Source: Bacillus multifaciens (lineage in GTDB: Bacteria > Bacillota > Bacilli > Bacillales > Bacillaceae_G). From it: DNA of 64,000 nt. Numbering within the stretch: position 1 is the stretch's first letter; every line of letters begins with the position of its first letter. The notes beneath the pieces are model-generated. The model was not told the DNA's origin, ran no database searches, and saw only the letters and a program-made list of their open reading frames with translations. A program made the position numbers and the translations under genes. Where the stretch lies: assembly GCF_030756675.1 (NCBI RefSeq), contig NZ_JAVBXD010000028.1:1-64000 (forward strand), in the 5' to 3' direction. Below, one piece after another: positions 1 to 64,000 of this stretch.

Positions 1-26
1 TTCCTACTTTCAGTCAATCAGTTGTT

Positions 27-43
27 GTTATCAAGTTGATAAC
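27..43. promoter_or_regulatory. perfect 17-bp palindrome
   Basis: The arms GTTATCAA and TTGATAAC are separated by one G, with no T-run on either side, so a protein-binding site is more likely than a terminator. It lies upstream of the small peptide gene at 206. The function is unknown. Confidence 0.35.
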
Positions 44-205
44 CCTCCTACTTCATGCTTACACATTTATAAGGAAACGTGTCGCGCAAATAACGATTTT
101 GTTTAGTTTTCTAACCTGTTTCATCGACGTTTTGTTCTATATATTAACAGACCAATATATGTTAAAATATACAATTGTAACTATTTATTACTAGGAGGCT
201 TAATT

Positions 206-313
206 ATGTCATTTGCAGTAGGAAGTGCAATTTTTATGACTTTAGTTGGAGCAATATCTGGAGCAATATTCGGTACAATTTCCTCTAAAAATAAGAGTAA
301 AAGTACCAATTAG
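206..313 (+). CDS. 35-aa hydrophobic small peptide
   Basis: An ATG lies 6 bases after a strong AGGAGG site and opens a 35-codon frame ending in TAG. The peptide begins MSFAVGSAIFMTLVGAISGA and ends in a short Lys/Ser/Asn tail, so it is one Gly/Ala-rich helix able to sit in a membrane, plus a basic tail. It has its own hairpin terminator about 35 bases downstream, which supports an independent short transcript. No family is recognised. Single-helix phage or toxin-like peptides can look like this, but nothing here proves toxicity. Confidence 0.55.
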   Translation: MSFAVGSAIFMTLVGAISGAIFGTISSKNKSKSTN

Positions 314-346
314 AAACTCCAAATAATAAATGTTAATATCTATTTG

Positions 347-390
347 AATGACAGCTGATACGTCTTTGACATTTCAGCTGTCATTTTCTA
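347..390 (+). terminator. terminator of the 35-aa peptide gene
   Basis: The arms AATGACAGCTGA and TCAGCTGTCATT (347-358 and 374-385) form a 12-bp stem followed by TTCTATT. Confidence 0.7.
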
Positions 391-408
391 TTAAAATAAG
401 GATTTTGT

Positions 409-1116
409 TTAGTTTTCAGAATGTATTTCTGCACAATATACTGTAATCTCTTCTCCATCGAAATCAGGATCATCAGCAGGTTTCCACTCTTCTTCTCCGA
501 CAATTATTTCTGTTACATGCGGTTTAATAACAGTTTCTCGGCAACCTTTATTTTCTAATAGATATTTTTCAGCCTGTTCAACGAATTCTTTTTTACTTTT
601 AAAATTTCTAACGTCGCTCAAAATGATTTGGCCGTCATAGTCTTCGAAAAAACCTTGAACTGGCTTTCTTTTTTCTATTTGAGCTTTTTGCCCTTCGATT
701 ACCTTGTCCCTTAAATGTTCTGGAATATCTTCAGCTAAAATATTTACATAGCATCTTTTTTGATGGAGTTCCAAACTCTTGTGTGCTTTTTCGATATTTT
801 TACGTAACATATACTGTGCTTTAAGAAACGCTTTATATGCACTAACTAGTGAATGAGCAACAATTTTACCTGTTGTCATTTCAGTTATGACAAACATTCT
901 TTTTGACACGCTATATCGTGAGAAAAGATGAATTCCTTCAATATTTCCGCAATACTCTTGCGTCTCCACAAATACACCATCAATTGCTCCAAAAACAACT
1001 TTATTAATAATCACGCCAACATCGTACTTTTCTCCTACAATCAACGGACCTTGAATTGCATTAAAGTAACGGTCTTCCTCATTGAACATGTTTGCTACCA
1101 TTCCTGCGAATCTCAT
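409..1116 (-). CDS. hypothetical prophage-associated protein, 235 aa
   Basis: The ATG is preceded by AAAAGGGGATG at good spacing. The protein is soluble, with no membrane segment. A middle part rich in Lys and Glu (about residues 95-150) looks helical, and the acidic C-terminus ends in a run with GEEEWKPADDPDFDGEE. I do not recognise the family. Its leftward orientation matches the prophage early genes to its right, but bcrC between them reads the other way, so membership in the prophage is inferred. Confidence 0.6.
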   Translation of the reverse strand: MRFAGMVANMFNEEDRYFNAIQGPLIVGEKYDVGVIINKVVFGAIDGVFVETQEYCGNIEGIHLFSRYSVSKRMFVITEMTTGKIVAHSLVSAYKAFLKAQYMLRKNIEKAHKSLELHQKRCYVNILAEDIPEHLRDKVIEGQKAQIEKRKPVQGFFEDYDGQIILSDVRNFKSKKEFVEQAEKYLLENKGCRETVIKPHVTEIIVGEEEWKPADDPDFDGEEITVYCAEIHSEN

Positions 1117-1345
1117 AATCTACATCCCCTTTTCTATCTAATAACTATTTTATTAAAAATCTTTAATGAGCTAATCCTTACAGTTTTGTAATACTAATGT
1201 CACTAAAATCAATTTTTTCACTATAAACTCTTTACTATAATTTTCCTTATACACAAACAAGAATTAATTAAGAAACCGTTAAGCCTCAGTTTAAAAATTT
1301 TTCACATAATAAAGTTATAGACACACAATAAGGAGCGATTTAAAA

Positions 1346-1945
1346 ATGTCTTTTTCTCAATTAAATATTGATGCTTTTCGAGCTATCAATGATTTAGGGA
1401 AACAATATTCATCCCTAAACTCAACAATGGTATTTTTAGCGGAGTATATGGTATATTTTTTAGGTTTAATTATTATGGCTTATTGGTTTACTCAATCTAG
1501 AAAAAACAAAATGATGATTATTCAAGCAATGGTTGCTTTCGTAACTGCTGAAATTATTGGAAAGTTAGCAGGAAAATTGCACTTGAATTATCAACCATTT
1601 GCAGTTTTACCTAATGTTAATAAACTTGTCGATCATGCAGTAGATAATTCATTTCCTAGCGACCATACGATTCTATTTTTTTCAATTTGTTTTTCATTCT
1701 GGCTTGTTCGTAAAAAGGCTAGATGGTTATGGCCTATACTTGCATTCTGCGTAGCTATTTCTCGTATTTGGGTAGGAGTTCATTATCCTTTCGATGTCAT
1801 AACAGGAGCTTTAATAGGAATTATTTCAGCACTATTTTCGTATTGGTTAACACCGAAAATTACATTCATCAAACAATTACTTAATCTTTACGAAAAAATA
1901 GAACAAAATGTAATACCATCCAAAAACAAGTCGAAAAACTTTTGA
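1346..1945 (+). CDS. bcrC: undecaprenyl-diphosphatase, PAP2 type (BcrC-like)
   Basis: This integral membrane PAP2 phosphatase should release undecaprenyl phosphate from its pyrophosphate, recycling the lipid carrier of cell-wall synthesis. Homologues give basal bacitracin tolerance. The 199-aa protein shows the three phosphatase motifs: KLAGKLHLNYQPF (about 73-85), SFPSDHT (about 102-108) and SRIWVGVHYPFDV (about 139-151), among several hydrophobic helices. The start follows AAGGAGCGATT. It stands between leftward prophage-type genes but reads rightward, with its own terminator. It may be a resident chromosomal gene at the prophage edge or cargo carried by the phage; this window cannot decide. 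Confidence 0.85.
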   Translation: MSFSQLNIDAFRAINDLGKQYSSLNSTMVFLAEYMVYFLGLIIMAYWFTQSRKNKMMIIQAMVAFVTAEIIGKLAGKLHLNYQPFAVLPNVNKLVDHAVDNSFPSDHTILFFSICFSFWLVRKKARWLWPILAFCVAISRIWVGVHYPFDVITGALIGIISALFSYWLTPKITFIKQLLNLYEKIEQNVIPSKNKSKNF

Positions 1946-2009
1946 TTAATCTCACAAAGCTAAAAAGATTACATATACTACCGAGTATTTTTCAATATTG
2001 TCTTGATCG

Positions 2010-2040
2010 AAGAGCGCTCCCTTGGGCGCTCTTTAATTTT
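2010..2040 (+). terminator. terminator of bcrC
   Basis: AAGAGCGC and GCGCTCTT form an 8-bp GC-rich stem with a short loop, followed by TAATTTT. Confidence 0.75.
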
Positions 2041-2056
2041 AAAATAACGCTTTGGT

Positions 2057-2374
2057 TTAAATTTCTTTTACCTCTACTTCACAATCATTATCTTCACTTA
2101 CCACATGGATATTAATAGCATCAAAGATTCTCCAATCATCTTCAGAAACTCCAATTGGCGGCTTTCCGTTTTCTAAAGGGATGCCATATCCTTCAATACA
2201 CTCATGACCAAATCTAGCTCTATACTGAGCAATCATGTCTGCATGACCTTTTAAATCTTCAATGTTGTAAAAGTTATTTTTAAAGTTTTCTAACCAATCT
2301 GCATCCATTTTATTTTCATCTAATGCAATAGTGAATTTATCTACACGAGTTACCGTACACACAAACTTTTTCAT
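2057..2374 (-). CDS. hypothetical prophage protein, 105 aa
   Basis: The start MKKFVCTVTRVDKFTI follows GGGGAAAATAAG. The protein is small, soluble and acidic, with a DUF-like alpha/beta look. No family is recognised. It reads in the same direction as the replication genes and is the last gene of that leftward block before bcrC. Confidence 0.55.
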   Translation of the reverse strand: MKKFVCTVTRVDKFTIALDENKMDADWLENFKNNFYNIEDLKGHADMIAQYRARFGHECIEGYGIPLENGKPPIGVSEDDWRIFDAINIHVVSEDNDCEVEVKEI

Positions 2375-2413
2375 CTTATTTTCCCCATTCCTTAATAAAA
2401 TTCAAAATTGGTA

Positions 2414-2614
2414 TCAAAGTAACTGTGTTTTCCGCTCACCAATACGAGTTACTTTTCCATTTTTATATACAAATGATTGTTCACCGTGTCCACTGCTTGG
2501 TGGATTTATCTCATGTATTTGTCCATCTTTCACTACATAAATCTTGTTTTCTTTTAAATCTATTTCAGCTTTCATTTCTGCAATATTTTCTTTAATAATC
2601 CCCACCGAAACCAC
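2414..2614 (-). CDS. small protein, possibly XtrA/YqaO family
   Basis: A 66-aa protein with pattern EIDLKENKIYVVKDGQIHEI followed by FVYKNGKVTRI, resembling the short beta-rich XtrA/YqaO proteins of PBSX and skin prophages in B. subtilis. The match is by feel only. The frame opens at GTG (2614). A second in-frame GTG three codons later has GGGAGTGG about 5 bases upstream and may be the real start. It lies between replication genes and the small unknown at 2057, a usual place for such genes. Confidence 0.5.
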   Translation of the reverse strand: MVSVGIIKENIAEMKAEIDLKENKIYVVKDGQIHEINPPSSGHGEQSFVYKNGKVTRIGERKTQLL

Positions 2615-2626
2615 TCCCGTTTATGC

Positions 2627-2676
2627 TATAATTACTTTGTCGAAGTTAGTCGGGAGTAATCTCGGCTTTTTTTATT
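2627..2676 (+). ncRNA. putative tiny transcript: promoter plus terminator
   Basis: TGCTATAAT (extended -10) is followed within about 40 bases by a hairpin with arms AGTCGGG and CTCGGCT and a run of seven T. All of this lies on the strand opposite the flanking leftward genes, so a transcript of only about 35-40 nt would be made. No clear -35 is seen. A very similar arrangement occurs at 5540-5630. Confidence 0.35.
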
Positions 2677-2686
2677 TTGTGTAATC

Positions 2687-3049
2687 TCATAAATACTGCA
2701 CAACATCTTCTGGAATAAATGATTGTTCCACTGACAAGTAAAGCCGTATTGGGATCGGTTGTTTATTATCCCTTGCTTGCTTACATAACTCTTCAGCTTT
2801 TTCCCAATCAAAGCGATGATCTTCCGCTCGTTTATATCGCCAAATTCCAATTGTATAATCCTCAAACAGTTTATACTTTTCTTCGTATGATGTTGTTTGT
2901 TTTAACTCATCAACCGCTTTAGCTCTACGAGGAACTTGAACCATCACATCTGTATAACGTACTTGAGAGTTTGAATATTGCATTTTAGCTCGCTTAATAT
3001 TAAATTCAGACACTGGCTCAACATCAAAGATTGTTAACTGCTTTGGCAT
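2687..3049 (-). CDS. hypothetical prophage protein, 120 aa
   Basis: The protein begins MPKQLTIFDVEPVSEF. I chose the ATG at 3049 because AAAGGGTGAG stands just upstream; an in-frame GTG three codons earlier overlaps that site. The protein is charged and soluble with several aromatic residues (IGIWRYKRAEDHRFDWEKAE). It sits 38 bases after the helicase gene in the same direction. No family is recognised; proteins in this position of Bacillus phages are often annotated only as hypothetical. Confidence 0.6.
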   Translation of the reverse strand: MPKQLTIFDVEPVSEFNIKRAKMQYSNSQVRYTDVMVQVPRRAKAVDELKQTTSYEEKYKLFEDYTIGIWRYKRAEDHRFDWEKAEELCKQARDNKQPIPIRLYLSVEQSFIPEDVVQYL

Positions 3050-3087
3050 GTGTCTCACCCTTTTCCCTTCTCATCATCACAACACCA

Positions 3088-4416
3088 CTAAGCCTCCTGC
3101 CTAGATTCGTTATCAAATCTACGTTCAAGATTAATAAACTTACTAAACTCTTTAATAAAAGCCAGTTCTACAACGCCTACGGGGCCGTTTCTCTGTTTAG
3201 CTAGGATAATTTCAGTCACATTTTTATTCGCTGTTTCTGCATCGTAATAATCTTCACGATACAAGAATGCAATCAAATCAGCGTCTTGCTCAATTTGTCC
3301 AGTCTCACGTAAATCAGATAACAACGGCCGCTTATCTTGTCTATTTTCAACCGCACGACTTAACTGTGATAAAGCAATTACACAAACTTTTAATTCTCTG
3401 GCCATCAATTTCAACTTGCGGCTAATCTCACCAATTTCTTGCATACGGTTTCCCTTATGCTTTGGATCACCAACGATAAGTTGTAGATAATCGATTGCTA
3501 TTAATACCTTTTCATTTGGATATTTACGTTTTAATTTTCTTGTCTTTGCATAAATTTCTTGCATTGTTACATTTGGCTTATCATATATTTCTAGCGGCAG
3601 GTTATTAATTAATCCCATCGCTTGACTAATCTTTTCCCAGTCCTTGATGTTACATAGTTTTTTAGGGTTCTTCATTTTTGTTGCATCAACGTTTCCAGCG
3701 CTCGAGATTATACGCTTAAGCAATTGCTCTTCTCCCATCTCTAGTGAAAATATTCCTGTCGCTGTATCTGAACTTGCTGCATTATACGCGATGTTTAACA
3801 CAAATGCGGTTTTCCCCATCGATGGACGTCCACCGACAATGATTAAATCTCCTTCCTGTAATCCTGATGTCATTCTATTCAAGTCGTTGTAACCAGTATT
3901 TATGCCTGTTAAATCTCCAATATCAACCTGCATTTTTTGATATAGCTCTACAAGAGTTCCTCTTAAATCAAATTCACCTGCATATCCTGTCTCTTCAATA
4001 GCATTCAACTCATCTATTGTGTTGCTAATCGCGCTAATATCCTTGTCATTTTTAAGATTGTTATATAAATTGACAACTACTTCTTGAGCATGCCTCATCC
4101 TCCAAGCTTCGATAACTAGACCTTCGTGATAAGAGAAATTCTTTGTTGTTGAAACTACATCAGTTAAATTAACAAAAAACTCTACACCGCCAATTTGGTG
4201 GATAAATGTTTCATCAAATTTAGCAATTAACGACACAAGATCTATCGGGCTCTCAGCATCATCTAATTCCTTCATAGCCCTAAAAACAATTTGATGTGCT
4301 GGATGTGATAATTGTTTTTCTCTTAACTGACAATCTTTAATTAAATCACCTTCAAGAAGGATACTACCTAAAACACTTTGTTCGGCTTCTATATTGCGAA
4401 TGATCTCGTTACTCAT
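3088..4416 (-). CDS. phage replicative DNA helicase, DnaB family
   Basis: A ring-forming 5'-3' helicase that unwinds DNA ahead of the polymerase. The 442-aa protein has the DnaB N-terminal domain (about 1-100), Walker A GGRPSMGKTA, Walker B VLIAIDYLQL and the C-terminal RecA-like core with LSQLSRAVENRQDKRP and LRETGQIEQDADLIAFL. I place the start at 4416: its ATGA overlaps the TGA of the upstream DnaD-like gene and GGATGG lies 8 bases before it, a usual coupled arrangement. It is the prophage copy rather than the chromosomal helicase, judged from its phage neighbours. The pairing with a DnaD-like loader is typical. Confidence 0.9.
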   Translation of the reverse strand: MSNEIIRNIEAEQSVLGSILLEGDLIKDCQLREKQLSHPAHQIVFRAMKELDDAESPIDLVSLIAKFDETFIHQIGGVEFFVNLTDVVSTTKNFSYHEGLVIEAWRMRHAQEVVVNLYNNLKNDKDISAISNTIDELNAIEETGYAGEFDLRGTLVELYQKMQVDIGDLTGINTGYNDLNRMTSGLQEGDLIIVGGRPSMGKTAFVLNIAYNAASSDTATGIFSLEMGEEQLLKRIISSAGNVDATKMKNPKKLCNIKDWEKISQAMGLINNLPLEIYDKPNVTMQEIYAKTRKLKRKYPNEKVLIAIDYLQLIVGDPKHKGNRMQEIGEISRKLKLMARELKVCVIALSQLSRAVENRQDKRPLLSDLRETGQIEQDADLIAFLYREDYYDAETANKNVTEIILAKQRNGPVGVVELAFIKEFSKFINLERRFDNESRQEA

Positions 4417-5348
4417 TGCATCATCCATCCGTTCTGTTTGTTAAGCGCTGCGAGTTCTTCATCAGTAGGTGCATTTTGTTGCCAAGACTCTTGCTGCTGC
4501 AATACTTGCTGAGTTGATTCAGATAAACCTTTTTGTTGATAAGTTGGTTGTTGCTTCACTTGTGCTGTTTTCTTAGCGCGAAATGCTTTATCGGCCGCCT
4601 CAATATCAGCTGCTGTCTTAAGACCTTTAAGGTGCCAATCTCGTAAAATTGTATTTACGTAAGACATGTTTCTAGTATTTTTTTCTAAAGCGATTTCCAT
4701 TGCTTTAACAACAAGCTCTGCATTTAAATCATCTATCCAAGCATGAATACCCTCTGCGATAAATGATGTAATGAATCCAAAATTTTGTTCGTAAAAAGAA
4801 ATCGGATTAACTTCAACAACTTCTTCCGCGCTCGCGCGTTCTTCTTGTTGTTGTTCTTTTTCTTTTTCTTCTTCTTTTTCTTCTTCTTGCCCACCTGTCG
4901 TTGACGTATCGTCGGACGTATCGTTAGCAACAAGAAATTCTTCGAAAATGGAACAAATTTTATCGTTTTTAACTTTTTGTGCAACTAAGCCGACCAGACT
5001 AACATCTGATACTCCATCTAATTCTTTACGGATACAATCCTCAATCGGTTTACCACCTCTATTAAGGTTGTATTTTCCCCAGTTGATAATCGCTAATTCT
5101 CGTGTTTCTGGATTATACTTAACTAATTTATGGTGCTTTTCAAAACGATCTAAGAGTGAATTAATACTTTCCATGGAGTATCCTAAATCGAAAGCCATTT
5201 GCTTTTTCGTAATTTGGTACACACCAATTTGTGTAGTACGTGGGTTTGTAAGAAGATACAGATTAAACAATTTATCTTCCGGAGTCATCTCTTCAATAAC
5301 CTTTGCATCCTGCCAAAATGAAACTTGTACTTGTCTATAAACTGCCAT
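4413..5348 (-). CDS. DnaD-domain replication initiation protein
   Basis: The N-terminal half (about 1-110, MAVYRQVQVSFWQDAKV) looks like the winged-helix DnaD-like domain of phage replication initiators. A low-complexity linker rich in Glu/Gln (about 150-190) leads to a second DnaD-like region ending INTILRDW-type (YVNTILRDWHLKGLKT). The Gln-rich tail probably contacts the helicase. The start is the ATG 9 bases after AGGAGG. It should recruit the helicase encoded immediately downstream to the phage origin. The acidic linker is encoded by a repetitive purine-rich tract at about 4846-4895, which could vary in length. Confidence 0.8.
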   Translation of the reverse strand: MAVYRQVQVSFWQDAKVIEEMTPEDKLFNLYLLTNPRTTQIGVYQITKKQMAFDLGYSMESINSLLDRFEKHHKLVKYNPETRELAIINWGKYNLNRGGKPIEDCIRKELDGVSDVSLVGLVAQKVKNDKICSIFEEFLVANDTSDDTSTTGGQEEEKEEEKEKEQQQEERASAEEVVEVNPISFYEQNFGFITSFIAEGIHAWIDDLNAELVVKAMEIALEKNTRNMSYVNTILRDWHLKGLKTAADIEAADKAFRAKKTAQVKQQPTYQQKGLSESTQQVLQQQESWQQNAPTDEELAALNKQNGWMMQ

Positions 5349-5349
5349 G

Positions 5350-5526
5350 TTATTCATCCTCCTGTTTACATATCGCAAATCCATCTTCTATACGTAATAA
5401 GCGATAATTCTTATATCCTTTTACAAGATACTGCTGCACTAAATGAATGAGATGTTGCTTTGATGTCGATTGCTGAAATATCTTAGGATTCAGCAACACT
5501 CTATGTATTTTCTTGTCTAAAAGCAT
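5350..5526 (-). CDS. 58-aa basic hypothetical protein
   Basis: An ATG six bases after GGAGGG opens 58 codons that stop one base before the DnaD-like start, so the two genes are probably translated in tandem; the downstream gene's AGGAGG lies inside this reading frame. The protein begins MLLDKKIHRVLLNPKIFQQS and is basic with many Gln and Tyr. No family is recognised. Confidence 0.6.
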   Translation of the reverse strand: MLLDKKIHRVLLNPKIFQQSTSKQHLIHLVQQYLVKGYKNYRLLRIEDGFAICKQEDE

Positions 5527-5539
5527 GCAACACCCTCCA

Positions 5540-5630
5540 TTGTTATTCAGCGCTTAATTTGGTATAATTACCCTAACTTAATTTTGAAAAGCACTTAATC
5601 TATCGCTCGGCAAAGCGATAGATTTTTTAT
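5540..5630 (+). ncRNA. putative tiny transcript: promoter plus terminator
   Basis: TTGTTA (5540-5545), a 17-base spacer and TATAAT (5563-5568, with an extended TGG before it) form a good sigma-A promoter on the plus strand. About 35 bases later CTATCGCT and AGCGATAG form a hairpin followed by TTTTTTAT. The expected RNA is about 55 nt and contains no ORF. It lies between two leftward genes and would be antisense to their leader. Confidence 0.45.
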
Positions 5631-5911
5631 TTCCTTCGCTTCACTAAAGAAGCATTAACTCCATTCGCTTGGAGCCCCTTAATCACCACACGATGGCTTT
5701 TAGATACCTCATGTTCTTCTTTTGCATCACGAAGCATTTTAAATTCTTTCATGCATCGATCCAGTTCTTCTTCCCAGCGATTTGATTCTTCTGCTGATTT
5801 TGCATTAAACATGTTGTAAATGCATGTATTCATGCAATCATGAAGTTCATTTGCAAACGAAAAGTCTCCTAGAAGAACAAGATCATGAAGACGCTCGTAT
5901 TTATGTGTCAT
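5627..5911 (-). CDS. hypothetical prophage protein, 94 aa
   Basis: The protein starts MTHKYERLHDLVLLGDFSF after AAAGGGGTG. It is helical and charged, with three Cys in the middle (LHDCMNTCIY, DRCMKEF) and a very basic end NASLVKRRK that suggests nucleic-acid contact. No family is recognised. It is the first small gene of the leftward replication block after the 190-base gap that holds palindromes. Confidence 0.55.
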   Translation of the reverse strand: MTHKYERLHDLVLLGDFSFANELHDCMNTCIYNMFNAKSAEESNRWEEELDRCMKEFKMLRDAKEEHEVSKSHRVVIKGLQANGVNASLVKRRK

Positions 5912-5960
5912 GAATCACACCCCTTTTCTATTTAAATTGATGCTGTACGCATCGTTACAA

Positions 5961-6034
5961 CCAGAAAGAAGAATCGTTTTAAGGGGATGGGGTAACAACC
6001 CTTTCTGGTCATAACGACAAGCACAGTGCTTGTC
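5961..6034. promoter_or_regulatory. two inverted repeats in a divergent promoter gap
   Basis: CCAGAAAG (5961-5968) pairs with CTTTCTGG (6001-6008). Just after it lies a perfect palindrome GACAAGCACAGTGCTTGTC (6016-6034). They sit between the leftward gene at 5911 and the rightward gene at 6102, so they may be operators. The second could also end a rightward transcript, although the T-run is weak. Confidence 0.4.
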
Positions 6035-6101
6035 TAGTTTTATAGAAATATCCAAAAATCTATTATTTTGGTATAATATTCCTTGAAAGGAGGTTTAACC
6101 A

Positions 6102-6482
6102 ATGAAACTAAATCACGATTGTATAAGAGATCTTCTTCTTGAATTAGAAGAAAAACTTACTATCAATGAACATTTTTTATTACCACATTTCAATAGTTTA
6201 AATACCGTTTCAAAACACGGGTTTGATGACACTTACTATAGTTTTTTAAAGCTACTTGAAGCTAACTATTTAAACGGAAACTATAAGTATGCTAGTGATG
6301 AATTGATTCATTTGTCAGTTTCTTCTATATCATGGGATGGTCACCAATTTTTAGATACTATTCGTGACAATGAAATATGGTCAAAAACTAAAAAAGCTGT
6401 AGGCTCATTGTCAAGCGCATCAATTTCCATAATGTCATCATTAGCAACTAGTTATTTAAAACAGAAGTTTGGATTAAAATAA
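6102..6482 (+). CDS. DUF2513 family protein
   Basis: The start MKLNHDCIRDLLLELEEKL and the middle SSISWDGHQFLDTIRDNEIW match the DUF2513 pattern (MKLNxDCVRDILL ... W.GHEFLDNIRD). The 126-aa length is normal. The family is common on phages and plasmids of Firmicutes and its function is unknown. An extended -10 TGGTATAAT (6069-6077) and AAAGGAGG give it its own rightward transcription, against the surrounding leftward genes. It may therefore be a lysogenic (moron-like) gene. Confidence 0.8.
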   Translation: MKLNHDCIRDLLLELEEKLTINEHFLLPHFNSLNTVSKHGFDDTYYSFLKLLEANYLNGNYKYASDELIHLSVSSISWDGHQFLDTIRDNEIWSKTKKAVGSLSSASISIMSSLATSYLKQKFGLK

Positions 6483-6490
6483 TTAGATAC

Positions 6491-6724
6491 CTATTGGCTT
6501 TTTTTAATAAATTCATCAATAAATTTATTAAATGTAATCAAAAACTGTGTGAATTTATCTGGGGAGTAGTCATTACTATCAAACACTAAGGCCAGTGTTA
6601 AATGACTCTTTCCTTTTCCTTTTAAATCCCTGATATCAAAAGATGTTGGATTTTTAATTTCATAACTTGCAATCGAGATATGCACATATCTTTCTTTGTT
6701 TACTTCCGGAACATGATACTCCAA
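6491..6724 (-). CDS. hypothetical prophage protein, 77 aa
   Basis: The start is TTG, five bases after a strong GGAGGTGAG; no in-frame ATG has a comparable site. The protein has a beta-rich first half (YVHISIASYEIKNPTSFDI) and a helical end with FNKFIDEFIKK. No family is recognised. It converges with the DUF2513 gene, with only 8 bases between the stops. Confidence 0.5.
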   Translation of the reverse strand: MEYHVPEVNKERYVHISIASYEIKNPTSFDIRDLKGKGKSHLTLALVFDSNDYSPDKFTQFLITFNKFIDEFIKKSQ

Positions 6725-6739
6725 TTAACTCACCTCCCC

Positions 6740-6892
6740 TCAATTCGAAACCTTACGGTTCATTTCACGTAATTTTTGTTTTGCTCTTTTCTCATTTATA
6801 AACATTTGTGCCGGACTATTTCGAACCTCAGCACACTTTTGTCTCACTTCTGCTGCTGTCATTAACTTGCTTGCCGACAAAACTCCATTCAT
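6740..6892 (-). CDS. 50-aa basic hypothetical protein
   Basis: The frame could open further upstream, but AAAGAAGGTGAAAAAC stands just before the ATG at 6892 (MNGVLSASKLMTAAEVRQKC). The protein is short and basic. The same leader wording precedes the next gene at 7253, suggesting the two ribosome sites arose by copying or share translational control. Confidence 0.5.
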   Translation of the reverse strand: MNGVLSASKLMTAAEVRQKCAEVRNSPAQMFINEKRAKQKLREMNRKVSN

Positions 6893-6983
6893 GTTTTTCA
6901 CCTTCTTTCTAGTTTTTTCGAAAAATAACGACGTCATTTTTCGACATTTAAAAGCTAAAAAAAATGAAGTACTCATTTATCCA

Positions 6984-7253
6984 TCAATGGACAGCTTGTT
7001 CCTTTATCCACATAAGTAAAAAGTTTTCTGTTTCTACTGCCGGAAAGTACCATTTTCCACCTATTTTGTATTTTGGAAAACGTTCGTCATAGAAGAACTT
7101 CTCTTTGATGGTGTTTTCACTCATACTTGTTTGCTTACAAAGCTCTTTCATATCCCATAGAATTTTTCTCCGCTCAATTTGATCAAGTCGTTTTCTTAAC
7201 TCTTCAACAAAGCGCTGTTCGATAATTTTGTTATCAAGTTGAATGTTAAGCAT
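6984..7253 (-). CDS. DUF771 family helix-turn-helix protein
   Basis: The 89-aa protein MLNIQLDNKIIEQRFVEEL... has the DUF771 pattern: a charged N-terminal helix, RRKILWDMKELCKQTSMSEN and then FFYDERFPKYKIGGKWYFPA. The last part resembles the wing of excisionase/MerR-type DNA-binding domains. ATG 7253 follows AAAGAAGGTGAAAAT, so I prefer it to the ATG 12 codons upstream. It is the first functional gene of the leftward early operon, directly behind the repressor-operator region, where a small regulator or excisionase-like protein is expected. Confidence 0.7.
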   Translation of the reverse strand: MLNIQLDNKIIEQRFVEELRKRLDQIERRKILWDMKELCKQTSMSENTIKEKFFYDERFPKYKIGGKWYFPAVETENFLLMWIKEQAVH

Positions 7254-7324
7254 ATTTTCACCTTCTTTCTCACCAAGAAAATCCGCCATTTTCTTTTCAA
7301 AAAAGTGAGGATTCTCCTTGTCAC

Positions 7325-7347
7325 AAACTACCTTTAAACGGTAGTTT
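7325..7347. promoter_or_regulatory. phage operator 1
   Basis: The arms AAACTACC and GGTAGTTT lie around TTTAAAC. The 17-base core ACTACCTTTAAACGGTA recurs exactly at 7584-7600. It overlaps the end of the broken cro-like gene and precedes the DUF771 gene. Confidence 0.75.
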
Positions 7348-7547
7348 TAGTCAAAAAAAAATCATCATCATACTTCCCATCATTAATAATAGGTAATCGA
7401 ATATAATCAGATGGTATTTTGTATACTATAGATGCTTTCTTCAAAACGTGACCCGGAATAGCTGTAATACCTTGTTCGTAATTTCGCAGCTTCTTCCTGT
7501 CTTAATTCAGCATTAACTCTAGCCGCTTTTAATGTTATCTGAAACAT
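7334..7547 (-). pseudogene. Cro-like HTH regulator broken by an internal deletion
   Basis: From ATG 7547 (after AGAGGT) the frame reads MFQITLKAARVNAELRQEEA, the usual start of a phage XRE/Cro helix-turn-helix protein, and then goes out of frame near 7478-7484. In the next frame the expected remainder appears at once: NYEQGITAIPGHVLKKASIV ... DYIRLPIINNGKYDDDFF, ending at TAA 7334-7336 inside operator 1. About ten residues between EEAAK and NYEQ, including the recognition helix, are missing and the frame has shifted. AAATTA-type microhomology at the junction suggests slippage deletion. The protein should not bind DNA, which would disturb the lysis-lysogeny switch. Confidence 0.8.
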
Positions 7548-7583
7548 ATAATTACCTCTTTTCGTAATTTCTACACTCAATAT

Positions 7584-7600
7584 ACTACCTTTAAACGGTA
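7584..7600. promoter_or_regulatory. phage operator 2
   Basis: ACTACCTTTAAACGGTA is identical over 17 bases to the core of operator 1. It lies between the divergent repressor (7630, rightward) and cro-like gene (7547, leftward), so a bound repressor could control both promoters. Confidence 0.75.
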
Positions 7601-7629
7601 AAATGTTATTAGAAAGCGAGGTGATATCA

Positions 7630-8262
7630 ATGAGTAGCCAACAACAAATGAAAGATATCATGGCAAACAACTTAAAAAAACAAGCAAGTAAAAAAGGTGT
7701 TTTCCAATCAGATATAGCCAAAGAATTAGACTTACCAGAAACAACAGTTTCTAATTGGTTTAAGGCTAAAACATATCCAAGGCCTGATAAAATACAAATG
7801 TTAGCTGATTATTTCAAGATCAATAGATCTGACTTAACTGAAGATAAACCTTCAAATATATATGAAGCTCCTATTCATCCAGTAAAAGTACCTATTTTAG
7901 GAAAAATAGCTTGTGGGTTACCTATATGTGCAGAAGAAAACTTTGAAGGATACCGTTATGAAATGCCAGATATTTTACCACGAGGTGAAGTATATTACCT
8001 AGAAGCTAAAGGTAATTCGATGGAACCTACTATACCTAATGGATCTTTTGTTTTAATTAGAAAACAAGATGATGTAGAAAATGGAGAAATAGCTGCAGTT
8101 CAAGTTAATGGAGATACTGAAGCAACTTTAAAAAGGGTAAAGAAACAAGGGGGTGTCATAATGTTAATGCCTGACAACCCTTCATATGAACCTTTAATCA
8201 TTACAGCAAGTACTCCTGCGCGAATTATTGGAAAAGCAGTAAGATTTACAAGAGATCTTTAA
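7630..8262 (+). CDS. phage repressor, XRE HTH plus S24 (LexA/CI-like) peptidase
   Basis: The N-terminal helix-turn-helix (about 17-75, QSDIAKELDLPETTVSNWFK) should bind the two operators at 7325 and 7584. The C-terminal S24 domain has catalytic Ser in GNSMEPTIP and Lys in TEATLKRVKK, with a likely self-cleavage point in KIACGLPI just before it. Family knowledge: RecA-stimulated self-cleavage ends repression after DNA damage. ATG 7630 follows GCGAGGTGAT; the frame is open nine codons further up but without a site. The 210-aa length is normal and all key residues are present, so this protein appears intact. Confidence 0.88.
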   Translation: MSSQQQMKDIMANNLKKQASKKGVFQSDIAKELDLPETTVSNWFKAKTYPRPDKIQMLADYFKINRSDLTEDKPSNIYEAPIHPVKVPILGKIACGLPICAEENFEGYRYEMPDILPRGEVYYLEAKGNSMEPTIPNGSFVLIRKQDDVENGEIAAVQVNGDTEATLKRVKKQGGVIMLMPDNPSYEPLIITASTPARIIGKAVRFTRDL

Positions 8263-8282
8263 ATTTCTAGCGCTAGAAATTT
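8261..8282. repeat. perfect 22-bp palindrome after the repressor gene
   Basis: AAATTTCTAGC is followed by its exact complement with no loop. It begins in the repressor stop codon. With no loop it is a better protein-binding site than a hairpin. Confidence 0.5.
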
Positions 8283-8288
8283 AGCATC

Positions 8289-8316
8289 AAAGAGTAGGCG
8301 ACGGTCTACTCTTTTT
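8289..8316 (+). terminator. terminator of the repressor gene
   Basis: AAAGAGTAG and CTACTCTTT pair around GCGACGGT and are followed by a T-rich end. Confidence 0.7.
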
Positions 8317-8339
8317 AAACAAAAGAAAGGAGCTGACTT

Positions 8340-9497
8340 ATGGCTAGTTTCCATAAATACAAAAAGAAAGGGTCTAACAAAGACTATTGGGAATATCGCA
8401 TCTATTATCAGGATCCTCTTACTAGAAAAACTAGAGAAAAATCTAAAAAAGGATTTACTAGCAAAGCAGAAGCAAAAATAGCAGCTGAAGAAATAGAAAG
8501 ACAATTACGCGATGGTACTAATCCCACTGACGAATCTTTAAAGTCATACCTTGAAACATGGTTAAATGAATATAAAAAAGGAACTGTGGCAAAGAATACA
8601 TTTTCACTACATCAATATAGTGTTAAAAACCACATTATTCCTTATTTTAAAAACATCCTTTTAAAAGATGTTAAGCCTGTTCTATACCAAAAGTTTATAA
8701 ATTATTTAACTGAAAAAGATTACAGTAGACGAACTATTGAAATTGTTCATGGAACTATGTATAACGCCATGGAAAAAGCGATAATTTTAGAAAAAATCCC
8801 AAAGAACCCCTGTATTGGCGTAGAAATAAAAATTAAAAAGAAAGAGTCAAATATACAGTTTATAGAATCAGAATACATTTCTGGTTTCTTGCGAAAAGCC
8901 TATAAATATGATTATATTTACTGGATATTTTATAAAACATTAATTGAGACAGGAATGCGTAAAGGTGAAGCTGCCGCTCTACAATAGACCGATATTGATT
9001 TAAAGGAAAGAACTATCAATATTAATAAATCGCTAGATTTTAAAGTCGCAGCAAATAATCCTGAAATGATGTTTGGAGATACAAAAAATTATAATTCAAA
9101 ACGAATTATTACAATTAGTCAGGGTCTTGCGAATGATCTACATTTTCATCAGAAATACCAGAATCAAAACAAGCTTGCCTTAAATGATAGTTATCACTTT
9201 GAGCTAAATTTAGTTTTTTGTAGAAATGATGATAACTATATGCCAAAATCAAGTCTTTTTAATTCATTTTCTAGAATTTTAAAGAAAGCTAATCTACCTA
9301 CTTTACCAATACACTCATTACGCCACACACATGCAGTATTACAACTTGAAGCTGGCGTTAGCATGAAGTATTTACAAGAACGTCTTGGTCATGGTGGTAT
9401 GCAAATTACATCTGATGTTTATTCACACATCAGTAAAAAGCTAGATAAGGAAGCAATAAATAAATTCGAGGAACATATGAGAAATGTCCTTGAATAA
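8340..9497 (+). pseudogene. phage tyrosine integrase with in-frame amber codon
   Basis: The start MASFHKYKKKGSNKDYWEYR after GAAAGGAG opens a typical 385-aa Tn916/phage-type integrase: Arm-binding N-terminal domain, SAM-like core-binding domain (about 60-160) and catalytic domain. The frame is broken only by TAG at 8985-8987, inside the motif ETGMRKGEAAALQ*TDIDL, where the family has Trp (TGG). After it the same frame continues without a shift to HSLRHTH, LGHGG and the nucleophile in DVYSHIS. The first catalytic Arg is before the stop, and His-x-x-Arg and Tyr are after it, so neither half is a complete enzyme. Readthrough by a suppressor cannot be excluded. Confidence 0.88.
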
Positions 9498-9514
9498 TTT
9501 TTTTAAAATAAACC

Positions 9515-9567
9515 CGGGCAGTTATCGGGCAGTTGATGAAATAAACAATTTCTCAATAAGTTGCCCG
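9515..9567. repeat. integrase-type repeats, candidate attachment region
   Basis: CGGGCAGTT occurs at 9515-9523 and again at 9526-9534, and GTTGCCCG at 9560-9567 is close to its reverse. Such short direct and inverted repeats next to an integrase gene are usually arm-type binding sites of an att region. The position between int and the glnA terminator fits. The partner end is outside the window, so the core is not defined. Confidence 0.4.
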
Positions 9568-9571
9568 AAAG

Positions 9572-9606
9572 AAAAAAAGCCCCGATACCTGTAGTATCAA
9601 GGCTTC
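9572..9606 (-). terminator. terminator of glnA
   Basis: Read leftward, AAGCCTTGATAC and GTATCGGGGCTT pair imperfectly around CTACAG and are followed by seven T. Confidence 0.8.
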
Positions 9607-9612
9607 CAACTC

Positions 9613-10947
9613 TTAGTAAAGAGTCATATATTGATCGCGTTCCCATTGGTGAACTTGCGTTCTGAACATATCCCACTCGATTTCTTTCGCTTCGATAAAG
9701 TGCTCAAGTAAGTGTTCTCCTAATGCACCGCAAATGATTTCGTTTGATTTTAGTTCATTTAGCGCTTGTGCTAATGTAGCTGGTAAATCAATAATACCTG
9801 CTTTTTCACGTTCTTCTGGAGTCATTACATAAATATTGCGATCTACTGCAGGTGGTACCGCAAGTTTATTTTTAATTCCGTCAAGACCTGCTGCTAGTAA
9901 TACAGCCATTGCTAAATATGGGTTTGCAGCTGGATCAACGCTACGTACTTCTACGCGTGTACTTACACCGCGAGATGCAGGGATACGGATTAATGGGCTA
10001 CGGTTTTGTGCAGACCATGCTACGTAACAAGGCGCTTCATATCCAGGCACTAAACGCTTATAAGAGTTTACAGTTGGATTGGTTACCGCTGTAAAACTTG
10101 ATGCATGTTTTAAAATACCTGCGATGAAATAGCGAGCATCATCACTTAATTGTAAATCACCATTTTGATCGTAGAATACGTTCTCACCATTTTTGAATAG
10201 TGATAAGTTACAGTGCATACCAGAACCATTTACACCAAATAGTGGTTTTGGCATAAATGTTGCATGTAAGCCGTGTTTACGCGCGATTGTTTTTACAACA
10301 AGTTTAAATGTTTGAATATCGTCACATGCTTTAACTGCATTTGCATATTTGAAGTCAATTTCGTGTTGTCCAGGTGCAACTTCATGGTGAGATGCCTCGA
10401 TTTCAAAGCCCATTTCTTCCAATTCAAGAACGATGTCACGACGACAGTTTTCTCCTAAATCCATCGGTGCAAGGTCAAAGTATCCGCCATTATCATTTAA
10501 TTCTAATGTTGGATTTCCTTTTTCATCAACTTTAAATAAGAAGAACTCCGGTTCTGGTCCAAGGTTGAAATCAGTAAAGCCTAGTTCTTCCATTTCTTTC
10601 AAAATACGTTTTAAATTATTACGCGGATCACCATCAAACGGTGTTCCGTCTGGATTATAAATGTCACAAATTAGTCGTGCTACTTTCCCTTTTTCAGCAG
10701 TCCATGGGAAAATTACCCATGTATCTAGGTCTGGATATAAGTACATGTCGGATTCTTCAATGCGAACAAATCCTTCAATAGAAGATCCGTCAAACATCAT
10801 TTTGTTATCTAGAGCTTTTGTTAACTGACTAACTGGAATTTCTACGTTTTTAATACTTCCTAAAAGATCCGTAAATTGTAGACGGATATACTTTACATTC
10901 TCTTCTTTCGCCAAGTGGAAAATATCTTCTTTTGTGTACTTTGCCAT
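9613..10947 (-). CDS. glnA: glutamine synthetase, type I
   Basis: Joins ammonia to glutamate using ATP; the main ammonia-assimilating enzyme of the cytosol. The 444-aa length is that of the GSI-alpha enzymes of low-GC Gram-positives. Motifs seen: [18 protein letters not shown] (metal/ATP region), [33 protein letters not shown] and [10 protein letters not shown], with [16 protein letters not shown] near the end. The adenylylation Tyr region of GSI-beta is not expected here. In bacilli the feedback-inhibited enzyme binds GlnR and TnrA, so it also acts as a nitrogen sensor. It is second in the glnRA operon, 48 bases after glnR, under the GlnR boxes at 11432-11470. Confidence 0.97.
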
Positions 10948-10995
10948 TTAAAATTCCTCCTTAGTCCCTCTAAACATTCTCAAAATTATCAATCA

Positions 10996-11388
10996 TCAAT
11001 GAAAAAACCTTGAAATATCACCTTGTCGTAAAGATGTTCGATTAAATCTGCCTGTATGTTGCAGTTCATCTCGAAGAATTTTACGAAGCTCAGATTTCGA
11101 AATTTCCTTCACTTCTTCTCTTACTTGTATCACTTCTGATTGATTTTCCTTCATTAGTAGTACCTGCTTAATACCAGCCATGTTTAAACCTTGATCTAAC
11201 AAATCTTTAATCTCTAACAATTTATCTACGTCGTTAAATGAAAATAATCTGCGATTTCCTTTTGTACGGGTTGGGGAAATCAATTTATGTTCTTCATAGT
11301 AACGAATCTGACGCGCAGATAACTGTGTTAAATCCATAACTATACTTATCGGAAACAGCGGAGCAGAACGTCGATCATGTTGTGTCAC
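10996..11388 (-). CDS. glnR: nitrogen repressor GlnR, MerR family
   Basis: A 130-aa MerR-type regulator with winged helix-turn-helix in [19 protein letters not shown] and [20 protein letters not shown], then a coiled region and a C-terminal tail that in the family is autoinhibitory and recognises feedback-inhibited glutamine synthetase. The start is GTG, seven bases after GGAGG. It represses its own operon by binding the two boxes upstream (11432-11470) when glutamine is plentiful. The order glnR-glnA with ynbB and hflX upstream is that of B. subtilis. Confidence 0.95.
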
Positions 11389-11420
11389 TTCAGTTCCTCC
11401 TTCGCCTTAACTTGATTCTC

Positions 11421-11470
11421 ATTTTATATCATGTTATGTTTCATGTCAACAGATGTTAGCTTTTCTAACA
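11421..11470 (-). promoter_or_regulatory. glnRA promoter with two GlnR boxes
   Basis: Read leftward, TTGACA (11444-11449), a 17-base spacer and TAAAAT (11421-11426) form the promoter. TGTTAGAAAAGCTAACA (11454-11470) matches the GlnR/TnrA consensus TGTNA-N7-TNACA exactly and lies just upstream of the -35. A second, imperfect box (11432-11448, TGACATGAAACATAACA) overlaps the -35 and spacer. The two boxes are 22 bases apart, about two helical turns, as in the two-operator arrangement known in B. subtilis. Confidence 0.88.
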
Positions 11471-11528
11471 TGATTTTTTATAAAATTTTTTCACTTTTAT
11501 TAAAATGTCTAAATCCCTTACTTATATA

Positions 11529-11556
11529 CAAAAAAGCTGCCAAAATTGACAGCTTT
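11529..11556 (-). terminator. terminator of the PLP enzyme gene
   Basis: Read leftward, AAAGCTGTCA and TGGCAGCTTT form a stem followed by TTTTTG. Confidence 0.75.
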
Positions 11557-11559
11557 CAT

Positions 11560-12831
11560 TTATGAAATTACTAATAGATTTTTTTCAATTAGCGTATCAA
11601 TAGCAGAACAAATCGCAATCTTCACGTGCGAATATGTCAACCCGCCTTGTACATAAGCAACATAAGGCGGACGAATTGGACCATCTGCTGATAATTCAAT
11701 ACTCGCACCTTGAATAAATGTACCTGCAGCCATAATTACATCATCTTCATAACCAGGCATGTAATTCGGATACGGTGTAAAATGCGAATTGATTGGTGAT
11801 GCATATTGAATCGCTTGGCAAAATGCAATCATCCGTTCTTTATCATCAAATTGAACCGATTGTATCAAATCTGTTCGCGGCGCATCCCAAGTTGGTGATG
11901 TGTTCATACCAAGCTTCTCTAAAAAAGCCGCTGTAAAAATAGCACCTTTTAACGCTTGACCAGCAACATGAGGAGCTAAGAAAAAACCTTGATACATCTC
12001 TTGCAAACTATATAAAGATGCACCAGCTTCTGCTCCGATACCTGGAGACGTTAAACGATATGCGCACGCTTCTACATATTGCTCTTTCCCAACAATATAG
12101 CCTCCCGTTTTCACAATGCCGCCACCTGGATTTTTAATAAGTGAACCAGCCATTAAATCCGCACCGACATGACATGGTTCTAACTCTTCTATAAATTCTC
12201 CATAGCAGTTGTCTACAAACACAACAACATCCGGTTTAATTTCTTTTACAAATGCAATCATCTCTTTAATTTCAGCAATTGTAAATGATGGGCGTGTTGC
12301 ATAACCCTTTGAACGTTGGATTCCAATCATTTTTGTGTTTTCATGGATTGCCGCTCGCACTGCAGCAAAATCAACGTGTCCCTCTTCTGTTAAAGAAACA
12401 GCCTGGTAACCAATATTATACTCTTTAAACGAGCCAACACCTTTTCCGCGAACACCAACGATTTCTTCTAACGTATCATACGGCTTCCCTGTTATATATA
12501 ACAATTCATCACCAGGTCGTAATATACCAAACAACGCTGTAGAGATTGCATGGGTTCCAGAAATAATTTGCGGACGTACAAGCCCTGCTTCTGCCCCAAA
12601 TACATCAGCATACACTTTCTCTAACGTATCTCGGCCAATATCATCATAGCCATATCCTGTTGTTGGAATAAAATGCGCGTCACTAATTTTATGATTACGA
12701 AAACTTTCTAACACACGAAATTGATTACTTTCAATTACTTCTCCAATCTGTTTATGTATATCCTCAATTTGCATTTCTACTTCTTTAACAATCGGGGCAA
12801 TCTTTTCCCCATTCTTCAATCGATTAAACAT
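11560..12831 (-). CDS. ynbB: PLP-dependent Cys/Met-metabolism-like protein (YnbB / aluminium-resistance family)
   Basis: A 423-aa fold-type I PLP enzyme related to methionine gamma-lyase. DNCYGEF followed by [16 protein letters not shown] contains the probable PLP-lysine, and [19 protein letters not shown] holds the cofactor-phosphate region. The family is often called aluminium resistance protein; the true substrate is unsettled, probably a sulfur amino acid. Its ATG overlaps the end of hflX by 8 bases, so the two are translationally coupled. It stands upstream of glnR as in B. subtilis. Confidence 0.85.
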
Positions 12832-14104
12832 CTTCTTTGTCTTCTCCTTTTCTCGTTGAATATTTATTGATTTGGCCGTTTAGCGGAGAATGAGCAAAAA
12901 TATACCCTGTACATTCGTATGCTTGCTTCTCTTCTTGAAACGTCATTGCTGTTAATACTGTTTCTGTTTTTAAAAGCGTCAACAATCTGCCTTCACTTAC
13001 CGGAATCATTAATTCATACGAATCCATTCGCTTCATCATTTCTATTTCTACAACTTCTTTTAACCTTTCTAAATCCACTTCATCAAAAGCGCTTGTCATA
13101 ATAAAATCATTCTTTGGGAACGGAATGAAGTTTGGATGCAACTTATCTTTTTTATTGTACACAGTAATAATTGGAATGTGATCAACTTCAAGTTCTTGCA
13201 ATAATTTTTTAACTGTCTCTTCATGCCCTAAATAATTCTGATCAGCTGAATCAATAACATGCAAAATTACATCCGCTTCATTTACTTCCTCTAATGTAGA
13301 ACGAAACGCGGCAATTAAAGACGTCGGTAAATCTTGAATGAATCCAACTGTATCTGTTAATAACACTGTATAGCCACACGGTAATTGCATTTTACGCGTT
13401 GTCGGATCAAGTGTTGCAAACAATAGATCTTCCTCAAACGTATCAGCGGCCGTTAATCTATTAAACAACGTAGATTTCCCAGCATTTGTATATCCAACTA
13501 TAGAAACCTGAAAAACTTGATTTTCTCTACGACGCTCTCGATATCTCTTACGGTGTTCAACCACACCAGAAATTTGCCTTTTGATTTCATCGATACGAGA
13601 GCGAATATGACGACGATCTGTTTCTAACTTTGTTTCTCCCGGACCTCTTGTTCCAATACCACCGCCAAGACGAGATAACGCTTGCCCTTGTCCTACAAGA
13701 CGAGGCAACGCATATTGAAGCTGCGCAAGTTCCACTTGCAATTTACCTTCTCTGGACTTCGCGCGTTGAGCAAAAATATCTAATATAAGCTGTGTACGAT
13801 CAATAACCCTCGCATCTAACTGCGCTGATAAATTTCGAATTTGACTCGGTGTTAATTCATTATTAAAAATAATAACATCTGGCTCTAGTTCTTCTGCAAG
13901 TACAGAAAGCTCTTCTAACTTCCCTTTTCCAACATACGTTGCTGGATGAAACTTAGTACGTTTTTGAACCGTCATAACTAACACTTCTGCTTGTGCTGTT
14001 TTTGCTAATGATGCTAACTCTTCCATTGAATGTTCAAAACGCTCATCATTATCTTCGGGTAATTGACAGCCAACTAATATCACTTTTTCTTTTTTTTCTA
14101 ACAA
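12824..14104 (-). CDS. hflX: ribosome-associated GTPase HflX
   Basis: A 426-aa GTPase that binds the large ribosomal subunit and in other bacteria splits stalled or stress-inactivated ribosomes. It has the N-terminal HflX domain (about 10-190, with [14 protein letters not shown] and the Gly-rich [19 protein letters not shown]), G1 [11 protein letters not shown]3 DTVGF and G4 YNKKD. The start is TTG at 14104; an in-frame stop lies three codons upstream and no ATG fits. It is the first gene of the pair with ynbB. Confidence 0.92.
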
Positions 14105-14192
14105 ATATTCTCACGCATCCTTTTCGAAAATTAAACCTTCTAATATAATAGCAGAGTAAGAACATTTCATCTAGTTAGTGAGGGAGAATTTC

Positions 14193-14816
14193 ATGGCATG
14201 GGATTTATTTAGCATCATTGGTACAATTGCGTTCGCTTTAAGTGGAGCAATCATCGCGATGGAAGAAGAATATGATATTTTCGGGGTTTATATTTTAGGG
14301 ATGGCAACCGCATTCGGCGGAGGTGCGCTGCGTAATTTATTAATCGGCTATCCAATTGTTGCGTTTTGGAAACAAGATATGTTATTTCAAATTGCACTAT
14401 TATCAATCACTATTATCTTTTTATTTCCAAACAAACTTATCAAGCATTGGAAGCGCTGGGAAAATATCACTGACGCAATTGGTTTATCTGCTTTTGCGAT
14501 TCAAGGGGCACTATATGCACAAAAACTAAATTTACCAATTAGCGCAACGATTGTAGCATCTGTCTTAACCGGAATCGGCGGGGGAATTATTCGCGATTTA
14601 TTAGCACGCCGAAAACCACTTGTACTACGAGCAGAAGTCTATGCACTTTGGACAATTATAGCTGGACTTTTAATTGGGGCTAAAATTATTGTGAGCGACT
14701 GGGCATTATACGTATTATTCGTTCTTATCGTATGTCTCCGTATGGTCTCACTCTATTACAAATGGCACCTACCACATCGTAGTATAGAAAAGATTGAACA
14801 TTTCAGCGAGAGATAA
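14193..14816 (+). CDS. UPF0126 / TRIC-like membrane protein
   Basis: A 207-aa protein of seven predicted membrane helices made of two repeats, each with a Gly-rich signature: TAFGGGALRNLL and TGIGGGIIRDLLARRKP. This marks the UPF0126 family (annotated as glycine transporter or trimeric intracellular cation channel-like). The substrate is uncertain. I chose ATG 14193 after GAGGGAGAATTTC; the frame is also open from a GTG five codons earlier, which is part of the ribosome site. It diverges from hflX and has its own terminator. Confidence 0.85.
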   Translation: MAWDLFSIIGTIAFALSGAIIAMEEEYDIFGVYILGMATAFGGGALRNLLIGYPIVAFWKQDMLFQIALLSITIIFLFPNKLIKHWKRWENITDAIGLSAFAIQGALYAQKLNLPISATIVASVLTGIGGGIIRDLLARRKPLVLRAEVYALWTIIAGLLIGAKIIVSDWALYVLFVLIVCLRMVSLYYKWHLPHRSIEKIEHFSER

Positions 14817-14822
14817 CAAATT

Positions 14823-14853
14823 AACCCTTTACTTTTTTTGTAAAGGGTTTTTC
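14823..14853 (+). terminator. terminator of the UPF0126 gene
   Basis: AACCCTTTAC and GTAAAGGGTT pair around TTTTTTT and are followed by TTTCTATTTT. Confidence 0.8.
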
Positions 14854-14948
14854 TATTTTCCCCTATCCTAATAAAAAAAACATTCCACTTACTCCTCCTT
14901 ATCATCATTAGAAACGAAAAATACCACTCATAAAAGGATTATTTTATT

Positions 14949-14979
14949 GCATGTTTTTTGTACATATTCGCAAATACTA
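14949..14979 (+). promoter_or_regulatory. possible forespore (sigma-G/F type) promoter
   Basis: GCATG (14949-14953) and AATACTA (14973-14979) resemble the -35 and -10 of forespore promoters (GHATR and CATACTA) with a spacing one base longer than usual. There is no good sigma-A promoter. It fits the two tiny hydrophilic proteins downstream. Confidence 0.35.
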
Positions 14980-15002
14980 TTTCTTAAAGAGAGGTGAAAC
15001 AA

Positions 15003-15146
15003 ATGACAAAGCATGTAAATAAAGGTGCACAAAGAAGTTCCGTAGATCAATTTGGGCATGATCTAAATTCATCATACGAAAAAAGCAAAAAAATGGAACG
15101 TTATCACAAAGCTTATCAACAAAAAGCAAAAGAAGAACAGGAGTGA
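15003..15146 (+). CDS. 47-aa hydrophilic protein, possibly spore-associated
   Basis: The start MTKHVNKGAQRSSVDQFGHD follows GAGAGGTGAAAC. The protein has no Cys, is rich in Lys, Gln, Ser and Tyr, and ends in KAYQQKAKEEQE. Its composition resembles minor small acid-soluble spore proteins, but I do not recognise the family. It is followed six bases later by a second tiny gene with the same character and a shared terminator. The closeness of spoVK and the possible forespore promoter support a sporulation role. Confidence 0.6.
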   Translation: MTKHVNKGAQRSSVDQFGHDLNSSYEKSKKMERYHKAYQQKAKEEQE

Positions 15147-15152
15147 AATAAT

Positions 15153-15287
15153 ATGGCAAAAGGAAACAACCAACGTAATCGAGGAAAAGGTAGTAGCGTT
15201 AATCCACAAGGACTCGCTTCAGATGTAGCTGATCAAAGTCCAAAAAGTCAATTAGAGCAGCGTGCCAAAACAAAGAATACGAAATAA
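15153..15287 (+). CDS. 44-aa hydrophilic protein, possibly spore-associated
   Basis: The start MAKGNNQRNRGKGSSVNPQG uses the ribosome site AGGAG that lies in the end of the preceding gene. The protein is Asn/Gln/Lys/Ser-rich and unstructured in look, ending EQRAKTKNTK. It pairs with the gene before it. No family is recognised. Confidence 0.6.
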   Translation: MAKGNNQRNRGKGSSVNPQGLASDVADQSPKSQLEQRAKTKNTK

Positions 15288-15316
15288 AACACGAAGCGTA
15301 ACGCTTCGTGTTTTAT
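15288..15316. terminator. two-way terminator between the small-protein pair and spoVK
   Basis: AACACGAAGCGT and ACGCTTCGTGTT make a perfect 12-bp stem with T-rich sequence on both strands. It serves the rightward pair and the leftward spoVK. Confidence 0.85.
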
Positions 15317-15326
15317 TATAAACAAT

Positions 15327-16283
15327 TTATGGACTATGCACTTCTTCTTCAAGTGTTAAATCGCTACTAGAAATTGTTATTAAATCATATTTATCATAGG
15401 CTTCTTCCTGAAGCAATCTCATCGCTTGTGTACGAATCGATTTTTCCACAATATTACGAACATAACGTCCATTACTAAAAGAAGTAATATGCGATGAATA
15501 TTTTACTGCATTTAAATGATCGCGAAGATTCCACTCTGCTTCTTTTGATAACTGATACTCTCTTTCTTCATACATCTGCTTCCCAATTTCTAATAGTTGA
15601 TTGACTGTGTAATCTGAAAACTCAATAATGAAGGGAAAGCGAGATTGCAAACCTGGGTTAAGTGACAGAAAATGATTCATCTCCCGTGAATACCCTGCTA
15701 AAATGAGTACAAAAGCATGCTGTTTATCTTCCATATGTTTAACGAGCGTATCAATTGCTTCTTTTCCAAAATCTTTTTCTCCTCCGCGTGCAAGCGAGTA
15801 TGCCTCATCAATAAACAAAATCCCTCCCATTGCTTTTCGAATGAGATCTCGCGTTTTTTGTGCCGTATGTCCAATATATTCACCAACTAAATCCGCACGT
15901 TCCGCTTCAACTAAATGCCCTTTCGATAACACATTCATTTCAAATAATAATTTCCCTATCATTCTAGCAACAGTTGTTTTTCCCGTCCCCGGATTGCCTT
16001 TAAATAACATATGAAGAACTTGTTTCTCTGATTTCAAACCCATTTCTTGCCGTTTTTTATTTACATAAATCCATGCATAAATTTCTTTTATAATTTTTTT
16101 GATTTCCTGCATCCCCACAAGCTTGCTCATTTCTTCTTCAATCCGCTGCAACATTTCATGTTTTGTAACAGTTTCATTTGAAAGATTTTGCTTTTGTTCT
16201 GGAGAAGAAACAGAAATTTTATTTCGGTGATTTAGCACAATGTTAATTTGATTATTGTTCTTCTTTCGCATCGACTGTTCCAT
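15327..16283 (-). CDS. spoVK: stage V sporulation protein K, AAA+ ATPase
   Basis: A 318-aa CbxX/CfxQ-type AAA+ ATPase needed for spore maturation in B. subtilis, in the mother cell. It shows Walker A KGNPGTGKTTVARMIG, Walker B GGILFIDEAYSLARG and sensor/arginine region NPGLQSRFPFIIEF; the N-terminal 45 residues are a basic variable tail. The start follows GAGGTGATTG. It has the same neighbourhood (hflX, ynbB, glnRA on one side, hfq-miaA on the other) as in B. subtilis. Confidence 0.93.
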   Translation of the reverse strand: MEQSMRKKNNNQINIVLNHRNKISVSSPEQKQNLSNETVTKHEMLQRIEEEMSKLVGMQEIKKIIKEIYAWIYVNKKRQEMGLKSEKQVLHMLFKGNPGTGKTTVARMIGKLLFEMNVLSKGHLVEAERADLVGEYIGHTAQKTRDLIRKAMGGILFIDEAYSLARGGEKDFGKEAIDTLVKHMEDKQHAFVLILAGYSREMNHFLSLNPGLQSRFPFIIEFSDYTVNQLLEIGKQMYEEREYQLSKEAEWNLRDHLNAVKYSSHITSFSNGRYVRNIVEKSIRTQAMRLLQEEAYDKYDLITISSSDLTLEEEVHSP

Positions 16284-16403
16284 ACAATCACCTCATTTTT
16301 TATCATCTCACTGACGAATATTGTCAACATTTGCGCTTTCCCAAGAAATAAACATTTTCTGAAAATTTTTGTTATAATGTAAGAAAACTAGGGAGGTGGG
16401 ACT

Positions 16404-17366
16404 ATGTCAACAAAAGAACTAAACGATACATTACAGGCTTTCTGCGCTTTTTTATTAAATAAGGGGCGAAAACCTTCGACCATTAAACGATACGTCTACG
16501 ACATTGAGGATTTTGTTCATTGGTTAGAAAAGTACAAAAAAATTTCTTCTAATAATATATGGGAGACACTTTGTACAAAAGACTATGAAGATTATTTTTC
16601 AGACTTAAAAATAAAACGTCATTACTCTGAAAAAACAATGCATCGTGTTTTTATTGTATTAAATCGACTGTATTATTTCTTAAACTTGCCTAGCCCCCTG
16701 AAAGATATGGAACTTGTTATACAACCAGATCGTACATTGCGAGATGAAGATTTCATTTCGCAACAAGAAGAACAGCGTTTAAAATATATTTTAACTTCTT
16801 TGGAAGGACTGTCAGATAAACAACGGCCTGTACGTCCATTACTTATGGATCGAAACGTATGTATTATAATGCTTCTTCTTGATTATGGTTTATCATTACA
16901 AGAGCTCATCTCGTTGAATATGCATCACGTTCATTTTGAAAACAATACACTCTCCATTCCCGCTGTATCTGGAATAGAGCGAGTTATTACATTAACAAAA
17001 GAAGATAAAAAAAAGCTATATCAATACTATAAAAATATCCCCGAGCCAGTACGTCCAAAATACCATAGCACGGATTCATTATTTGTGGCCTTTGATTTTA
17101 ATCGAAATACATTCCGTTGGGTATATGAAAATGACGCTCCAAAAGGATTAACAGAGATTTCCGTACAAAAAATGATTCGACTTGAAGTAGCGCGTGCAGG
17201 GCTACGCAAAGGTATCTCTGCCCAGCATTTACGCAATACTTTTATTTTACGCCTCATCCAAAATCATGTTCCGGAACAAGAAATTATAAAACGAATCGGT
17301 TTTAAATCAAAAATTTCATTAAAAAGATATTATAACTATGCAAAGCAAAAAGAAGACGCCTCGTAA
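16404..17366 (+). CDS. tyrosine-recombinase-fold protein with degenerate active site
   Basis: The 320-aa protein has an N-terminal SAM-like core-binding domain (about 5-95, KPSTIKRYVYDIEDFVHWL) and a catalytic-type domain (about 120-310). Where active enzymes have G-L-R it has DYGLSLQEL, so the first Arg is Ser. Where they have H-x-L-R-H it has QHLRN, keeping Arg but not the leading His. LGH is replaced by RIGFKS. Only the second Arg and Tyr (RYYNYA) remain. It should be unable to recombine DNA but could still bind it. An extended -10 TGTTATAAT (16370-16378) and GGGAGGTGG drive it. The frame is intact. Confidence 0.8.
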   Translation: MSTKELNDTLQAFCAFLLNKGRKPSTIKRYVYDIEDFVHWLEKYKKISSNNIWETLCTKDYEDYFSDLKIKRHYSEKTMHRVFIVLNRLYYFLNLPSPLKDMELVIQPDRTLRDEDFISQQEEQRLKYILTSLEGLSDKQRPVRPLLMDRNVCIIMLLLDYGLSLQELISLNMHHVHFENNTLSIPAVSGIERVITLTKEDKKKLYQYYKNIPEPVRPKYHSTDSLFVAFDFNRNTFRWVYENDAPKGLTEISVQKMIRLEVARAGLRKGISAQHLRNTFILRLIQNHVPEQEIIKRIGFKSKISLKRYYNYAKQKEDAS

Positions 17367-17377
17367 TAGGCGTTTTT
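17354..17377 (+). terminator. terminator overlapping the recombinase-like stop codon
   Basis: ACGCCT and AGGCGT pair around CGTAAT, which includes the TAA stop, and five T follow. Confidence 0.75.
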
Positions 17378-17481
17378 ATTATTTTTTATAACAATAACCC
17401 GTCTCCCTATTCCTTTTTATACCTTACTTGCATTTACTAAGATAAAGTTTTTCAACATGACAATTAGGAAGGAGACTTTCA

Positions 17482-18168
17482 ATGTCTTATTTTAATGATA
17501 ATGAGAAAAATGTTTCAATGCCTTATTTCCCAATACACTCCCACCGAATTCCATCCGTTCATTACACTCATGCTTCTACACCATCCATCAACCGTTTTCA
17601 AAAAACATTATGTGACTTAACTCATATAATTCCATCTGTATTTTCAACGCCATCACAATCAAACGTAACGGAACTCATAAACATATTAGAATCAATACAA
17701 GGGGATCTAAAACACTTAAACGTATCACTAATACAACGAGAAACCGCTATTGAGATTACTAGGGATTTAATCACTATTTTGAACAATCAACCGTTTTCGG
17801 CAAATGCAGTATATATTGGATTACAAAATTTACTCAACTTTTCGTTGCATATTATAAAATCATTCAAAATGAATCACCATGTATCTGAAAGTATTTTTAA
17901 ACAAACAAAGAAATTACAAATAGCTTTACTACAAATAATGCCACTCGGAATGGATGATCAACTTCAAGATGATCAAGAGCAGCAAGACGAATACCACACA
18001 CAAGAGGAATTCGAACTTCTAGATGAACACCGTGTACTAAGTGAACTTGAGCTTTTAGATGAACACTACGCACAAAACAATCTTACACTTTTAGATGAGC
18101 AACAGCAGCAAGATAAGCAACTTCAAGAAAGCGAGGAGGAGCTAATCTCCCTACATCTATCTGTATAA
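17482..18168 (+). CDS. preface-domain-like protein with acidic LLDEH repeats instead of collagen
   Basis: The first about 150 residues (MSYFNDNEKNVSMPYFPIHS, INRFQKTLCDLTHIIPSVFS, then helices with NVTELINILESIQ and AVYIGLQNLLNF) resemble the preface domain that precedes collagen-like GXT repeats in B. cereus group surface proteins. Here no Gly-X-Y tract follows. The C-terminus (about 165-228) is instead Gln/Asp/Glu-rich with three 12-residue units built on FELLDEH, LELLDEH and LTLLDEQ. The start follows GGAAGGAGA. It may sit on the spore surface or act as an intracellular partner. The domain match is from memory and moderate. Confidence 0.6.
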   Translation: MSYFNDNEKNVSMPYFPIHSHRIPSVHYTHASTPSINRFQKTLCDLTHIIPSVFSTPSQSNVTELINILESIQGDLKHLNVSLIQRETAIEITRDLITILNNQPFSANAVYIGLQNLLNFSLHIIKSFKMNHHVSESIFKQTKKLQIALLQIMPLGMDDQLQDDQEQQDEYHTQEEFELLDEHRVLSELELLDEHYAQNNLTLLDEQQQQDKQLQESEEELISLHLSV

Positions 18169-18378
18169 TACGTAAAGTCGACTCAAAATGCCCGTTTAAA
18201 CACCTTTTCCAACATAAGTTTTCAATAAATAAGATACATTTCTAGCTATCGAAGAAGATACATTTTTACTTTCAACAACATTTTAAGAATCAGCCTTTTT
18301 ATTTTCATTCTATAGACAGGCAACAAAACATCTAGATTCTCTACCTCCTAACTAGATTTCCATGTATTTTTTAGAAAT

Positions 18379-18408
18379 AAAAAAAGAGCGAATCATTCGC
18401 TCTTTTTA
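18379..18408. terminator. two-way terminator between hfq and the preface-like gene
   Basis: AAAAAGAGCGAA and TTCGCTCTTTTT form a perfect 12-bp stem with a 3-base loop. T-runs exist on both strands. Confidence 0.85.
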
Positions 18409-18426
18409 CTATGTACAATTCTTTTA

Positions 18427-18651
18427 CTATTCTAATTCGATTGAAACGTTCTTTTGTGGAACAAATGTAGAAATCGCATGTTTATAAATAAGCTGTTGCT
18501 TACCTTCTGTTTCCAACAATACAGTAAAATTATCAAACCCTTTAATTAAACCACGAAGTTGGAAGCCATTTAATAAGTACAGCGTGACAAACGTATTCTC
18601 TTTACGGAGTTGATTTAAAAATTGATCTTGAATATTGATTGATTGCTTCAT
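18427..18651 (-). CDS. hfq: RNA chaperone Hfq
   Basis: A 74-aa Sm-fold protein forming a hexameric ring that binds U-rich and A-rich RNA. The Sm1 motif is [20 protein letters not shown] and [19 protein letters not shown], and Sm2 is [12 protein letters not shown]. It lacks the long C-terminal tail of enterobacterial Hfq, as usual for bacilli. It lies 24 bases after miaA, the conserved order, and is probably cotranscribed. Confidence 0.96.
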
Positions 18652-18675
18652 GTCGAATCCTCCTCTTTTTCTCTA

Positions 18676-19626
18676 CTACTTATTATTCGCCTTAAGTTGT
18701 AGCTTTCCTTCTGTATACTGTAAAATTTCTTGATTTTTTTCACCGCTTGTAACGTCAAACCACTTAACATCCATTTTATTCCGGAACCAAGTTAATTGTC
18801 GTTTTGCATAACGGCGGGAATTCGTTTTTAAAGCGATTACCGCTTCTTCTAACGAAATTTTTCCATCAAAATATTCATACAACTCTTTATAACCAATCGC
18901 TTGAATAGATTGGCAATCCCGAATTCTTTCTTCATACAAGCGCTTAACTTCCTCTAATAAACCTTGCTCCATCATAATATCTACACGTAAATTAATACGG
19001 CTATATAATAAATCTCGATCCATTGTTAAACCAATTAAAGCCACGTCATATAACAATTCATTTTCTTGTTGCTCTAATTGGTCACTCATCTTCTGCCCTG
19101 TTGTATGAAAAATTTCTAAAGCACGAATGACACGTCTTACATTATTTGGATGAATGCGCTTTGCACTTTTCGGATCAACTTCTTCAAGCTTTCCGTGTAT
19201 ATACTCTACACCATGTTCCTCTACTACTTGTTCTAACTGTTTACGGTACACAGGGTCTCCTGGCTCATCAGAAAACTGGTAATCATATAATACAGATTGT
19301 ATATATAAACCCGTCCCGCCAACAATGATAGGTAGTTTACCACGACTTGTAATATCTGCTATATGACCGCGTACAAGTTCTTGAAACTCAGCAACGGAAA
19401 ATGCATCTTCTGGATTTTTTATATCAATCATATAATGCGTAATTCCGTCCATCTCTTCTTCTGTAACTTTCGCCGTACCTATATTCATACTACGATAGAT
19501 TTGCATGGAATCGCCGCTAATAATCTCTCCATTTAACGCTTTTGCCAATTCAATGCTAAGCTTCGTTTTTCCAACTGCAGTTGGTCCAATAATAACAACA
19601 ACCTTGTCCCGCTTTTCTTCTCCCAT
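18676..19626 (-). CDS. miaA: tRNA dimethylallyltransferase
   Basis: Adds a dimethylallyl group to A37 of tRNAs reading UNN codons, the first step to ms2i6A. Motifs: P-loop GPTAVGKTKLS, GDSMQIY, GGTGLYIQSVLYD and RRYAKRQLTWFRNK. The 316-aa length fits. I prefer ATG 19626 (MGEEKRDKVVVIIGP) to the upstream TTG three codons earlier, whose bases form part of the GGAG site; the spacing is short, so the TTG remains possible. Confidence 0.94.
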   Translation of the reverse strand: MGEEKRDKVVVIIGPTAVGKTKLSIELAKALNGEIISGDSMQIYRSMNIGTAKVTEEEMDGITHYMIDIKNPEDAFSVAEFQELVRGHIADITSRGKLPIIVGGTGLYIQSVLYDYQFSDEPGDPVYRKQLEQVVEEHGVEYIHGKLEEVDPKSAKRIHPNNVRRVIRALEIFHTTGQKMSDQLEQQENELLYDVALIGLTMDRDLLYSRINLRVDIMMEQGLLEEVKRLYEERIRDCQSIQAIGYKELYEYFDGKISLEEAVIALKTNSRRYAKRQLTWFRNKMDVKWFDVTSGEKNQEILQYTEGKLQLKANNK

Positions 19627-19821
19627 ATACTCCAACTCTCTTTATGTATAGTTATACATCTGATTATTATATCCAATCTTACCAATTTTAATAGTTAAAA
19701 TGCAAGTAATCTTATTATGGTAATTGAAATTATATATATATTTGTTAAAAATATAATCTATTTTGCATGTTTTGTCCAATCACTTCATATACATGATAAA
19801 AACCAAAATGGAGATGATACG

Positions 19822-20064
19822 ATGAGAATTGGACAAGCTACTATTGATTTTCGCTCGTTATCAGAAGAGTTAATTTTAGCAACAGCAACAAAAGAAAAGA
19901 ATTGCTCTCAGGAAGAGTTATACTTTGCGCTAAATTGTATTTTGCGTTCGTTCCATGCGATAGTTACAAATGAAGAAACAAATATAAAAACTAACGAATA
20001 TACACAATCACAGTTTTGCACTGCATATAACATCTTGACAGGACAAACGATATATCCATTCTAA
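19822..20064 (+). CDS. 80-aa hypothetical protein
   Basis: ATG 19822 follows GGAGATGATAC and gives MRIGQATIDFRSLSEELILA. The open frame extends upstream without a site. The protein is small, soluble, with two Cys and a helical centre. It diverges from miaA. No family is recognised. Confidence 0.55.
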   Translation: MRIGQATIDFRSLSEELILATATKEKNCSQEELYFALNCILRSFHAIVTNEETNIKTNEYTQSQFCTAYNILTGQTIYPF

Positions 20065-20126
20065 ATAATCTCCCTATCCCCTCTTCTGCCATTTCATAAT
20101 AATGAAATTTTAATTATATTTTAATA

Positions 20127-20867
20127 TTACCCTAACGTTTGCCCTTGCAAGTAAACAGTAACTTCTCCAGTTCCTTTCCCCTTTACAACGACTTTTGCAA
20201 ATTTAAGAAACCGAACTGGAGAAATTGTTGCTATTTGAAGAGGTTCAATCTTAAATGTGATTGTATCTGTAAAGTAATGAACAGAGTCTGGGCTAATTTG
20301 TACATAGGCTTCAATGGCAGCATTTGTATTATTTATGATTGCAAAAGTGTACCGATTTAGCTCTGAAACGTCAAATATTACAAAGTCCCCTTCCCCTTCA
20401 GATATATGTAAAATAACTTCTCTATTGAAAAACATTTTTCTCATTACTGGCATATCAACGCCTAATGGAGCAAAGCAACTCATGTAACCCAATTGCTTAT
20501 ATTTTTCATACAATTTACTCTTTTTCCCATAATTATTTCCCTTAAATGTCTCTTCTTCTTCACCTTTTACACTATATTCCTTTGTTAATAAATATCCTTC
20601 ATCGTCCACTCTTAACGGTCTTGCTTCTTCATTCTCTGTTATTCCATATAAAAATAGGATTGGTTGTTCTTCAACTTCTTCTTGTATCCCGTTTCTTTGT
20701 TTCTCTTCATTTTCTTCTCGTAATGCGATCTGTTTTGTCGTCATTCCAGATTGTAATGGAGGAGGTAAAATAGGTTGACTTTTCTTTTGAGCTGAAAACG
20801 GTGAAAAAATATCCTTTTTTCCTTTCTCGCTATGCCCCTTATTTGATGATCCCTTTTTACCTGCCAC
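20127..20867 (-). CDS. basic-tailed protein with DUF6385-like C-terminal domain
   Basis: A GTG start follows GAAGGTGAT. The N-terminus is very basic and unstructured (MAGKKGSSNKGHSEKGKKD), followed by an acidic linker. The C-terminal about 100 residues (YTFAIINNTNAAIEAYVQIS, FLKFAKVVVKGKGTGEVTVY) are beta-rich. They resemble the end of the protein at 26409 (YFVKNQTGNTVNILLEISPN ... YTRVSYKVTSGSSTIDVWF), the type now called DUF6385. It is the last gene of a leftward run behind three glycosyltransferases, so it may be a glycosylation substrate or scaffold. The function is not known. Confidence 0.65.
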   Translation of the reverse strand: MAGKKGSSNKGHSEKGKKDIFSPFSAQKKSQPILPPPLQSGMTTKQIALREENEEKQRNGIQEEVEEQPILFLYGITENEEARPLRVDDEGYLLTKEYSVKGEEEETFKGNNYGKKSKLYEKYKQLGYMSCFAPLGVDMPVMRKMFFNREVILHISEGEGDFVIFDVSELNRYTFAIINNTNAAIEAYVQISPDSVHYFTDTITFKIEPLQIATISPVRFLKFAKVVVKGKGTGEVTVYLQGQTLG

Positions 20868-20903
20868 CTATATCACCTTCTTTATCCGTTTTCTCAAATA
20901 CAG

Positions 20904-22694
20904 CTATCTAGAATGAATGTAAAGAAATATTTTTAACAAACGACTCCAATCAATATTTGTTATTTCACCATTACTTTTCTTATACTGTTCCAAGTCAAAT
21001 ATGTTGCATTGCATCAAATGATGAAAGCACCGTTCTGCCCGTTTCTTTTTATGTGATGCTAAAGCTAAACATGCGCCGATCATATAATCTAGGGGTTGCC
21101 TCACATGCTGATTCCATATTTCTTCAATTGTCTTTAAATGATTCACTGAAGCTTTTTCAAAATAATAACATACGTTGTAGTCTACGATATCTTTTAACGA
21201 ATATTTGATCACTAATTTTTTAAATACCGAAAGAAATGCACACCAATTATTCGTCATAATTAATATATTCAGTACTTGTTTCATATGAATTCCATTTTGT
21301 AAACTTATCTCTTCCCAGTTATATATACAACGATTTTCAACGCCTTCTTTCCGCGACAAGTAATATAAGACGGAATAATCAGAAATAAAACCCCCTACTA
21401 CTTTCTGTGCTTGCAAATCCCCATAACTTTCTCCAATTATTTTATAACTAATGAACCGTTGATCATCACATAAAGATTTTTGTAAAATGGACTGCAGCAA
21501 TGAAACCTCCCCTGCTTTAGCTAAAAACTTTAACATTTGTAACGCATCCGTATACAACAACGGAAACAATTTTTCAATTTCATCTAAAATCTCTTTCTGT
21601 GTGGAGGTAATGCACAATATTTTTAAATATCTATATTTCAAATCTTCATGATTTGAATGTGCAACTAATTGCTTATAATATTCCTGCACTTCTTTAAAGG
21701 CATACTTTCGCTCCGCTACAAGTGCTAGTAGCAACAAACACGACTCCTTGCTAACCTCTGAAGAAGTTGAATAGTAATGTTCATGTTCGCATGTTTCCAA
21801 GCAATGATTTATCGCTTTCTCTCCCTCTGTATATTTGTTCATTTTTAAAAGAATTATAGATTTAGCATAAAAAAAATCTGGGAAATCCAAATACCTATCT
21901 TGATATTGTTCTATCAATTTTAAAGCATTCTCATACTGCATACAGCCCATATAGCTATATATTGTTTTTATAACTAAATCAGAAAAAAAAGCTTCTTGTT
22001 CACAAGCAAATAAAAGTGGTACATAAACAAGTAATGCTTCCTTATATTTCTCATGTTGAAAAAATTCCGTTGCATATGCATATTGCATATACGCATCATC
22101 ACAGCGTTTTTCCAACGTTCGCTTTAGAATTTTCATATTTCTGCTTTCTTTTCCCTTTCGATATACTTCCTCTTCTAAATACCCCGTATGTTCAATCACA
22201 ATGTTCGTAAATTGGATTTGTTCTTGTGAAAATGCATAGGTTATATCTTCATGAATAGCACCTCTATACGTAAGATAAGGTTCATTTTTAAACAATCGAC
22301 AACAATAGTCCATCATATAACGAGTTATATCCTTTTTCTTTCCGTAATAGCTTTTAATTTTTACATAATATGCTCGTATACCTTCAGTTAATAGCAATTG
22401 TAAATATTGTTTTTCTACATGCAATGTTTCATCTGCATCTAACACAAGTATCCAGTCACTCGTTGCATACATTAATCCAGCATTTCTTGCCTTGGCAAAA
22501 TTATTTTCCCATTTATGTTCAACTACAATTGCACCATACTTTCTTGCAATATTTACTGTACAATCTTGCGATCCTGTATCAACAATTACAATTTCTCTTA
22601 CAATACCTTTTACTGACTCTAAACAAATTGGCAAATTCTTTTCCTCATCACAAACAATCATGCATAACGTTACATTTAAAGGTTGCATCATCAT
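20904..22694 (-). CDS. GT2-family glycosyltransferase with TPR-like C-terminus (third of three)
   Basis: The GT-A domain (about 1-230) has the family-2 start PLNVTLCMIVCDEEKNLPIC, EIVIVDTGSQDCTV, the WENNFAKARNAGL motif and the metal-binding WILVLDADETLH. It then shows the CRLFKNEP ... HEDI block of SunS-like enzymes. The remaining about 360 residues are helical hairpins of TPR type. SunS glycosylates a Cys of sublancin, so a protein acceptor is plausible. Three consecutive ATG codons begin the frame after AGGGTTAG, and the true start may be the second or third. It is 10 bases after its homologue. Confidence 0.82.
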   Translation of the reverse strand: MMMQPLNVTLCMIVCDEEKNLPICLESVKGIVREIVIVDTGSQDCTVNIARKYGAIVVEHKWENNFAKARNAGLMYATSDWILVLDADETLHVEKQYLQLLLTEGIRAYYVKIKSYYGKKKDITRYMMDYCCRLFKNEPYLTYRGAIHEDITYAFSQEQIQFTNIVIEHTGYLEEEVYRKGKESRNMKILKRTLEKRCDDAYMQYAYATEFFQHEKYKEALLVYVPLLFACEQEAFFSDLVIKTIYSYMGCMQYENALKLIEQYQDRYLDFPDFFYAKSIILLKMNKYTEGEKAINHCLETCEHEHYYSTSSEVSKESCLLLLALVAERKYAFKEVQEYYKQLVAHSNHEDLKYRYLKILCITSTQKEILDEIEKLFPLLYTDALQMLKFLAKAGEVSLLQSILQKSLCDDQRFISYKIIGESYGDLQAQKVVGGFISDYSVLYYLSRKEGVENRCIYNWEEISLQNGIHMKQVLNILIMTNNWCAFLSVFKKLVIKYSLKDIVDYNVCYYFEKASVNHLKTIEEIWNQHVRQPLDYMIGACLALASHKKKRAERCFHHLMQCNIFDLEQYKKSNGEITNIDWSRLLKIFLYIHSR

Positions 22695-22703
22695 CTAACC
22701 CTT

Positions 22704-24332
22704 TTATTTATAAATTGGCTGTATAGAAACTCGTTTATTTATATATACCTCCGGAATTTTCGCAATATGTAAACTATATACATATTGTCTATATACCTGT
22801 TCCTCTTTCCCATTCACAGTCGATATAAAGTAACGCCACAATGACGTGATTTGCCATAGTTTGTGGTGATTTTCTTTTTGTAAGGCTAATTGAAATCCAT
22901 ATTGAACACATAGCCAGTCTTCTTCGCTTGGTAATATGTCATCAGACCATTCACCTGTTCGTAAAAAAGATATAAAAACATGCGTCTTATTTTTCATTCT
23001 TAATTGTTTATTTTCTACCCAATCATGAAATGCTGTTATAATAGATTGGTGAATCGTACGATACTCCATATATGCAGCCATGTCATATAGTAAGTCGTTA
23101 GATAAATTTCCTCTTTCATATATATAAAGAATTAGCGAATTTTTTTGCTGTTGAAAGAACATTTCACATGTTTTTTGTAATAAGGGTAAATCGTCCCAAT
23201 AATGAAACATTTGAAATATATCTTCCACTTCTTCTATACTCTCTAGTAATGCCATTATCCTTTCTAATACTTCTCTTTGCTGGGCATCATGTTGTAAAAC
23301 CTTCTTATACAAAGCAAGCGCTTCTTTCCGATTTTTTCTTTCCAGTAACTTTGCAAGTTCAAACGGCGCCTTCTTATTAATAATTCCTTCGTCCATTGTA
23401 TAGTGCAATGGTACTTCCGTTATTGATACAATGATGCTATATATACGAATAGCTTCTGCAAATAAACCATTCTCAGCTGCAACACGCCCCCACATAAAAA
23501 GTAAATCCGGAAAATAAGGAAAGCGTTTATTCTCTTCGCGGCATACATTCAATACCTCTTTTTTTCTATCCAAGCTATATAGTGTAAAAATTTCCTTTTT
23601 TATTGTTAAAGGCCCAAACCCCATATGACTAATATCACAAAGCTCCTTTACCTTTCGCAAATGAAACAACGCATCTTCTAGGCTCCCTACACGTATATAC
23701 TCACCAGCTAAGTTATAATGATGAAAAGGGTTATCTGGCTCTTTCCTTACCTGTTTTAAGACTAACGTCATATTACGTTCTTTTTTCTTTTTTTCTTGAA
23801 CAATTTCTTCTAAATATCCATAATGGTGAATTTGAATTTCTGTATAAGCAACTAACTCATTATGATATACTCCCGCAATCGTACCACCAATTTGTTCGTG
23901 CACCTCACCTGTAAAACGAATTCGGTTATCATTCCGAAAAAAACGTAATACAGGACATGTTTCTACAATCGTTTCTCCCTTATTAGATATATGGTTAACA
24001 ATTTGTAGAAAATATGCCGGATGTTTATTTTCAGTAGCAAGGGAGCGTAATAACGGTGCGGTATGCTCATCTAATTCTTCATCTGCATCTAAAAATAAAA
24101 TCCACTTCCCCGTTGCGTGCTCTAATGCATAATTACGAGCAGCTGAAAAATCATCATTCCATTCAAAATGAAGGATTTTCGTTGCGTAACGTTCTGCAAT
24201 TTCTACTGTGTGGTCTATAGACCCTGTATCGACAACAATAATTTCATCTACAATACCCACAATACTTTTTAAGCAAGCCCCAATCCTCTTCTCTTCATCC
24301 TTACAAATCATACAAAATGAAATGAGACTCAT
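22704..24332 (-). CDS. GT2-family glycosyltransferase with TPR-like C-terminus (second of three)
   Basis: The same layout as its neighbours: SLISFCMICKDEEKRIGACL, EIIVVDTGSIDHTVEIA, FEWNDDFSAARNYALEHATG and WILFLDADEELDEH form the sugar-nucleotide and metal site. LRFFRNDNRIRFTGEVHEQI follows, then TPR-like helices (about 210-520). The ATG overlaps the upstream TGA (ATGA), so translation is coupled. No membrane segment is seen, so it is cytosolic. Donor and acceptor are unknown. Confidence 0.85.
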   Translation of the reverse strand: MSLISFCMICKDEEKRIGACLKSIVGIVDEIIVVDTGSIDHTVEIAERYATKILHFEWNDDFSAARNYALEHATGKWILFLDADEELDEHTAPLLRSLATENKHPAYFLQIVNHISNKGETIVETCPVLRFFRNDNRIRFTGEVHEQIGGTIAGVYHNELVAYTEIQIHHYGYLEEIVQEKKKKERNMTLVLKQVRKEPDNPFHHYNLAGEYIRVGSLEDALFHLRKVKELCDISHMGFGPLTIKKEIFTLYSLDRKKEVLNVCREENKRFPYFPDLLFMWGRVAAENGLFAEAIRIYSIIVSITEVPLHYTMDEGIINKKAPFELAKLLERKNRKEALALYKKVLQHDAQQREVLERIMALLESIEEVEDIFQMFHYWDDLPLLQKTCEMFFQQQKNSLILYIYERGNLSNDLLYDMAAYMEYRTIHQSIITAFHDWVENKQLRMKNKTHVFISFLRTGEWSDDILPSEEDWLCVQYGFQLALQKENHHKLWQITSLWRYFISTVNGKEEQVYRQYVYSLHIAKIPEVYINKRVSIQPIYK

Positions 24333-26290
24333 AAATGATAATTCCCCCTTTGCACAAACGTTCTATTTGTCATCCACTCCTTCTCATCCATCGCTTGTAA
24401 TGATTGCATAACGATAGAAAGTTGCCGATTAAGAAAAGAACGATTCGAAACACCTTCTTTTATATTTTGCAAACGCTCATAAGCCTCATATAAATACGCC
24501 TGTGCAGCTGCCATTCTAGCCTTTTCATGGTACGGATTATATTCTAAAATTCTTTCTAATTGCGTGATCGCATGTGTATACTGCTTATTACGAAAGAGCA
24601 TCTCTCCCATATAAAATAATATTTCTTCATCGTACTCTTCTTCTTTCATTAATTTATAAAATAAATGTCCGGCCCGTTCAATATAGCCTTCTTTATACAA
24701 ACTTTTCGCATAATGAATGATCAGTTCTATATCATCTGCACTTTCAAGAATAGATTCACAAGCAGATAGAAGTTGAAGCTGAAGACACCTTTTGATAAAG
24801 TGTTTAACCTTATTTTTTTCATCATTACGCCACGTACTTACATCGTAAATAGAAAAGGAATAACCGTATTGTTCACGTATAACAAGAGGTGCTTCTTCTC
24901 CTTTAGCTATATACGTAAGAAAATGATCCACTAACCACCTATTCTTTTCTTCTTCTGTTAATGCTGGGCCAATATTCAATACATAATTTTGTATTAACAA
25001 CGCTCGCTCTAATTGTCCTTTCCTTATGTAGCACTCATTTTGTACAAATAAATCTTTCTGAGAAAAAAATTCATATTCTTTATACAAATCAAGAATCCTA
25101 TCATGAGCTCCGTATTCTTGTAAAATACGAATAAGAAGCTCTTTCTCTGCTCCTGCTTTCAACACTCTTTTTATAGCTTGTGATAATGTATAATCGGCAC
25201 TTTGTAAACACATCTCAACAATAGCTTGGTACGCTTCTTGAAAATACGGTTGCAAAGCAATCGTTGCACAATAATCACGTAATGCAGCAACGTCATTTCT
25301 ATTTTTACGATGAATCTCCCCGCGATAAAAAGATACGATATGGTGTAAATTTTCTCTTTCAGACACATAACGTGATGAATGATTCGTATATGTTTGTACC
25401 TTTTCAATTACTTTAAATACCTGATTATAGAGCCCTTGTTCATATAAGATTTGAATTTGTAATATATACAAGTCCATATAATCTTCATATTTTTGAAGCG
25501 CTTCCTCTAGTAATAATAGTGCTTCAGAACTTTTTTTAAGTTCCTTTTTAGTTAAAATTAAGTAGTAATATAATGTATGCAAATACGAAGCATTCTCTTT
25601 CTCTTTTGCCAAAGACAATTCAAACAAATCTTCACTTTTTTCATAATTTCCCAGCCGTAAATATTCAACTCCAAGATTATACATATAAAAAGCGGTCATA
25701 AATCCTTCCGAAATCGCCATCTCTAATAATTTCATATTCCTGCTTACTTTAGAAAACTTTTGTATGCGCTGCTCAGTATAGCCATAATGTGTAATAGTCA
25801 ATTGACTTTCTTCTATATGTTCCAATGAAAAACTTTCTACAATTGTCATTAAAATTTGTTCATGTATACGACCTTTAAATCGAAATCGTTTATCATTTCG
25901 AAACAACCGCAACGCACGATGATACATACTATTATATGTGTCTGTCATATTCTTTACTTCAACCCAATATCCTTGAACAACATCTGTTTGTAAATACTGC
26001 CTTGTCTCAGCTCCAGTAGCAGTATATATTTCATCTGCATCCAATACTAAAATCCAATCTCCAGTTGAATGATTAATTGCTATATTTCTTGCTTCGCTAA
26101 AACTATCTTTCCATGTTGCTTCAACTAACTTTACGTTATACTGTTTTATTTTCATAATTGTCTCATCTGTAGAGCCAGTATCAACAATTACAATTTCATC
26201 TACCCATGATGCAACACTATGTAAACATTGTTCAATAGTATCAGCCGCATTTTTGACAATAATATTGACCGATAGCTTTACTTTATTCAC
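24329..26290 (-). CDS. GT2-family glycosyltransferase with TPR C-terminus (first of three)
   Basis: The largest of the three, 653 aa. GTG 26290 follows GGAGGGGG by six bases (protein start VNKVKLSVNIIVKNAADT); the open frame upstream lacks a site. The GT-A domain shows EIVIVDTGSTDETI, WKDSFSEARNIAINHSTGDW and ILVLDADEIY, then LRLFRNDKRFRFKGRIHEQI. A long TPR array fills residues about 190-640, with clear repeats near the end (EEILFYMGEMLFRNKQYTHA, LERILEYNPYHEKARMAAAQ). It is the first gene after the terminator of the beta-repeat protein gene. Confidence 0.87.
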   Translation of the reverse strand: MNKVKLSVNIIVKNAADTIEQCLHSVASWVDEIVIVDTGSTDETIMKIKQYNVKLVEATWKDSFSEARNIAINHSTGDWILVLDADEIYTATGAETRQYLQTDVVQGYWVEVKNMTDTYNSMYHRALRLFRNDKRFRFKGRIHEQILMTIVESFSLEHIEESQLTITHYGYTEQRIQKFSKVSRNMKLLEMAISEGFMTAFYMYNLGVEYLRLGNYEKSEDLFELSLAKEKENASYLHTLYYYLILTKKELKKSSEALLLLEEALQKYEDYMDLYILQIQILYEQGLYNQVFKVIEKVQTYTNHSSRYVSERENLHHIVSFYRGEIHRKNRNDVAALRDYCATIALQPYFQEAYQAIVEMCLQSADYTLSQAIKRVLKAGAEKELLIRILQEYGAHDRILDLYKEYEFFSQKDLFVQNECYIRKGQLERALLIQNYVLNIGPALTEEEKNRWLVDHFLTYIAKGEEAPLVIREQYGYSFSIYDVSTWRNDEKNKVKHFIKRCLQLQLLSACESILESADDIELIIHYAKSLYKEGYIERAGHLFYKLMKEEEYDEEILFYMGEMLFRNKQYTHAITQLERILEYNPYHEKARMAAAQAYLYEAYERLQNIKEGVSNRSFLNRQLSIVMQSLQAMDEKEWMTNRTFVQRGNYHL

Positions 26291-26361
26291 TACATACCCC
26301 CTCCTTACCATTAAGGTATGAAAGCAAAAGCATGTATTAGTCATATTTAAGCCCATAAAAT

Positions 26362-26388
26362 AGAAAAAGAGGGATCCCCCTCTTTTCC
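26362..26388 (-). terminator. terminator of the beta-repeat protein gene
   Basis: AAAAGAGGG and CCCTCTTTT pair around GATCC. Read leftward, the stem is followed by TTCTATTTT. The glycosyltransferase genes behind it need readthrough or their own promoter. Confidence 0.75.
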
Positions 26389-26408
26389 CTAATTATAGAA
26401 GTTCCACT

Positions 26409-27176
26409 TTATCCTTGTGCATTAAACCATACATCAATTGTACTGCTACCGCTCGTTACCTTATATGAAACACGTGTATATTTCATAAAATATTTCGGTG
26501 TTACCGGAACAACTGTATTTACTATATTAGTAATTTCTGTATCCGGATAATAATCTGTATCATTAGGACTAATTTCTAATAAAATATTAACGGTGTTCCC
26601 AGTTTGATTTTTTACAAAATAAGTATATATATCATAATATTCTGTGACCCTTGAAAGTGTAGCACTTGGTATTGGTGTGTAGCTTGTCGTAGTAACCGGA
26701 ATATTAAGAGCGTTACTTTCAACAAAATTTTGCTGTGAAATTGCAACAACTGTTGTTACTTGATTAACTATATTTAACGTTCCGCCTTGGATTGTTGTTA
26801 CCGTTGCTCCATTTACCGCATTCACTGCACTTACTGTGTTCACTACGTTTAACGTTCCACCCTGAATTGTTGTCACTGTTGCTCCATTTATTGCATTTAC
26901 TGTATTCACTACATTTAACGTTCCACCTTGGATTGTTGTTACTGTTGCTCCATTTATCGCGTTCACTGTCATTACTTCTTCTACTACATTTATTGTTCCA
27001 CCTAATATCGTTGTCACTGTTGCACTTTCTATTGAAGTAACAGATAAATTACCAACTACTTCAACCCTACCGGCCGTATCTGTTAATACAGGTCGTAATG
27101 TACCTGTCCCATCTTGTCCGTAAATGCTCGTTTGAAATTCTGCTGGATTTAAATTAAAAGTATTATAATTTGGCAC
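26409..27176 (-). CDS. Thr-rich beta-repeat protein with DUF6385-like end
   Basis: I place the start at GTG 27176 after GGAGGGGAGT (VPNYNTFNLNPAEFQTSIYG); no ATG in frame has a site. After a short head come four repeats of 22-25 residues, each with ATVTTIQGGTLNVVNTV or a variant (about residues 45-140), then a beta-rich C-terminal domain shared with the protein at 20127. There is no signal peptide, Cys or charge cluster. The repeats should stack as a beta solenoid exposing many Thr, which makes it a plausible O-glycosylation target of the three downstream enzymes. A spore-surface location is inference only. Confidence 0.65.
   Translation of the reverse strand: MPNYNTFNLNPAEFQTSIYGQDGTGTLRPVLTDTAGRVEVVGNLSVTSIESATVTTILGGTINVVEEVMTVNAINGATVTTIQGGTLNVVNTVNAINGATVTTIQGGTLNVVNTVSAVNAVNGATVTTIQGGTLNIVNQVTTVVAISQQNFVESNALNIPVTTTSYTPIPSATLSRVTEYYDIYTYFVKNQTGNTVNILLEISPNDTDYYPDTEITNIVNTVVPVTPKYFMKYTRVSYKVTSGSSTIDVWFNAQG
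26760..27010. repeat. in-frame DNA repeats encoding the Thr-rich units
   Basis: Four copies of a block containing CCTTGGATTGTTGTTACTGT or near variants (CCGCCTTGGATTGTTGTTAC, CCACCCTGAATTGTTGTCAC, CCTAATATCGTTGTCACTGT) recur every 66-78 bases. They are close enough for recombination to change copy number. Confidence 0.8.
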
Positions 27177-27560
27177 ATGACTCCCCTCCCCTAAAAATGA
27201 TTCGCATACACATAACATATGTGTAAAAATATATATTGAAACTTACAAAAAGTATGTATGCGTAAAATTTTTATTTACATTTATTCGGTAGTTTCGAGAA
27301 GTTTTTTTAAAATCATAACTTCTCTCACCGCTTCTGCAAATATTATGTGGTGGGAATATTAACAAACAAAAAACACCTCTATTAATTTATCAAGACTTAA
27401 ATTAAAAGTATCCTTAAAAAATAAAGGAGAGCACATATTATAAATGACTAACATGCGCTCCCCTTTTATTCAATTCATCAAGTATATAAGTGCCCTCATA
27501 TTGAGCATATTATCCTCTTCTAATTATAGTACGTTTAACTAAAAAAAGTTTTTTGTTTGT
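27177..27560. other. gene-free gap with one long hairpin
   Basis: AT-rich. A hairpin at 27423-27468 (AAAGGAGAGCACAT against ATGCGCTCCCCTTT, two wobble or mismatch pairs) with T-rich flanks probably ends the alcohol dehydrogenase transcript. CATATGTTA, seen leftward shortly before the GTG at 27176, matches a sigma-K -10 (CATANNNTA) but its -35 is poor. Nothing else is seen. Confidence 0.4.
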
Positions 27561-28724
27561 TTATAACGATGCTTGATAAATCTTTACAACATCTTGTTTA
27601 TTTAATTTTTTAAACTGTCCGAACTCACCATATGCCATTGCTTTTTCTGCCATAACATCAATTTGTTCTTCACCAATTTCATAATCTGCTAAACGAGATG
27701 GCGCTCCAATAGATGTCCAAAATTGACGCAATGCTTCAATTCCTTCTAACGCTATGTCAATATCCGCTTTATCTTCTGTTTGAACATGAAACACTCGAAT
27801 TGCAAATTGTTTAAAACGACCTACATTTTCATGTAAAACATGTTGCATCCAATTTGGGAATAATATCGCTAAACCACCGCCATGCGGAATATCGTATACT
27901 GCTGAAACAGCATGCTCAATGTTATGCGTTGCCCAATCTCCTCGTACGCCCATCGCCAAAATACCATTTAGCGCCATTGTACCACAATATAAAATTGTTT
28001 CTCGATGCTCATAACTTTCTAAATCATTTAGCAGTTTCGGAGCTGTCTCAATAACCGTTTGTAAAATAGATTCACAGTAGCGGTCCTGTAATGCCGTATT
28101 TGTGCCTTGATGAAAATATTGTTCAAATACATGCGACATAATATCAACAATACCGTAAATGGTTTGATTGCGCGGTACAGATATTGTGTGATTTGGATCT
28201 AATATTGAAAATTGCGGAAATGTGACTGGACTTCCCCAGCCATACTTCTCATTTGTTTCCCAATTTGTAATAACCGAACCTGCATTCATTTCAGAACCTG
28301 TTGCAGCTAAAGTTAACACTGTTCCAAAAGGCAATGCTTCTTTTGCGATCGCCTTTTTCGTAACAAGATCCCACGCATCTCCATCATATTTGCTACCAGC
28401 CGCAATCGCTTTTGTGCAATCAATTACACTTCCACCACCCACAGCTAATATAAATTCGACATTATTTTCTTTACAAATTTGGATCCCTTTATTTACTGTT
28501 GATAAACGTGGATTAGGTTCTACACCACTCAGCTCCAAAATTTCTGCATCTATTTCTTTTAACATAGATATCACTTGATCATAAATCCCATTTTGTTTAA
28601 TACTTCCACCACCATATACGAGTAACACCTTTTTCCCGTATTGAGGTATTTCTAGTTTCAATTGTTCTAATTGGCCCTTTCCAAAAATAAGCTTTGTTGG
28701 ATTACGAAACACAAAGTTTTGCAT
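27561..28724 (-). CDS. iron-containing alcohol dehydrogenase, butanol dehydrogenase type (YugJ-like)
   Basis: An NAD(P)H-dependent type III alcohol dehydrogenase. [13 protein letters not shown] and [12 protein letters not shown] form the nucleotide region. The metal is held by Asp and His in [14 protein letters not shown] and by the two His in [20 protein letters not shown]. The 387-aa length is typical. ATG 28724 follows GAAAGGATG; an ATG three codons earlier is inside that site. YugJ/YugK of B. subtilis are close relatives; the substrate is probably a medium-chain aldehyde or alcohol. Confidence 0.88.
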
Positions 28725-28806
28725 ACACTTCATCCTTTCTAGATAAAAGTAACTATACTTTTGTATAACATATATTTAGCTTTTTACAAAAAAATTTGCT
28801 TATACA

Positions 28807-28837
28807 AAAAAGAGTCTCAGCTGAAACTGAGACTCTT
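28807..28837 (-). terminator. terminator of the DUF420 gene
   Basis: AAGAGTCTCAG and CTGAGACTCTT make an 11-bp stem. Leftward it is followed by TTTTTTG, and it begins next to the stop codon. Confidence 0.8.
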
Positions 28838-29386
28838 TTAATAATAAGGTGAAATCATTAAGTATACGATAACTCCAGTAAGGCTTACATATAACCAAAT
28901 CGGCATTGTCCAACGTACAATTTTACGGTGGCGAGTCAATTGGTTTGTAAATCCATACACTAAAGAAAATAATGCAAGCGGTACAATAATAGCAGCAAGG
29001 AAAATATGTGTAATTAAAATAAAGAAATATACATATTTAATGATTCCTTCTCCACCAAAATGCGTTGCTGGTGCTAAATAATGATACGTCAAATACGAAA
29101 CACAAAATAGCAATGTTGTTGTAAATGCGGCAAGAATAAATCCCCTATGTAGATTCACATTCTTTTTAATGATTGAGAACAACGCTGCTAGTAAAAACAC
29201 GAATGTAAAACTATTACAAATCGCATTAATAAGTGGCAAAATTGTTACATCAAAATGCACTTCTCCTTTGTATCCAACCGATCCAAAAAACAAAAATAAA
29301 ATAATCGCATTGACGATCACAGAAAGCGTTATTACAACAGGAGCATAGCTCTTCTGTTTCACAGAACCATCAGTCAAATTGTTCAC
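28838..29386 (-). CDS. DUF420 membrane protein (YozB-like)
   Basis: A 182-aa protein with five predicted helices and conserved His on membrane edges (VNLHRGFILAAF, YLTYHYLAPATHFGGEG, ILITHIFLAAIIVPLAL, TRHRKIVRWTMPIWLYVSLTG). This is the DUF420/YozB pattern, related to proteins near cytochrome oxidase assembly genes (CtaM-like). A role in terminal oxidase function is known for relatives. Here it stands alone. Confidence 0.85.
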   Translation of the reverse strand: MNNLTDGSVKQKSYAPVVITLSVIVNAIILFLFFGSVGYKGEVHFDVTILPLINAICNSFTFVFLLAALFSIIKKNVNLHRGFILAAFTTTLLFCVSYLTYHYLAPATHFGGEGIIKYVYFFILITHIFLAAIIVPLALFSLVYGFTNQLTRHRKIVRWTMPIWLYVSLTGVIVYLMISPYY

Positions 29387-29530
29387 TCCCTCATTCTTCT
29401 TAAAATATATAGTAGCTTCATTATTTTAACATATTATTCACAGTATAAATGTGACAAATGTTTGAAATAATCATGTAATGTTAAGCTTCCAGCGTTGATA
29501 ATCTTTTCATTCACAAGTAGCAAAAAATAA

Positions 29531-29572
29531 ACAATCCTCCTTAAGTCTTTGACTTCTTAAGAAGGATTGTAT
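29531..29572. terminator. 15-bp hairpin downstream of the siderophore esterase
   Basis: ACAATCCTCCTTAAG and CTTAAGAAGGATTGT pair with one mismatch. Leftward the stem is followed by TTATTTTTTG. It lies 180 bases after the esterase stop and is the likely end of the siderophore operon. The gap on either side (29387-29752) holds nothing else. Confidence 0.6.
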
Positions 29573-29752
29573 CGTTTCACACTACAAATTTCAAACCATA
29601 GCTTCTGCTTTTAGTTTTTATTAAAAAACATATCGCTATATGCTTGAAAAATCTCAGTTAATTGAAAACCAATTAAAGACATTGTGTATACACTATGACC
29701 TTATTTTCCTATTAATTAAAATCTAACTTGAATAATAAACCATACCCCACCA

Positions 29753-30571
29753 TTATTGATGAAATACAAAACGTAATGCCCCGCTTAAAACGGTTGGTAC
29801 TACAGATATGTGATTTTCTTCATCAGCTTCTTGAAACAAAAATCGTAATCTATTATGTTGTATCTTTAATAATCGCTCTGATAATGCCCTTGTATCCTGA
29901 ACCATATGATCTTTTTCTAATGATCCTACTGTAAGAAAAACACCAACTTTAGAATCTATTTTATTTAACTCATTTATAAAATTAGACTCTCTTTCAAGAA
30001 TAGATTGATTATTCCACCAAATAGAAGGGCTGCTTATAAAATATGTTTGAAATGCATGTATGTTTGTATATAAGACGTGCAAAGCAAACAGTCCGCCTAG
30101 CGAATGACCAAATAATGTTTGTTTCTTTATATCAATTGGGAACGATTTATTAAGCTCTGGTTTTAACTCTTCTTCAATAAAATCTAAAAACTCATTTGCC
30201 CCTCCTGTTTTCGGCCACAGCTTACCATCTGGTCTTGGCGGTAAAGTAAGAGACGATGTTGGAGGAGTGAAATCATAAAATCGATATGCGGAAACAAAGT
30301 TTTCTTCTATTGGATAGCCAATCCCAACAATCATCGCCGGTACAACTCCTGTTTTTTCAGATCTACCAGATTGTACCCGTACAGTTTCTTGAAATGTTTG
30401 AAAGAAAGCATTTCCATCTAACACATAAATAACAGGATATCCAGAAGGTGGTGCTGTCTGTTTCGGCTTTGCTATATAAATTTGGTATTGACGATTTTCT
30501 CTTTTCGAATACATCGTCCATTGTTCTGTATTAGAAATCATGACATTTTGTGTCTCTGAACAGAATTGCAT
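29753..30571 (-). CDS. siderophore esterase (BesA/YbbA-like)
   Basis: A 272-aa alpha/beta hydrolase of the esterase D/IroE group, with nucleophile Ser in FGHSLGGLFALHVL, oxyanion region VIYVLDGNAFFQTF and C-terminal His in ADEENHISVVP. Relatives hydrolyse the trilactone of ferric bacillibactin or enterobactin to release iron in the cytosol. It is the last gene of the uptake operon, 19 bases after the ATPase gene, which supports that substrate. Confidence 0.85.
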   Translation of the reverse strand: MQFCSETQNVMISNTEQWTMYSKRENRQYQIYIAKPKQTAPPSGYPVIYVLDGNAFFQTFQETVRVQSGRSEKTGVVPAMIVGIGYPIEENFVSAYRFYDFTPPTSSLTLPPRPDGKLWPKTGGANEFLDFIEEELKPELNKSFPIDIKKQTLFGHSLGGLFALHVLYTNIHAFQTYFISSPSIWWNNQSILERESNFINELNKIDSKVGVFLTVGSLEKDHMVQDTRALSERLLKIQHNRLRFLFQEADEENHISVVPTVLSGALRFVFHQ

Positions 30572-30590
30572 CTTATCCCCCCTTGCATTT

Positions 30591-31409
30591 TTAACTTGTT
30601 ACATAAACTTCTGCATGTTCTTCTTGTAATGCACTATCATATCCAAAACATACAGGAGCACCATTATAAGGATCTATCATTACTCTTGCATCAATATGAA
30701 ACACACTCTTCAATACTTCTGTTGTAATGATTTCTAATGGGCTGCCAATCTTAATAATTTCTCCTGCTTTCATCGTAATGATTTCATGTGAAAAACGAGC
30801 TGCATGATTAATATCATGTAAAACCATAACAACTGTACATTTATGTTCTTGGTTCAGTCGTTCAACAATTTGCAGTACTTCTAATTGATGAGCCATATCA
30901 AGATATGTAGTTGGTTCATCTAATAATAAAACTTCTGTTTCTTGTGCTAAAGCCATCGCCAACCATACTTTTTGCCGTTGTCCTCCTGATAAATTTCCAA
31001 TTTGACGGCTACGAAAATTTATAGTATTAGTAATAACCATTGCCCATTCAATCATTTCTTTATCTTTTAATGATAATTTATTTACATTGTTCCGATGCGG
31101 ATATCGTCCGTAAGAAATAAGCTCTTCTACTTTCAATTCTGATGGCGCAATTGGATTTTGTGGTAATAACGCAAGTTGCTTCGCGATTTGTTTCGTTGGA
31201 ATAGTATGCAAATCTTGCCCCTGTAAATACACCTTTCCATTCGTCTGTTTTAAAATTCGTCCCATTGTTTTTAGTAGTGTAGATTTCCCGCACCCATTTG
31301 GCCCAATAATCGTAGTCACTTTTCCTTTTTGTATTTCTATATTTAAATCACGAAATACCGTAAACTTTTCATAACTTGTTTCTAAGTGTTTTGTGCTTAA
31401 CACACTCAT
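30591..31409 (-). CDS. ferric siderophore ABC transporter ATP-binding protein
   Basis: A FecE/FhuC-type ATPase, 272 aa: Walker A GPNGCGKSTLLKTM, Q-loop LLPQNP, signature LSGGQRQKVW, Walker B VLLLDEPTTYLDMAHQLEV and H-loop VLHDINHAARF. It powers import through the two permeases encoded just upstream. In B. subtilis the Feu system lacks its own ATPase and borrows YusV; here it is in the operon. The ribosome site GGAG is 9 bases from the ATG. Confidence 0.93.
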   Translation of the reverse strand: MSVLSTKHLETSYEKFTVFRDLNIEIQKGKVTTIIGPNGCGKSTLLKTMGRILKQTNGKVYLQGQDLHTIPTKQIAKQLALLPQNPIAPSELKVEELISYGRYPHRNNVNKLSLKDKEMIEWAMVITNTINFRSRQIGNLSGGQRQKVWLAMALAQETEVLLLDEPTTYLDMAHQLEVLQIVERLNQEHKCTVVMVLHDINHAARFSHEIITMKAGEIIKIGSPLEIITTEVLKSVFHIDARVMIDPYNGAPVCFGYDSALQEEHAEVYVTS

Positions 31410-31424
31410 TCCTTTTCACTCCTT

Positions 31425-32447
31425 TTACGCCTTCGCTTTAAATAATAAATATAGAAAATATGGTACACCGATAATTGAAATGACGATTCCAACTGACAAT
31501 TCTACTGGTGCGAAAACTGTCTTTGCAATAAAGTCAGAGACGATAACAAGTAACATACCAATCACACCACACACCGGAATCACATGATTATGCTGAATTC
31601 CAACAAGGCGTTTTGCAATATGCGGAGCCATCAATCCAACAAAACCAATACTTCCAGAAACAGAAACGCAAGCACTTACTAAACCAATAGCGCTTAATAA
31701 TAAAATGGATTTCTCTTTTTCAACTGAAATTCCTAAGCTTTTTATACTTGTCTCTTCTAGTTGAAACATATCAAGTAAATATGTTTTTCTTTTAATAATA
31801 GGAATTAAAAGAATGAACCATGGCAACATCGCAACAATATATTTCCAGTTTGCATTATATATGCTCCCCGAGACCCAAACTGCCGCCATTTCAAAATCCG
31901 TGGCTTTCATTTTCAAAGATAAATATAAAGAAAAAGCACCAAAACCTGAACCAATTGCTATTCCGGTTAATAAGAGGCGCTGTGAATCTAATCTTCCGCT
32001 TTTCCAAGAAAAACTATAAATTAAGATTGCAGAACAAAGTCCTCCAACTAAACCGAATAATGGCATAAGCATAATAGAAAACCAGTCCGTACTCTTAATT
32101 TGTCCTTGGAAGAAAAACATAAAGACAACAATTGCTGCCCCGGCCCCTGCATTAATTCCTAAAATACCTGGTTCAGCCAATCCATTTCGAGTAACACCTT
32201 GAATAACAGCTCCTGCAATCCCAAGACCAAGCCCTACTAGTGCTGCAATTACGATTCTCGGGAGCCTAAAATCAAATATAACTAAATCATGTTCGGGCAC
32301 TGGATTCATCCGAAATATCGTCTGAATGACATCCATAACTGTCATATCGAACGTACCATTCGTTAAACTAATATAAATTGCCACTACAACTAAAAACAGG
32401 ATCACACTAAATGTAACTACATAGCGCTGCCTCGAATCTCTATGCAT
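31425..32447 (-). CDS. ferric siderophore ABC permease, FecCD family (second)
   Basis: A 340-aa permease with about nine to ten membrane helices and FecCD signatures PRIVIAALVGLGLGIAGAVIQ, GLAEPGILGINAGAGA and GLMAPHIAKRLVG. The start overlaps the end of the first permease by 8 bases. It forms a heterodimer with that protein (FeuC-like). Confidence 0.92.
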   Translation of the reverse strand: MHRDSRQRYVVTFSVILFLVVVAIYISLTNGTFDMTVMDVIQTIFRMNPVPEHDLVIFDFRLPRIVIAALVGLGLGIAGAVIQGVTRNGLAEPGILGINAGAGAAIVVFMFFFQGQIKSTDWFSIMLMPLFGLVGGLCSAILIYSFSWKSGRLDSQRLLLTGIAIGSGFGAFSLYLSLKMKATDFEMAAVWVSGSIYNANWKYIVAMLPWFILLIPIIKRKTYLLDMFQLEETSIKSLGISVEKEKSILLLSAIGLVSACVSVSGSIGFVGLMAPHIAKRLVGIQHNHVIPVCGVIGMLLVIVSDFIAKTVFAPVELSVGIVISIIGVPYFLYLLFKAKA

Positions 32448-33456
32448 GCTTCTCTCCTCCTCTTGTTCGAATTAAATACAGGAAGAAGGGAATCCCAATC
32501 AATGCAGTAACAACTCCAATTGGTGTTTCAAACGGATAATTGACAAATCTACTCAATACATCGCATAAAGCAAGAAATACTCCGCCGATTACCCCCGCAC
32601 ATGGCACAATCCATCTATAATCTACTCCAACTAAAAAGCGGGTAATATGAGGAATAATAAGTCCAACAAAGCCAACCTTCCCTACTATAGCTACAGCAGT
32701 ACCTGTTAAACACACAACGGATAGGATTGCAGCAGCTTTAACAAGTTTTGGACGTTGACCTAAATTAATAGAAACTTCTTCTCCTAACGAGAGAATTGTA
32801 ATAGATTTGGATATTATAACCGCTAAAATGATACCAATTACACCAAATAGAATTGATAGTTTTAATATATTCGGATCAATTTGATGTAATTTCGCATTAT
32901 ACCAAAAGCTAACATTTTGGGTGAGCTGGAAATAAGATGCGATTGCTGTTGCTGTACTGCTTAAAAATGTCCCAATAACTGTTCCAATAATGGCTAAACG
33001 AACTGGTGACAATCCATTTCGAAGCAATGAGCCAAAGCCGAAAACAATTCCCGCTCCTAATGCTGACCCGAGCATAGAACATAAGATCATATTTACTGAG
33101 GACATTCCAGGAAAAATCACCATACAAATGGTAATAACAAAAACCGAACCATCTGTTACACCCATAATAGAAGGAGATGCAAGATAGTTTCTTGTCATCC
33201 CCTGCATAAGTGCCCCTGATATAGCCAAAAATGCTCCTACTAAAAGTGCCCCAATTACTCTCGGTAAACGGGACGTAATAATAATATTATGATTTACATT
33301 TCCCGAATCAAAATGAAATAGCGCATTCCAAACTGTTTCAAAACTAATATTTTTCGCTCCATATAAAATAGATAACATAATTGCAAATATAATTAACACA
33401 GGTGCCAAACATAAAATTATCATTGGTACTGCACTCATTTTCCGCATATCTTTCAA
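32440..33456 (-). CDS. ferric siderophore ABC permease, FecCD family (first)
   Basis: A 338-aa FeuB-like permease with hydrophobic helices throughout, SRLPRVIGALLVGAFLAISG, GMTRNYLASPSIMGVTDGS and GLIIPHITRFLVGVDYRWIV. It begins 9 bases after the binding protein gene. The tail is short and basic. Confidence 0.92.
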   Translation of the reverse strand: MKDMRKMSAVPMIILCLAPVLIIFAIMLSILYGAKNISFETVWNALFHFDSGNVNHNIIITSRLPRVIGALLVGAFLAISGALMQGMTRNYLASPSIMGVTDGSVFVITICMVIFPGMSSVNMILCSMLGSALGAGIVFGFGSLLRNGLSPVRLAIIGTVIGTFLSSTATAIASYFQLTQNVSFWYNAKLHQIDPNILKLSILFGVIGIILAVIISKSITILSLGEEVSINLGQRPKLVKAAAILSVVCLTGTAVAIVGKVGFVGLIIPHITRFLVGVDYRWIVPCAGVIGGVFLALCDVLSRFVNYPFETPIGVVTALIGIPFFLYLIRTRGGEKHA

Positions 33457-33465
33457 CGCACCTTA

Positions 33466-34434
33466 TTATTTAGATAAATTTTTCTCTGCAGCTTTTAAGA
33501 AAGCTGTCTTACTCCAAGCTGTACCACCTTGTGCCATAGGATCAACGGCGTTTACAAATACTTTTTTATCTTTTACAGCTTTAATACTTTGCCAAATTGG
33601 ATTGCTTTGTAAGTCTTCTAACGCTTTCGGATTATCTTTATTTTCAGTTTCTTCAAATTGTAAGAAGATATAGTCTGGATTGATTTCAGCAAATTTTTCT
33701 AAAGAAATTGCTTCTTGTGCTTTTACAGCTTTCATTTGTTCTGGGACAGTTAACCCTAAATCTTTATAAATAACGGGATTGAAATATACTCCTTCCGGAT
33801 AAAGATTCAAACTACCAGCCCTTAATCTTACTACAATAACTTTTTTATCTTTTAATTGATCTGCTACTTTTTCTTTTGTTTTCGCAGCATCTGCTTTATA
33901 GTCTTTTATAATTTTTTCAGCCTTATCTTTTTTATCAGTTAGCTCACCCATTAATTTCAAGTTCTCTTCCCAATTTGTTGAAATATGAGAAACCGGGAAT
34001 GTTGGTGCTACTTTTGTAAATTTTTCAGCTGTCTCTGCTGGGAATTTAGAACTAGATGTAATAACATCTGGCTTTAAATTCAGAAGCGTTTCAAAATTCG
34101 GCTGCATTTTTTCACCGATAGATTCGGCACCCTTTAAATCTTCAGCTAAATATTCAGGTAATTTCCCACCTACCGTAATTGCACCTACTGGTTTCACTCC
34201 AAGTACAGCTGCATCTTCCATCGATTCTAAACTGGCTGTTGCGATTTTTGTTACTTTTGCAGGAACTGTATATTCTTTGCCGAGGTATGTGATTTTCTGT
34301 TTTTCACCTTTCTTCGCTGTAGCTTCTGCACTTTCTGATTTCTTTTCACCCGAGCTTTTTTCTGTGCTATTGCATGCAGCAAGGCTGAAACTTAATACTG
34401 TAACCATTCCAAGTGTAAATAATTTTTTATTCAT
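33466..34434 (-). CDS. ferric siderophore-binding lipoprotein (FeuA-like)
   Basis: The signal peptide MNKKLFTLGMVTVLSFSLAA ends at the lipobox Cys (SLAAC), so the mature protein is membrane-anchored. A Lys/Glu/Ser linker leads to a type III periplasmic-binding fold of about 290 residues. The cassette with an in-operon trilactone esterase points to bacillibactin/enterobactin-type ligands as for FeuA. Its leader is long (about 370 bases) and carries a bcr-like repeat; transcription starts inside a Fur box at 34793. Confidence 0.88.
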   Translation of the reverse strand: MNKKLFTLGMVTVLSFSLAACNSTEKSSGEKKSESAEATAKKGEKQKITYLGKEYTVPAKVTKIATASLESMEDAAVLGVKPVGAITVGGKLPEYLAEDLKGAESIGEKMQPNFETLLNLKPDVITSSSKFPAETAEKFTKVAPTFPVSHISTNWEENLKLMGELTDKKDKAEKIIKDYKADAAKTKEKVADQLKDKKVIVVRLRAGSLNLYPEGVYFNPVIYKDLGLTVPEQMKAVKAQEAISLEKFAEINPDYIFLQFEETENKDNPKALEDLQSNPIWQSIKAVKDKKVFVNAVDPMAQGGTAWSKTAFLKAAEKNLSK

Positions 34435-34490
34435 ATTTTAAAGTACTCCTTTCAAAACTAATAATTAACCACCTTGTCAACCTAACGAAA

Positions 34491-34725
34491 TATTATTCTT
34501 ATCTATGTATAGCGTTACAATTATATATATCCAAATTAAAAAACCGACATAAAAACCTCTTTCTTTTTAGGGGAGGACGAGAGCATCTGGCCGTGCATAG
34601 AAGCGGTCAGGGCCTTTTCCTGCCACATACGATGTTTTAAAACAAAGGGAAAAAGCGAGTACAGGTGGTGTTGCAGTCTGCATAACAGCAACTTATATGT
34701 CGAAAAATTAAAATTGATTTATATA
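34491..34725 (+). repeat. bcr-like repeat, copy A
   Basis: Landmarks: TTCTTATCTAT, ACCGACATAAAAACCTCTTT, GAGAGCATCTGGCCGTGCAT, GCGGTCAG, a conserved CCTTTTCCTGCCAC block, and an end ACTTATATGTCGAAAAATTA followed by GATTTATATA. CTGGCCG and CGGTCAG form a short stem. The same landmarks occur at 37208, 37425, 52964 and, inverted, 44598. It lies in the untranslated leader of the siderophore operon, antisense to it. Confidence 0.75.
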
Positions 34726-34792
34726 GCCAATATTGAAGCTCTCATTTTTCACTTCCTCTATTAAACATAGTATCTGTTCCTTCTTAATTTTT

Positions 34793-34842
34793 TGATAATG
34801 ATTATCATTATTGATTATATGGTTAAAATAAAATTATTTCAA
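34793..34842 (-). promoter_or_regulatory. Fur box and promoter of the siderophore operon
   Basis: TGATAATGATTATCA (34793-34807) is a perfect 7-1-7 Fur box. Read leftward, TTGAAA (34837-34842), a 17-base spacer and TATAAT (34814-34819) form a strong sigma-A promoter whose start point falls in the box. Fur bound with iron would therefore block initiation. Confidence 0.92.
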
Positions 34843-34883
34843 TAATAATCGAAAATTTTTAACAAAAAATAGAAAATAATATG

Positions 34884-34921
34884 TAAAAACCCCGAATAGC
34901 ACATCGCTATTCGGGGTTTTT
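34884..34921. terminator. terminator of pepT
   Basis: AAAAACCCCGAATAGC and GCTATTCGGGGTTTTT pair around ACATC. It can work in both directions. Confidence 0.85.
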
Positions 34922-34926
34922 ACGTA

Positions 34927-36159
34927 TTATACTTTCTCTTCAAACAATCGTGCAATTTCAATAATAACTTGAACCGCTTTTTCCATGTTATCTACAGACA
35001 CATATTCAAATTTACCGTGGTAGTTTTCCCCGCCTGTAAAAATATTTGGTGTCGGTAATCCCATATATGATAACTGTGAACCGTCAGTTCCTCCGCGAAT
35101 CGGTTGAATATTCGGTTCGATATTAAGATTTTTCATTGCTTCATATGCAATATCAACAATCTCTTTCACCGGTTCAATCTTTTCAAGCATATTATAATAT
35201 TGATCATTCATCTCAAGTATGATATTTTCCGAACCATATTTCTCTTGCATTTGTTTTGTAATAGCTGCAATGTTCTCTTTTCTAGTATTAAAATGTTCGC
35301 GATCAAAATCACGAATAATGTAAGTAGACTGACTTCGCTCGACATCACCATTCATAGAAATAAGGTGATAAAATCCTTCATATCCCTCTGTATACTCCGG
35401 CGCTTCTTCTACTGGTAGTTGTCTATGGAATTCCATTGCGAGCTTATTAGCATTTTTCATTTTATTTTTAGCTGTTCCTGGATGAGTGCTATTCCCTTTG
35501 AAAGTGAGCTTGGCACCAGCAGCGTTAAAGCTTTCATACTCTAATCCACCTAGTGGACCTCCATCCATTGTATATGCAAATGAAGCTCCAAAAGCTTCTA
35601 CATCAAAATGAGCTGGACCACGGCCAATTTCTTCATCAGGTGTAAATGCTACTCTAATTTCCCCATGTTTAATTTGTGGGTTATGTAATAAATAATTCAT
35701 TGCCGTCATAATTTCTGTAATGCCTGCTTTATCATCTGCACCAAGAAGTGTTGTTCCATCTGTTGTAATTAATGTATGCCCTTCATAAGATGAGAGCTCT
35801 GGAAATAATTCTGGAGTTAATACAACACCTAGCTCCTTATTTAACGTAATTGTCTTACCATCAAAATTTTCATGAATTTGTGGCTTCACATTTTTCCCTG
35901 TAAAATCTGTTGCTGTATCTAAATGAGCTAAAAAACCAATTACAGGAATTTGTTTGTCCGTATTCGCAGGAAGTGTCGCCATGACGTAGCCATTTTCATC
36001 CATCGTTACTTCTGATAATCCAAGCTCTATTAATTCTTCTACTAATTGCTTTGCAAACTCAATTTGGCCAGGCGTTGATGGAACAGTATGACTTTCTGCA
36101 TCAGATTGCGTATCCACCTTAACATATCTTGTAAAGCGTTCGATAATTTCTTGTTTCAT
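34927..36159 (-). CDS. pepT: peptidase T (tripeptide aminopeptidase)
   Basis: A cytosolic M20-family zinc tripeptidase, 410 aa. Metal and catalytic motifs: [12 protein letters not shown] (His, Asp), [12 protein letters not shown] (bridging Asp), [14 protein letters not shown] (catalytic Glu pair), the dimerisation domain with [12 protein letters not shown], and [21 protein letters not shown]. The start follows AAAGGAGTGAAGTAG. A single gene between two terminators. Confidence 0.95.
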
Positions 36160-36257
36160 GCTACTTCACTCCTTTTCGTCTATCTGTATATATTATAAAC
36201 CTTTGTGAAACGTTTTTTTATTTCTTTTGACTTTATCTTTTAAATTTCAATGAACAA

Positions 36258-36300
36258 TCAAAAAAAGCAGGCCTTTATTCCAAAACAAAGGCCTGCTTTT
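36258..36300. terminator. terminator of the YebC-family gene
   Basis: AAAAAAGCAGGCCTTT and AAAGGCCTGCTTTT pair around ATTCCAAAAC, with T-runs both ways. Confidence 0.85.
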
Positions 36301-36306
36301 CTAATA

Positions 36307-37026
36307 TTATTCACCTAAATCAACATTGTGATACACTTGCTGAACATCATCTAAATCTTCTAATGCATCAATCATTTTTTCAAATTTCACTTGTGCATCT
36401 TCTGGAAGTTCTACTTCATTTTGTGCAAGCATTGTTAGTTCAGCAACTGTAAATTCAGTTATACCAGCATTTTTAAATGCCTCTTGCACTGCATGGAATT
36501 GATCCGGTTCCGCGTAAACGATAACTGCTTCCTCTTCTTCCAAGATGTCACGTACGTCTACATCTGCTTCCATTAAGATTTCAAGTGCTTCATCTGCTGT
36601 TTTACCTTCAAGACCAATAACAGCAGTTGCATCAAACATATACGCTACCGATCCGTTTACTCCCATGTTACCAGCATTTTTGCTAAATGCAGCACGTACA
36701 TCTGCTGCAGTACGGTTCACGTTATTTGTTAATGTATCTACAATTACCATTGATCCATTTGGCCCAAAGCCTTCATAGCGAAGTTCATCATAGATTTCTT
36801 CTGAACCGCCTTTTGCTTTTTCAATCGCACGGTCAATAATTGTTTTCGGTACGCTGTACGTTTTTGCACGTTCAAGTACAACTCTTAAAGTCTGGTTAGA
36901 TTCAGGATCTGGTTCTCCTTGTTTTGCTGCTACAAAAATTTCACGTCCAAACTTCGCATAAATACGACTCGTATTTGCATCTTTTGACGCTTTTTTGTCT
37001 TTAATATTGTTCCACTTACGTCCCAT
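36307..37026 (-). CDS. YebC/PmpR family protein (YeeI-like)
   Basis: A 239-aa three-domain protein starting [20 protein letters not shown] at ATG 37026 (GAGAGTGG upstream; the longer open frame has no site). Conserved pieces: [58 protein letters not shown] and a C-terminal [13 protein letters not shown]. Family members act as transcription regulators or, as recent work proposes, as translation factors easing ribosome stalling. The RKWNN start is of the YeeI/YeeN type rather than YrbC. Confidence 0.9.
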
Positions 37027-37207
37027 ACTTGTTCCACTCTCTTTCAACTTTGAATCTACATAAAAATAGTAATATAAAATATGCTGTTTCTTCAACATTT
37101 TTTTATTATATTTCACATTGTTAACAAAAAAGACAAATTGAAGATGTCACATTTATTCACTACATTATATTATACCTTATTACAAGTTTAATAATCAAAG
37201 AAAGATA

Positions 37208-37414
37208 GGTTATTCTTATCTATATACAAGTTAAAAAACAGAATAAAAACCTCTTTTTTTAGGAGGGACGAGAGCATCTGGCCGTGCATAGAAACGGGCA
37301 GGTCCTTTTTCTACCACATGCAAGGTTTAAAACAAAAGAGAAAGCAAGTAGCGAATCATCCTTTATTCTGCATAGCAGCGACTTGTATGTAAAAAATTAA
37401 AATAGATTTATATA
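37208..37414 (+). repeat. bcr-like repeat, copy B
   Basis: It carries the family landmarks TTATTCTTATCTATAT, GAATAAAAACCTCTTT, GAGAGCATCTGGCCGTGCAT, CCACATGCAAGGTTTAAAAC and ATTAAAATAGATTTATATA. It stands directly before copy C in the same direction. Confidence 0.75.
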
Positions 37415-37424
37415 TAAATACAAA

Positions 37425-37596
37425 AACATACAAATCCTTTTTTTAGACGGGCAAGAGCATCTGACCATGCATAGTAGCGGTCAGAACCTTTTTCTGCCAC
37501 GGGCAATGGTTAAAACAAAGAGAGAAAACGAGTGCAAGGCGCTTTTTTCTCTCTAGTAACAACTTATATGCCGGAAAATTAAAATGGATTTATATA
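37425..37596 (+). repeat. bcr-like repeat, copy C
   Basis: Landmarks AGAGCATCTGACCATGCATA, GCGGTCAG, CCTTTTTCTGCCAC, AACAACTTATATGCCG and AAATGGATTTATATA. CTGACCA differs from copies A and B (CTGGCCG). The 5' end is shorter than in the others. Confidence 0.72.
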
Positions 37597-37776
37597 TTGA
37601 TGTATACTACCAACTCCATTAAATTTTTTGAAGGTGTTTCGAGCGATAGTTCATTTTTCAAATTATTATGACATATCTTCATACAGCAAAGCTTAAACAA
37701 CCTTTTAAAAATAGCAATATATTCAAAATATCAATTCTGTATAAAATCACATAAATTATACAAGTAATTCTTCTTT

Positions 37777-39195
37777 TCAACTCATTTCTTCAAATCTATT
37801 TTCTGAAATATTCTCTTCACTTATATGACTATGCTTTTTTGAATACGCGAAGTATACAAATGCTCCGATCGCTAACCATATTCCAAAATATAACCACGTT
37901 GTGAAAGGTAGATTAATCATTAGAAATACACAACATACAATTGAAATAATAGGTAAAACTGGCACAAGCGGAACCATAAATCCACGCTGTAGTCTCGGGT
38001 GCGTTTTACGAAGAATAATTACAGATACACCGACCATCGCAAATGTTAAAAGTGCCCCAATATTCGCTAAATTTGATAACTCTTTTAAATCGAAAAACCC
38101 AGCAATTAAAGCGCTTCCGATTCCTGTTAACCATGTTGTAAATACTGGTGCTTCTGTTTTTTTATTAATTTTCGCAAATGATTTTGGAAGTAAACCATCA
38201 CGGCTCATCGCGAAAAATACACGTGTTGCCGCATAGATGTATGCAAAAATTACAGCCATAATACCAATTACTGCTCCAATTGCAATCACACCAGCCACTT
38301 TATCTTGTCCAACAACTTCTAATACATAAGCCATCGCTTCCGGTACATTTAATTCTTTGTACGAAACCATTCCTGTCATAACAAGACAAACTGCAATATA
38401 AATGATTGTACAAATAGCGAGTGATGCAATAATACCAATCGGTAAATCGCGCTGCGGATTTTTTACTTCTTCTGCTGAAGTTGCCAGCGCATCAAATCCT
38501 AAAAAAGCAAAGAATACAGCCGCTCCGCCTGCAAAAACACCACTTAAGCCATACGGTGCAAATGGAATCCAGTTTGCTGGTTTAACATAAAACATACCAA
38601 CAGCAATAAATAATACAACAATACTAATTTTAATTAACACCATTGCATTGTTCACACGTTTACTTTCTTTCGTCCCACGTGATAATAACCATGTTAGTGC
38701 AAGCGTAATCATTACTGCTGGCAAATTCACAATACCGCCCTGTGATGGAATTGTTAGTAACGCCTTTGGTATTTCTAATCCAAATCCACTTATTAGGTTG
38801 TGAAAATACCCCGTCCATCCACCAGCTACTGCCGCTGTTGTTACGACGTATACGGATAGTAACGTCCATCCCATTAAGTGTGCTACAAACTCTCCAATTG
38901 TTACATATGAATACGTGTATACACTACCTGATACAGGAAGTGTAGAAGCAATTTCGGCATAGCATAAAGCTGCAAATCCACAAACAATTGCTGCAATCAT
39001 AAATGAAAAAATTACCGCCGGCCCAGCATCTCTTGCTGCAACTAATCCAGTGAGCACAAGAACTCCTGTGCCAATTATCGCACCAATACCTAACATTGTT
39101 AGGTCAAACGCGCCCAATGATTTCGTTAAAGTTTTACTTTGACTTTCTTTTAACAACTGGGTAACAGATTTCTTTTTAAATAAATTAACTATCAT
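37777..39195 (-). CDS. APC-superfamily amino acid permease (YfnA/CAT type)
   Basis: A 472-aa permease of about 12-14 helices. The consensus binding motif GIGAIIGTGVLVLTG in helix 1 and FAFLGFDALATSAEEVKNPQRDLP in helix 6 mark the cationic amino acid transporter-like branch (YfnA). It follows tdcB and ald, so it probably brings in alanine, threonine or a related amino acid, but the substrate cannot be read from sequence. The start follows AAGGGGGTAATT. Confidence 0.9.
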   Translation of the reverse strand: MIVNLFKKKSVTQLLKESQSKTLTKSLGAFDLTMLGIGAIIGTGVLVLTGLVAARDAGPAVIFSFMIAAIVCGFAALCYAEIASTLPVSGSVYTYSYVTIGEFVAHLMGWTLLSVYVVTTAAVAGGWTGYFHNLISGFGLEIPKALLTIPSQGGIVNLPAVMITLALTWLLSRGTKESKRVNNAMVLIKISIVVLFIAVGMFYVKPANWIPFAPYGLSGVFAGGAAVFFAFLGFDALATSAEEVKNPQRDLPIGIIASLAICTIIYIAVCLVMTGMVSYKELNVPEAMAYVLEVVGQDKVAGVIAIGAVIGIMAVIFAYIYAATRVFFAMSRDGLLPKSFAKINKKTEAPVFTTWLTGIGSALIAGFFDLKELSNLANIGALLTFAMVGVSVIILRKTHPRLQRGFMVPLVPVLPIISIVCCVFLMINLPFTTWLYFGIWLAIGAFVYFAYSKKHSHISEENISENRFEEMS

Positions 39196-39216
39196 AATTA
39201 CCCCCTTATATTAAGA

Positions 39217-39242
39217 AAAGCTAAGAGGATCTCTCTTAGCTC
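39217..39242 (-). terminator. hairpin between tdcB and the permease
   Basis: AAGCTAAGAG and CTCTTAGCT pair around GATCT. Leftward the T-run TTTTC is short, so it may only reduce readthrough into the permease. Confidence 0.55.
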
Positions 39243-39302
39243 TTCCCGTGTTCTATGAACCTATTTCTCAGTCGCGTTTTTTATTTAACAATTTTCAAAT
39301 CA

Positions 39303-40301
39303 TTATTTTACTTCGTTCGCAAAGAAATGCTCACATACGCTAGAAATACGAGTTAAATCAACATTTCCACCAGAAATAATCGCTGCTACTTTTTTTCCTT
39401 TTATATAGGAATCAACTTTACCAGCAAGAAGTGCAGCTGTCGCTAATGCTCCCGCACCTTCTACAACAGCTTTTCCGCGTTGTAATAAATCTTTCATAGC
39501 TACTTCTAATTCATCTTCTGATACAGTTACAACGTCATCTACTAACTCTTTTACAATTTCAAAAGTTAAAGTTCCTGGAATTTTAACTGCACATCCATCA
39601 GCGATAGTAGGTGCTTCGAAATGCTCTGTAATTTCGCCTTTATCATATGAAGCTTTCATTCCATGAACATTATCAGCTTGAACACCAATTACATTGATAG
39701 AAGGATTAAAAGATTTAAGGGCTACCGCGATTCCGGCAATAATTCCGCCGCCGCCAATCGGTACAATGACAGTATCAACATCCCACATATCATCAAGAAT
39801 ATCGATGCCAATCGTTCCCTGACCTGCCATTACTTCTACATCATCATATGGATGTAAATATGTTTCTCCCGTTTCTTTTATAATTTCTTCACATTTTTCT
39901 TTTGCATCATCAAACGTATCACCATATAAAATAACTTCTGAACCGTATCCTTTTGTTGCTTCAACTTTCGCTTTTGGAGCAGAAGTTGGCATTACAATTT
40001 TACTTTTAATTCCAAGTAAATGTGAAGATAATGCAACACCTTGTGCATGGTTACCAGCTGAACAAGCAATAACGCCACGAGCTTTTTCTTCATCTGTTAA
40101 ATTAGAAATTTTATTGAATGCCCCGCGAAATTTAAATGATCCTGTTAATTGCATATTTTCTAATTTTAAATATATTTCCCCGCCTGTTTTACTTGTTAAA
40201 TAAAAGGATTTAACAAGCGGTGTTTTACGAGCGTTTCTATCAAGAACTTGTTTGGCTTTTTTTATATCAACAATATTTAGCGGCAAAGTTTTCGTAATCA
40301 T
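39303..40301 (-). CDS. tdcB: threonine ammonia-lyase (catabolic type)
   Basis: A PLP enzyme converting threonine to 2-oxobutyrate and ammonia. The 332-aa form lacks the C-terminal ACT regulatory domain of biosynthetic IlvA. Motifs: [19 protein letters not shown] (PLP-Lys in SFKFRG), [13 protein letters not shown], the Gly-rich phosphate loop [13 protein letters not shown] and [10 protein letters not shown]. It lies behind ald, and its ribosome site comes from a duplicated piece of the ald end. Confidence 0.9.
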
Positions 40302-40307
40302 ATTAAC

Positions 40308-40414
40308 ACTTCTTTCAATTGTTTATATTTTAACCTTAACGTTGTTCCTAAACTTTTATAAGACTTCTTTCAATTGTTTATAATCTAACCCTAACGTTGT
40401 TCCTAAATTTTCAT
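40308..40414. repeat. tandem duplication of the ald 3' end
   Basis: ACTTCTTTCAATTGTTTATA and TAACGTTGTTCCTAAA occur in 40308-40357 and again in 40362-40414. The second copy is the true end of ald ([16 protein letters not shown]); the first, in the gap before tdcB, still translates to [16 protein letters not shown]. Confidence 0.85.
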
Positions 40415-41465
40415 ACGTAATGGTACCTTTATAAATATTAACACCATGTACTAATGCAGGTTTATTTTGAATCGTTTCTTCTAAACCATCGTTAGCAATT
40501 GCTAATAAATAATCGATATTTCCATGCGCTAACGCCATAGTAGAAGTACGTGGGGTCGCCCCAGGCATATTTGGTACAGCATAATGAATGACATCGTGCT
40601 TAATAAATACAGGATCATTATGTGTTGTATAGTGATCAATCGTTTCAATCGTTCCACCCTGATCGATTGAAATATCAACAACAACACTGCCCGGCTTCAT
40701 GGACTGAATCATGTACTCTTTCACAATTTTTGGTGGTCTAGCACCCGGAATTAAAATTGTTGAAATAAATAAATCTGCAGTTTTAATAGCTTTCTCTAAG
40801 TTTTCAGTAGTAGATTCGATAACTTCAACTTGATCATTTGCGTATTTTTCTTTTAAATAAGCAATTTGTGTTTGATTTAACTCTAAAATCGTTACGTGGC
40901 AACCGATTCCAACGGCCATATCACAAGCATTAATTGCAGCGTTACCTCCGCCTAAAATTACAACATTACCAGCTGGAATACCTTCTATTCCTGATAATAA
41001 AATACCTTCTCCTTCATGTTGTTTTTCTAAATAATAAGCTCCCATAAACACTGCTCGGCGCCCAGCAATTGCACTCATCGGTTTTAATAATGTTAAAACG
41101 CCATTCTCACTAATTGTTTCTCCAGCAATAGCAGTTGTTCCCGCTTTTCTCATCGCTTCCACACACTCTTTGGAAGCTGCTAGATGTAAAAATCCCCAAA
41201 CAATTAAGTCTTTCTTAAAATATTTATACTCTTCCACTAAAGGTTCTTTTACTTTTACTACCATATCAACATCCCAGGCTTGCTCTTGATTAACTAAAAT
41301 AGCACCTGTATTTGTATACTCTTCATTTGTATAACCTGATCCCACTCCAGCATCTTTTTCTACTAAGACTTCATGTCCAGCTTTAATTAATTTCTGGGCA
41401 TTTTCTGGTGTCATACCAACACGTGCTTCACCTTTTTTAATTTCTTTAACTACGCCAATTCTCAT
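40356..41465 (-). CDS. ald: alanine dehydrogenase
   Basis: Oxidatively deaminates L-alanine to pyruvate with NAD. The 369-aa protein has the N-terminal substrate domain (MRIGVVKEIKKGEARVGMTP, Lys and catalytic His in VWGFLHLAASKEC), the Rossmann motif VVILGGGNAAINACDMAVG and HYAVPNMPGATPRTSTMALA. The start follows AAAAGGATGTGTC. It needs NAD, and Rex-like operators occupy the gap upstream, so redox control is probable. Confidence 0.95.
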   Translation of the reverse strand: MRIGVVKEIKKGEARVGMTPENAQKLIKAGHEVLVEKDAGVGSGYTNEEYTNTGAILVNQEQAWDVDMVVKVKEPLVEEYKYFKKDLIVWGFLHLAASKECVEAMRKAGTTAIAGETISENGVLTLLKPMSAIAGRRAVFMGAYYLEKQHEGEGILLSGIEGIPAGNVVILGGGNAAINACDMAVGIGCHVTILELNQTQIAYLKEKYANDQVEVIESTTENLEKAIKTADLFISTILIPGARPPKIVKEYMIQSMKPGSVVVDISIDQGGTIETIDHYTTHNDPVFIKHDVIHYAVPNMPGATPRTSTMALAHGNIDYLLAIANDGLEETIQNKPALVHGVNIYKGTITYENLGTTLGLDYKQLKEVL

Positions 41466-41618
41466 GCTGACACATCCTTTTAAAATGTAATATACATTAC
41501 ATTATTTGTTATACGATTCAAATAAATTCGCGGAATATATCAAACACTTCGATACTTCCTAATTTGTTTGAATCGCCTGTTCACACCTACAAGATAGCAC
41601 TCTGGAAAATATTGAGTC

Positions 41619-41648
41619 AACATTTTGTGAAATATTTCACAAAATGTT
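41619..41648. promoter_or_regulatory. Rex-like operator 1, inside a perfect 30-bp palindrome
   Basis: TTGTGAAATATTTCACAA (41625-41642) fits the Bacillus Rex consensus TTGTGAANNNNTTCACAA exactly. It is nested in a perfect 30-bp palindrome that also includes AACATT/AATGTT ends. It lies about 160 bases upstream of ald. Confidence 0.75.
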
Positions 41649-41781
41649 TTTTTTTATTTTGAAATAAAATTTTTCTCACAAAGAAGCATTGAACACGCTT
41701 AAAAAGTGTGCTAGACTTTGTCACAAGTAACATCTCTTATGAATTCAAATGAAATACAATTTTTATTTTTTTTAGTTATGT

Positions 41782-41799
41782 TTGTGAATTTTTTCACAA
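41782..41799. promoter_or_regulatory. Rex-like operator 2
   Basis: TTGTGAATTTTTTCACAA fits the same consensus. It is about midway between the divergent ald and permease genes. Confidence 0.7.
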
Positions 41800-41846
41800 T
41801 TGAAATTTAGAAATATCTTTAAAAAGATTGTATATATTTCTATAAA

Positions 41847-41864
41847 ATTGCGAATTATATCACA
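41847..41864. promoter_or_regulatory. Rex-like operator 3, weaker
   Basis: TTGCGAATTATATCACAA has both half-sites with one change in each. It is nearest to the rightward permease (start 41987). TATAAT at 41923-41928 is a possible -10 for that gene. Confidence 0.45.
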
Positions 41865-41986
41865 AATAAAATTAAATCTTATTTGTATACAGCACTTTTA
41901 AAAAAATGAGAGGATCTATTATTATAATAAGAAAAAAATGAATTCATTCGAGGTTGTATGTATTTTGCGAAACAGGAGTGATTATT

Positions 41987-43324
41987 ATGTCACAAGAACA
42001 ACTAAAAAAAGAGATTGGCTTCTTCGCAGCATTAACTACTGTTATTGGTACCGTTATTGGAGCGGGTGTATTTTTTAAGCCTACTGCACTTTACGGCGCA
42101 ACTGGTTCAGCAAGTTTAGGATTACTTGCATGGGTAATTGGAGGAATCTTAACTGTTTGCTCAGGTTTAACTGCGGCTGAACTATCGGCAGCTATTCCTG
42201 AAACTGGTGGAATGATGGCATATTTAAAACGTACTTATGGAAACTTAACTGCTTTCCTACTAGGCTGGGCACAAACGGTCATTTACTTCCCAGCTAATAT
42301 TGCAGCACTCGCTATTATTTTTGGAACACAAGCAGTTAGTTTATTTGGATTAAATGCAAATGAACATAAAATGATGATTATTGGAATTGCTGTTGTTACG
42401 GCAGCATTCGTAACTTTGATGAACTTCTTAGGCGCGAAGGCCGCCGGAGGAATTCAAACCGCATCAACTATATGTAAACTAGTTCCTTTAGCATTACTTA
42501 TTATTTTTGGATTATTGCACAAAGGCGACGTGACTCTTCAACTATTTCCTGTAGAAGCAGGACCAGGTAAATCCTTTATCTCTGCACTTGGCTCTGGCCT
42601 TCTTGCAACAATGTTTGCTTATGATGGATGGATTCATGTAGGAAATATCGCTGGGGAAATGAAAAATCCTAAAAGAGACTTACCTAAAGCAATTGTAATC
42701 GGGTTATCTACTGTTATGGTTGTTTACTTACTGATTAATATTGCATTCCTTATGGTAATGTCTGCATCAGCACTTGCAGGAACTGATACACCTGCATCTC
42801 AGGTAGCGACAATTTTATTTGGAGCAATGGGTGGAAAATTAGTTACAATCGGAATTTTAATTTCCGTATTTGGAACAATCAATGGATACATTATGACAGG
42901 CATGCGTATCCCTTATGCAATGGCATTAGAAAATAAACTACCGTTTAGTAAATGGTTTGCAACATTATCTAAAAATAGTCGCGTTCCTTATAATTCTGGA
43001 ATCTTTATGTTATGTGTTTCTATCATCATGATGGTTATCGGCGGATTTAACGCATTAACAGATATGTTAGTATTTGTTATCTGGATATTCTATACAATGA
43101 CTTTTGTAGCAGTATTCATTTTACGTAAAAGAGAACCGGATCTTGTGCGTCCTTATAAAGTACCACTATATCCTATTATCCCTATAATTTCCATTGTAGG
43201 TGGATCATTTATTGTTATTAATACTCTTTTCACACAAACGCTGTTAGCATTATGTGGTATCGGCTTAACTGCCCTAGGTCTTCCGATTTATTTTGCAATG
43301 CGAGACAAGCATGTAAATAAATAA
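41987..43324 (+). CDS. APC-superfamily amino acid permease (SteT/LAT-like)
   Basis: A 445-aa permease of 12 helices. Helix 1 has TVIGTVIGAGVFFKPTALYG and helix 6 has FAYDGWIHVGNIAGEMKNPKRDLP, as in SteT, the serine/threonine exchanger of B. subtilis. ATG 41987 follows CAGGAGTGATT; the frame is open 11 codons upstream without a site. It diverges from ald and shares the Rex-like region, so it probably works with the alanine/threonine catabolic genes. Confidence 0.88.
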   Translation: MSQEQLKKEIGFFAALTTVIGTVIGAGVFFKPTALYGATGSASLGLLAWVIGGILTVCSGLTAAELSAAIPETGGMMAYLKRTYGNLTAFLLGWAQTVIYFPANIAALAIIFGTQAVSLFGLNANEHKMMIIGIAVVTAAFVTLMNFLGAKAAGGIQTASTICKLVPLALLIIFGLLHKGDVTLQLFPVEAGPGKSFISALGSGLLATMFAYDGWIHVGNIAGEMKNPKRDLPKAIVIGLSTVMVVYLLINIAFLMVMSASALAGTDTPASQVATILFGAMGGKLVTIGILISVFGTINGYIMTGMRIPYAMALENKLPFSKWFATLSKNSRVPYNSGIFMLCVSIIMMVIGGFNALTDMLVFVIWIFYTMTFVAVFILRKREPDLVRPYKVPLYPIIPIISIVGGSFIVINTLFTQTLLALCGIGLTALGLPIYFAMRDKHVNK

Positions 43325-43343
43325 TTGTTTTGAAAAATATTGT

Positions 43344-43399
43344 AGGCGTGTATGAAATCCTTATTCTAAATAGATGATGGATTTTATACACGCCTCTTT
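43344..43399. terminator. terminator of the SteT-like permease gene
   Basis: AGGCGTGTATGAAATCC and GGATTTTATACACGCCT pair with one mismatch and are followed by CTTTCTATT. Confidence 0.75.
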
Positions 43400-43469
43400 C
43401 TATTATCAATCCTTGTTAGATTCATCTAACCAACATTTTCAGCTCAATTCCTTATCAGATTAAAATCTG

Positions 43470-44399
43470 TTATAAAATCTCTACGAATTGCTTAGCCTGT
43501 CGATCTAGAGAACTTGCGGATTCAGAAATGGATTCAAATTCATCAACGGTTTCGTCAATTAGCATTTTTCCTTCTTTAACACTTTCTGAAACAGCCTCAA
43601 TACGTTTTGACATTCGATTAATTTCTAATGTAATACCTTCAACAGTATTTTTCACCTCACTAATAGAAAGTGAAACTTTATCAGAAAGATTTCGTACTTC
43701 TTTTGCGACAACATCAAAACCTCTTCCATACTCTCCAGCCCGTGCTGCCTCAATTGCTGCATTTAAAGCTAGCATATTTGTTTGTGCAGCAATATCTTGA
43801 ATTGTTTTAACGATTCCTGATATAGAATTTGCTTGTTCATGAAGCTGAGATAAATTCGTTACGTTTTCATCAGATTCATCATTAATTTGCTGAATTTTAC
43901 TGAGCAGAGACAAACCTCTCTCTTTTCCAACTTCAGATTTTTGAGAAAGCGTTTCTGATAAAACTTGTAATTCATTAGCTGTACGTAAAATACTATTTTG
44001 CCTATTCGTTATATTTGTAGCAATTTTAGAAACCCCAATTACTGTTTTCCCGTCATCCTTAAAGATAGGCATATATGTAGCTTCTAACCAAATTCGATTC
44101 CCTGCTGCATCCATGCGTTCAATTTTATCTTGATAACTTTTCCCATTTAATAAATCACGCCAAAACTTTTCATAGCTAAGACTGTTAGTAAAATCAGGGA
44201 AGCAAAATTCTTTGTGCAATTTCCCAATCATTTCAGTTTGCAAGTACCCCACCGTTCTTGCAAAAAGATCGTTAACATAAGCAACTCGGCGGTCAACATT
44301 AAAGCGGATAATTGCAAGGTTTTGTTCCATTGCTTTCAAAACTAACCGATCTGATCCTTCATCAATGGATAAATTCTCTCTACCATTCATTTCATTCAT
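43470..44399 (-). CDS. soluble PAS-domain methyl-accepting signalling protein
   Basis: A 309-aa protein without membrane segments. A PAS domain (about 15-125, [34 protein letters not shown]) is followed by a short MCP signalling hairpin with the conserved tip [41 protein letters not shown]-type sequence (about 195-240). It should feed a redox, oxygen or ligand signal to CheA/CheW in the cytosol. ATG 44399 follows AGAGGATT. The methylation helices are short compared with membrane receptors. Confidence 0.85.
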
Positions 44400-44547
44400 A
44401 AAATAATCCTCTTCTCTTTTACCCATAACCTTCATTCTAAAACACATGAAATACCCCATAATCGTTATATCAAAAATAAATAATATTGTCTACAATTTCC
44501 CCCATGCGAATCAACTTAAGAATTCAACTCAAGTGAACTAATTATCA

Positions 44548-44815
44548 TAACTACTCAGCTATACCTTTTAGAAATTTAGAAAAGGGTATGATTCTAGTGA
44601 TGATGTGTCTCTCTATTACTTATAAATTCATTTCTTGGCATATAGACTGCTGTTATGCAAACAAGTGCAGGATCCTGCACTTGTTGTCTACTTTTATTTT
44701 CAAACCTTGCACGTGGTAGGAAAAGGCACTGATCGCTCCTATACATCGCCAGGCCCTCTCGCCCATTTAAAAAAATGCTTTTCTGTCGGTTTTTCATAAA
44801 GTAATTGAGTAGTTA
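44548..44815. mobile_element. MITE-like element with TAACTACTCA ends, carrying a bcr-like repeat
   Basis: TAACTACTCA (44548-44557) and TGAGTAGTTA (44806-44815) are perfect 10-bp terminal inverted repeats 268 bp apart. The interior contains bcr-like copy E. No transposase is encoded. A second element with the same kind of ends lies at 60485-60658. Confidence 0.6.
44598..44796 (-). repeat. bcr-like repeat, copy E
   Basis: Read leftward it has AAAAACCGACAGAAAAG, GGGCGAGAGGGCCTGGCGAT, GCGATCAGTGCCTTTTCCTA, CACGTGCAAGGTTTGAAA and, near the end, CATAACAGCAGTCTATATGC. It is the most diverged copy. It also has an extra inverted repeat CAAGTGCAGGATCCTGCACTTG-like in its middle (about 44663-44686). 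Confidence 0.65.
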
Positions 44816-44886
44816 CTAACTTATCTTTGTTATTTTTAGAAGACTTACTACTATAAAATGTATATCTTGAAACTTCCTAACATTAG

Positions 44887-44921
44887 TAAAGAAAGGAGGA
44901 GGACATCTCCTTCTTTCTTTA
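44887..44921. terminator. hairpin downstream of the MFS gene
   Basis: AAAGAAAGGAG and CTCCTTCTTTCTTT pair imperfectly; leftward it ends the MFS transcript. The neighbouring sequence from 44816 to 44973 has no gene. Confidence 0.5.
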
Positions 44922-44973
44922 TACATTTCTGATTCGTTTAAGAGATATTAGCGAGTGAAACACACCAACCATA

Positions 44974-46230
44974 TCAAGCTGTTTCCTTCTCATTTCTCAA
45001 TATCCTCTTTGTTGTAAATGCGATTACAATCATCGCAATACTTACAAACAGTATAGGAACATAAACCTTTATACTAAAAGCTTCAAATATAACACCATAT
45101 ATGACCTGACCTACAGGTGCCATACATTGTGCAACCCCCGTAATAATCGCCATGACTTTCCCTAAATTTTCATTTGGTGTTTTCTTTTGCACAGCGGTAA
45201 TGACAAAAATAGAGATAATAATCATCACCATCGCAATAAGGATCGCACACAAGATAAAGAGTATAAATGACGGATAGTATCCAAAACTAAGTACAAAAGG
45301 CGTGATCGATAAAGCCATTGGTACAATCAATACGGCCATTATGAGAAACCAAAGATAAAGTTTTTTCATTTGCATCTTTTTCGCAAAAAAACCGATGGAC
45401 AATGCCCCTAAAATTGTAGCAAAATCTATGAGTCCCATTCCAACGCCATACATTGTGTCACTACTTTGCAAGATTACCCGTAAAATGATGGGACCGCCAA
45501 CAACAAACAACGGCGTGAGAATTAAATTGAGGAAAGCTGCAAGGATTATGCATTTCAAAATAAAAGGTTGCTTAACTACATAGATAACACCAACTTTTAA
45601 GTCGTTTACGATAGTCGATATGATATGTCCATCTTGTTTCCTTTTCACAAACGGGATATTAATAAAAATCGCTAATACTGCAGCTAAGAAAAAAGCAAGA
45701 CAACTCATCACAACAAGCATTTTTACCCCTACAATACCATACAATACTCCGCCTAAAACAGGTGCTGCTACGCTTGATAGTGCTTGAACACCGTTTACAA
45801 TACCGTTTGCCTGCTCCAATTTATTTTCCGCAACTAACAAAGGAACACTTGCCATGACAGTTGGGGAATACATGGCGCTAATAAACGCTAGCAAAACCAT
45901 AACAACACCGATAAGTATCACGGAATTATTACCAGCCGCCAACAATAAAATAAAACAAAATACAATGGCACTACTTATAAAATCAAAAATCACCATGAGG
46001 TTGCGGCGGTTGAATCTGTCAGCAATAGCCCCGCCAAGAGGTGATAACAAAAGTGGTACATTTGATACAGCATACAACGTAGCATATATGTCTGCCCGGC
46101 CTGTTATGTCCAACACATAGAGAGATAAAGCAAAACGTAGGAGAGAGGAACCTAATACTGATATTATCTGTCCAATTACCATGAAGTGAAATGATTTAGA
46201 AAAAGGCTTTATATTACTATTATTTTGCAT
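44974..46230 (-). CDS. MFS efflux transporter
   Basis: A 418-aa drug-efflux-type MFS protein of 12 helices with motif A-like PLGGAIADRFNRRNLMVIFD between helices 2 and 3, similar to macrolide-type MFS exporters (MefA-like group). ATG 46230 follows GAAAGGTGTGT; the frame is open further up through the operator without a site. It is placed behind a TetR gene and has its own copy of the TetR-type operator, so it is most likely repressed until a toxic compound binds the regulator. Confidence 0.88.
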   Translation of the reverse strand: MQNNSNIKPFSKSFHFMVIGQIISVLGSSLLRFALSLYVLDITGRADIYATLYAVSNVPLLLSPLGGAIADRFNRRNLMVIFDFISSAIVFCFILLLAAGNNSVILIGVVMVLLAFISAMYSPTVMASVPLLVAENKLEQANGIVNGVQALSSVAAPVLGGVLYGIVGVKMLVVMSCLAFFLAAVLAIFINIPFVKRKQDGHIISTIVNDLKVGVIYVVKQPFILKCIILAAFLNLILTPLFVVGGPIILRVILQSSDTMYGVGMGLIDFATILGALSIGFFAKKMQMKKLYLWFLIMAVLIVPMALSITPFVLSFGYYPSFILFILCAILIAMVMIIISIFVITAVQKKTPNENLGKVMAIITGVAQCMAPVGQVIYGVIFEAFSIKVYVPILFVSIAMIVIAFTTKRILRNEKETA

Positions 46231-46257
46231 AATATACACACCTTTCATCATGAGATT

Positions 46258-46274
46258 AGACCGACTGTCGGTCT
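46258..46274. promoter_or_regulatory. TetR-type operator before the MFS gene
   Basis: AGACCGACTGTCGGTCT is a palindrome identical to the core of the operator at 47025-47049. Confidence 0.85.
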
Positions 46275-46361
46275 GAAATCTTATATAAAATACGAAAGCT
46301 AAATGTAGAGACAAGTATATTGATACTTATGAAGAAACTTGCTCTACATTTTTACATGATC

Positions 46362-47009
46362 TTATTCGTCATTTTCAGACTGTCTCATCAAAATATCTAA
46401 AATGTAATCAAAGCTGCCTTTTTTAGCTCCCAGAGTAGTCTCCATCATGTTAATAAACGCCTTTGCCCTTTTCATCATTTCATGAGGTTGCCAATGAAAC
46501 AGTCCTTCATCAAATATTACTTGTGCAGAAGCGAGCAAAAATTCTATTGTTTCTTGTGGATAATCCGTCACAAAAACCTGTTCATTGATTCCTTGCTTAA
46601 CCACCTCCGTCAAAACAGGTGTTAAATGTAAAATAGACTGAACTAAACTTCTCTGATGCATTTCAGCATTACTTGGCTGATGAAATTGTTCAATCATTTT
46701 TTCTTTGTTTCCCCCAGTTTTTGGTGCTTGCGCCATTAAAATATGAAATAATTTATCAAGTACTGGGATGTTAGGATCTGAAGCAATCTTTTTGGCTGCC
46801 GCTACATCTGCATTTACAATCCGTATAATAATAGCATCCATCACTTCCTCTTTTGATTTGAAATAATGATAGAATGTTCCTTTTGCGATACCGATTTCCT
46901 GCAGAATATCGTTTACGGTCGTTTTCATATATCCTTTAGAAGCAAACAATTTTTCTGCGGTATCTAAAATTTCATTTCTTCGTTCTTCATATTCTTTTAC
47001 GATTCTCAT
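46362..47009 (-). CDS. TetR-family repressor
   Basis: A 215-aa regulator with the N-terminal TetR helix-turn-helix (about 8-55, RRNEILDTAEKLFASKGYMK, GIAKGTFYHYFKSKEEVMDA) and a helical ligand domain. ATG 47009 follows AAGGAG. Its own promoter region contains the long operator at 47025, and the MFS gene has a second copy, so it should repress both itself and the pump. Confidence 0.9.
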   Translation of the reverse strand: MRIVKEYEERRNEILDTAEKLFASKGYMKTTVNDILQEIGIAKGTFYHYFKSKEEVMDAIIIRIVNADVAAAKKIASDPNIPVLDKLFHILMAQAPKTGGNKEKMIEQFHQPSNAEMHQRSLVQSILHLTPVLTEVVKQGINEQVFVTDYPQETIEFLLASAQVIFDEGLFHWQPHEMMKRAKAFINMMETTLGAKKGSFDYILDILMRQSENDE

Positions 47010-47024
47010 GAATAAACTCCTTCT

Positions 47025-47049
47025 CACTAGACCGACTGTCGGTCTAGTG
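47025..47049. promoter_or_regulatory. TetR-type operator before the tetR gene
   Basis: CACTAGACCGAC and GTCGGTCTAGTG flank one base: a perfect palindrome of 25 positions that contains the 17-base site found at 46258. Confidence 0.87.
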
Positions 47050-47395
47050 TAATTATATGTAAACACTTCAAAAAGTTGCTCTCTTTTATAGCCATATTTA
47101 TTGGATAACCAAACATACTCTTACTCCATTTAGGAAAAATCCACGAGGACATTAATTGCGTTCCTCTTGATTCATTATAGATTACACTCTAATGAATCCA
47201 TTTCTACACCAACGTCCTATTTCCTTCTCAAAATTATTAGCCCTGCAAGTTCACAAATTCAACTTGTAGGACTAATTTATTGCTACACTTTATGAATAAT
47301 TAAATAAAATCTTCGTTCAACCTCCCATGGTGAAGCAATGCAAGAAATGTTTTAAAAAATTTGTATGTTCAGCTATATGCTCAAGAAAACAGCCT

Positions 47396-47424
47396 AAAAA
47401 AAGGGCCATTTATTATGCCCCTTT
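47396..47424 (-). terminator. terminator behind the methyltransferase relic
   Basis: Leftward, AAAAAGGGGC and GGCCCTTTTTTT pair around ATAATAAAT and end in a T-run. Confidence 0.6.
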
Positions 47425-47452
47425 TTCACCGTTCTGTGAACCACAATTCTTA

Positions 47453-47569
47453 TTACATTACCACTCCTATCGCAAATCCATCGTATCCTTTGCTTCCCAC
47501 AGTCTGTATTGCCGTTGAGGATAGTTGTGATTCAGATGCGAGAGTATCAAAAAAACGACGAATTTCCCC
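47453..47569 (-). pseudogene. C-terminal remnant of an O-methyltransferase
   Basis: Leftward this reads GEIRRFFDTLASESQLSSTA, then IQTVGSKGYDGFAIGVVM and a stop. This is the usual end of SAM-dependent O-methyltransferases of bacilli (RRFFDxLASEPRLxATAIQTVGxKGYDGF). An in-frame stop lies three codons before it and the main domain is absent. A terminator follows, so the 3' end of a once complete leftward gene has been left behind. The family call is from memory. Confidence 0.6.
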
Positions 47570-47618
47570 TTTTTAATATATTTCTCCAATCCAAATTTTC
47601 TCCTATTATACGAGAAAT

Positions 47619-47659
47619 CCCCTATAAAATAGATCTTTTCAATGTCTATTCTATAGGGG
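47619..47659. repeat. 15-bp inverted repeat
   Basis: CCCCTATAAAATAGA and TCTATTCTATAGGGG pair with one mismatch around an 11-base loop. No clear T-run follows directly. The role is unknown; it lies where the missing part of the methyltransferase gene should be. Confidence 0.5.
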
Positions 47660-47818
47660 ACATCTTAACTGTGTAGAGGTCTTTTTTTCTGGTGTTTACA
47701 CTTTAAATTATGTTAATTAATTCTGATACTACACGCTTTTTGATATCCATGAGATTCAGCCTTTCCGAAAAGCGAACTACAGAAAACGCAAGTTACATAC
47801 TACCGTTAATTCTATTGA

Positions 47819-48046
47819 TTAACTTATGAGTAACTTTAATTGTTCATTTCTTTTCTCCCGCTCTTCTTTAGATGCTAGGTCGTACTTTTTTAAAAGGTGA
47901 AATAGTTCATTTAATATTTGCTGTGAATGATTGCTCTTTAGAAATTCACGTAAGTCTTTAACCAAACACTCAGATAAAAAGCATTGTTGAGTTTCAAGTT
48001 TATTGATTACATCTTCAGAAGAATGATCTACATTACACATTCCCAT
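47819..48046 (-). CDS. 75-aa hypothetical protein
   Basis: MGMCNVDHSSEDVINKLETQ follows AAGGAGGGATTTTC, a strong site. The protein is helical and charged, with three Cys near the start. It is the last gene leftward of the apbC/moa region with a 260-base gap. No family is recognised; a link to the molybdenum genes is not shown. Confidence 0.65.
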   Translation of the reverse strand: MGMCNVDHSSEDVINKLETQQCFLSECLVKDLREFLKSNHSQQILNELFHLLKKYDLASKEEREKRNEQLKLLIS

Positions 48047-48306
48047 GAAAATCCCTCCTTATATTTCTGTTTTCATTTTATCTTCCTAAGAAATAATTGT
48101 CGATTCCATTAATAAGGTACGAAGAATTATTTTAGCTAACTAGAAGATTTGCATAAAAAAATTTCTTTCTATTTTTATGCCAGCCTTTTCGTTTTCTGAT
48201 AAAGTGAAACTTCCATCAGTTGGGTTTTCTTCATCCCCCACCTAACTTCTTTGCTTCTCTCTAAATTTTGAGGTTGGATCTTACTGCCCGCGAATAGCGG
48301 GATAAA

Positions 48307-49356
48307 TTACCCTTTGTAGATAAGATCTTGAGCTAAAGATGTAAACATCTCTCCAACAAGCAAATCTTCATCATATACGGATGAACCTTTATTTTCGTCA
48401 GGATTTGCAAAAGGTATTTGTGCAATCACTTCTGTTTGCAGTTGTTCTGCTAACATTTCGCCGCCACCTTTCCCAAAGAGATAGTTCCTTGAACCATCCT
48501 GTTCCTCATAATATGCCATATTCTCAACGATACCTAAAATATCGTGTTTTGTATGCTTTGCCATTACCCCTACTCTGGAAGCAACAAACGAAGCTACATG
48601 ATGAGGAGTAGTAACTATAATTTCCTTTGCGTGAGGAATCATCGCAGCCACATCAATCGCAACATCTCCTGTACCAGGAGGCAAATCAAGAAGAAGATAA
48701 TCTAATTCTCCCCAGTGAGTGTTGGCAACGAAATTTTGAATCCATTTGTTTAGCATTGGTCCTCGCCACATAACTGGGTTATTACCCTCTGTAAAAAATC
48801 CCATTGACATGATTTTAACGCCATGACTAACGACTGGAATCGCTATTTGATCTATCATTGTTGGCTTTTGATTAGCTTCCATCATTGCTGGGATACTGAA
48901 TCCATATATATCTGCATCTAAAATCCCAACCTTTTTCCCCATACGAGCTAAAGCAGTAGCAAGGTTAATCGTCACAGTTGATTTTCCGACTCCACCTTTT
49001 CCACTTGTCACAGCAATAAAACGTACACCTGAATCAGGTCGCAGCATACTAGGCATACCGGTTTCTGTTCTCGAATTTTCCTTTAAAGTTTCTGTTAATA
49101 CAGCTCGTTCTTCCTTTGTCATGGTGCCGAAAGTCAAAGAAACCTTAGATGCTCCTATGTTCCGAAGAGAGTCTTCAATATCTTGTTGAATTTTTGCCTT
49201 TAATGGACAACCTGGAATAGTTAAAATAACTTCAAGGTAAATCTGCGTGCCATCAATTTGAATATTTCTTACCATGTTTAATTCCACAATACTTTTGTGC
49301 AATTCTGGATCTTCTACATGGCTTAAAGCGTTCATAATTTGTTTATGAGTAATCAT
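48307..49356 (-). CDS. Mrp/ApbC-family Fe-S carrier ATPase
   Basis: A 349-aa P-loop ATPase that in the family assembles or carries [4Fe-4S] clusters (SalA in B. subtilis). The N-terminal DUF59/MIP18 domain (about 1-95, ALSHVEDPELHKSIVELNMV, TIPGCPLK) is followed by the deviant Walker A SGKGGVGKSTVTINLA, DADIYGFSIP and LDLPPGTGD. ATG 49356 follows AAAGGAATG; the ATG three codons earlier is also possible. It stands next to the Moco genes, consistent with supplying clusters to MoaA and formate dehydrogenase. A strong terminator lies just upstream, so it needs readthrough or its own promoter. Confidence 0.88.
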   Translation of the reverse strand: MITHKQIMNALSHVEDPELHKSIVELNMVRNIQIDGTQIYLEVILTIPGCPLKAKIQQDIEDSLRNIGASKVSLTFGTMTKEERAVLTETLKENSRTETGMPSMLRPDSGVRFIAVTSGKGGVGKSTVTINLATALARMGKKVGILDADIYGFSIPAMMEANQKPTMIDQIAIPVVSHGVKIMSMGFFTEGNNPVMWRGPMLNKWIQNFVANTHWGELDYLLLDLPPGTGDVAIDVAAMIPHAKEIIVTTPHHVASFVASRVGVMAKHTKHDILGIVENMAYYEEQDGSRNYLFGKGGGEMLAEQLQTEVIAQIPFANPDENKGSSVYDEDLLVGEMFTSLAQDLIYKG

Positions 49357-49391
49357 AAAACTCATTCCTTTCCGTCTCCTTAATTTGTATA

Positions 49392-49446
49392 CAAAAAACA
49401 CCATGAATAATAAAACCTAATACAATCGGCTTCATTACTCATAGTG
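49392..49446 (-). terminator. terminator or attenuator before apbC
   Basis: The two arms 49428-49446 and 49399-49417 form a 19-bp stem in which four positions are G-U pairs. Read leftward, TTTTTT follows. It stands between the 22-codon ORF and apbC. Confidence 0.8.
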
Positions 49447-49456
49447 GAATAGATTA

Positions 49457-49525
49457 CTAGCAATACTTACTAATATACCAATCCAACCATTTTGGCTCTT
49501 CGTTCCAGTACGAGAAATTACTCAT
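49457..49525 (-). CDS. 22-aa microprotein / leader peptide
   Basis: ATG 49525 follows AAGGAGGATAACT, one of the best ribosome sites in the window. The peptide MSNFSYWNEEPKWLDWYISK ends YC. It is rich in Trp and Tyr. Its last ten codons resemble a nine-codon ORF upstream of fdhA (MDWYFSKMC). Inside, TTAGTA and TGCTAG can pair, as TTAGCA and TGCTAA do in the fdhA copy. It starts 50 bases after moaD and ends 11 bases before the terminator hairpin. It may be a real microprotein, a leader peptide, or both part of a structured RNA. Confidence 0.6.
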   Translation of the reverse strand: MSNFSYWNEEPKWLDWYISKYC

Positions 49526-49574
49526 AGTTATCCTCCTTAATGCTGTATTCGAGCTGAAAAGAGAATAAAAAGAA

Positions 49575-49811
49575 TTATCCTCCGCTTACAGGTGGGATAA
49601 ACGCAACGGTATCTCCGGCTTTTACAATATCTTCGTCGATTACGAATTCTTCGTTAATAGCTACCATAACTTTATCCAACGATTGTAAATGATAATTATC
49701 TTTCAGCCATTCTTTTAATTGATGAACATTTATCTCTTGTTTTTCTATTATTACTAATTGATCTGAGCCGACTTCTTCTCGCAAATTTGCGAACAGTAAA
49801 ATTGTAATCAT
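49575..49811 (-). CDS. moaD: molybdopterin synthase small subunit MoaD
   Basis: A 78-aa ubiquitin-fold sulfur carrier starting MITILLFANLREEVGSDQLV and ending FIPPVSGG; the C-terminal Gly-Gly is thiocarboxylated after adenylation by MoeB. Lying 4 bases after moaE, its partner subunit. The frame extends far upstream over moaE, but ATG 49811 is the clear start by family length. Confidence 0.93.
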   Translation of the reverse strand: MITILLFANLREEVGSDQLVIIEKQEINVHQLKEWLKDNYHLQSLDKVMVAINEEFVIDEDIVKAGDTVAFIPPVSGG

Positions 49812-49815
49812 CTTC

Positions 49816-50280
49816 TCATTCTTCCTTCTTCGGTTTTCCTTCTGGATACGGAGTATTTTCAAGCTGATCTCCAATCCACATCGTTCCATCTTCCCAAAAT
49901 TCTTTTTTCCAAATTGGGGCGATTTGCTTAATACGTTCAATTGCGTATTCATTCGCTTCGTAGGCCACTTTACGATGTGGTGACGAAACTGCAATTACAA
50001 CTGCAATATCCATTATTTCTAGTCGACCCACCCGGTGTGTAATTGCTATTTTTGCATCCGGCCACTTTTTTTTGATTTCTTCACCAATTTGAGTAAGCAT
50101 TTTTACTGCCATAGATTTATATGCTTCATACTCTAGATGTAAAGTTCGTTTTCCTTTTGTTAATTCTCTTACTGTTCCAATAAAGGCTGTAATCGCACCT
50201 GCTTCTCTTCTTGCTACCTTATTCGTTACTTCTTCGACTAATATCGGAGTATCTACGATTTCAAATAGTACTTGTCCCAT
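49816..50280 (-). CDS. moaE: molybdopterin synthase large subunit MoaE
   Basis: A 154-aa catalytic subunit turning precursor Z into molybdopterin by sulfur transfer from MoaD. Conserved: GAITAFIGTVRE, LEYEAYKSMAVKM, ITHRVGRLEIMDIAVVIAVS, Arg/Lys in RIKQIAPIWKKEFWEDGTMW. The start overlaps the moeA end by 20 bases. Confidence 0.94.
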   Translation of the reverse strand: MGQVLFEIVDTPILVEEVTNKVARREAGAITAFIGTVRELTKGKRTLHLEYEAYKSMAVKMLTQIGEEIKKKWPDAKIAITHRVGRLEIMDIAVVIAVSSPHRKVAYEANEYAIERIKQIAPIWKKEFWEDGTMWIGDQLENTPYPEGKPKKEE

Positions 50281-51580
50281 CAGAACCCCTCACTTTATAA
50301 GTTGGAATAATATCATACCAAGGCCATTCACTACCTTCGTTATCCTCTAATAAGAAAACATCTACTAACATCTCTTTTTTATATCCTCTCGTACCGCCTG
50401 GGAGTACGATAAAAGCGTTTAATTCTGCCAATGAAGAAACTGCACTAGACTTATCAAATCCTGATGGATAGGCAATTAATTGTTCTTCGTTATATTTGAG
50501 CTTTGCTCGTACAAATCTTGTAAATGGATTAGGTTTTAGAAAATTTTCTCCCAGCAGTGCTTTTTCTCTTTTTAAATGCGGCTTTTCACTAAACATATAG
50601 GTACGAATGCTAGGTCTTACGAATAACTCAAAACCTACATAACAAGCAGAGGGATTACCTGATAATCCAAATAATAATTTTTTATTTAATTGTGCTACGG
50701 TCGTCACGCTTCCAGGCCGCATTGCAACTTTGTTAAAAAGAACTGATGCCCCTAGTTTATTGTAGATAGCTGGCAAATAATCATAATCCCCTACCGAAAC
50801 ACCACCGGTTGTAATTAACATATCCACTTGACTTAACGCTTCTTTTACGGCTGCGTGGCACGTATCAAAATCGTCACTAAACTTCCCAAAGTATTTCACT
50901 CTTCCTCCTGCTCTTCGAATTTGGGACAATATCATGTACGTATTACTATTTCGAATTTTCCCAGGTTGTAGTGATTCATTTACGTCAAGAAGCTCACTCC
51001 CAGTCGCCAATACTCCAACTACAGGCTTTTTTGCAACGGGCACTTCGCTGTAACCAAAAGTAGCAAGGAGAGCTGAAATACCTGGATTAATGTAAGTACC
51101 TCTCTTCGCAAGAATCGTCCCTTTACGTGTATCTTCACCTTGAAAGGAAATATTTTCTCCTTTTTTGAATGAACGCTTCACTTCTATATAGGTTTTACCA
51201 ACCTCCTCATATTGACGGGTCAGTTCTAACATCACAACCGCATTACATCCTTTTGGAATTTGTGCTCCTGTCATAATTCGAACTGCTTGAAACGGTCCTA
51301 CCTCTTGAGGAAATATGGAACCTGCCCCAATCTCACCGATTACTTCGAATATAGTTGGATTCCCATAACTTGCCCATGCAGTATCTTCTGCTCTAATAGC
51401 AAATCCATCATAGGGAGAGCGATTGAAAGATGGAACATCATGATCAGCTACTAAATCCTCAGCTAATATACGTTCATAAGCTACTTCAAGTGGTATAAGT
51501 TCTTTTGAACCCTGCTCAGCAAATTCCATTACTTGATGGACGGCCTCTCCAACTGCAATCGGTATTCGTTTTTCTATCAT
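50261..51580 (-). CDS. moeA: molybdopterin molybdenumtransferase MoeA
   Basis: Inserts molybdate into adenylated molybdopterin. A 439-aa protein with domains in usual order: DVPSFNRSPYDGFAIRAEDT, PFQAVRIMTGAQIPKGCNAV, the MogA-like domain GVLATGSELLD and TTGGVSVGDYDYLP, then GLSGNPSACYVGFELFVRP and a C-terminal beta domain. ATG 51580 follows AAGGAGTGAGG. There is no mogA or mobA in the window. Confidence 0.94.
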   Translation of the reverse strand: MIEKRIPIAVGEAVHQVMEFAEQGSKELIPLEVAYERILAEDLVADHDVPSFNRSPYDGFAIRAEDTAWASYGNPTIFEVIGEIGAGSIFPQEVGPFQAVRIMTGAQIPKGCNAVVMLELTRQYEEVGKTYIEVKRSFKKGENISFQGEDTRKGTILAKRGTYINPGISALLATFGYSEVPVAKKPVVGVLATGSELLDVNESLQPGKIRNSNTYMILSQIRRAGGRVKYFGKFSDDFDTCHAAVKEALSQVDMLITTGGVSVGDYDYLPAIYNKLGASVLFNKVAMRPGSVTTVAQLNKKLLFGLSGNPSACYVGFELFVRPSIRTYMFSEKPHLKREKALLGENFLKPNPFTRFVRAKLKYNEEQLIAYPSGFDKSSAVSSLAELNAFIVLPGGTRGYKKEMLVDVFLLEDNEGSEWPWYDIIPTYKVRGSDGTSTI

Positions 51581-51597
51581 TTTCCTCACTCCTTCTG

Positions 51598-52614
51598 TTA
51601 CCCTAATAAACGATAGTATATTTTTTTCGCTTTTTGAATTTCGTTTGTCCCGTGGATAAATACACGCCCATCCTGAAACATAACCAAACGATAATTATCT
51701 AGTTGGCAACATAGCAAATACGGGTTTCGATTTACTTTCCCATGTTTTTTTAGCTGTTTTTCTAAATGGTCAAAATTGTAACGACTATTACGCGGCGGTC
51801 TAATTTGCACCGTATTTCTCCCACATAAAACAGCTGTCTTTGTTTGGTTTTCATAAGATAAATAAGGATAAGTTCTATGCGTACCGCACGAAGGACAATT
51901 GTCCTTTTTAATTTTTTCTAGTTTGATAGAATGGTGTTGATTACTCCATATATCAAACATTAAAAAGGTGTTTCTAATTGCCGAAAAATCTTCTACTAAA
52001 ATTTTGAATGCTTCTGCCACTTGATACGCTGCCACTATTTGAACAGCGGGACTAATAATTCCAACTGTGTCACATGTCACTCCTGTAACTGGAACACTTT
52101 TAAGTACACAATGTAAGCACGGTGTTTTCTTTGGAATAATCGTATAGCTCATGCCATATCCCCCGACACAAGAACCATAAATCCAGGGAATATCATATTT
52201 TTGTGATAGATCATTTATCACAAATCGAATATCAAAATTATCTGTTGCATCAACGATTATATCGACATTGTCTAACAAAGCTTCCATATTTTCTATTCTT
52301 GCATCCATTACGAAAGCATGAATCTGTACCTCTGAATTGATTTGTTTCAACCGATTTTGAGCTGCAATTGCTTTTGGTAATTTTTCTATCGCATCTTGTT
52401 CAATATAAAGCTGTTGCCTTTGTAAATTACTCCATTCTACGTAATCACGATCAATAATCGTTAACTTTCCGATACCTGCACGAACCAACGCTTCTGCGCT
52501 TGCACTTCCTAATGCACCTGCCCCCACAATCAACACATGCTTATTTCTAATCTTCTCTTGTCCTTTACTCCCAATAGGAGCGAACAACTGTTGACGTGAA
52601 TACCGCTCTATCAT
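51598..52614 (-). CDS. moeB: molybdopterin synthase adenylyltransferase MoeB
   Basis: An E1-like enzyme activating the MoaD C-terminus. The 338-aa protein has the ATP motif IVGAGALGSASAEALVRAGI, DRDYVEWSNLQRQQLY and catalytic Cys in GVTCDTVGII. Zn Cys pairs are PCLHCV and NCPSCGTH. The last about 85 residues form the extra domain also present in B. subtilis MoeB, with no rhodanese Cys loop. The gene may equally serve ThiS activation, though the surrounding genes argue for Moco. Start after GGAAGGCCATCTA. Confidence 0.92.
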   Translation of the reverse strand: MIERYSRQQLFAPIGSKGQEKIRNKHVLIVGAGALGSASAEALVRAGIGKLTIIDRDYVEWSNLQRQQLYIEQDAIEKLPKAIAAQNRLKQINSEVQIHAFVMDARIENMEALLDNVDIIVDATDNFDIRFVINDLSQKYDIPWIYGSCVGGYGMSYTIIPKKTPCLHCVLKSVPVTGVTCDTVGIISPAVQIVAAYQVAEAFKILVEDFSAIRNTFLMFDIWSNQHHSIKLEKIKKDNCPSCGTHRTYPYLSYENQTKTAVLCGRNTVQIRPPRNSRYNFDHLEKQLKKHGKVNRNPYLLCCQLDNYRLVMFQDGRVFIHGTNEIQKAKKIYYRLLG

Positions 52615-52697
52615 TAGATGGCCTTCCTTTCTAGTAAATAATGATCAATTAATTAAAAAATCTGCTGCATATGTGGTTATTATTTAAACATCTTTCT

Positions 52698-52784
52698 CTA
52701 TATGACTTTGTTTCTGATAACAAGAAAAGTAAGCAAATCCAACAAATCCAGCTCAGCGATTTGTTCCGGTTTATGAATTGCCAT
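52698..52784 (-). CDS. 28-aa small ORF in the moeB leader
   Basis: ATG 52784 follows TGGAGGAATCGGTT. The peptide MAIHKPEQIAELDLLDLLTF ends LVIRNKVI. It lies between a strong terminator hairpin (52810-52864) and moeB, 84 bases ahead of it. It may be a leader peptide or a small protein. No family is recognised. Confidence 0.5.
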   Translation of the reverse strand: MAIHKPEQIAELDLLDLLTFLVIRNKVI

Positions 52785-52809
52785 AACCGATTCCTCCATT
52801 TATTCAAAA

Positions 52810-52864
52810 TAAAAAAGCAGCTTCAAGAAACCCTTAACATAGTAAGGATTTTTGAATGCTGCTT
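52810..52864 (-). terminator. terminator or attenuator in the moeB leader
   Basis: Arms AAGCAGCTTCAAGAAACCCT and its partner at 52842-52864 form a long, slightly mismatched stem. Read leftward it ends in GCTTTTTTATTTT. It lies 20 bases upstream of the ribosome site of the 28-codon ORF and 380 bases beyond the end of moaA. Confidence 0.75.
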
Positions 52865-52963
52865 AATCTCCCTGCACTTCTCTTACAGAGATATCAATCA
52901 TCACTTTTACTATAAAATAGAAAATCTGCAAAACTTGCACACTTTCCACTTCGTATATTCAAA

Positions 52964-53170
52964 CATTATCTATATAAATCCAAGTTAAAATCCCGACATA
53001 TAAACCCCTTTCTTTTCTAGGTGGTCGAGAGCGTCTGGCCATGCGTAGAAGCGGTCAGTGCCTTTTTCTGTCACATGCGAAGTTCAAACAAAGGGAAGAA
53101 GCAAGTGCAGGAACTTTTTTTCTACATTGCAACAATCTATATGTCGAAAAATCAAAATCGATTTATATAC
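52964..53170 (+). repeat. bcr-like repeat, copy D
   Basis: Landmarks: CATTATCTATATAAATCCAA, CCGACATATAAACCCCTTTC, GAGAGCGTCTGGCCATGCGT, GAAGCGGTCAGTGCCTTTTT, CACATGCGAAGTTC, TATATGTCGAAAAATCAAAA and TCGATTTATATA. It lies in the gap between moaA and moeB. Confidence 0.75.
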
Positions 53171-53243
53171 TATAACAAAATGAATCTACCGATAGCTTTC
53201 TTTCCTAGTATTTTGAATGTCATCCTAACATATCATTTATTTC

Positions 53244-54260
53244 TCAGCCACCAATATGCGACATTTCAATTTTGGGCACTGTTTTTTTATTCGTGTTGTT
53301 CAACCGTTCATCCGAATAGCGATCTGAACGATTATTCCAAATGTCACGAATAACATCGGTAATCTCCTCATCGGTATACCCTGAACGAAGCAATTTTCTA
53401 AGATCATTTCCTTCGGAAGCAAACAAACAAGTATATAGCTTTCCTTCTGCGGAAATACGAGCTCTTGTACATGATGAACAAAAAGAATCTGTTACAGATG
53501 AAATAATTCCTATTTCCTCACCGCTATCGATATAACGATAGCGAGTGGCAACTTCACCAGGATAATTTGCTTCAATTCGTTCAAGCGGCATAACTTTATG
53601 AATTGTCTCTACTATCTCTTGTCTAGAGACCACTTCATCTAATTTCCAGCCGTTAAAATTTCCGACATCCATGTATTCAATCAACCGAAGAATATGCTTA
53701 TTCTCTTTGAAGTATTGCGCCATTTGAATAACGTCCTGTTCATTTTTTCCTTTTTGGACAACCATGTTTATTTTAATTTTCATTCCAACTTCCGCTGCAG
53801 CCCGTATTCCTCCAAGAACTGTTTGCACTTTACTTCTATTACCATTTAAATAAGCAAATCGCTCTTCTTGCAAGGAATCTAAACTAACTGTCACACGCGA
53901 TAAACCCGCCTTATATAAATCAACAGCAAACTTCTTGAGTAAGGATCCATTTGTAGTTACACCAATATCCTCTACTCCATCAATTTTATTAAGTCGTTCG
54001 ATTAGCTCAGAAAGGTTTTTCCGAAGTAAGGGCTCTCCCCCAGTAATACGCAACTTTCTAACACCTAAAGAAACGAAAATGCGTGCTACCCTTTCAATTT
54101 CATCAAAAGATAAAATTTTATCATTAGACAAAAATGAATAGTCAGGACCAAATATTTCTTCCGGCATACAATATCGACAGCGAAAATTACAGCGATCGGT
54201 AACAGAAATACGCAAATCTCTTAAAGGACGGTGCAATTTGTCCAATGTGACAGCATTCAT
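53244..54260 (-). CDS. moaA: GTP 3',8-cyclase MoaA
   Basis: A radical SAM enzyme making the first intermediate of molybdopterin from GTP. The 338-aa protein has the SAM cluster Cys in [16 protein letters not shown], the GGEPL motif, the C-terminal second cluster in [21 protein letters not shown]-type sequence (Cys at about 262, 265 and 279) and a C-terminal Gly-Gly. Its partner MoaC is not in the window. A 105-base gap separates it from fdhD. Confidence 0.95.
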
Positions 54261-54364
54261 GTTTATTGCCTCACTTCTACATATATTATGATTCCGTACA
54301 CATTTTATTTAAACCAATCGTTCAGCCAACATGCTAAACAGTAAATTAACGATATTGTTTGTAT

Positions 54365-55162
54365 TCATTTCATATTTACAATACGCTCCGGATGAGTATA
54401 TACATTTAAAGATTGATTACGAATAAAGCCTATTGCAGTAATCCCTAATTCTTCTGCTAGCTCTAGTGCTAACTCAGTTGGAGCGGATTTTGACAATATT
54501 ACTTCGCAGCCAATTTTCGCAACTTTTAATAGAATTTCCGAAGATATACGGCCACTAAAAACAATAATTTTATCACCAATAGAAATGCTATTTTTTAAAC
54601 AATAGCCGAAAATTTTATCTAAAGCATTATGTCTTCCTATATCCATTCGGCTTAAAACAATCCCATTCACATCACATAAGGCTGCATTATGGACCCCGCC
54701 TGTATTCTGAAAAGTAGCTGCAGATTCCTGCATATCATCCATTAATCGAAAACAATCCTGGACAGAGATCTTTACTCGAATATCATTCATTTTCTTCGCA
54801 GTCAACGCATCGTTTACGAAAACAAATCCTTGTCTACTCATTCCACAGCATGAAGTAATATAACGCTTATTTTGGATGTCACGATAATAAGGATTGATCT
54901 TTGTCGTCGTTACATGTACGTATCCTTCTTTATCTTGTACCCATATTTCATCAATATCTTCATATTTTCGGATAATACCTTCAGATGCTAAAAAGCCTAT
55001 CACCATATCTTCAATATACTCTGGAGTACTAACCATTGTAACAAATTCCTGCCCGTTAATTTTAACCGTAACTGGAAACTCTGTTACAATGCTGTCCTCT
55101 ATACACTTCATTTCCCCTTTATCATAACGAAAAATTTCCCGTTCCACCTGTATCGACTTCAC
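54365..55162 (-). CDS. fdhD: formate dehydrogenase sulfurtransferase FdhD
   Basis: A 265-aa FdhD: passes sulfur to the molybdenum centre of formate dehydrogenase. Conserved: ITSCCGMSRQGFVFV (catalytic Cys region), FQNTGGVHNAALCD, DIGRHNALDKIFGYCL and IIVFSGRISSEILLKVAKIG. It lies between the fdhA cluster and moaA, as expected for its role. Confidence 0.94.
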   Translation of the reverse strand: MKSIQVEREIFRYDKGEMKCIEDSIVTEFPVTVKINGQEFVTMVSTPEYIEDMVIGFLASEGIIRKYEDIDEIWVQDKEGYVHVTTTKINPYYRDIQNKRYITSCCGMSRQGFVFVNDALTAKKMNDIRVKISVQDCFRLMDDMQESAATFQNTGGVHNAALCDVNGIVLSRMDIGRHNALDKIFGYCLKNSISIGDKIIVFSGRISSEILLKVAKIGCEVILSKSAPTELALELAEELGITAIGFIRNQSLNVYTHPERIVNMK

Positions 55163-55178
55163 AATCAGTATCCTTCTC

Positions 55179-55523
55179 TCACGTTATATTTTTATCAAAG
55201 ACAAATACTGAAACTGCAATATCTTCATCCACTTTCATATCCGAAAACAGATGAACTAATTTTGCCCCAACAAGTTCCTCCAAATGATCACGAGAATTGA
55301 CGGCATAAACCTCCTGAATCATTTTCGTTCTAGCCATATGAACCATTTCTGCACCATCCAACGTTCCAGAAATAAACTTCTCAGTTGGTGTCAAATTTCC
55401 ATAAAGTGTGGCAATAGCCATGTTCTCAACAAATACAGTATGAATTCGTTCCGGTCCTTTTCCAAACAAATCTTTTCGAAGTTTTCGTATCATATCATTA
55501 AACTCATGTACCATTTTTGACAT
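55179..55523 (-). CDS. DUF2294 family protein
   Basis: A 114-aa protein with pattern KGPERIHTVFVENMAIATLYGNLTPTEKFI and RTKMIQEVYAVNSRDHLEEL, the DUF2294 family of bacilli. The function is unknown. It stands between the DUF1641 gene and fdhD in the same direction, so a link to formate dehydrogenase is plausible. Confidence 0.8.
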   Translation of the reverse strand: MSKMVHEFNDMIRKLRKDLFGKGPERIHTVFVENMAIATLYGNLTPTEKFISGTLDGAEMVHMARTKMIQEVYAVNSRDHLEELVGAKLVHLFSDMKVDEDIAVSVFVFDKNIT

Positions 55524-55701
55524 ACTTGCATTCCTCCCCGATTCATTAATAATGCTTTTCGAATACTACTTCATCATAAACATTTTAACAAAATAACCTT
55601 TTCATCTGAATTATTCACTCAAATAATTAGACGAAAAGGCTCATCTTTTGCAATTATTTCAAACACATATAAAACGTATGAAATAATATTTTTCCGCTTA
55701 C

Positions 55702-56184
55702 CTATTCGTCTTTTAACCCCTTACCCATACCTTTTAAGAAATGAAGACCAAATCCGATTGCACGGTTAATATCTGGATCCTTAAGTACTTTCATAAGGTC
55801 CAGTATTCCTACTTTTTTATTACTTTCCAGGTGCTCGTTTCCTTCATCCATACCTTTTAGTACACTACTTACAAGTTTTTTAGTAAGTTCCGGATCAAGT
55901 TCTGTTAAAGCTCCTGCAGCGCCCATCATATTATTAATCAAATTCGTGACTGGTTCACGAGTGACCTGTCCTAGAACAATTTTTGCAATTGGTTCTTTCG
56001 CTTTAAGCATAGAACTTGCAGCTTCTAGTATCCCGATGTCATTCAGTTCACCTACAATATTAAACATTTGATTTAAAGCTTCTTCATGATTAGCTAGAAG
56101 TGCCTTTAAATCTTCTAGCTTTTGTTGTTTTTGTTCTTCTTCAGTTAGCTCATGCCTTTGGATCGCTTTAATAGGTGCTGCCAT
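55702..56184 (-). CDS. DUF1641 protein, formate dehydrogenase partner (YrhD-like)
   Basis: A 160-aa helical protein beginning MAAPIKAIQRHELTEEEQKQ with the typical DUF1641 part LNDIGILEAASSMLKAKEPI, GLHFLKGMGKGLKDE at the end. It follows the FdhA-type gene by 15 bases, the standard pairing (yrhE-yrhD of B. subtilis). Relatives are proposed to help the enzyme dock with its electron acceptor. Confidence 0.9.
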   Translation of the reverse strand: MAAPIKAIQRHELTEEEQKQQKLEDLKALLANHEEALNQMFNIVGELNDIGILEAASSMLKAKEPIAKIVLGQVTREPVTNLINNMMGAAGALTELDPELTKKLVSSVLKGMDEGNEHLESNKKVGILDLMKVLKDPDINRAIGFGLHFLKGMGKGLKDE

Positions 56185-56199
56185 ATTCTTTTCTCCTCC

Positions 56200-59139
56200 C
56201 TAGTTATCCGTCAAGTGCACATATCCTGGACGAGTCCACTTGCGATTTACCTCAATCCCATTTTGAGGATGACGCTTTTTGTTACGCGGATTCGTTTTCG
56301 GCATCGGATTTTCCCCTTCTACTTGTAACACTTCCATACGAACTTTCGTTTGTTTATATGCAGGTGTATTCGTACGATGATCGACCGCAGGACCCGTTAA
56401 GAAATTAATTGCCGATTCGTTGTCTGTCGAGTTCATCGGTAAATAAAGCTCATTTGCTTTTACACGACCCGTTACAAGTGCACGTAATTTAAGTGCTCCA
56501 AAAGGAGAAACAAGGCGCACTAATGAACCCGTTTTAACTCCACGTTCCCTTGCAAGTTCTGGAGAAACTTCAACGAAAACACCAGGTACTTTAGCTTGAA
56601 TCCCATTTGATTTATTTGTCATGTTACCTTCATGGAAATGTTCAAGCATACGACCATTATTAATATGAAGATCGTATTCCTCTGGGAATTCAGCTGGACG
56701 TACCCATTCAGCTATCGCAAATCGAGCCTTTTTATCCGGGAAGTTAAATCCATCTAAGAAAAGAAGCGGCGTATTCGTTCCGTCAAAGCTTCCCCAATGG
56801 AAACTATTCCAACCTTCAAGCACTTCATAGTTTGCTTTTGCGAAAAGTGGCGATAAACTTGCCATTTCAGCAAAGATTTCACTTGGATGGCTATAGTTCC
56901 AGTTTGCACCTAATTTATTTGCAATCGCTTGTACAATCCACCAATCTGGTTTCGCATCTCCAAGCGTAGGAAGTACTTGATATAGTCTTTGTACACGACG
57001 TTCTGTATTTGTAAAAGTACCTTCTTTTTCAAGAGATGGCGCCGCTGGTAACACTACATCTGCATATTGAGCAGTTTTAGAAAGGAATACATCTTGAACG
57101 ACAAAGAAATCAAGACTTGATAGAACTTCATGTACATGATTTGCGTTAGAGTCTACAAGGGCCATATCCTCTCCAACAAGATACATTGCTTTCATTTTCC
57201 CTTCTTCAATTGCGTGAAGCATTTCAATGTTGTTGAGACCTAGTTTGTTATCAATTTTCACCCCGTAAGCTTTTTCAAATTTTTCGCGGGCTACATCATC
57301 AGTAACGTGCTGATATCCCGGAAGCCATCCCGGGAGCGTTCCCATATCACAAGCACCTTGTACGTTATTATGGCCACGAAGCGGATATGCACCAGCACCC
57401 GGACGGCGATAATTCCCTGTTGCAAGCAGCAAGTTTGAAATTGCAGCGGAAGTATCTGAACCACCCGTATTTTGCGTTACACCCATTCCCCAAAGAATAC
57501 AAGTACCATCTGCATCACGAATCATTTCTGCCATTTTAACGAGTGTTTCTTTTGAGATGCCTGTAATCTCTTCTGCATATTCAAGCGTATACTCTGCAAG
57601 ACTACCTTTGAAATCTTCAAAGAAGTTTACATTCTCATCGATGAATTGTTGATCATGCCAGCCTTGATCAATCATATATTTCGTAATAGCCATTAACCAT
57701 ACTTGGTCTGTTCCTTGCTTTGGACTAATAAAGATATCTGAACGCTCTGCCATTTCAGTTTTACGAAGATCTGCAACAATTAGTTTTTGACCGTAAAGTT
57801 TATGCGCACGTTTCACACGAGTAGCTAACACCGGGTGGCCTTCTGTTGGATTACAACCGACGATAATAACAAGACCTGCTTGTGCAATATCTTTAATTGT
57901 TCCTGCATCTCCGCCCATACCAATTGTACGGAACAATCCATCTGTTGCTGGCGATTGACAATAACGAGAGCAGTTATCAATGTTGTTCGTTTCGAATACT
58001 TGTCGAGCTAATTTTTGAATGACATAGTTGTCTTCATTCGTAATTTTAGAAGAAGAAATAAAACCTATAGAACCGTTACCGTATTCTTGTTTAATAGAGC
58101 CTAATTTATTTGCAACTAAATCAAGCGCTTCTTCCCAAGTTGATTCAACAAATGTTCCATTTTTACGAATTAAAGGCTTAGTAAGGCGTTCTTCAGCATT
58201 TACGAAATCCCAACCAAATTTTCCTTTTACACAAGTAGAAATCGCGTTAACCGGTGCCTCAGAAGTTGGTTGTACCTTCAAAATTTTACGACCCTTCGTC
58301 CACACTTCAAATGAACACCCTACACCACAAAACGTACATACTGTTTTCGTCTTCTTCGTACGAGTTTCTCGCATGGCAGCTTCTACTTCTGATATAGCGA
58401 AAATACCGCTGTACCCAGGTTCAACTTCTTTTATAAGATCAACCATCGGCTCAAGAATGTCCGGCTTTAGCCCAGTCATAAATCCAGCTTCTCCAAGCAT
58501 CGATTTCTCCATCAAAGCATTACAAGGACAAATGGTTACACATTGACCACAGCTTACACATGAAGAATCGTTAATAGCCGCACCGTCATCCCAAATTACA
58601 CGAGGGCGTTCTGCTTCCCAATCAATAGATAACGTTTCATTTACTTGTAAGTTTTGACAGACCTCAACACATTGACCGCACGCAATACATTGATTAGGAT
58701 CATAACGATAAAATGGATGAGACATGTCAACTTCACTTGCATCTACTTTTGGTTTGTAAGGATATTTTTGATGCTCAATTTCCATTAATTCTGCCGTATT
58801 ATGCAATTTACAGTTCCCATTATTGTTGTCACAGACCGTACAATAAAGTAAATGGTTTTCCAATAAGCGGTCCATCGCCTCAGTTTGTGCTGCCTTTGCA
58901 CGAATAGAGGACAACTCAATATCCATACCGTTCGTCGCTACTGCCGAACAAGATCGCACCAATTTCCCATCAACTTCTACAATACAAGTATCACACGTTT
59001 GAATAGGATCCACTTCAGGCACGTAACAGATTTGCGGATGTTCAATCCCGTTTTGATTAATAATGCCCAAGATCGTTGAACCGGGCTTAGCTATATATTC
59101 TTTGCCGTCGATTGTAATATGAACCATGCTGTCGTTCAT
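56200..59139 (-). CDS. formate dehydrogenase alpha subunit, NAD-type with N-terminal Fe-S domains
   Basis: A 979-aa molybdoenzyme oxidising formate to CO2 (YrhE/YjgC-like). Domains in order: 2Fe-2S ferredoxin (about 1-80, CYVPEVDPIQTCDTCIVEVD), His/Cys cluster (HLLYCTVCDNNNGNCKLH), two 4Fe-4S sites (CIACGQCVEVC, CVSCGQCVTICPCN), catalytic 4Fe-4S (VCTFCGVGCSFEV ... TCVKGKFGWD), then the bis-MGD domain with Mo ligand Cys in NCSRYCQSPATDGL. The ligand is Cys, not selenocysteine. ATG 59139 follows GGGGGAAAG. A leader with terminator hairpin lies just upstream. Confidence 0.93.
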   Translation of the reverse strand: MNDSMVHITIDGKEYIAKPGSTILGIINQNGIEHPQICYVPEVDPIQTCDTCIVEVDGKLVRSCSAVATNGMDIELSSIRAKAAQTEAMDRLLENHLLYCTVCDNNNGNCKLHNTAELMEIEHQKYPYKPKVDASEVDMSHPFYRYDPNQCIACGQCVEVCQNLQVNETLSIDWEAERPRVIWDDGAAINDSSCVSCGQCVTICPCNALMEKSMLGEAGFMTGLKPDILEPMVDLIKEVEPGYSGIFAISEVEAAMRETRTKKTKTVCTFCGVGCSFEVWTKGRKILKVQPTSEAPVNAISTCVKGKFGWDFVNAEERLTKPLIRKNGTFVESTWEEALDLVANKLGSIKQEYGNGSIGFISSSKITNEDNYVIQKLARQVFETNNIDNCSRYCQSPATDGLFRTIGMGGDAGTIKDIAQAGLVIIVGCNPTEGHPVLATRVKRAHKLYGQKLIVADLRKTEMAERSDIFISPKQGTDQVWLMAITKYMIDQGWHDQQFIDENVNFFEDFKGSLAEYTLEYAEEITGISKETLVKMAEMIRDADGTCILWGMGVTQNTGGSDTSAAISNLLLATGNYRRPGAGAYPLRGHNNVQGACDMGTLPGWLPGYQHVTDDVAREKFEKAYGVKIDNKLGLNNIEMLHAIEEGKMKAMYLVGEDMALVDSNANHVHEVLSSLDFFVVQDVFLSKTAQYADVVLPAAPSLEKEGTFTNTERRVQRLYQVLPTLGDAKPDWWIVQAIANKLGANWNYSHPSEIFAEMASLSPLFAKANYEVLEGWNSFHWGSFDGTNTPLLFLDGFNFPDKKARFAIAEWVRPAEFPEEYDLHINNGRMLEHFHEGNMTNKSNGIQAKVPGVFVEVSPELARERGVKTGSLVRLVSPFGALKLRALVTGRVKANELYLPMNSTDNESAINFLTGPAVDHRTNTPAYKQTKVRMEVLQVEGENPMPKTNPRNKKRHPQNGIEVNRKWTRPGYVHLTDN

Positions 59140-59161
59140 GGTCTTTCCCCCTTTTTGAGAA

Positions 59162-59226
59162 TAAAAAAACTCCACCACGAAAATATACGCACCGAATTAA
59201 TAGGTACGCTATCATCATGGTGGAGT
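59162..59226 (-). terminator. terminator or attenuator directly before fdhA
   Basis: Outer arms ACTCCACCA (59218-59226, read leftward) and TGGTGGAGT (59169-59177) and inner arms near GCGTACC and GGTGCGTA give a long hairpin followed by TTTTTTTATT. It ends about 10 bases before the fdhA ribosome site. Confidence 0.82.
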
Positions 59227-59232
59227 AGTTTA

Positions 59233-59262
59233 TTAGCACATCTTGCTAAAATACCAATCCAT
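59233..59262 (-). other. nine-codon ORF in a conserved leader element before fdhA
   Basis: Read leftward ATGGATTGGTATTTTAGCAA gives MDWYFSK and then MC and a stop. There is no ribosome site and an in-frame stop lies immediately upstream, so translation is doubtful. The DNA closely matches the end of the 22-codon ORF before apbC, including bases after the stop. TTAGCA and TGCTAA pair as a 6-bp hairpin. Confidence 0.45.
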
Positions 59263-59414
59263 TTATTTGTAAATAAAATGATAGATTCATAACAGGTCAT
59301 ATCACGATTCCATCTTTAACACTATAATTATAGCGTTTACCCCAAAAATATACAATATTAAAATCATAAAAAAGTCAAGGCACTTTAAATGAGCCGGCTG
59401 TTATTATTTTATCC

Positions 59415-59597
59415 TTACATAATACAGACTAGTCGTAATGTAGTATACATTTCCACGAGAAACACTTCAACTGATCTCTTTTTTATTGTGTTGTGTACAT
59501 TCTTATTACCTGTACGTTCCAGCCAATCTAGTGCCCGAGTATTCCATTCATCAATGTTTGTAAATACACGGCTATCTGCAAATTTCCCCTTTTTAAT
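59415..59597 (-). pseudogene. IS21-family IstA transposase fragment
   Basis: Read leftward the frame gives KKGKFADSRVFTNIDEWNTR, then ALDWLERTGNKNVHNTIKKR and SVEVFLVEM. This matches the late part of IS21-family IstA (RVFTNIDEWN, WLERTGNxNVHNTTKKRPVEVF). Stops bound the piece on both sides; about 60 residues remain of a protein of over 400. Confidence 0.7.
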
Positions 59598-59636
59598 CTA
59601 CTAGTTGGCTGTTATAAAAAGACTCTCATGTTATAG

Positions 59637-59857
59637 ATGTGAACGCCAGAATAAATTTTACAGTTTTCGCTAATATGAACTTTACACTTTTGGCAACATT
59701 TGTCGCCCACATTATTTGGAGAAGCAGGTATGATATCCTTGTAGCAACAGCCATGGTTCTTTTATTATCAAGGCTTCAAGGCTGTTTATCATACCTGTAA
59801 AGGCTCCATGTCAAGTGGGCTATGCGCAATCTAAAGTGTAAAATTCGTCTTGACGGT
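59637..59857. mobile_element. IS21-like terminal remnant or MITE
   Basis: The left side has AATTTTACAGTTTTCGC and TTTACACTTTTGGC, the right side AAAGTGTAAAATTCGTC; GCCCAC and GTGGGC pair further in, and GCAGGTATGATA with TATCATACCTG in the centre. Multiple terminal repeats of this kind are typical of IS21. It adjoins the IstA fragment. No gene is inside. Confidence 0.55.
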
Positions 59858-59921
59858 TATAATAGATTAACAATATAGATGTTTCATATTCTTATTTAGA
59901 AAATAGAAAATATATCCCGAA

Positions 59922-59964
59922 TAAAGAAGTATGGACCTAATATTATTAGGTCCATACTTCTTTA
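59922..59964. terminator. perfect 19-bp hairpin
   Basis: TAAAGAAGTATGGACCTAA pairs exactly with TTAGGTCCATACTTCTTTA around a 5-base loop, with T-rich flanks both ways. No intact gene is next to it, so it is probably left from a lost gene. The following stretch to 60230 holds nothing I can support. Confidence 0.7.
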
Positions 59965-60295
59965 TAAATAAAAATACTCTACAGATTACTTCATTATAAT
60001 CACCATTTAATTACTCTACTTACACGGTGTAACTAACACAAATACATAGTAACCTCTTTTTTTTTTCAATGTCAATATTTGTTTTTATTTTATGCATTTT
60101 CAAAATTTTAAGTTTATATTATCGAATTGATAGTTTATTTCAGAGCTTGAAGTCTGTAAAGAAATCTTTACTGTTAAAGTAACTATTAGAGTTAGTATAG
60201 TCATATGGACACAACTTAGTTAAGTCCTTACAATGGGGTTCAAGAAGGAAGTGTCCACATGACAATCAAGAAACTTAATGAAGAGTTTAAAAAAT

Positions 60296-60371
60296 GAGCC
60301 GAATTCTCATAAATAACTGTAAAAAGGTAAATTTTTTGTTTTAGGAGTGTCTCAGAATATTAGCTTGATGG
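60296..60371. repeat. left arm of a long inverted repeat
   Basis: GAGCCGAATTCTCATAAATA, ACTGTAAAAAGGTAAA and AGTGTCTCAGAATATTAGCT recur inverted at 61886-61960. Just outside, ATGACAATCAAGAAACTTAA (from 60259) with GTGTCCAC and an upstream TGGACAC may be the start of an old IS3-type element. Confidence 0.7.
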
Positions 60372-60484
60372 GTATGTATGGTGACACTCTACTTAGAAAA
60401 ACGTTATTTCCATATATTACAGATTGTAATTATATTTTTATAATTTATAATTGATAATATAAATTATAAATTTTATAGAAATAA

Positions 60485-60658
60485 TAACTACTCAGCTATA
60501 CCTTTAATTTAGGAGTTTCATAGACGGAAATTCGGTCTATTTTTTTGCATACAACACAAACTTGTGCGATACACTATATCTTGTGATAAAACAAATAAAC
60601 ATATTTTTCGGTAATTTTTTCAAGCGCCTTATATCTTCACGAGGTGACTGAATAGTTA
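60485..60658. mobile_element. MITE-like element with TAACTACTCA-type ends
   Basis: TAACTACTCAGCTATACC at the left and TGAATAGTTA (inverse TAACTATTCA) at the right are near-perfect terminal repeats, 174 bp apart. ATAGAC and GTCTAT with T-run inside (about 60519-60546) form a terminator-like hairpin. The left end is the same 20-base wording as at 44548. Confidence 0.55.
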
Positions 60659-60711
60659 CCAGAAATATTTATATAAGTTACGGATTAGGGTTGAGTTTTT
60701 AGGAGGTTTAA

Positions 60712-61392
60712 ATGAGAAAAATATTACCAGGGGCCATTTTATCTCATACCCAGTATGGGTATTTAAAGGTGCCGAAAAATGTCAAAAGTCAGTGTCCTAA
60801 ATGCGGTAAATCAAGTGAATTTACATTAAAAACAAATTTTTACCAAGTTACAAAAAGAGGATTATTCGCAGAAGGGCTTTGTTTTGAATGTCAAAAGCCA
60901 TCAGAATTTGTGATTATGTTTAATGATAAAGAAGTAGAAGTGTATATTTATAGTCCTTCGGATTTTAGAGATCCTTTGGCTCAGCTTGAACGCAATAAAC
61001 ATATCCCTATGGACCTAGTTAGGGCATATCGCTCTACTTTAAATGTCAGTCAATCAAAAGATAATTCTGCTACTGCAGTACTGTCAAAACAAGTTCTTGA
61101 AAGTGTCCTCAAACATTTTCTTGGAGAGAAAGGTAATGGACAGTCCCTTTCCCAGCAATTTGAGCAATTGCCAAAATATATCGATTTAACTAAACCGATT
61201 CAAGATGTTGGCCACCTCGTTCATTCGGAAAGTCCTTTTTATAGGATGCTTGAATTGAAACAGGAAATTGATGATGAAGCAGTAGCTTTATTAACAGAAT
61301 TACTAGAAGTCCTTATCGAATATTTATTTGTGTTGCCTGAAAAAATCGAATCAGTACATGATAAGATTGAACAGAAATTTAAAAAGGTGTAG
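60712..61392 (+). CDS. zinc-ribbon plus DUF4145 protein
   Basis: ATG follows TAGGAGGTTTAA. The N-terminal half has a four-Cys zinc ribbon, CPKCGKSSEFTL and CFECQKPSEFV (about 27-66). The C-terminal half (about 100-220, PMDLVRAYRSTLN, LSKQVLESVLKHFLGE, LLEVLIEYLFVLPEKIE) fits DUF4145. The usual GNxAxHP of that family reads GHLVHSE here. DUF4145 proteins are frequent in defence-type and mobile loci, but the function is unknown. It is cargo between the arms of a long inverted repeat, with no transposase. Confidence 0.72.
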   Translation: MRKILPGAILSHTQYGYLKVPKNVKSQCPKCGKSSEFTLKTNFYQVTKRGLFAEGLCFECQKPSEFVIMFNDKEVEVYIYSPSDFRDPLAQLERNKHIPMDLVRAYRSTLNVSQSKDNSATAVLSKQVLESVLKHFLGEKGNGQSLSQQFEQLPKYIDLTKPIQDVGHLVHSESPFYRMLELKQEIDDEAVALLTELLEVLIEYLFVLPEKIESVHDKIEQKFKKV

Positions 61393-61524
61393 CATGTACA
61401 TTTTAATGTTTTTATACGCTAAAAGATTTTCGAAAAACAATAGCATGATTTTTATTTAAAGATAAGTTTTGAGATTAGGTGATTTTCTTAGATTAGTTAA
61501 ATCAACACTTTTTCATGCCGAATT

Positions 61525-61671
61525 TTACTTAGCGTATATTTTCGTTAAAATGTGGGCGGTACGCCTTACTACGTCAGTAAAAATCCGTTTGCATCCAGCT
61601 TGTATAAGCGCATCTTTCTGTAAATCCAAATTTTGATCATGTGTAGACACACGAGCGTAGCCAATTAACAA
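61525..61671 (-). pseudogene. truncated Tn3-family resolvase (serine recombinase)
   Basis: A TTG start after AAGGAAGTGAT gives LLIGYARVSTHDQNLDLQKD and then ALIQAGCKRIFTD, the N-terminal 33 residues of a TnpR-type resolvase with its catalytic Ser in RVSTHD. From there the frame runs through a Tn3-type terminal repeat and stops (48 aa in all). The DNA-binding and most of the catalytic domain are absent. Confidence 0.8.
61528..61565. mobile_element. solitary 38-bp Tn3-family terminal inverted repeat
   Basis: Read leftward it runs GGCGTACCGCCCACATTTTA ... TATACGCTAAG, 38 bases. It matches the Tn3-type end GGGGTACCGCC...ACGCTAAG. The end interrupts the resolvase frame. No partner repeat is seen in the window. 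Confidence 0.75.
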
Positions 61672-61798
61672 ATTATCACTTCCTTATACTTTTGTATTGT
61701 CTCATAACTCATAAAATAAAGGAATAATGAGATTTTGATTTTAAGACAAGTTTTGAGACGAATAACATAGCATTATTTCAATATCAAATAGAAAGCAT

Positions 61799-61836
61799 AA
61801 AGAAGTCTCAAAAACCTCCGTTTTTGAGACTTCTTT
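61799..61836. terminator. 17-bp hairpin in the relic zone
   Basis: AAAGAAGTCTCAAAAAC and GTTTTTGAGACTTCTTT pair exactly around CTCC. T-rich on both sides. Confidence 0.7.
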
Positions 61837-61885
61837 ATTTCTTTAACATTTCTATCAATGCACTTGTTTTAAATAGGGATACCTC

Positions 61886-61960
61886 CAATCAAGCTAAGAT
61901 TTTGAGACACCCCCATAACGAAATTTTTACCTTCTACAGTTATTTATGAGAATTTAGCTC
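61886..61960. repeat. right arm of the long inverted repeat
   Basis: The inverse of the left arm: GAGCTAAATTCTCATAAATA, ACTGTAGAAGGTAAA and GTGTCTCAAAATCTTAGCTT on the other strand, about 80-85% identical by eye. Outside it CCTTAAGTTAATGGCGATGG recalls IS231/IS4-type ends. Confidence 0.7.
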
Positions 61961-62178
61961 GTTTTTTTCGTTTTGGGAAACAATCAATTCCTTAAGTTAA
62001 TGGCGATGGGGCGGGACCCCTAACAGTTAAACTAGCTAAGAACTATTGTTAACTAAGTAAAACACCTTTTCAGTCTAAATCATTTTTTTAATAAGACATC
62101 AGTAATCTTTGTAGTATCTCGACCGAACCCCCTTCACGTAGGATAAAAGGTATCAATACCATTCATGCGCTATATAAA

Positions 62179-62212
62179 CAAAAGCGAAGTCTGCAAAGAG
62201 ACTCCGCTTTTT
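62179..62212. terminator. two-way terminator
   Basis: AAAAGCGAAGTCT and AGACTCCGCTTTTT pair with one mismatch around GCAAAG. It may end the leftward ABC operon. Confidence 0.7.
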
Positions 62213-62290
62213 CAACATAGAATGAACTTCAGCAATTACTAGCTACTTCCTAATCCTTTTTCCTCATTTACCAATCTATTTATGTTTTTT

Positions 62291-62309
62291 CAAACTTTGC
62301 AACAGAGCC
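62291..62309. mobile_element. solitary IS6-family (IS240/IS26-type) terminal repeat
   Basis: CAAACTTTGCAACAGAGCC is the inverse of GGCTCTGTTGCAAAGTTTG, the typical IS6-family end. No second copy and no transposase are in the window. Confidence 0.7.
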
Positions 62310-62344
62310 AAAAATCCCATACTATCATCATGGTTATTCTCTAC

Positions 62345-63133
62345 TTATTCATGATTAAATTTTTTATTAGCAATCCAATAATTCGTTACAAAAAGTGTCA
62401 ATAAAATCCAAACGAGTGTTAGAAGTACATTGCCTATTGCGTTTGAATTTACTAATCCCGTGATTAGTGTTTCCATTGCATGTTTGCTCATACTGGCTGG
62501 ATTTATCTGATCCATTATTGGATTCAAACCAACGATTATTCTACAACCTATAAGAAAAATAATTGAAATTAGTGCGATAATACCTTGACTGTGAAAAATA
62601 GTACTTATCATTGTTGTGAAAGATACGATAAAAAGAACCCATACTAGATAAAATACCAATCCAGTAATCATGTGTGAAAATGGAACAGCAGTAAAAAGAT
62701 AATTTACATATAGATAAGAAGCAAAGTATCCACTCGTTACACTAAAAGCTGCCACCAAATAATTTGATATTATTTTTCCCCCAATATATGAAGTAACGGA
62801 TACAGGCCGTGTTAAAATAAAGGCCAGCATATCGTTGGCTTTATCTGTTTGAATGATACCCATCATAGAAATTGCAAGAATCATAAGACCAAGCTGATCA
62901 AATTGAGATCCTAAAGTACTTGCTAGTACTTCACCTCCTTTTTGTGCTGTCATACTCGGATCAATGGTAATTCCCTGACCACCGCCCAATGCTTCTAAAA
63001 TTGATGGCAAGTAATGAGTTACTATCGGCTGAGTTGCCCCTAAAAAGATAAAAACAATCGGTAACCAAATTACTTTAAAATCACGTACCATCTGAACAAA
63101 TTCTTTTTTTATCAGTACAATTAAGTTATTCAT
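62345..63133 (-). CDS. ABC-2 type exporter permease
   Basis: A 262-aa membrane protein of six helices starting MNNLIVLIKKEFVQMVRDFK, with MLAFILTRPVSVTSYIGGKI after the first pair, as in ABC-2 permeases of the NatB/YhaP or bacitracin/antibiotic type. The start overlaps the ATPase gene by 4 bases. Substrate unknown; the pair could move peptides, ions or drugs. Confidence 0.85.
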   Translation of the reverse strand: MNNLIVLIKKEFVQMVRDFKVIWLPIVFIFLGATQPIVTHYLPSILEALGGGQGITIDPSMTAQKGGEVLASTLGSQFDQLGLMILAISMMGIIQTDKANDMLAFILTRPVSVTSYIGGKIISNYLVAAFSVTSGYFASYLYVNYLFTAVPFSHMITGLVFYLVWVLFIVSFTTMISTIFHSQGIIALISIIFLIGCRIIVGLNPIMDQINPASMSKHAMETLITGLVNSNAIGNVLLTLVWILLTLFVTNYWIANKKFNHE

Positions 63134-64000
63134 TTCTGCATCACCAATTCTAAGAAGATTTCTTCTAAAGTATCGTTATTCATTTCAAATTTAACGATGT
63201 CTACTTTATGTTCAAGTGCATTTTTTAGCAATATATTTTTGTTCTTTTCGATGTTTTCAACTTTAATTTTAACTTTAAGCCCGATGACTTCTACCCCCTT
63301 CACATAAGGGAGTTTTTTTACAACGTCAATCCACTTTTGATCCTTCGCAGTAATTTCCACAATTAACTTATTTTCGCTATTACGATTTAAAAGCTCGGTG
63401 ATCGTTGTATCTTCTATTTTTGTTCCATCTTTTATAATGACAAATCGTTCACAGATTTCTTCCGCATCGCTTAATATATGGGTTGATAATAAAATGCTTG
63501 TATCTTTTTTTATTTCTTCAATCAGGTTTAATACCTCTCTTCGACCGATTGGATCTAACGCAGATACCGGTTCATCCATGACAATAAGCGAAGGTTTATG
63601 TAGTAAGGCTTGTGCAATACCGAGCCGTTGTTTCATTCCACCAGAAAATGTACCAACCTTTGAATTTTCTTCACCCGTTAGTCCAACTTTTGTCAGAATT
63701 TCCGGTATCAAGTTTGTTAATACTTCTTTTTTCAATCCTGATAGTTGTCCCATAAACGTAAGGGTTTCTCTTGCTGTCATCCAATGAAAAAAATTAGGGT
63801 ACTGCGGTAGGTAACCAATTTCTCTTTTCATTTTTGATATTTTTTTGCCATTTAATAAAACTTCACCTGCGTCTGAATTAATAATGTCTGAAATCACTTT
63901 TATTAATGTGGATTTGCCGGCTCCATTTGGTCCAATTAGACCGACACATTCCCCTGATTGCATTTCCATCGAGAAATTATTGACAGCAATTTTCCCTTTA
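63130..64000 (-). CDS. ABC exporter ATP-binding protein (5' end outside window)
   Basis: Walker A GPNGAGKSTLIKVI, Q-loop YLPQYP, signature FSGGMKQRLGIAQALLH, Walker B LIVMDEPVSALDPIGR and H-loop LLSTHILSDAEEICER. The C-terminal about 80 residues form the extra domain of DrrA/CcmA-type ATPases. The frame is open to the window edge (KGKIAVNNFSMEMQSGE), and the internal ATG at 63969 is not the start, because the A-loop strand precedes it. Confidence 0.9.
   Translation of the reverse strand, partial: KGKIAVNNFSMEMQSGECVGLIGPNGAGKSTLIKVISDIINSDAGEVLLNGKKISKMKREIGYLPQYPNFFHWMTARETLTFMGQLSGLKKEVLTNLIPEILTKVGLTGEENSKVGTFSGGMKQRLGIAQALLHKPSLIVMDEPVSALDPIGRREVLNLIEEIKKDTSILLSTHILSDAEEICERFVIIKDGTKIEDTTITELLNRNSENKLIVEITAKDQKWIDVVKKLPYVKGVEVIGLKVKIKVENIEKNKNILLKNALEHKVDIVKFEMNNDTLEEIFLELVMQK

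Follow-up and report, generated by a model that had tools for sequence, protein, structure and literature searches.

A probable RNA on/off switch before formate dehydrogenase and related genes in Bacillus-like bacteria, and its coupling to DUF2294/MpsC proteins

Why should a formate dehydrogenase gene and an Fe-S carrier gene be preceded by nearly the same short leader? The window, i.e., the whole stretch of 64,000 nucleotides of Bacillus multifaciens DNA that was analysed, had been interpreted in a sequence-only reading as carrying two copies of one attenuator, before apbC and fdhA, and direct reading confirmed the features on which this was based. Both small open reading frames are present (22 codons, 49457-49525, and nine codons, 59233-59262, minus strand), TGGATTGGTAT is common to the two leaders, the 6-bp stem differs as described (TTAGTA/TGCTAG at apbC, TTAGCA/TGCTAA at fdhA), and TCCAC and ATGA are likewise common to both, with a strong terminator directly 3′ in each. 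The repetition is genuine, and the leader is probably an RNA on/off switch, which stands before formate dehydrogenase and related genes in many Bacillus-like bacteria.

Conservation extends beyond the 6-bp stem: the stem is enclosed by pairing of UGGA-U-UGGU with ACUA-Y-UCCA, which overlaps the terminator, and this larger hairpin is called HP2. A second hairpin further upstream in the fdhA leader, HP1 (59280-59314), had been missed, and a TATAAT-like box is found just 5′ of HP1 in many relatives too. The leader core was represented by a covariance model, R1, with 40 seed sequences. The fdhA locus reads as follows.

59327..59355, minus strand: putative promoter of the fdhA leader, chosen by eye and absent from the promoter scan listing (putative -35 TTGTAT at 59350-59355, 3/6 consensus; 17-nt spacer; TATAAT at 59327-59332)
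59280..59314, minus strand: HP1, a 15-bp helix in the alignment with a loop of about 5 nt (fold, alignment, covariation)
59221..59261, minus strand: HP2, antiterminator hairpin (R1 68.8 bits, pair counts), with P1 UGGA-U-UGGU/ACUA-C-UCCA and P2 UUAGCA/UGCUAA, holding most of the nine-codon ORF
59163..59225, minus strand: intrinsic terminator (fold), whose 5′ arm shares CUCCA with HP2
56203..59139, minus strand: fdhA, formate dehydrogenase alpha subunit of the B. subtilis YrhE/ForC2 type (NCBIfam TIGR01591 above cut-off, relatives)
55702..56184, minus strand: DUF1641 gene (Pfam PF07849), ForE2/YrhD-like, a partner subunit of formate dehydrogenase according to the available part of PMC8808070
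55179..55523, minus strand: DUF2294/MpsC gene (PF10057; B. subtilis YrhF), candidate trans-acting factor (Pfam, co-occurrence, adjacency, AF2 model)
54365..55162, minus strand: fdhD (Pfam PF02634)

At apbC, the copy scores 48.8 bits against a second model, R2, with the HP1 part truncated, and no clear HP1 is seen there.

49457..49525, minus strand: 22-codon ORF with a strong Shine-Dalgarno sequence (AAGGAGG), overlapping HP2 (direct reading)
49445..49485, minus strand: HP2, antiterminator hairpin (R1 65.4 bits)
49393..49446, minus strand: intrinsic terminator (fold, -27.4 kcal/mol)
48307..49362, minus strand: apbC, Mrp/NBP35-type Fe-S carrier ATPase (Pfam PF10609 and PF01883)

A third, diverged copy, which had also been overlooked, lies before moeB (52851-52950, minus strand). 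It was matched by R2 with 31.3 bits (E 5.6e-5 without filters) and aligns end to end with the leader of a formate/nitrite transporter gene. The short ORF behind it, followed by moeB-moeA-moaE-moaD, is probably what is left of such a gene: its score against the transporter of locus L296 exceeded all 500 shuffles, with the N-terminus matching best, and a C-terminal transporter scrap at 52708-52752 reached an E-value of only 1.2.

52915..52950, minus strand: HP1-like hairpin of the formate/nitrite-transporter class (R2 match, folds)
52856..52904, minus strand: HP2-like hairpin, approximate limits (R2 match, alignment)
52811..52864, minus strand: terminator (folds, alignment)
52698..52784, minus strand: 28-codon ORF, probable remnant of a formate/nitrite transporter gene (shuffle test)

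The leaders are unusually stable, with folding z-scores of -3.8 (apbC) and -5.9 (fdhA) and not one equally stable sequence among 200 shuffles of each. HP2 is a 41-nt hairpin in both, and its 3′ end overlaps the 5′ arm of the terminator, the shared UCCA being read directly; the two folds are thus mutually exclusive and one of them is an intrinsic terminator before the gene, which is the arrangement of a transcription attenuator. The terminator is the stronger partner, with -28.7 versus -12.3 kcal/mol for HP2 at fdhA and means of -26.4 versus -12.6 kcal/mol over 40 leaders.

The search with R1 covered 80 loci from relatives and the window, and found a match upstream of fdhA in 67 of the 80 (E <= 0.004), so the leader is conserved beyond chance; the 40 seeds match by construction, as most of them came from the searched loci. 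Among 105 places the element precedes fdhA in 86 and a PF03458 transporter gene in 13, and formate/nitrite transporter genes, apbC, modAB (L217) and DUF2294 itself are also found behind it. Covariation is strong in HP1, where both partners have changed in 12 of the 15 pairs (92 cells; score 0.516 versus 0.201 +/- 0.015 in 500 shuffles), and the loop of this hairpin varies in length among relatives. HP2, with a loop of usually five nucleotides, covaries moderately (0.205 versus 0.133 shuffled, reached by 0 of 500; 79 distinct rows, 40 cells), P2 changing by compensatory pairs, but its changed-pair and pair-type counts did not rise above the shuffles (48/500 and 268/500). The further homologues and the covariation support the proposal of a common attenuator before genes of molybdenum, Fe-S and formate metabolism.

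What, then, would throw the switch? The strongest clue, beyond the reach of the sequence-only reading, is that the element and DUF2294/MpsC are present in almost exactly the same genomes, often as neighbours, a coupling that is new. In 299 genomes, uncorrected for kinship, 45 had both the element and a close DUF2294, one the element only, four DUF2294 only and 249 neither; the corresponding numbers in a set of 200, also uncorrected, were 84, 4, 1 and 111. A finer search detected the element in three of the four DUF2294-only genomes of the larger set, at 56.9, 32.7 and 27.4 bits, two of these being weak. DUF2294 lies within 6 kb at 55 of 67 fdhA loci, and the pairing recurs elsewhere: beside PF03458-transporter copies in 6 of 14 loci, plus G001 and G283, beside formate/nitrite-transporter copies in L296 and L297, at the apbC copy of G001 and at an EAL gene, while in L132-L135 DUF2294 itself sits behind the element. 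G001, a Gottfriedia, has three elements and three close DUF2294 genes. The distances of DUF2294 and HP2 correlate (35 pairs, r 0.49, 0 of 2000 permutations), and a second DUF2294 subfamily, 39-47% identical, has a related type II attenuator 26-199 nt downstream in 50 of 50 places, before an oxidoreductase gene in the eight loci examined.

The co-occurrence expected of a regulator and its site has exceptions, with a close DUF2294 missing in three element-bearing genomes (G751, 76 bits; G734, 52; G650, 36). G246 has DUF2294 only as fused, diverged copies, and in G176 no element was found beside the gene. About half of the non-fdhA copies are without an adjacent DUF2294, namely PF03458 copies in G555, G563 (intact and broken copies), G656, G566, G708, G685 and G004, the modAB copy in G631, and the apbC and third copies of the window; these would need trans action of the fdhA-linked DUF2294, or else no DUF2294 action at all. 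The AF2 model of the protein (pLDDT 93.5) gave no significant fold match, some of the weak rows being ribosomal proteins, and the Pfam name of the family refers to a membrane-potential system.

We lean towards a role for DUF2294 as an antiterminator that acts in trans on molybdoenzyme genes linked to formate. The leader alone would fold, as nascent RNA, into the stronger terminator, and transcription would stop before the gene. If HP2 were held together, its lower stem would sequester UCCA, the start of the terminator 5′ arm, and RNA polymerase would read on into fdhA, the formate transporter gene, apbC and the others. DUF2294/MpsC (YrhF), with its gene often beside the element, would be the likeliest protein to keep HP2 folded by binding it; the similarly shaped HP1, close to where the fdhA transcript starts, would probably serve as a second docking site. 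The signal for the protein would be formate or the condition of the Mo-bisPGD/formate dehydrogenase system. The short leader RNA seen in vivo at B. subtilis yrhE, in the part of PMC3574147 available, is a point in favour of this mechanism. Against it count the exceptional genomes and the copies without a neighbouring DUF2294, the HP2 changed-pair counts at shuffle level, the fold search and the membrane-potential naming; moreover, the coupling could reflect a shared role in formate metabolism rather than regulation, and as neighbours the two share an intergenic region. A broader proposal, for which the chances seem just short of even, is that the DUF2294/MpsC proteins are a new family of antitermination factors that bind RNA and respond to formate or molybdenum. 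Many of them would be encoded next to a hairpin leader of their own, as portable regulator-plus-switch cassettes, which in Bacillus, Paenibacillus and relatives would serve two kinds of molybdoenzyme genes, the formate/nitrite and PF03458 transporters, genes for Moco and Fe-S metabolism, and an EAL gene as well.

The list of targets (formate dehydrogenase, formate/nitrite transporter, moe/apbC/modAB) allows either formate or Mo/Moco as signal. That the same attenuator responds to molybdate or Moco and not to formate, through a protein or an RNA sensor and hence overlapping the other readings, is possible though unlikely: moeB-moeA-moaE-moaD behind the third element, apbC, modAB and the molybdoenzymes would fit, but the formate/nitrite and PF03458 transporters need no molybdenum, and the Moco riboswitch family went unmatched in the Rfam scans. 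The main rival to DUF2294 is direct sensing, in which the HP1 and HP2 RNA would itself bind formate, molybdate or Mo-bisPGD and hold the antiterminator, with DUF2294 merely a functional partner of formate dehydrogenase. We consider such a riboswitch rather improbable. A compact RNA with strong sequence conservation and covariation, targets largely of one metabolic theme, and the genomes and copies lacking a close DUF2294 speak for it, but no more than a pair of simple hairpins is conserved, the loop of HP1 being variable, the type II attenuators as examined and the apbC copy of the window lack HP1, which leaves about 41 nt, and the DUF2294 pairing extends to targets outside formate dehydrogenase (PF03458 transporter, EAL, apbC).

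Ribosome-mediated attenuation by a leader peptide ending in DWYISKYC or, at fdhA, MDWYFSKMC had been suggested earlier, and the 22-codon ORF, with its strong Shine-Dalgarno sequence and its end inside HP2, speaks for it. This is very improbable, as among 40 leaders no conserved ORF was found: only four have an in-frame start with a Shine-Dalgarno-like sequence, seven have no in-frame start, and in several the stop is shifted or the frame broken. What preserves the DWYxSKxC frame is the conservation of nucleotides and spacing. The 22-codon ORF is not conserved in the single other apbC leader found (L001:22203, no in-frame start), and HP1 and P2 vary by compensatory pairs. That these are constitutive terminators or a dispersed repeat is hardly credible, for although real terminators are present and repeats can spread by copying, the location of the element, its antiterminator overlap, the covariation and the bias in targets all argue against it.

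If DUF2294 does act on the leader, PF10057 (YrhF in B. subtilis), a family with no assigned role, would gain a function, and a regulon for the oxidation of formate would come to light. Control of this oxidation is unusual in Bacillus, where forCE1 and forCE2 seem, in the available part of PMC8808070, to lie outside the usual anaerobic or formate induction. A strongly Hfq-enriched and so far unexplained B. subtilis leader RNA would be accounted for, and an RNA family unmatched in the Rfam 15 scans would be added.

How does the element compare with known systems? The Rfam 15 scan gave no match at gathering score in the window and seven other loci, and the Moco riboswitch model (RF01055) found none in two leaders at E <= 10, so that membership of that family is not supported. 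The Moco riboswitch resembles the leader in controlling Moco and molybdoenzyme genes and differs in its large multi-stem aptamer (PMC2408646). At the same genomic place as the fdhA leader, B. subtilis has a 139-nt peak in the yrhE leader region, which tops Table 2 of an Hfq pull-down (PMC3574147); a footnote there mentions an earlier report proposing a leader at yrhE, and in the part of the paper available the peak is named only "new sRNA or yrhE leader region", with nothing said on a motif, regulon or partner. In ANTAR systems (EutV, NasR, AmiR), antitermination is protein-dependent and, as in the leader, the RNA has a pair of hairpins in tandem, of which the second cannot coexist with an intrinsic terminator (PMC3369931, available part). 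Hexanucleotide loops with A1 and G4 in both hairpins, the mark of ANTAR targets in the same source, were not seen by eye in the alignments; the HP1 loop is variable, the HP2 loop usually has five nucleotides, and the coupled protein is DUF2294 instead of an ANTAR protein.

The RAT model bglG-cis-reg (RF03530) reached 18.3 bits against a curated score of 80, and no PRD/CAT protein was seen among the neighbours examined. The RATs of LicT, SacY and GlcT differ from HP2 in sequence and internal loops; they are short conserved antiterminator hairpins that overlap a terminator, with the regulator gene often adjoining the target, and HP2 is likewise a short conserved antiterminator overlapping its terminator.

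The leader that a sequence-only reading of the window had described before both apbC and fdhA (a tiny ORF, a 6-bp hairpin and a terminator) was confirmed in all its DNA statements by reading both copies, and the proposal of a shared attenuator stood as well, in that the two belong to a genuine family with conserved, mutually exclusive folds and identified target genes. A partner protein, DUF2294 (MpsC, PF10057; YrhF in B. subtilis), is strongly implicated but unproven. Both leaders are more stable than 200 of 200 of their own shuffles. The core is a 41-nt hairpin (HP2) with the outer stem UGGA-U-UGGU / ACUA-Y-UCCA, a 3x3 internal loop, the inner stem UUAGYA/UGCUAA and an end loop of usually five nucleotides. 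Its final bases, UCCA, also begin the 5′ arm of the terminator (UCCACCAUGA..UCAUGGUGGA, then a U-run), and because they are common to both, the two folds exclude each other. The mean energy over 40 leaders was -26.4 kcal/mol for the terminator versus -12.6 kcal/mol for HP2; termination is therefore the expected default, and the unaided leader should terminate. Many fdhA leaders also contain HP1 (44 such leaders were collected), a 15-bp hairpin ending UA-loop-UG, which in the window directly follows a TATAAT box. Directly upstream of the fdhA promoter lies an open stretch (59420-59580, minus strand; TNIDEWNTRALDWLERTGNKNVHNTIKKRSVEVF..), which by eye we take to be the end of an IS21-type transposase gene.

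Covariation, measured against shuffles that ignore the relatedness of the sequences, was strong in HP1 (12 of 15 pairs, 92 cells, score reached by 0/500 shuffles) and just moderate in HP2, because the HP2 sequence is so conserved. In HP2 the covariation was recovered in the score, at 0.141 versus 0.118 shuffled in one alignment (8 cells) and 0.205 versus 0.133 among 79 distinct rows (40 cells), both 0/500, but not clearly in the numbers of changed pairs (116/500 and 48/500, respectively) or pair types (333/500 and 268/500). One alignment, A8, is biased towards its own model, and the tested structure was derived from the same sequences. The suggested leader peptide, DWYxSKxC, was rejected as a conserved unit: an in-frame start with a Shine-Dalgarno-like sequence occurs in just 4 of 40 leaders, seven have no in-frame start, some frames continue past the usual stop or end too soon, and the frame is a by-product of fixed nucleotides. 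The apbC ORF of the window has a strong Shine-Dalgarno sequence, and local translation of it is possible, but the conserved unit is something other than this ORF; the sole other apbC leader found (L001:22203) is without an in-frame start.

The covariance-model search proposed earlier brought up further homologues. A model of the element core (R1) gave a plus-strand match upstream of fdhA at E <= 0.004 in 67 of the best 80 fdhA relatives, the 13 without one being L014, L044, L047, L052-L055, L057, L074, L075 and L077-L079. The element precedes fdhA in Bacillus (B. subtilis-group species included), Gottfriedia, Priestia, Peribacillus, Sporosarcina, Planococcus, Lysinibacillus, Geobacillus, Aneurinibacillus and Paenibacillus. 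In the order of Gottfriedia R1 matched 46 of 299 genomes (E <= 1e-3), while a combined model of HP1 and HP2 (R2, E <= 0.01) matched 14 of 246 genomes in the order of a Paenibacillus genome and 88 of 200 in that of a Sporosarcina genome. At 105 R2 places from the latter two orders (six Sporosarcina-order places were left out), the downstream gene by BLAST is fdhA in 86, a PF03458 transporter in 13 and something else in six: a broken PF03458 gene, a 153-aa ORF followed by modA-modB, an EAL gene with a proper terminator before it, and three false-looking places (modA, modB and EAL genes were named by eye from sequence). At other places the gene behind the element is apbC, DUF2294 or the formate/nitrite transporter gene. 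Thirteen minus-strand loci in the Gottfriedia-order set were read again after turning, without repeat BLAST, and one (L105) has coding sequence in place of the leader.

Several arrangements concern the PF03458 genes. In L208 (genome G563) an intact element precedes the broken gene about 10 kb from an intact element and PF03458 copy. The distance between the PF03458 element and moaD is about 2.6 kb in L269-L272, which come from four genomes in the Sporosarcina genome's order; three of them have moaE there too, and this arrangement links the "glycine transporter" family to Moco genes. The window has a PF03458-like gene (14193-14789, plus strand), 42% identical to the element-controlled transporter, with no element nearby among the R2 matches listed.

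A DUF2294 gene lies within 6 kb in 55 of the 67 element-bearing fdhA loci, divergent and starting 232-803 nt upstream of fdhA in 54, downstream in L001. In ten more it is farther away in the locus or elsewhere in the genome (in L068 just a fragment at the locus edge), and BLAST found none for L002 and L064. Among the 13 fdhA loci without the element, DUF2294 is missing from ten and diverged (40-58%) in the other three. Counting close DUF2294 at 58% identity and E <= 1e-40, a first set of 299 genomes has both in 45, the element only in one, DUF2294 only in four and neither in 249; in a second set of 200 the figures are 84, 4, 1 and 111 (Fisher p = 1.5e-47 and 2.7e-50, phylogeny ignored). Among the five element-only genomes, the matches in G185, G558 and G696 were judged false; in G650 and G734 the element looks real. 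Among the genomes with DUF2294 only, a finer search detected the element at the locus in three of the first set's four (56.9, 32.7 and 27.4 bits) and a weak one adjoining DUF2294 in the second set's single such genome (G564, 26.9 bits); it also detected one in G246, tallied as "neither". This Domibacillus genome (L064) has divergent ORFs of 237 and 273 aa (contig C12, 152940-154615), in each of which a single frame encodes two DUF2294-like domains. Before fdhA of Peribacillus muralis (L014), the terminator and the 3′ half of HP2 are kept, there is neither the usual HP1 nor a 5′ half of HP2, and BLAST detected no DUF2294, although a distant one exists; in its relative L012 element and DUF2294 are intact. 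In L014 the switch has been lost naturally, along with close DUF2294.

Outside fdhA, DUF2294 adjoins 6 of the 14 PF03458 loci examined (the broken copy counts among the 14), those of G001 and G283, and the apbC element of Gottfriedia. The Gottfriedia genome G001 contains as many close DUF2294 genes as elements, three of each. It is absent from about 3 kb around the remaining PF03458 copies, the modAB copy, and the window's apbC and third copies. Two divergent DUF2294 genes adjoin the EAL element of G426 (L275 / L161), where a putative c-di-GMP enzyme lies behind the same kind of switch. PF03458-adjacent DUF2294 proteins are 78% alike mutually versus 64% to fdhA-adjacent ones (one of eight, L273, is nearest to the fdhA type), and their HP2s 84% versus 70%; over 35 chosen pairs the two correlate at r = 0.49 (0/2000 permutations, host phylogeny ignored). 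The third copy (52851-52950; R2 31.3 bits, E 5.6e-5 without filters) is followed by a 28-codon ORF and moeB-moeA-moaE-moaD, and aligns from end to end, through the terminator to the start codon, with the formate/nitrite transporter leaders of L296 and L297 (which themselves score weakly with R2, at 22.6 and 21.0 bits). The ORF scored above 500/500 shuffles against that transporter and is probably its remnant.

More distant DUF2294 genes (39-47% identical) have a related attenuator 3′ of them, mostly within a few tens of nucleotides: GGUUAGGCACUUGGUAGCGACCCUGCUAAAGACUCAACCACCG, then a terminator. With up to two mismatches the pattern occurs in 50 of 299 genomes (a backward control gave no match there), in all 50 on the same strand 26-199 nt downstream of such a gene; 15 of the 65 genomes with these genes are without it. 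The next gene at L280-L287, the eight loci read, encodes an oxidoreductase with a common N-terminal motif; the L285 protein, which was the one tested, belongs to the FdhF/YdeP family of molybdopterin oxidoreductases, which makes formate dehydrogenase activity likely, though not certain. Covariation in this type was not significant, and its kinship to the first rests on shared architecture and similarity, with L280 intermediate.

Conservation, exclusive folds, targets and DUF2294 coupling are shown. That the leader RNA itself senses the signal, as a riboswitch, seems rather unlikely; G751, G734 and G650 have the element without close DUF2294, which speaks for direct sensing or for recent loss, and adjacency outside fdhA in only about half of the cases lowers the DUF2294 reading and raises this one. 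The simplest account, to which we incline slightly, is an antitermination cassette in which DUF2294 would bind HP2, plus HP1 where present, and thereby block the terminator and turn formate-linked molybdoenzyme genes on; RNA binding, direction and signal are what we infer.

The predicted DUF2294 structure is confident (pLDDT 93.5), but fold searches gave no significant structural relative, and a sequence search of the PDB gave none up to E 10. The family is absent from the Rfam 15 scans run: none reached gathering score in the whole window, and nothing relevant appeared at E <= 10 for the fdhA and B. tequilensis leaders. No description of the motif or of a DUF2294 role was found in a literature search that covered mainly the main texts of open-access papers. 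In published work the B. subtilis yrhE (fdhA) leader region, a 139-nt peak, tops Table 2 of an Hfq pull-down, where it is labelled "new sRNA or yrhE leader region" and a footnote mentions an earlier suggestion of a leader (PMC3574147); YrhF, a protein of unknown function, is among the targets of the sRNA RoxS (PMC8216469, PMC10433868), and YrhED is a formate dehydrogenase linked to menaquinone whose regulation is unusual (PMC8808070).
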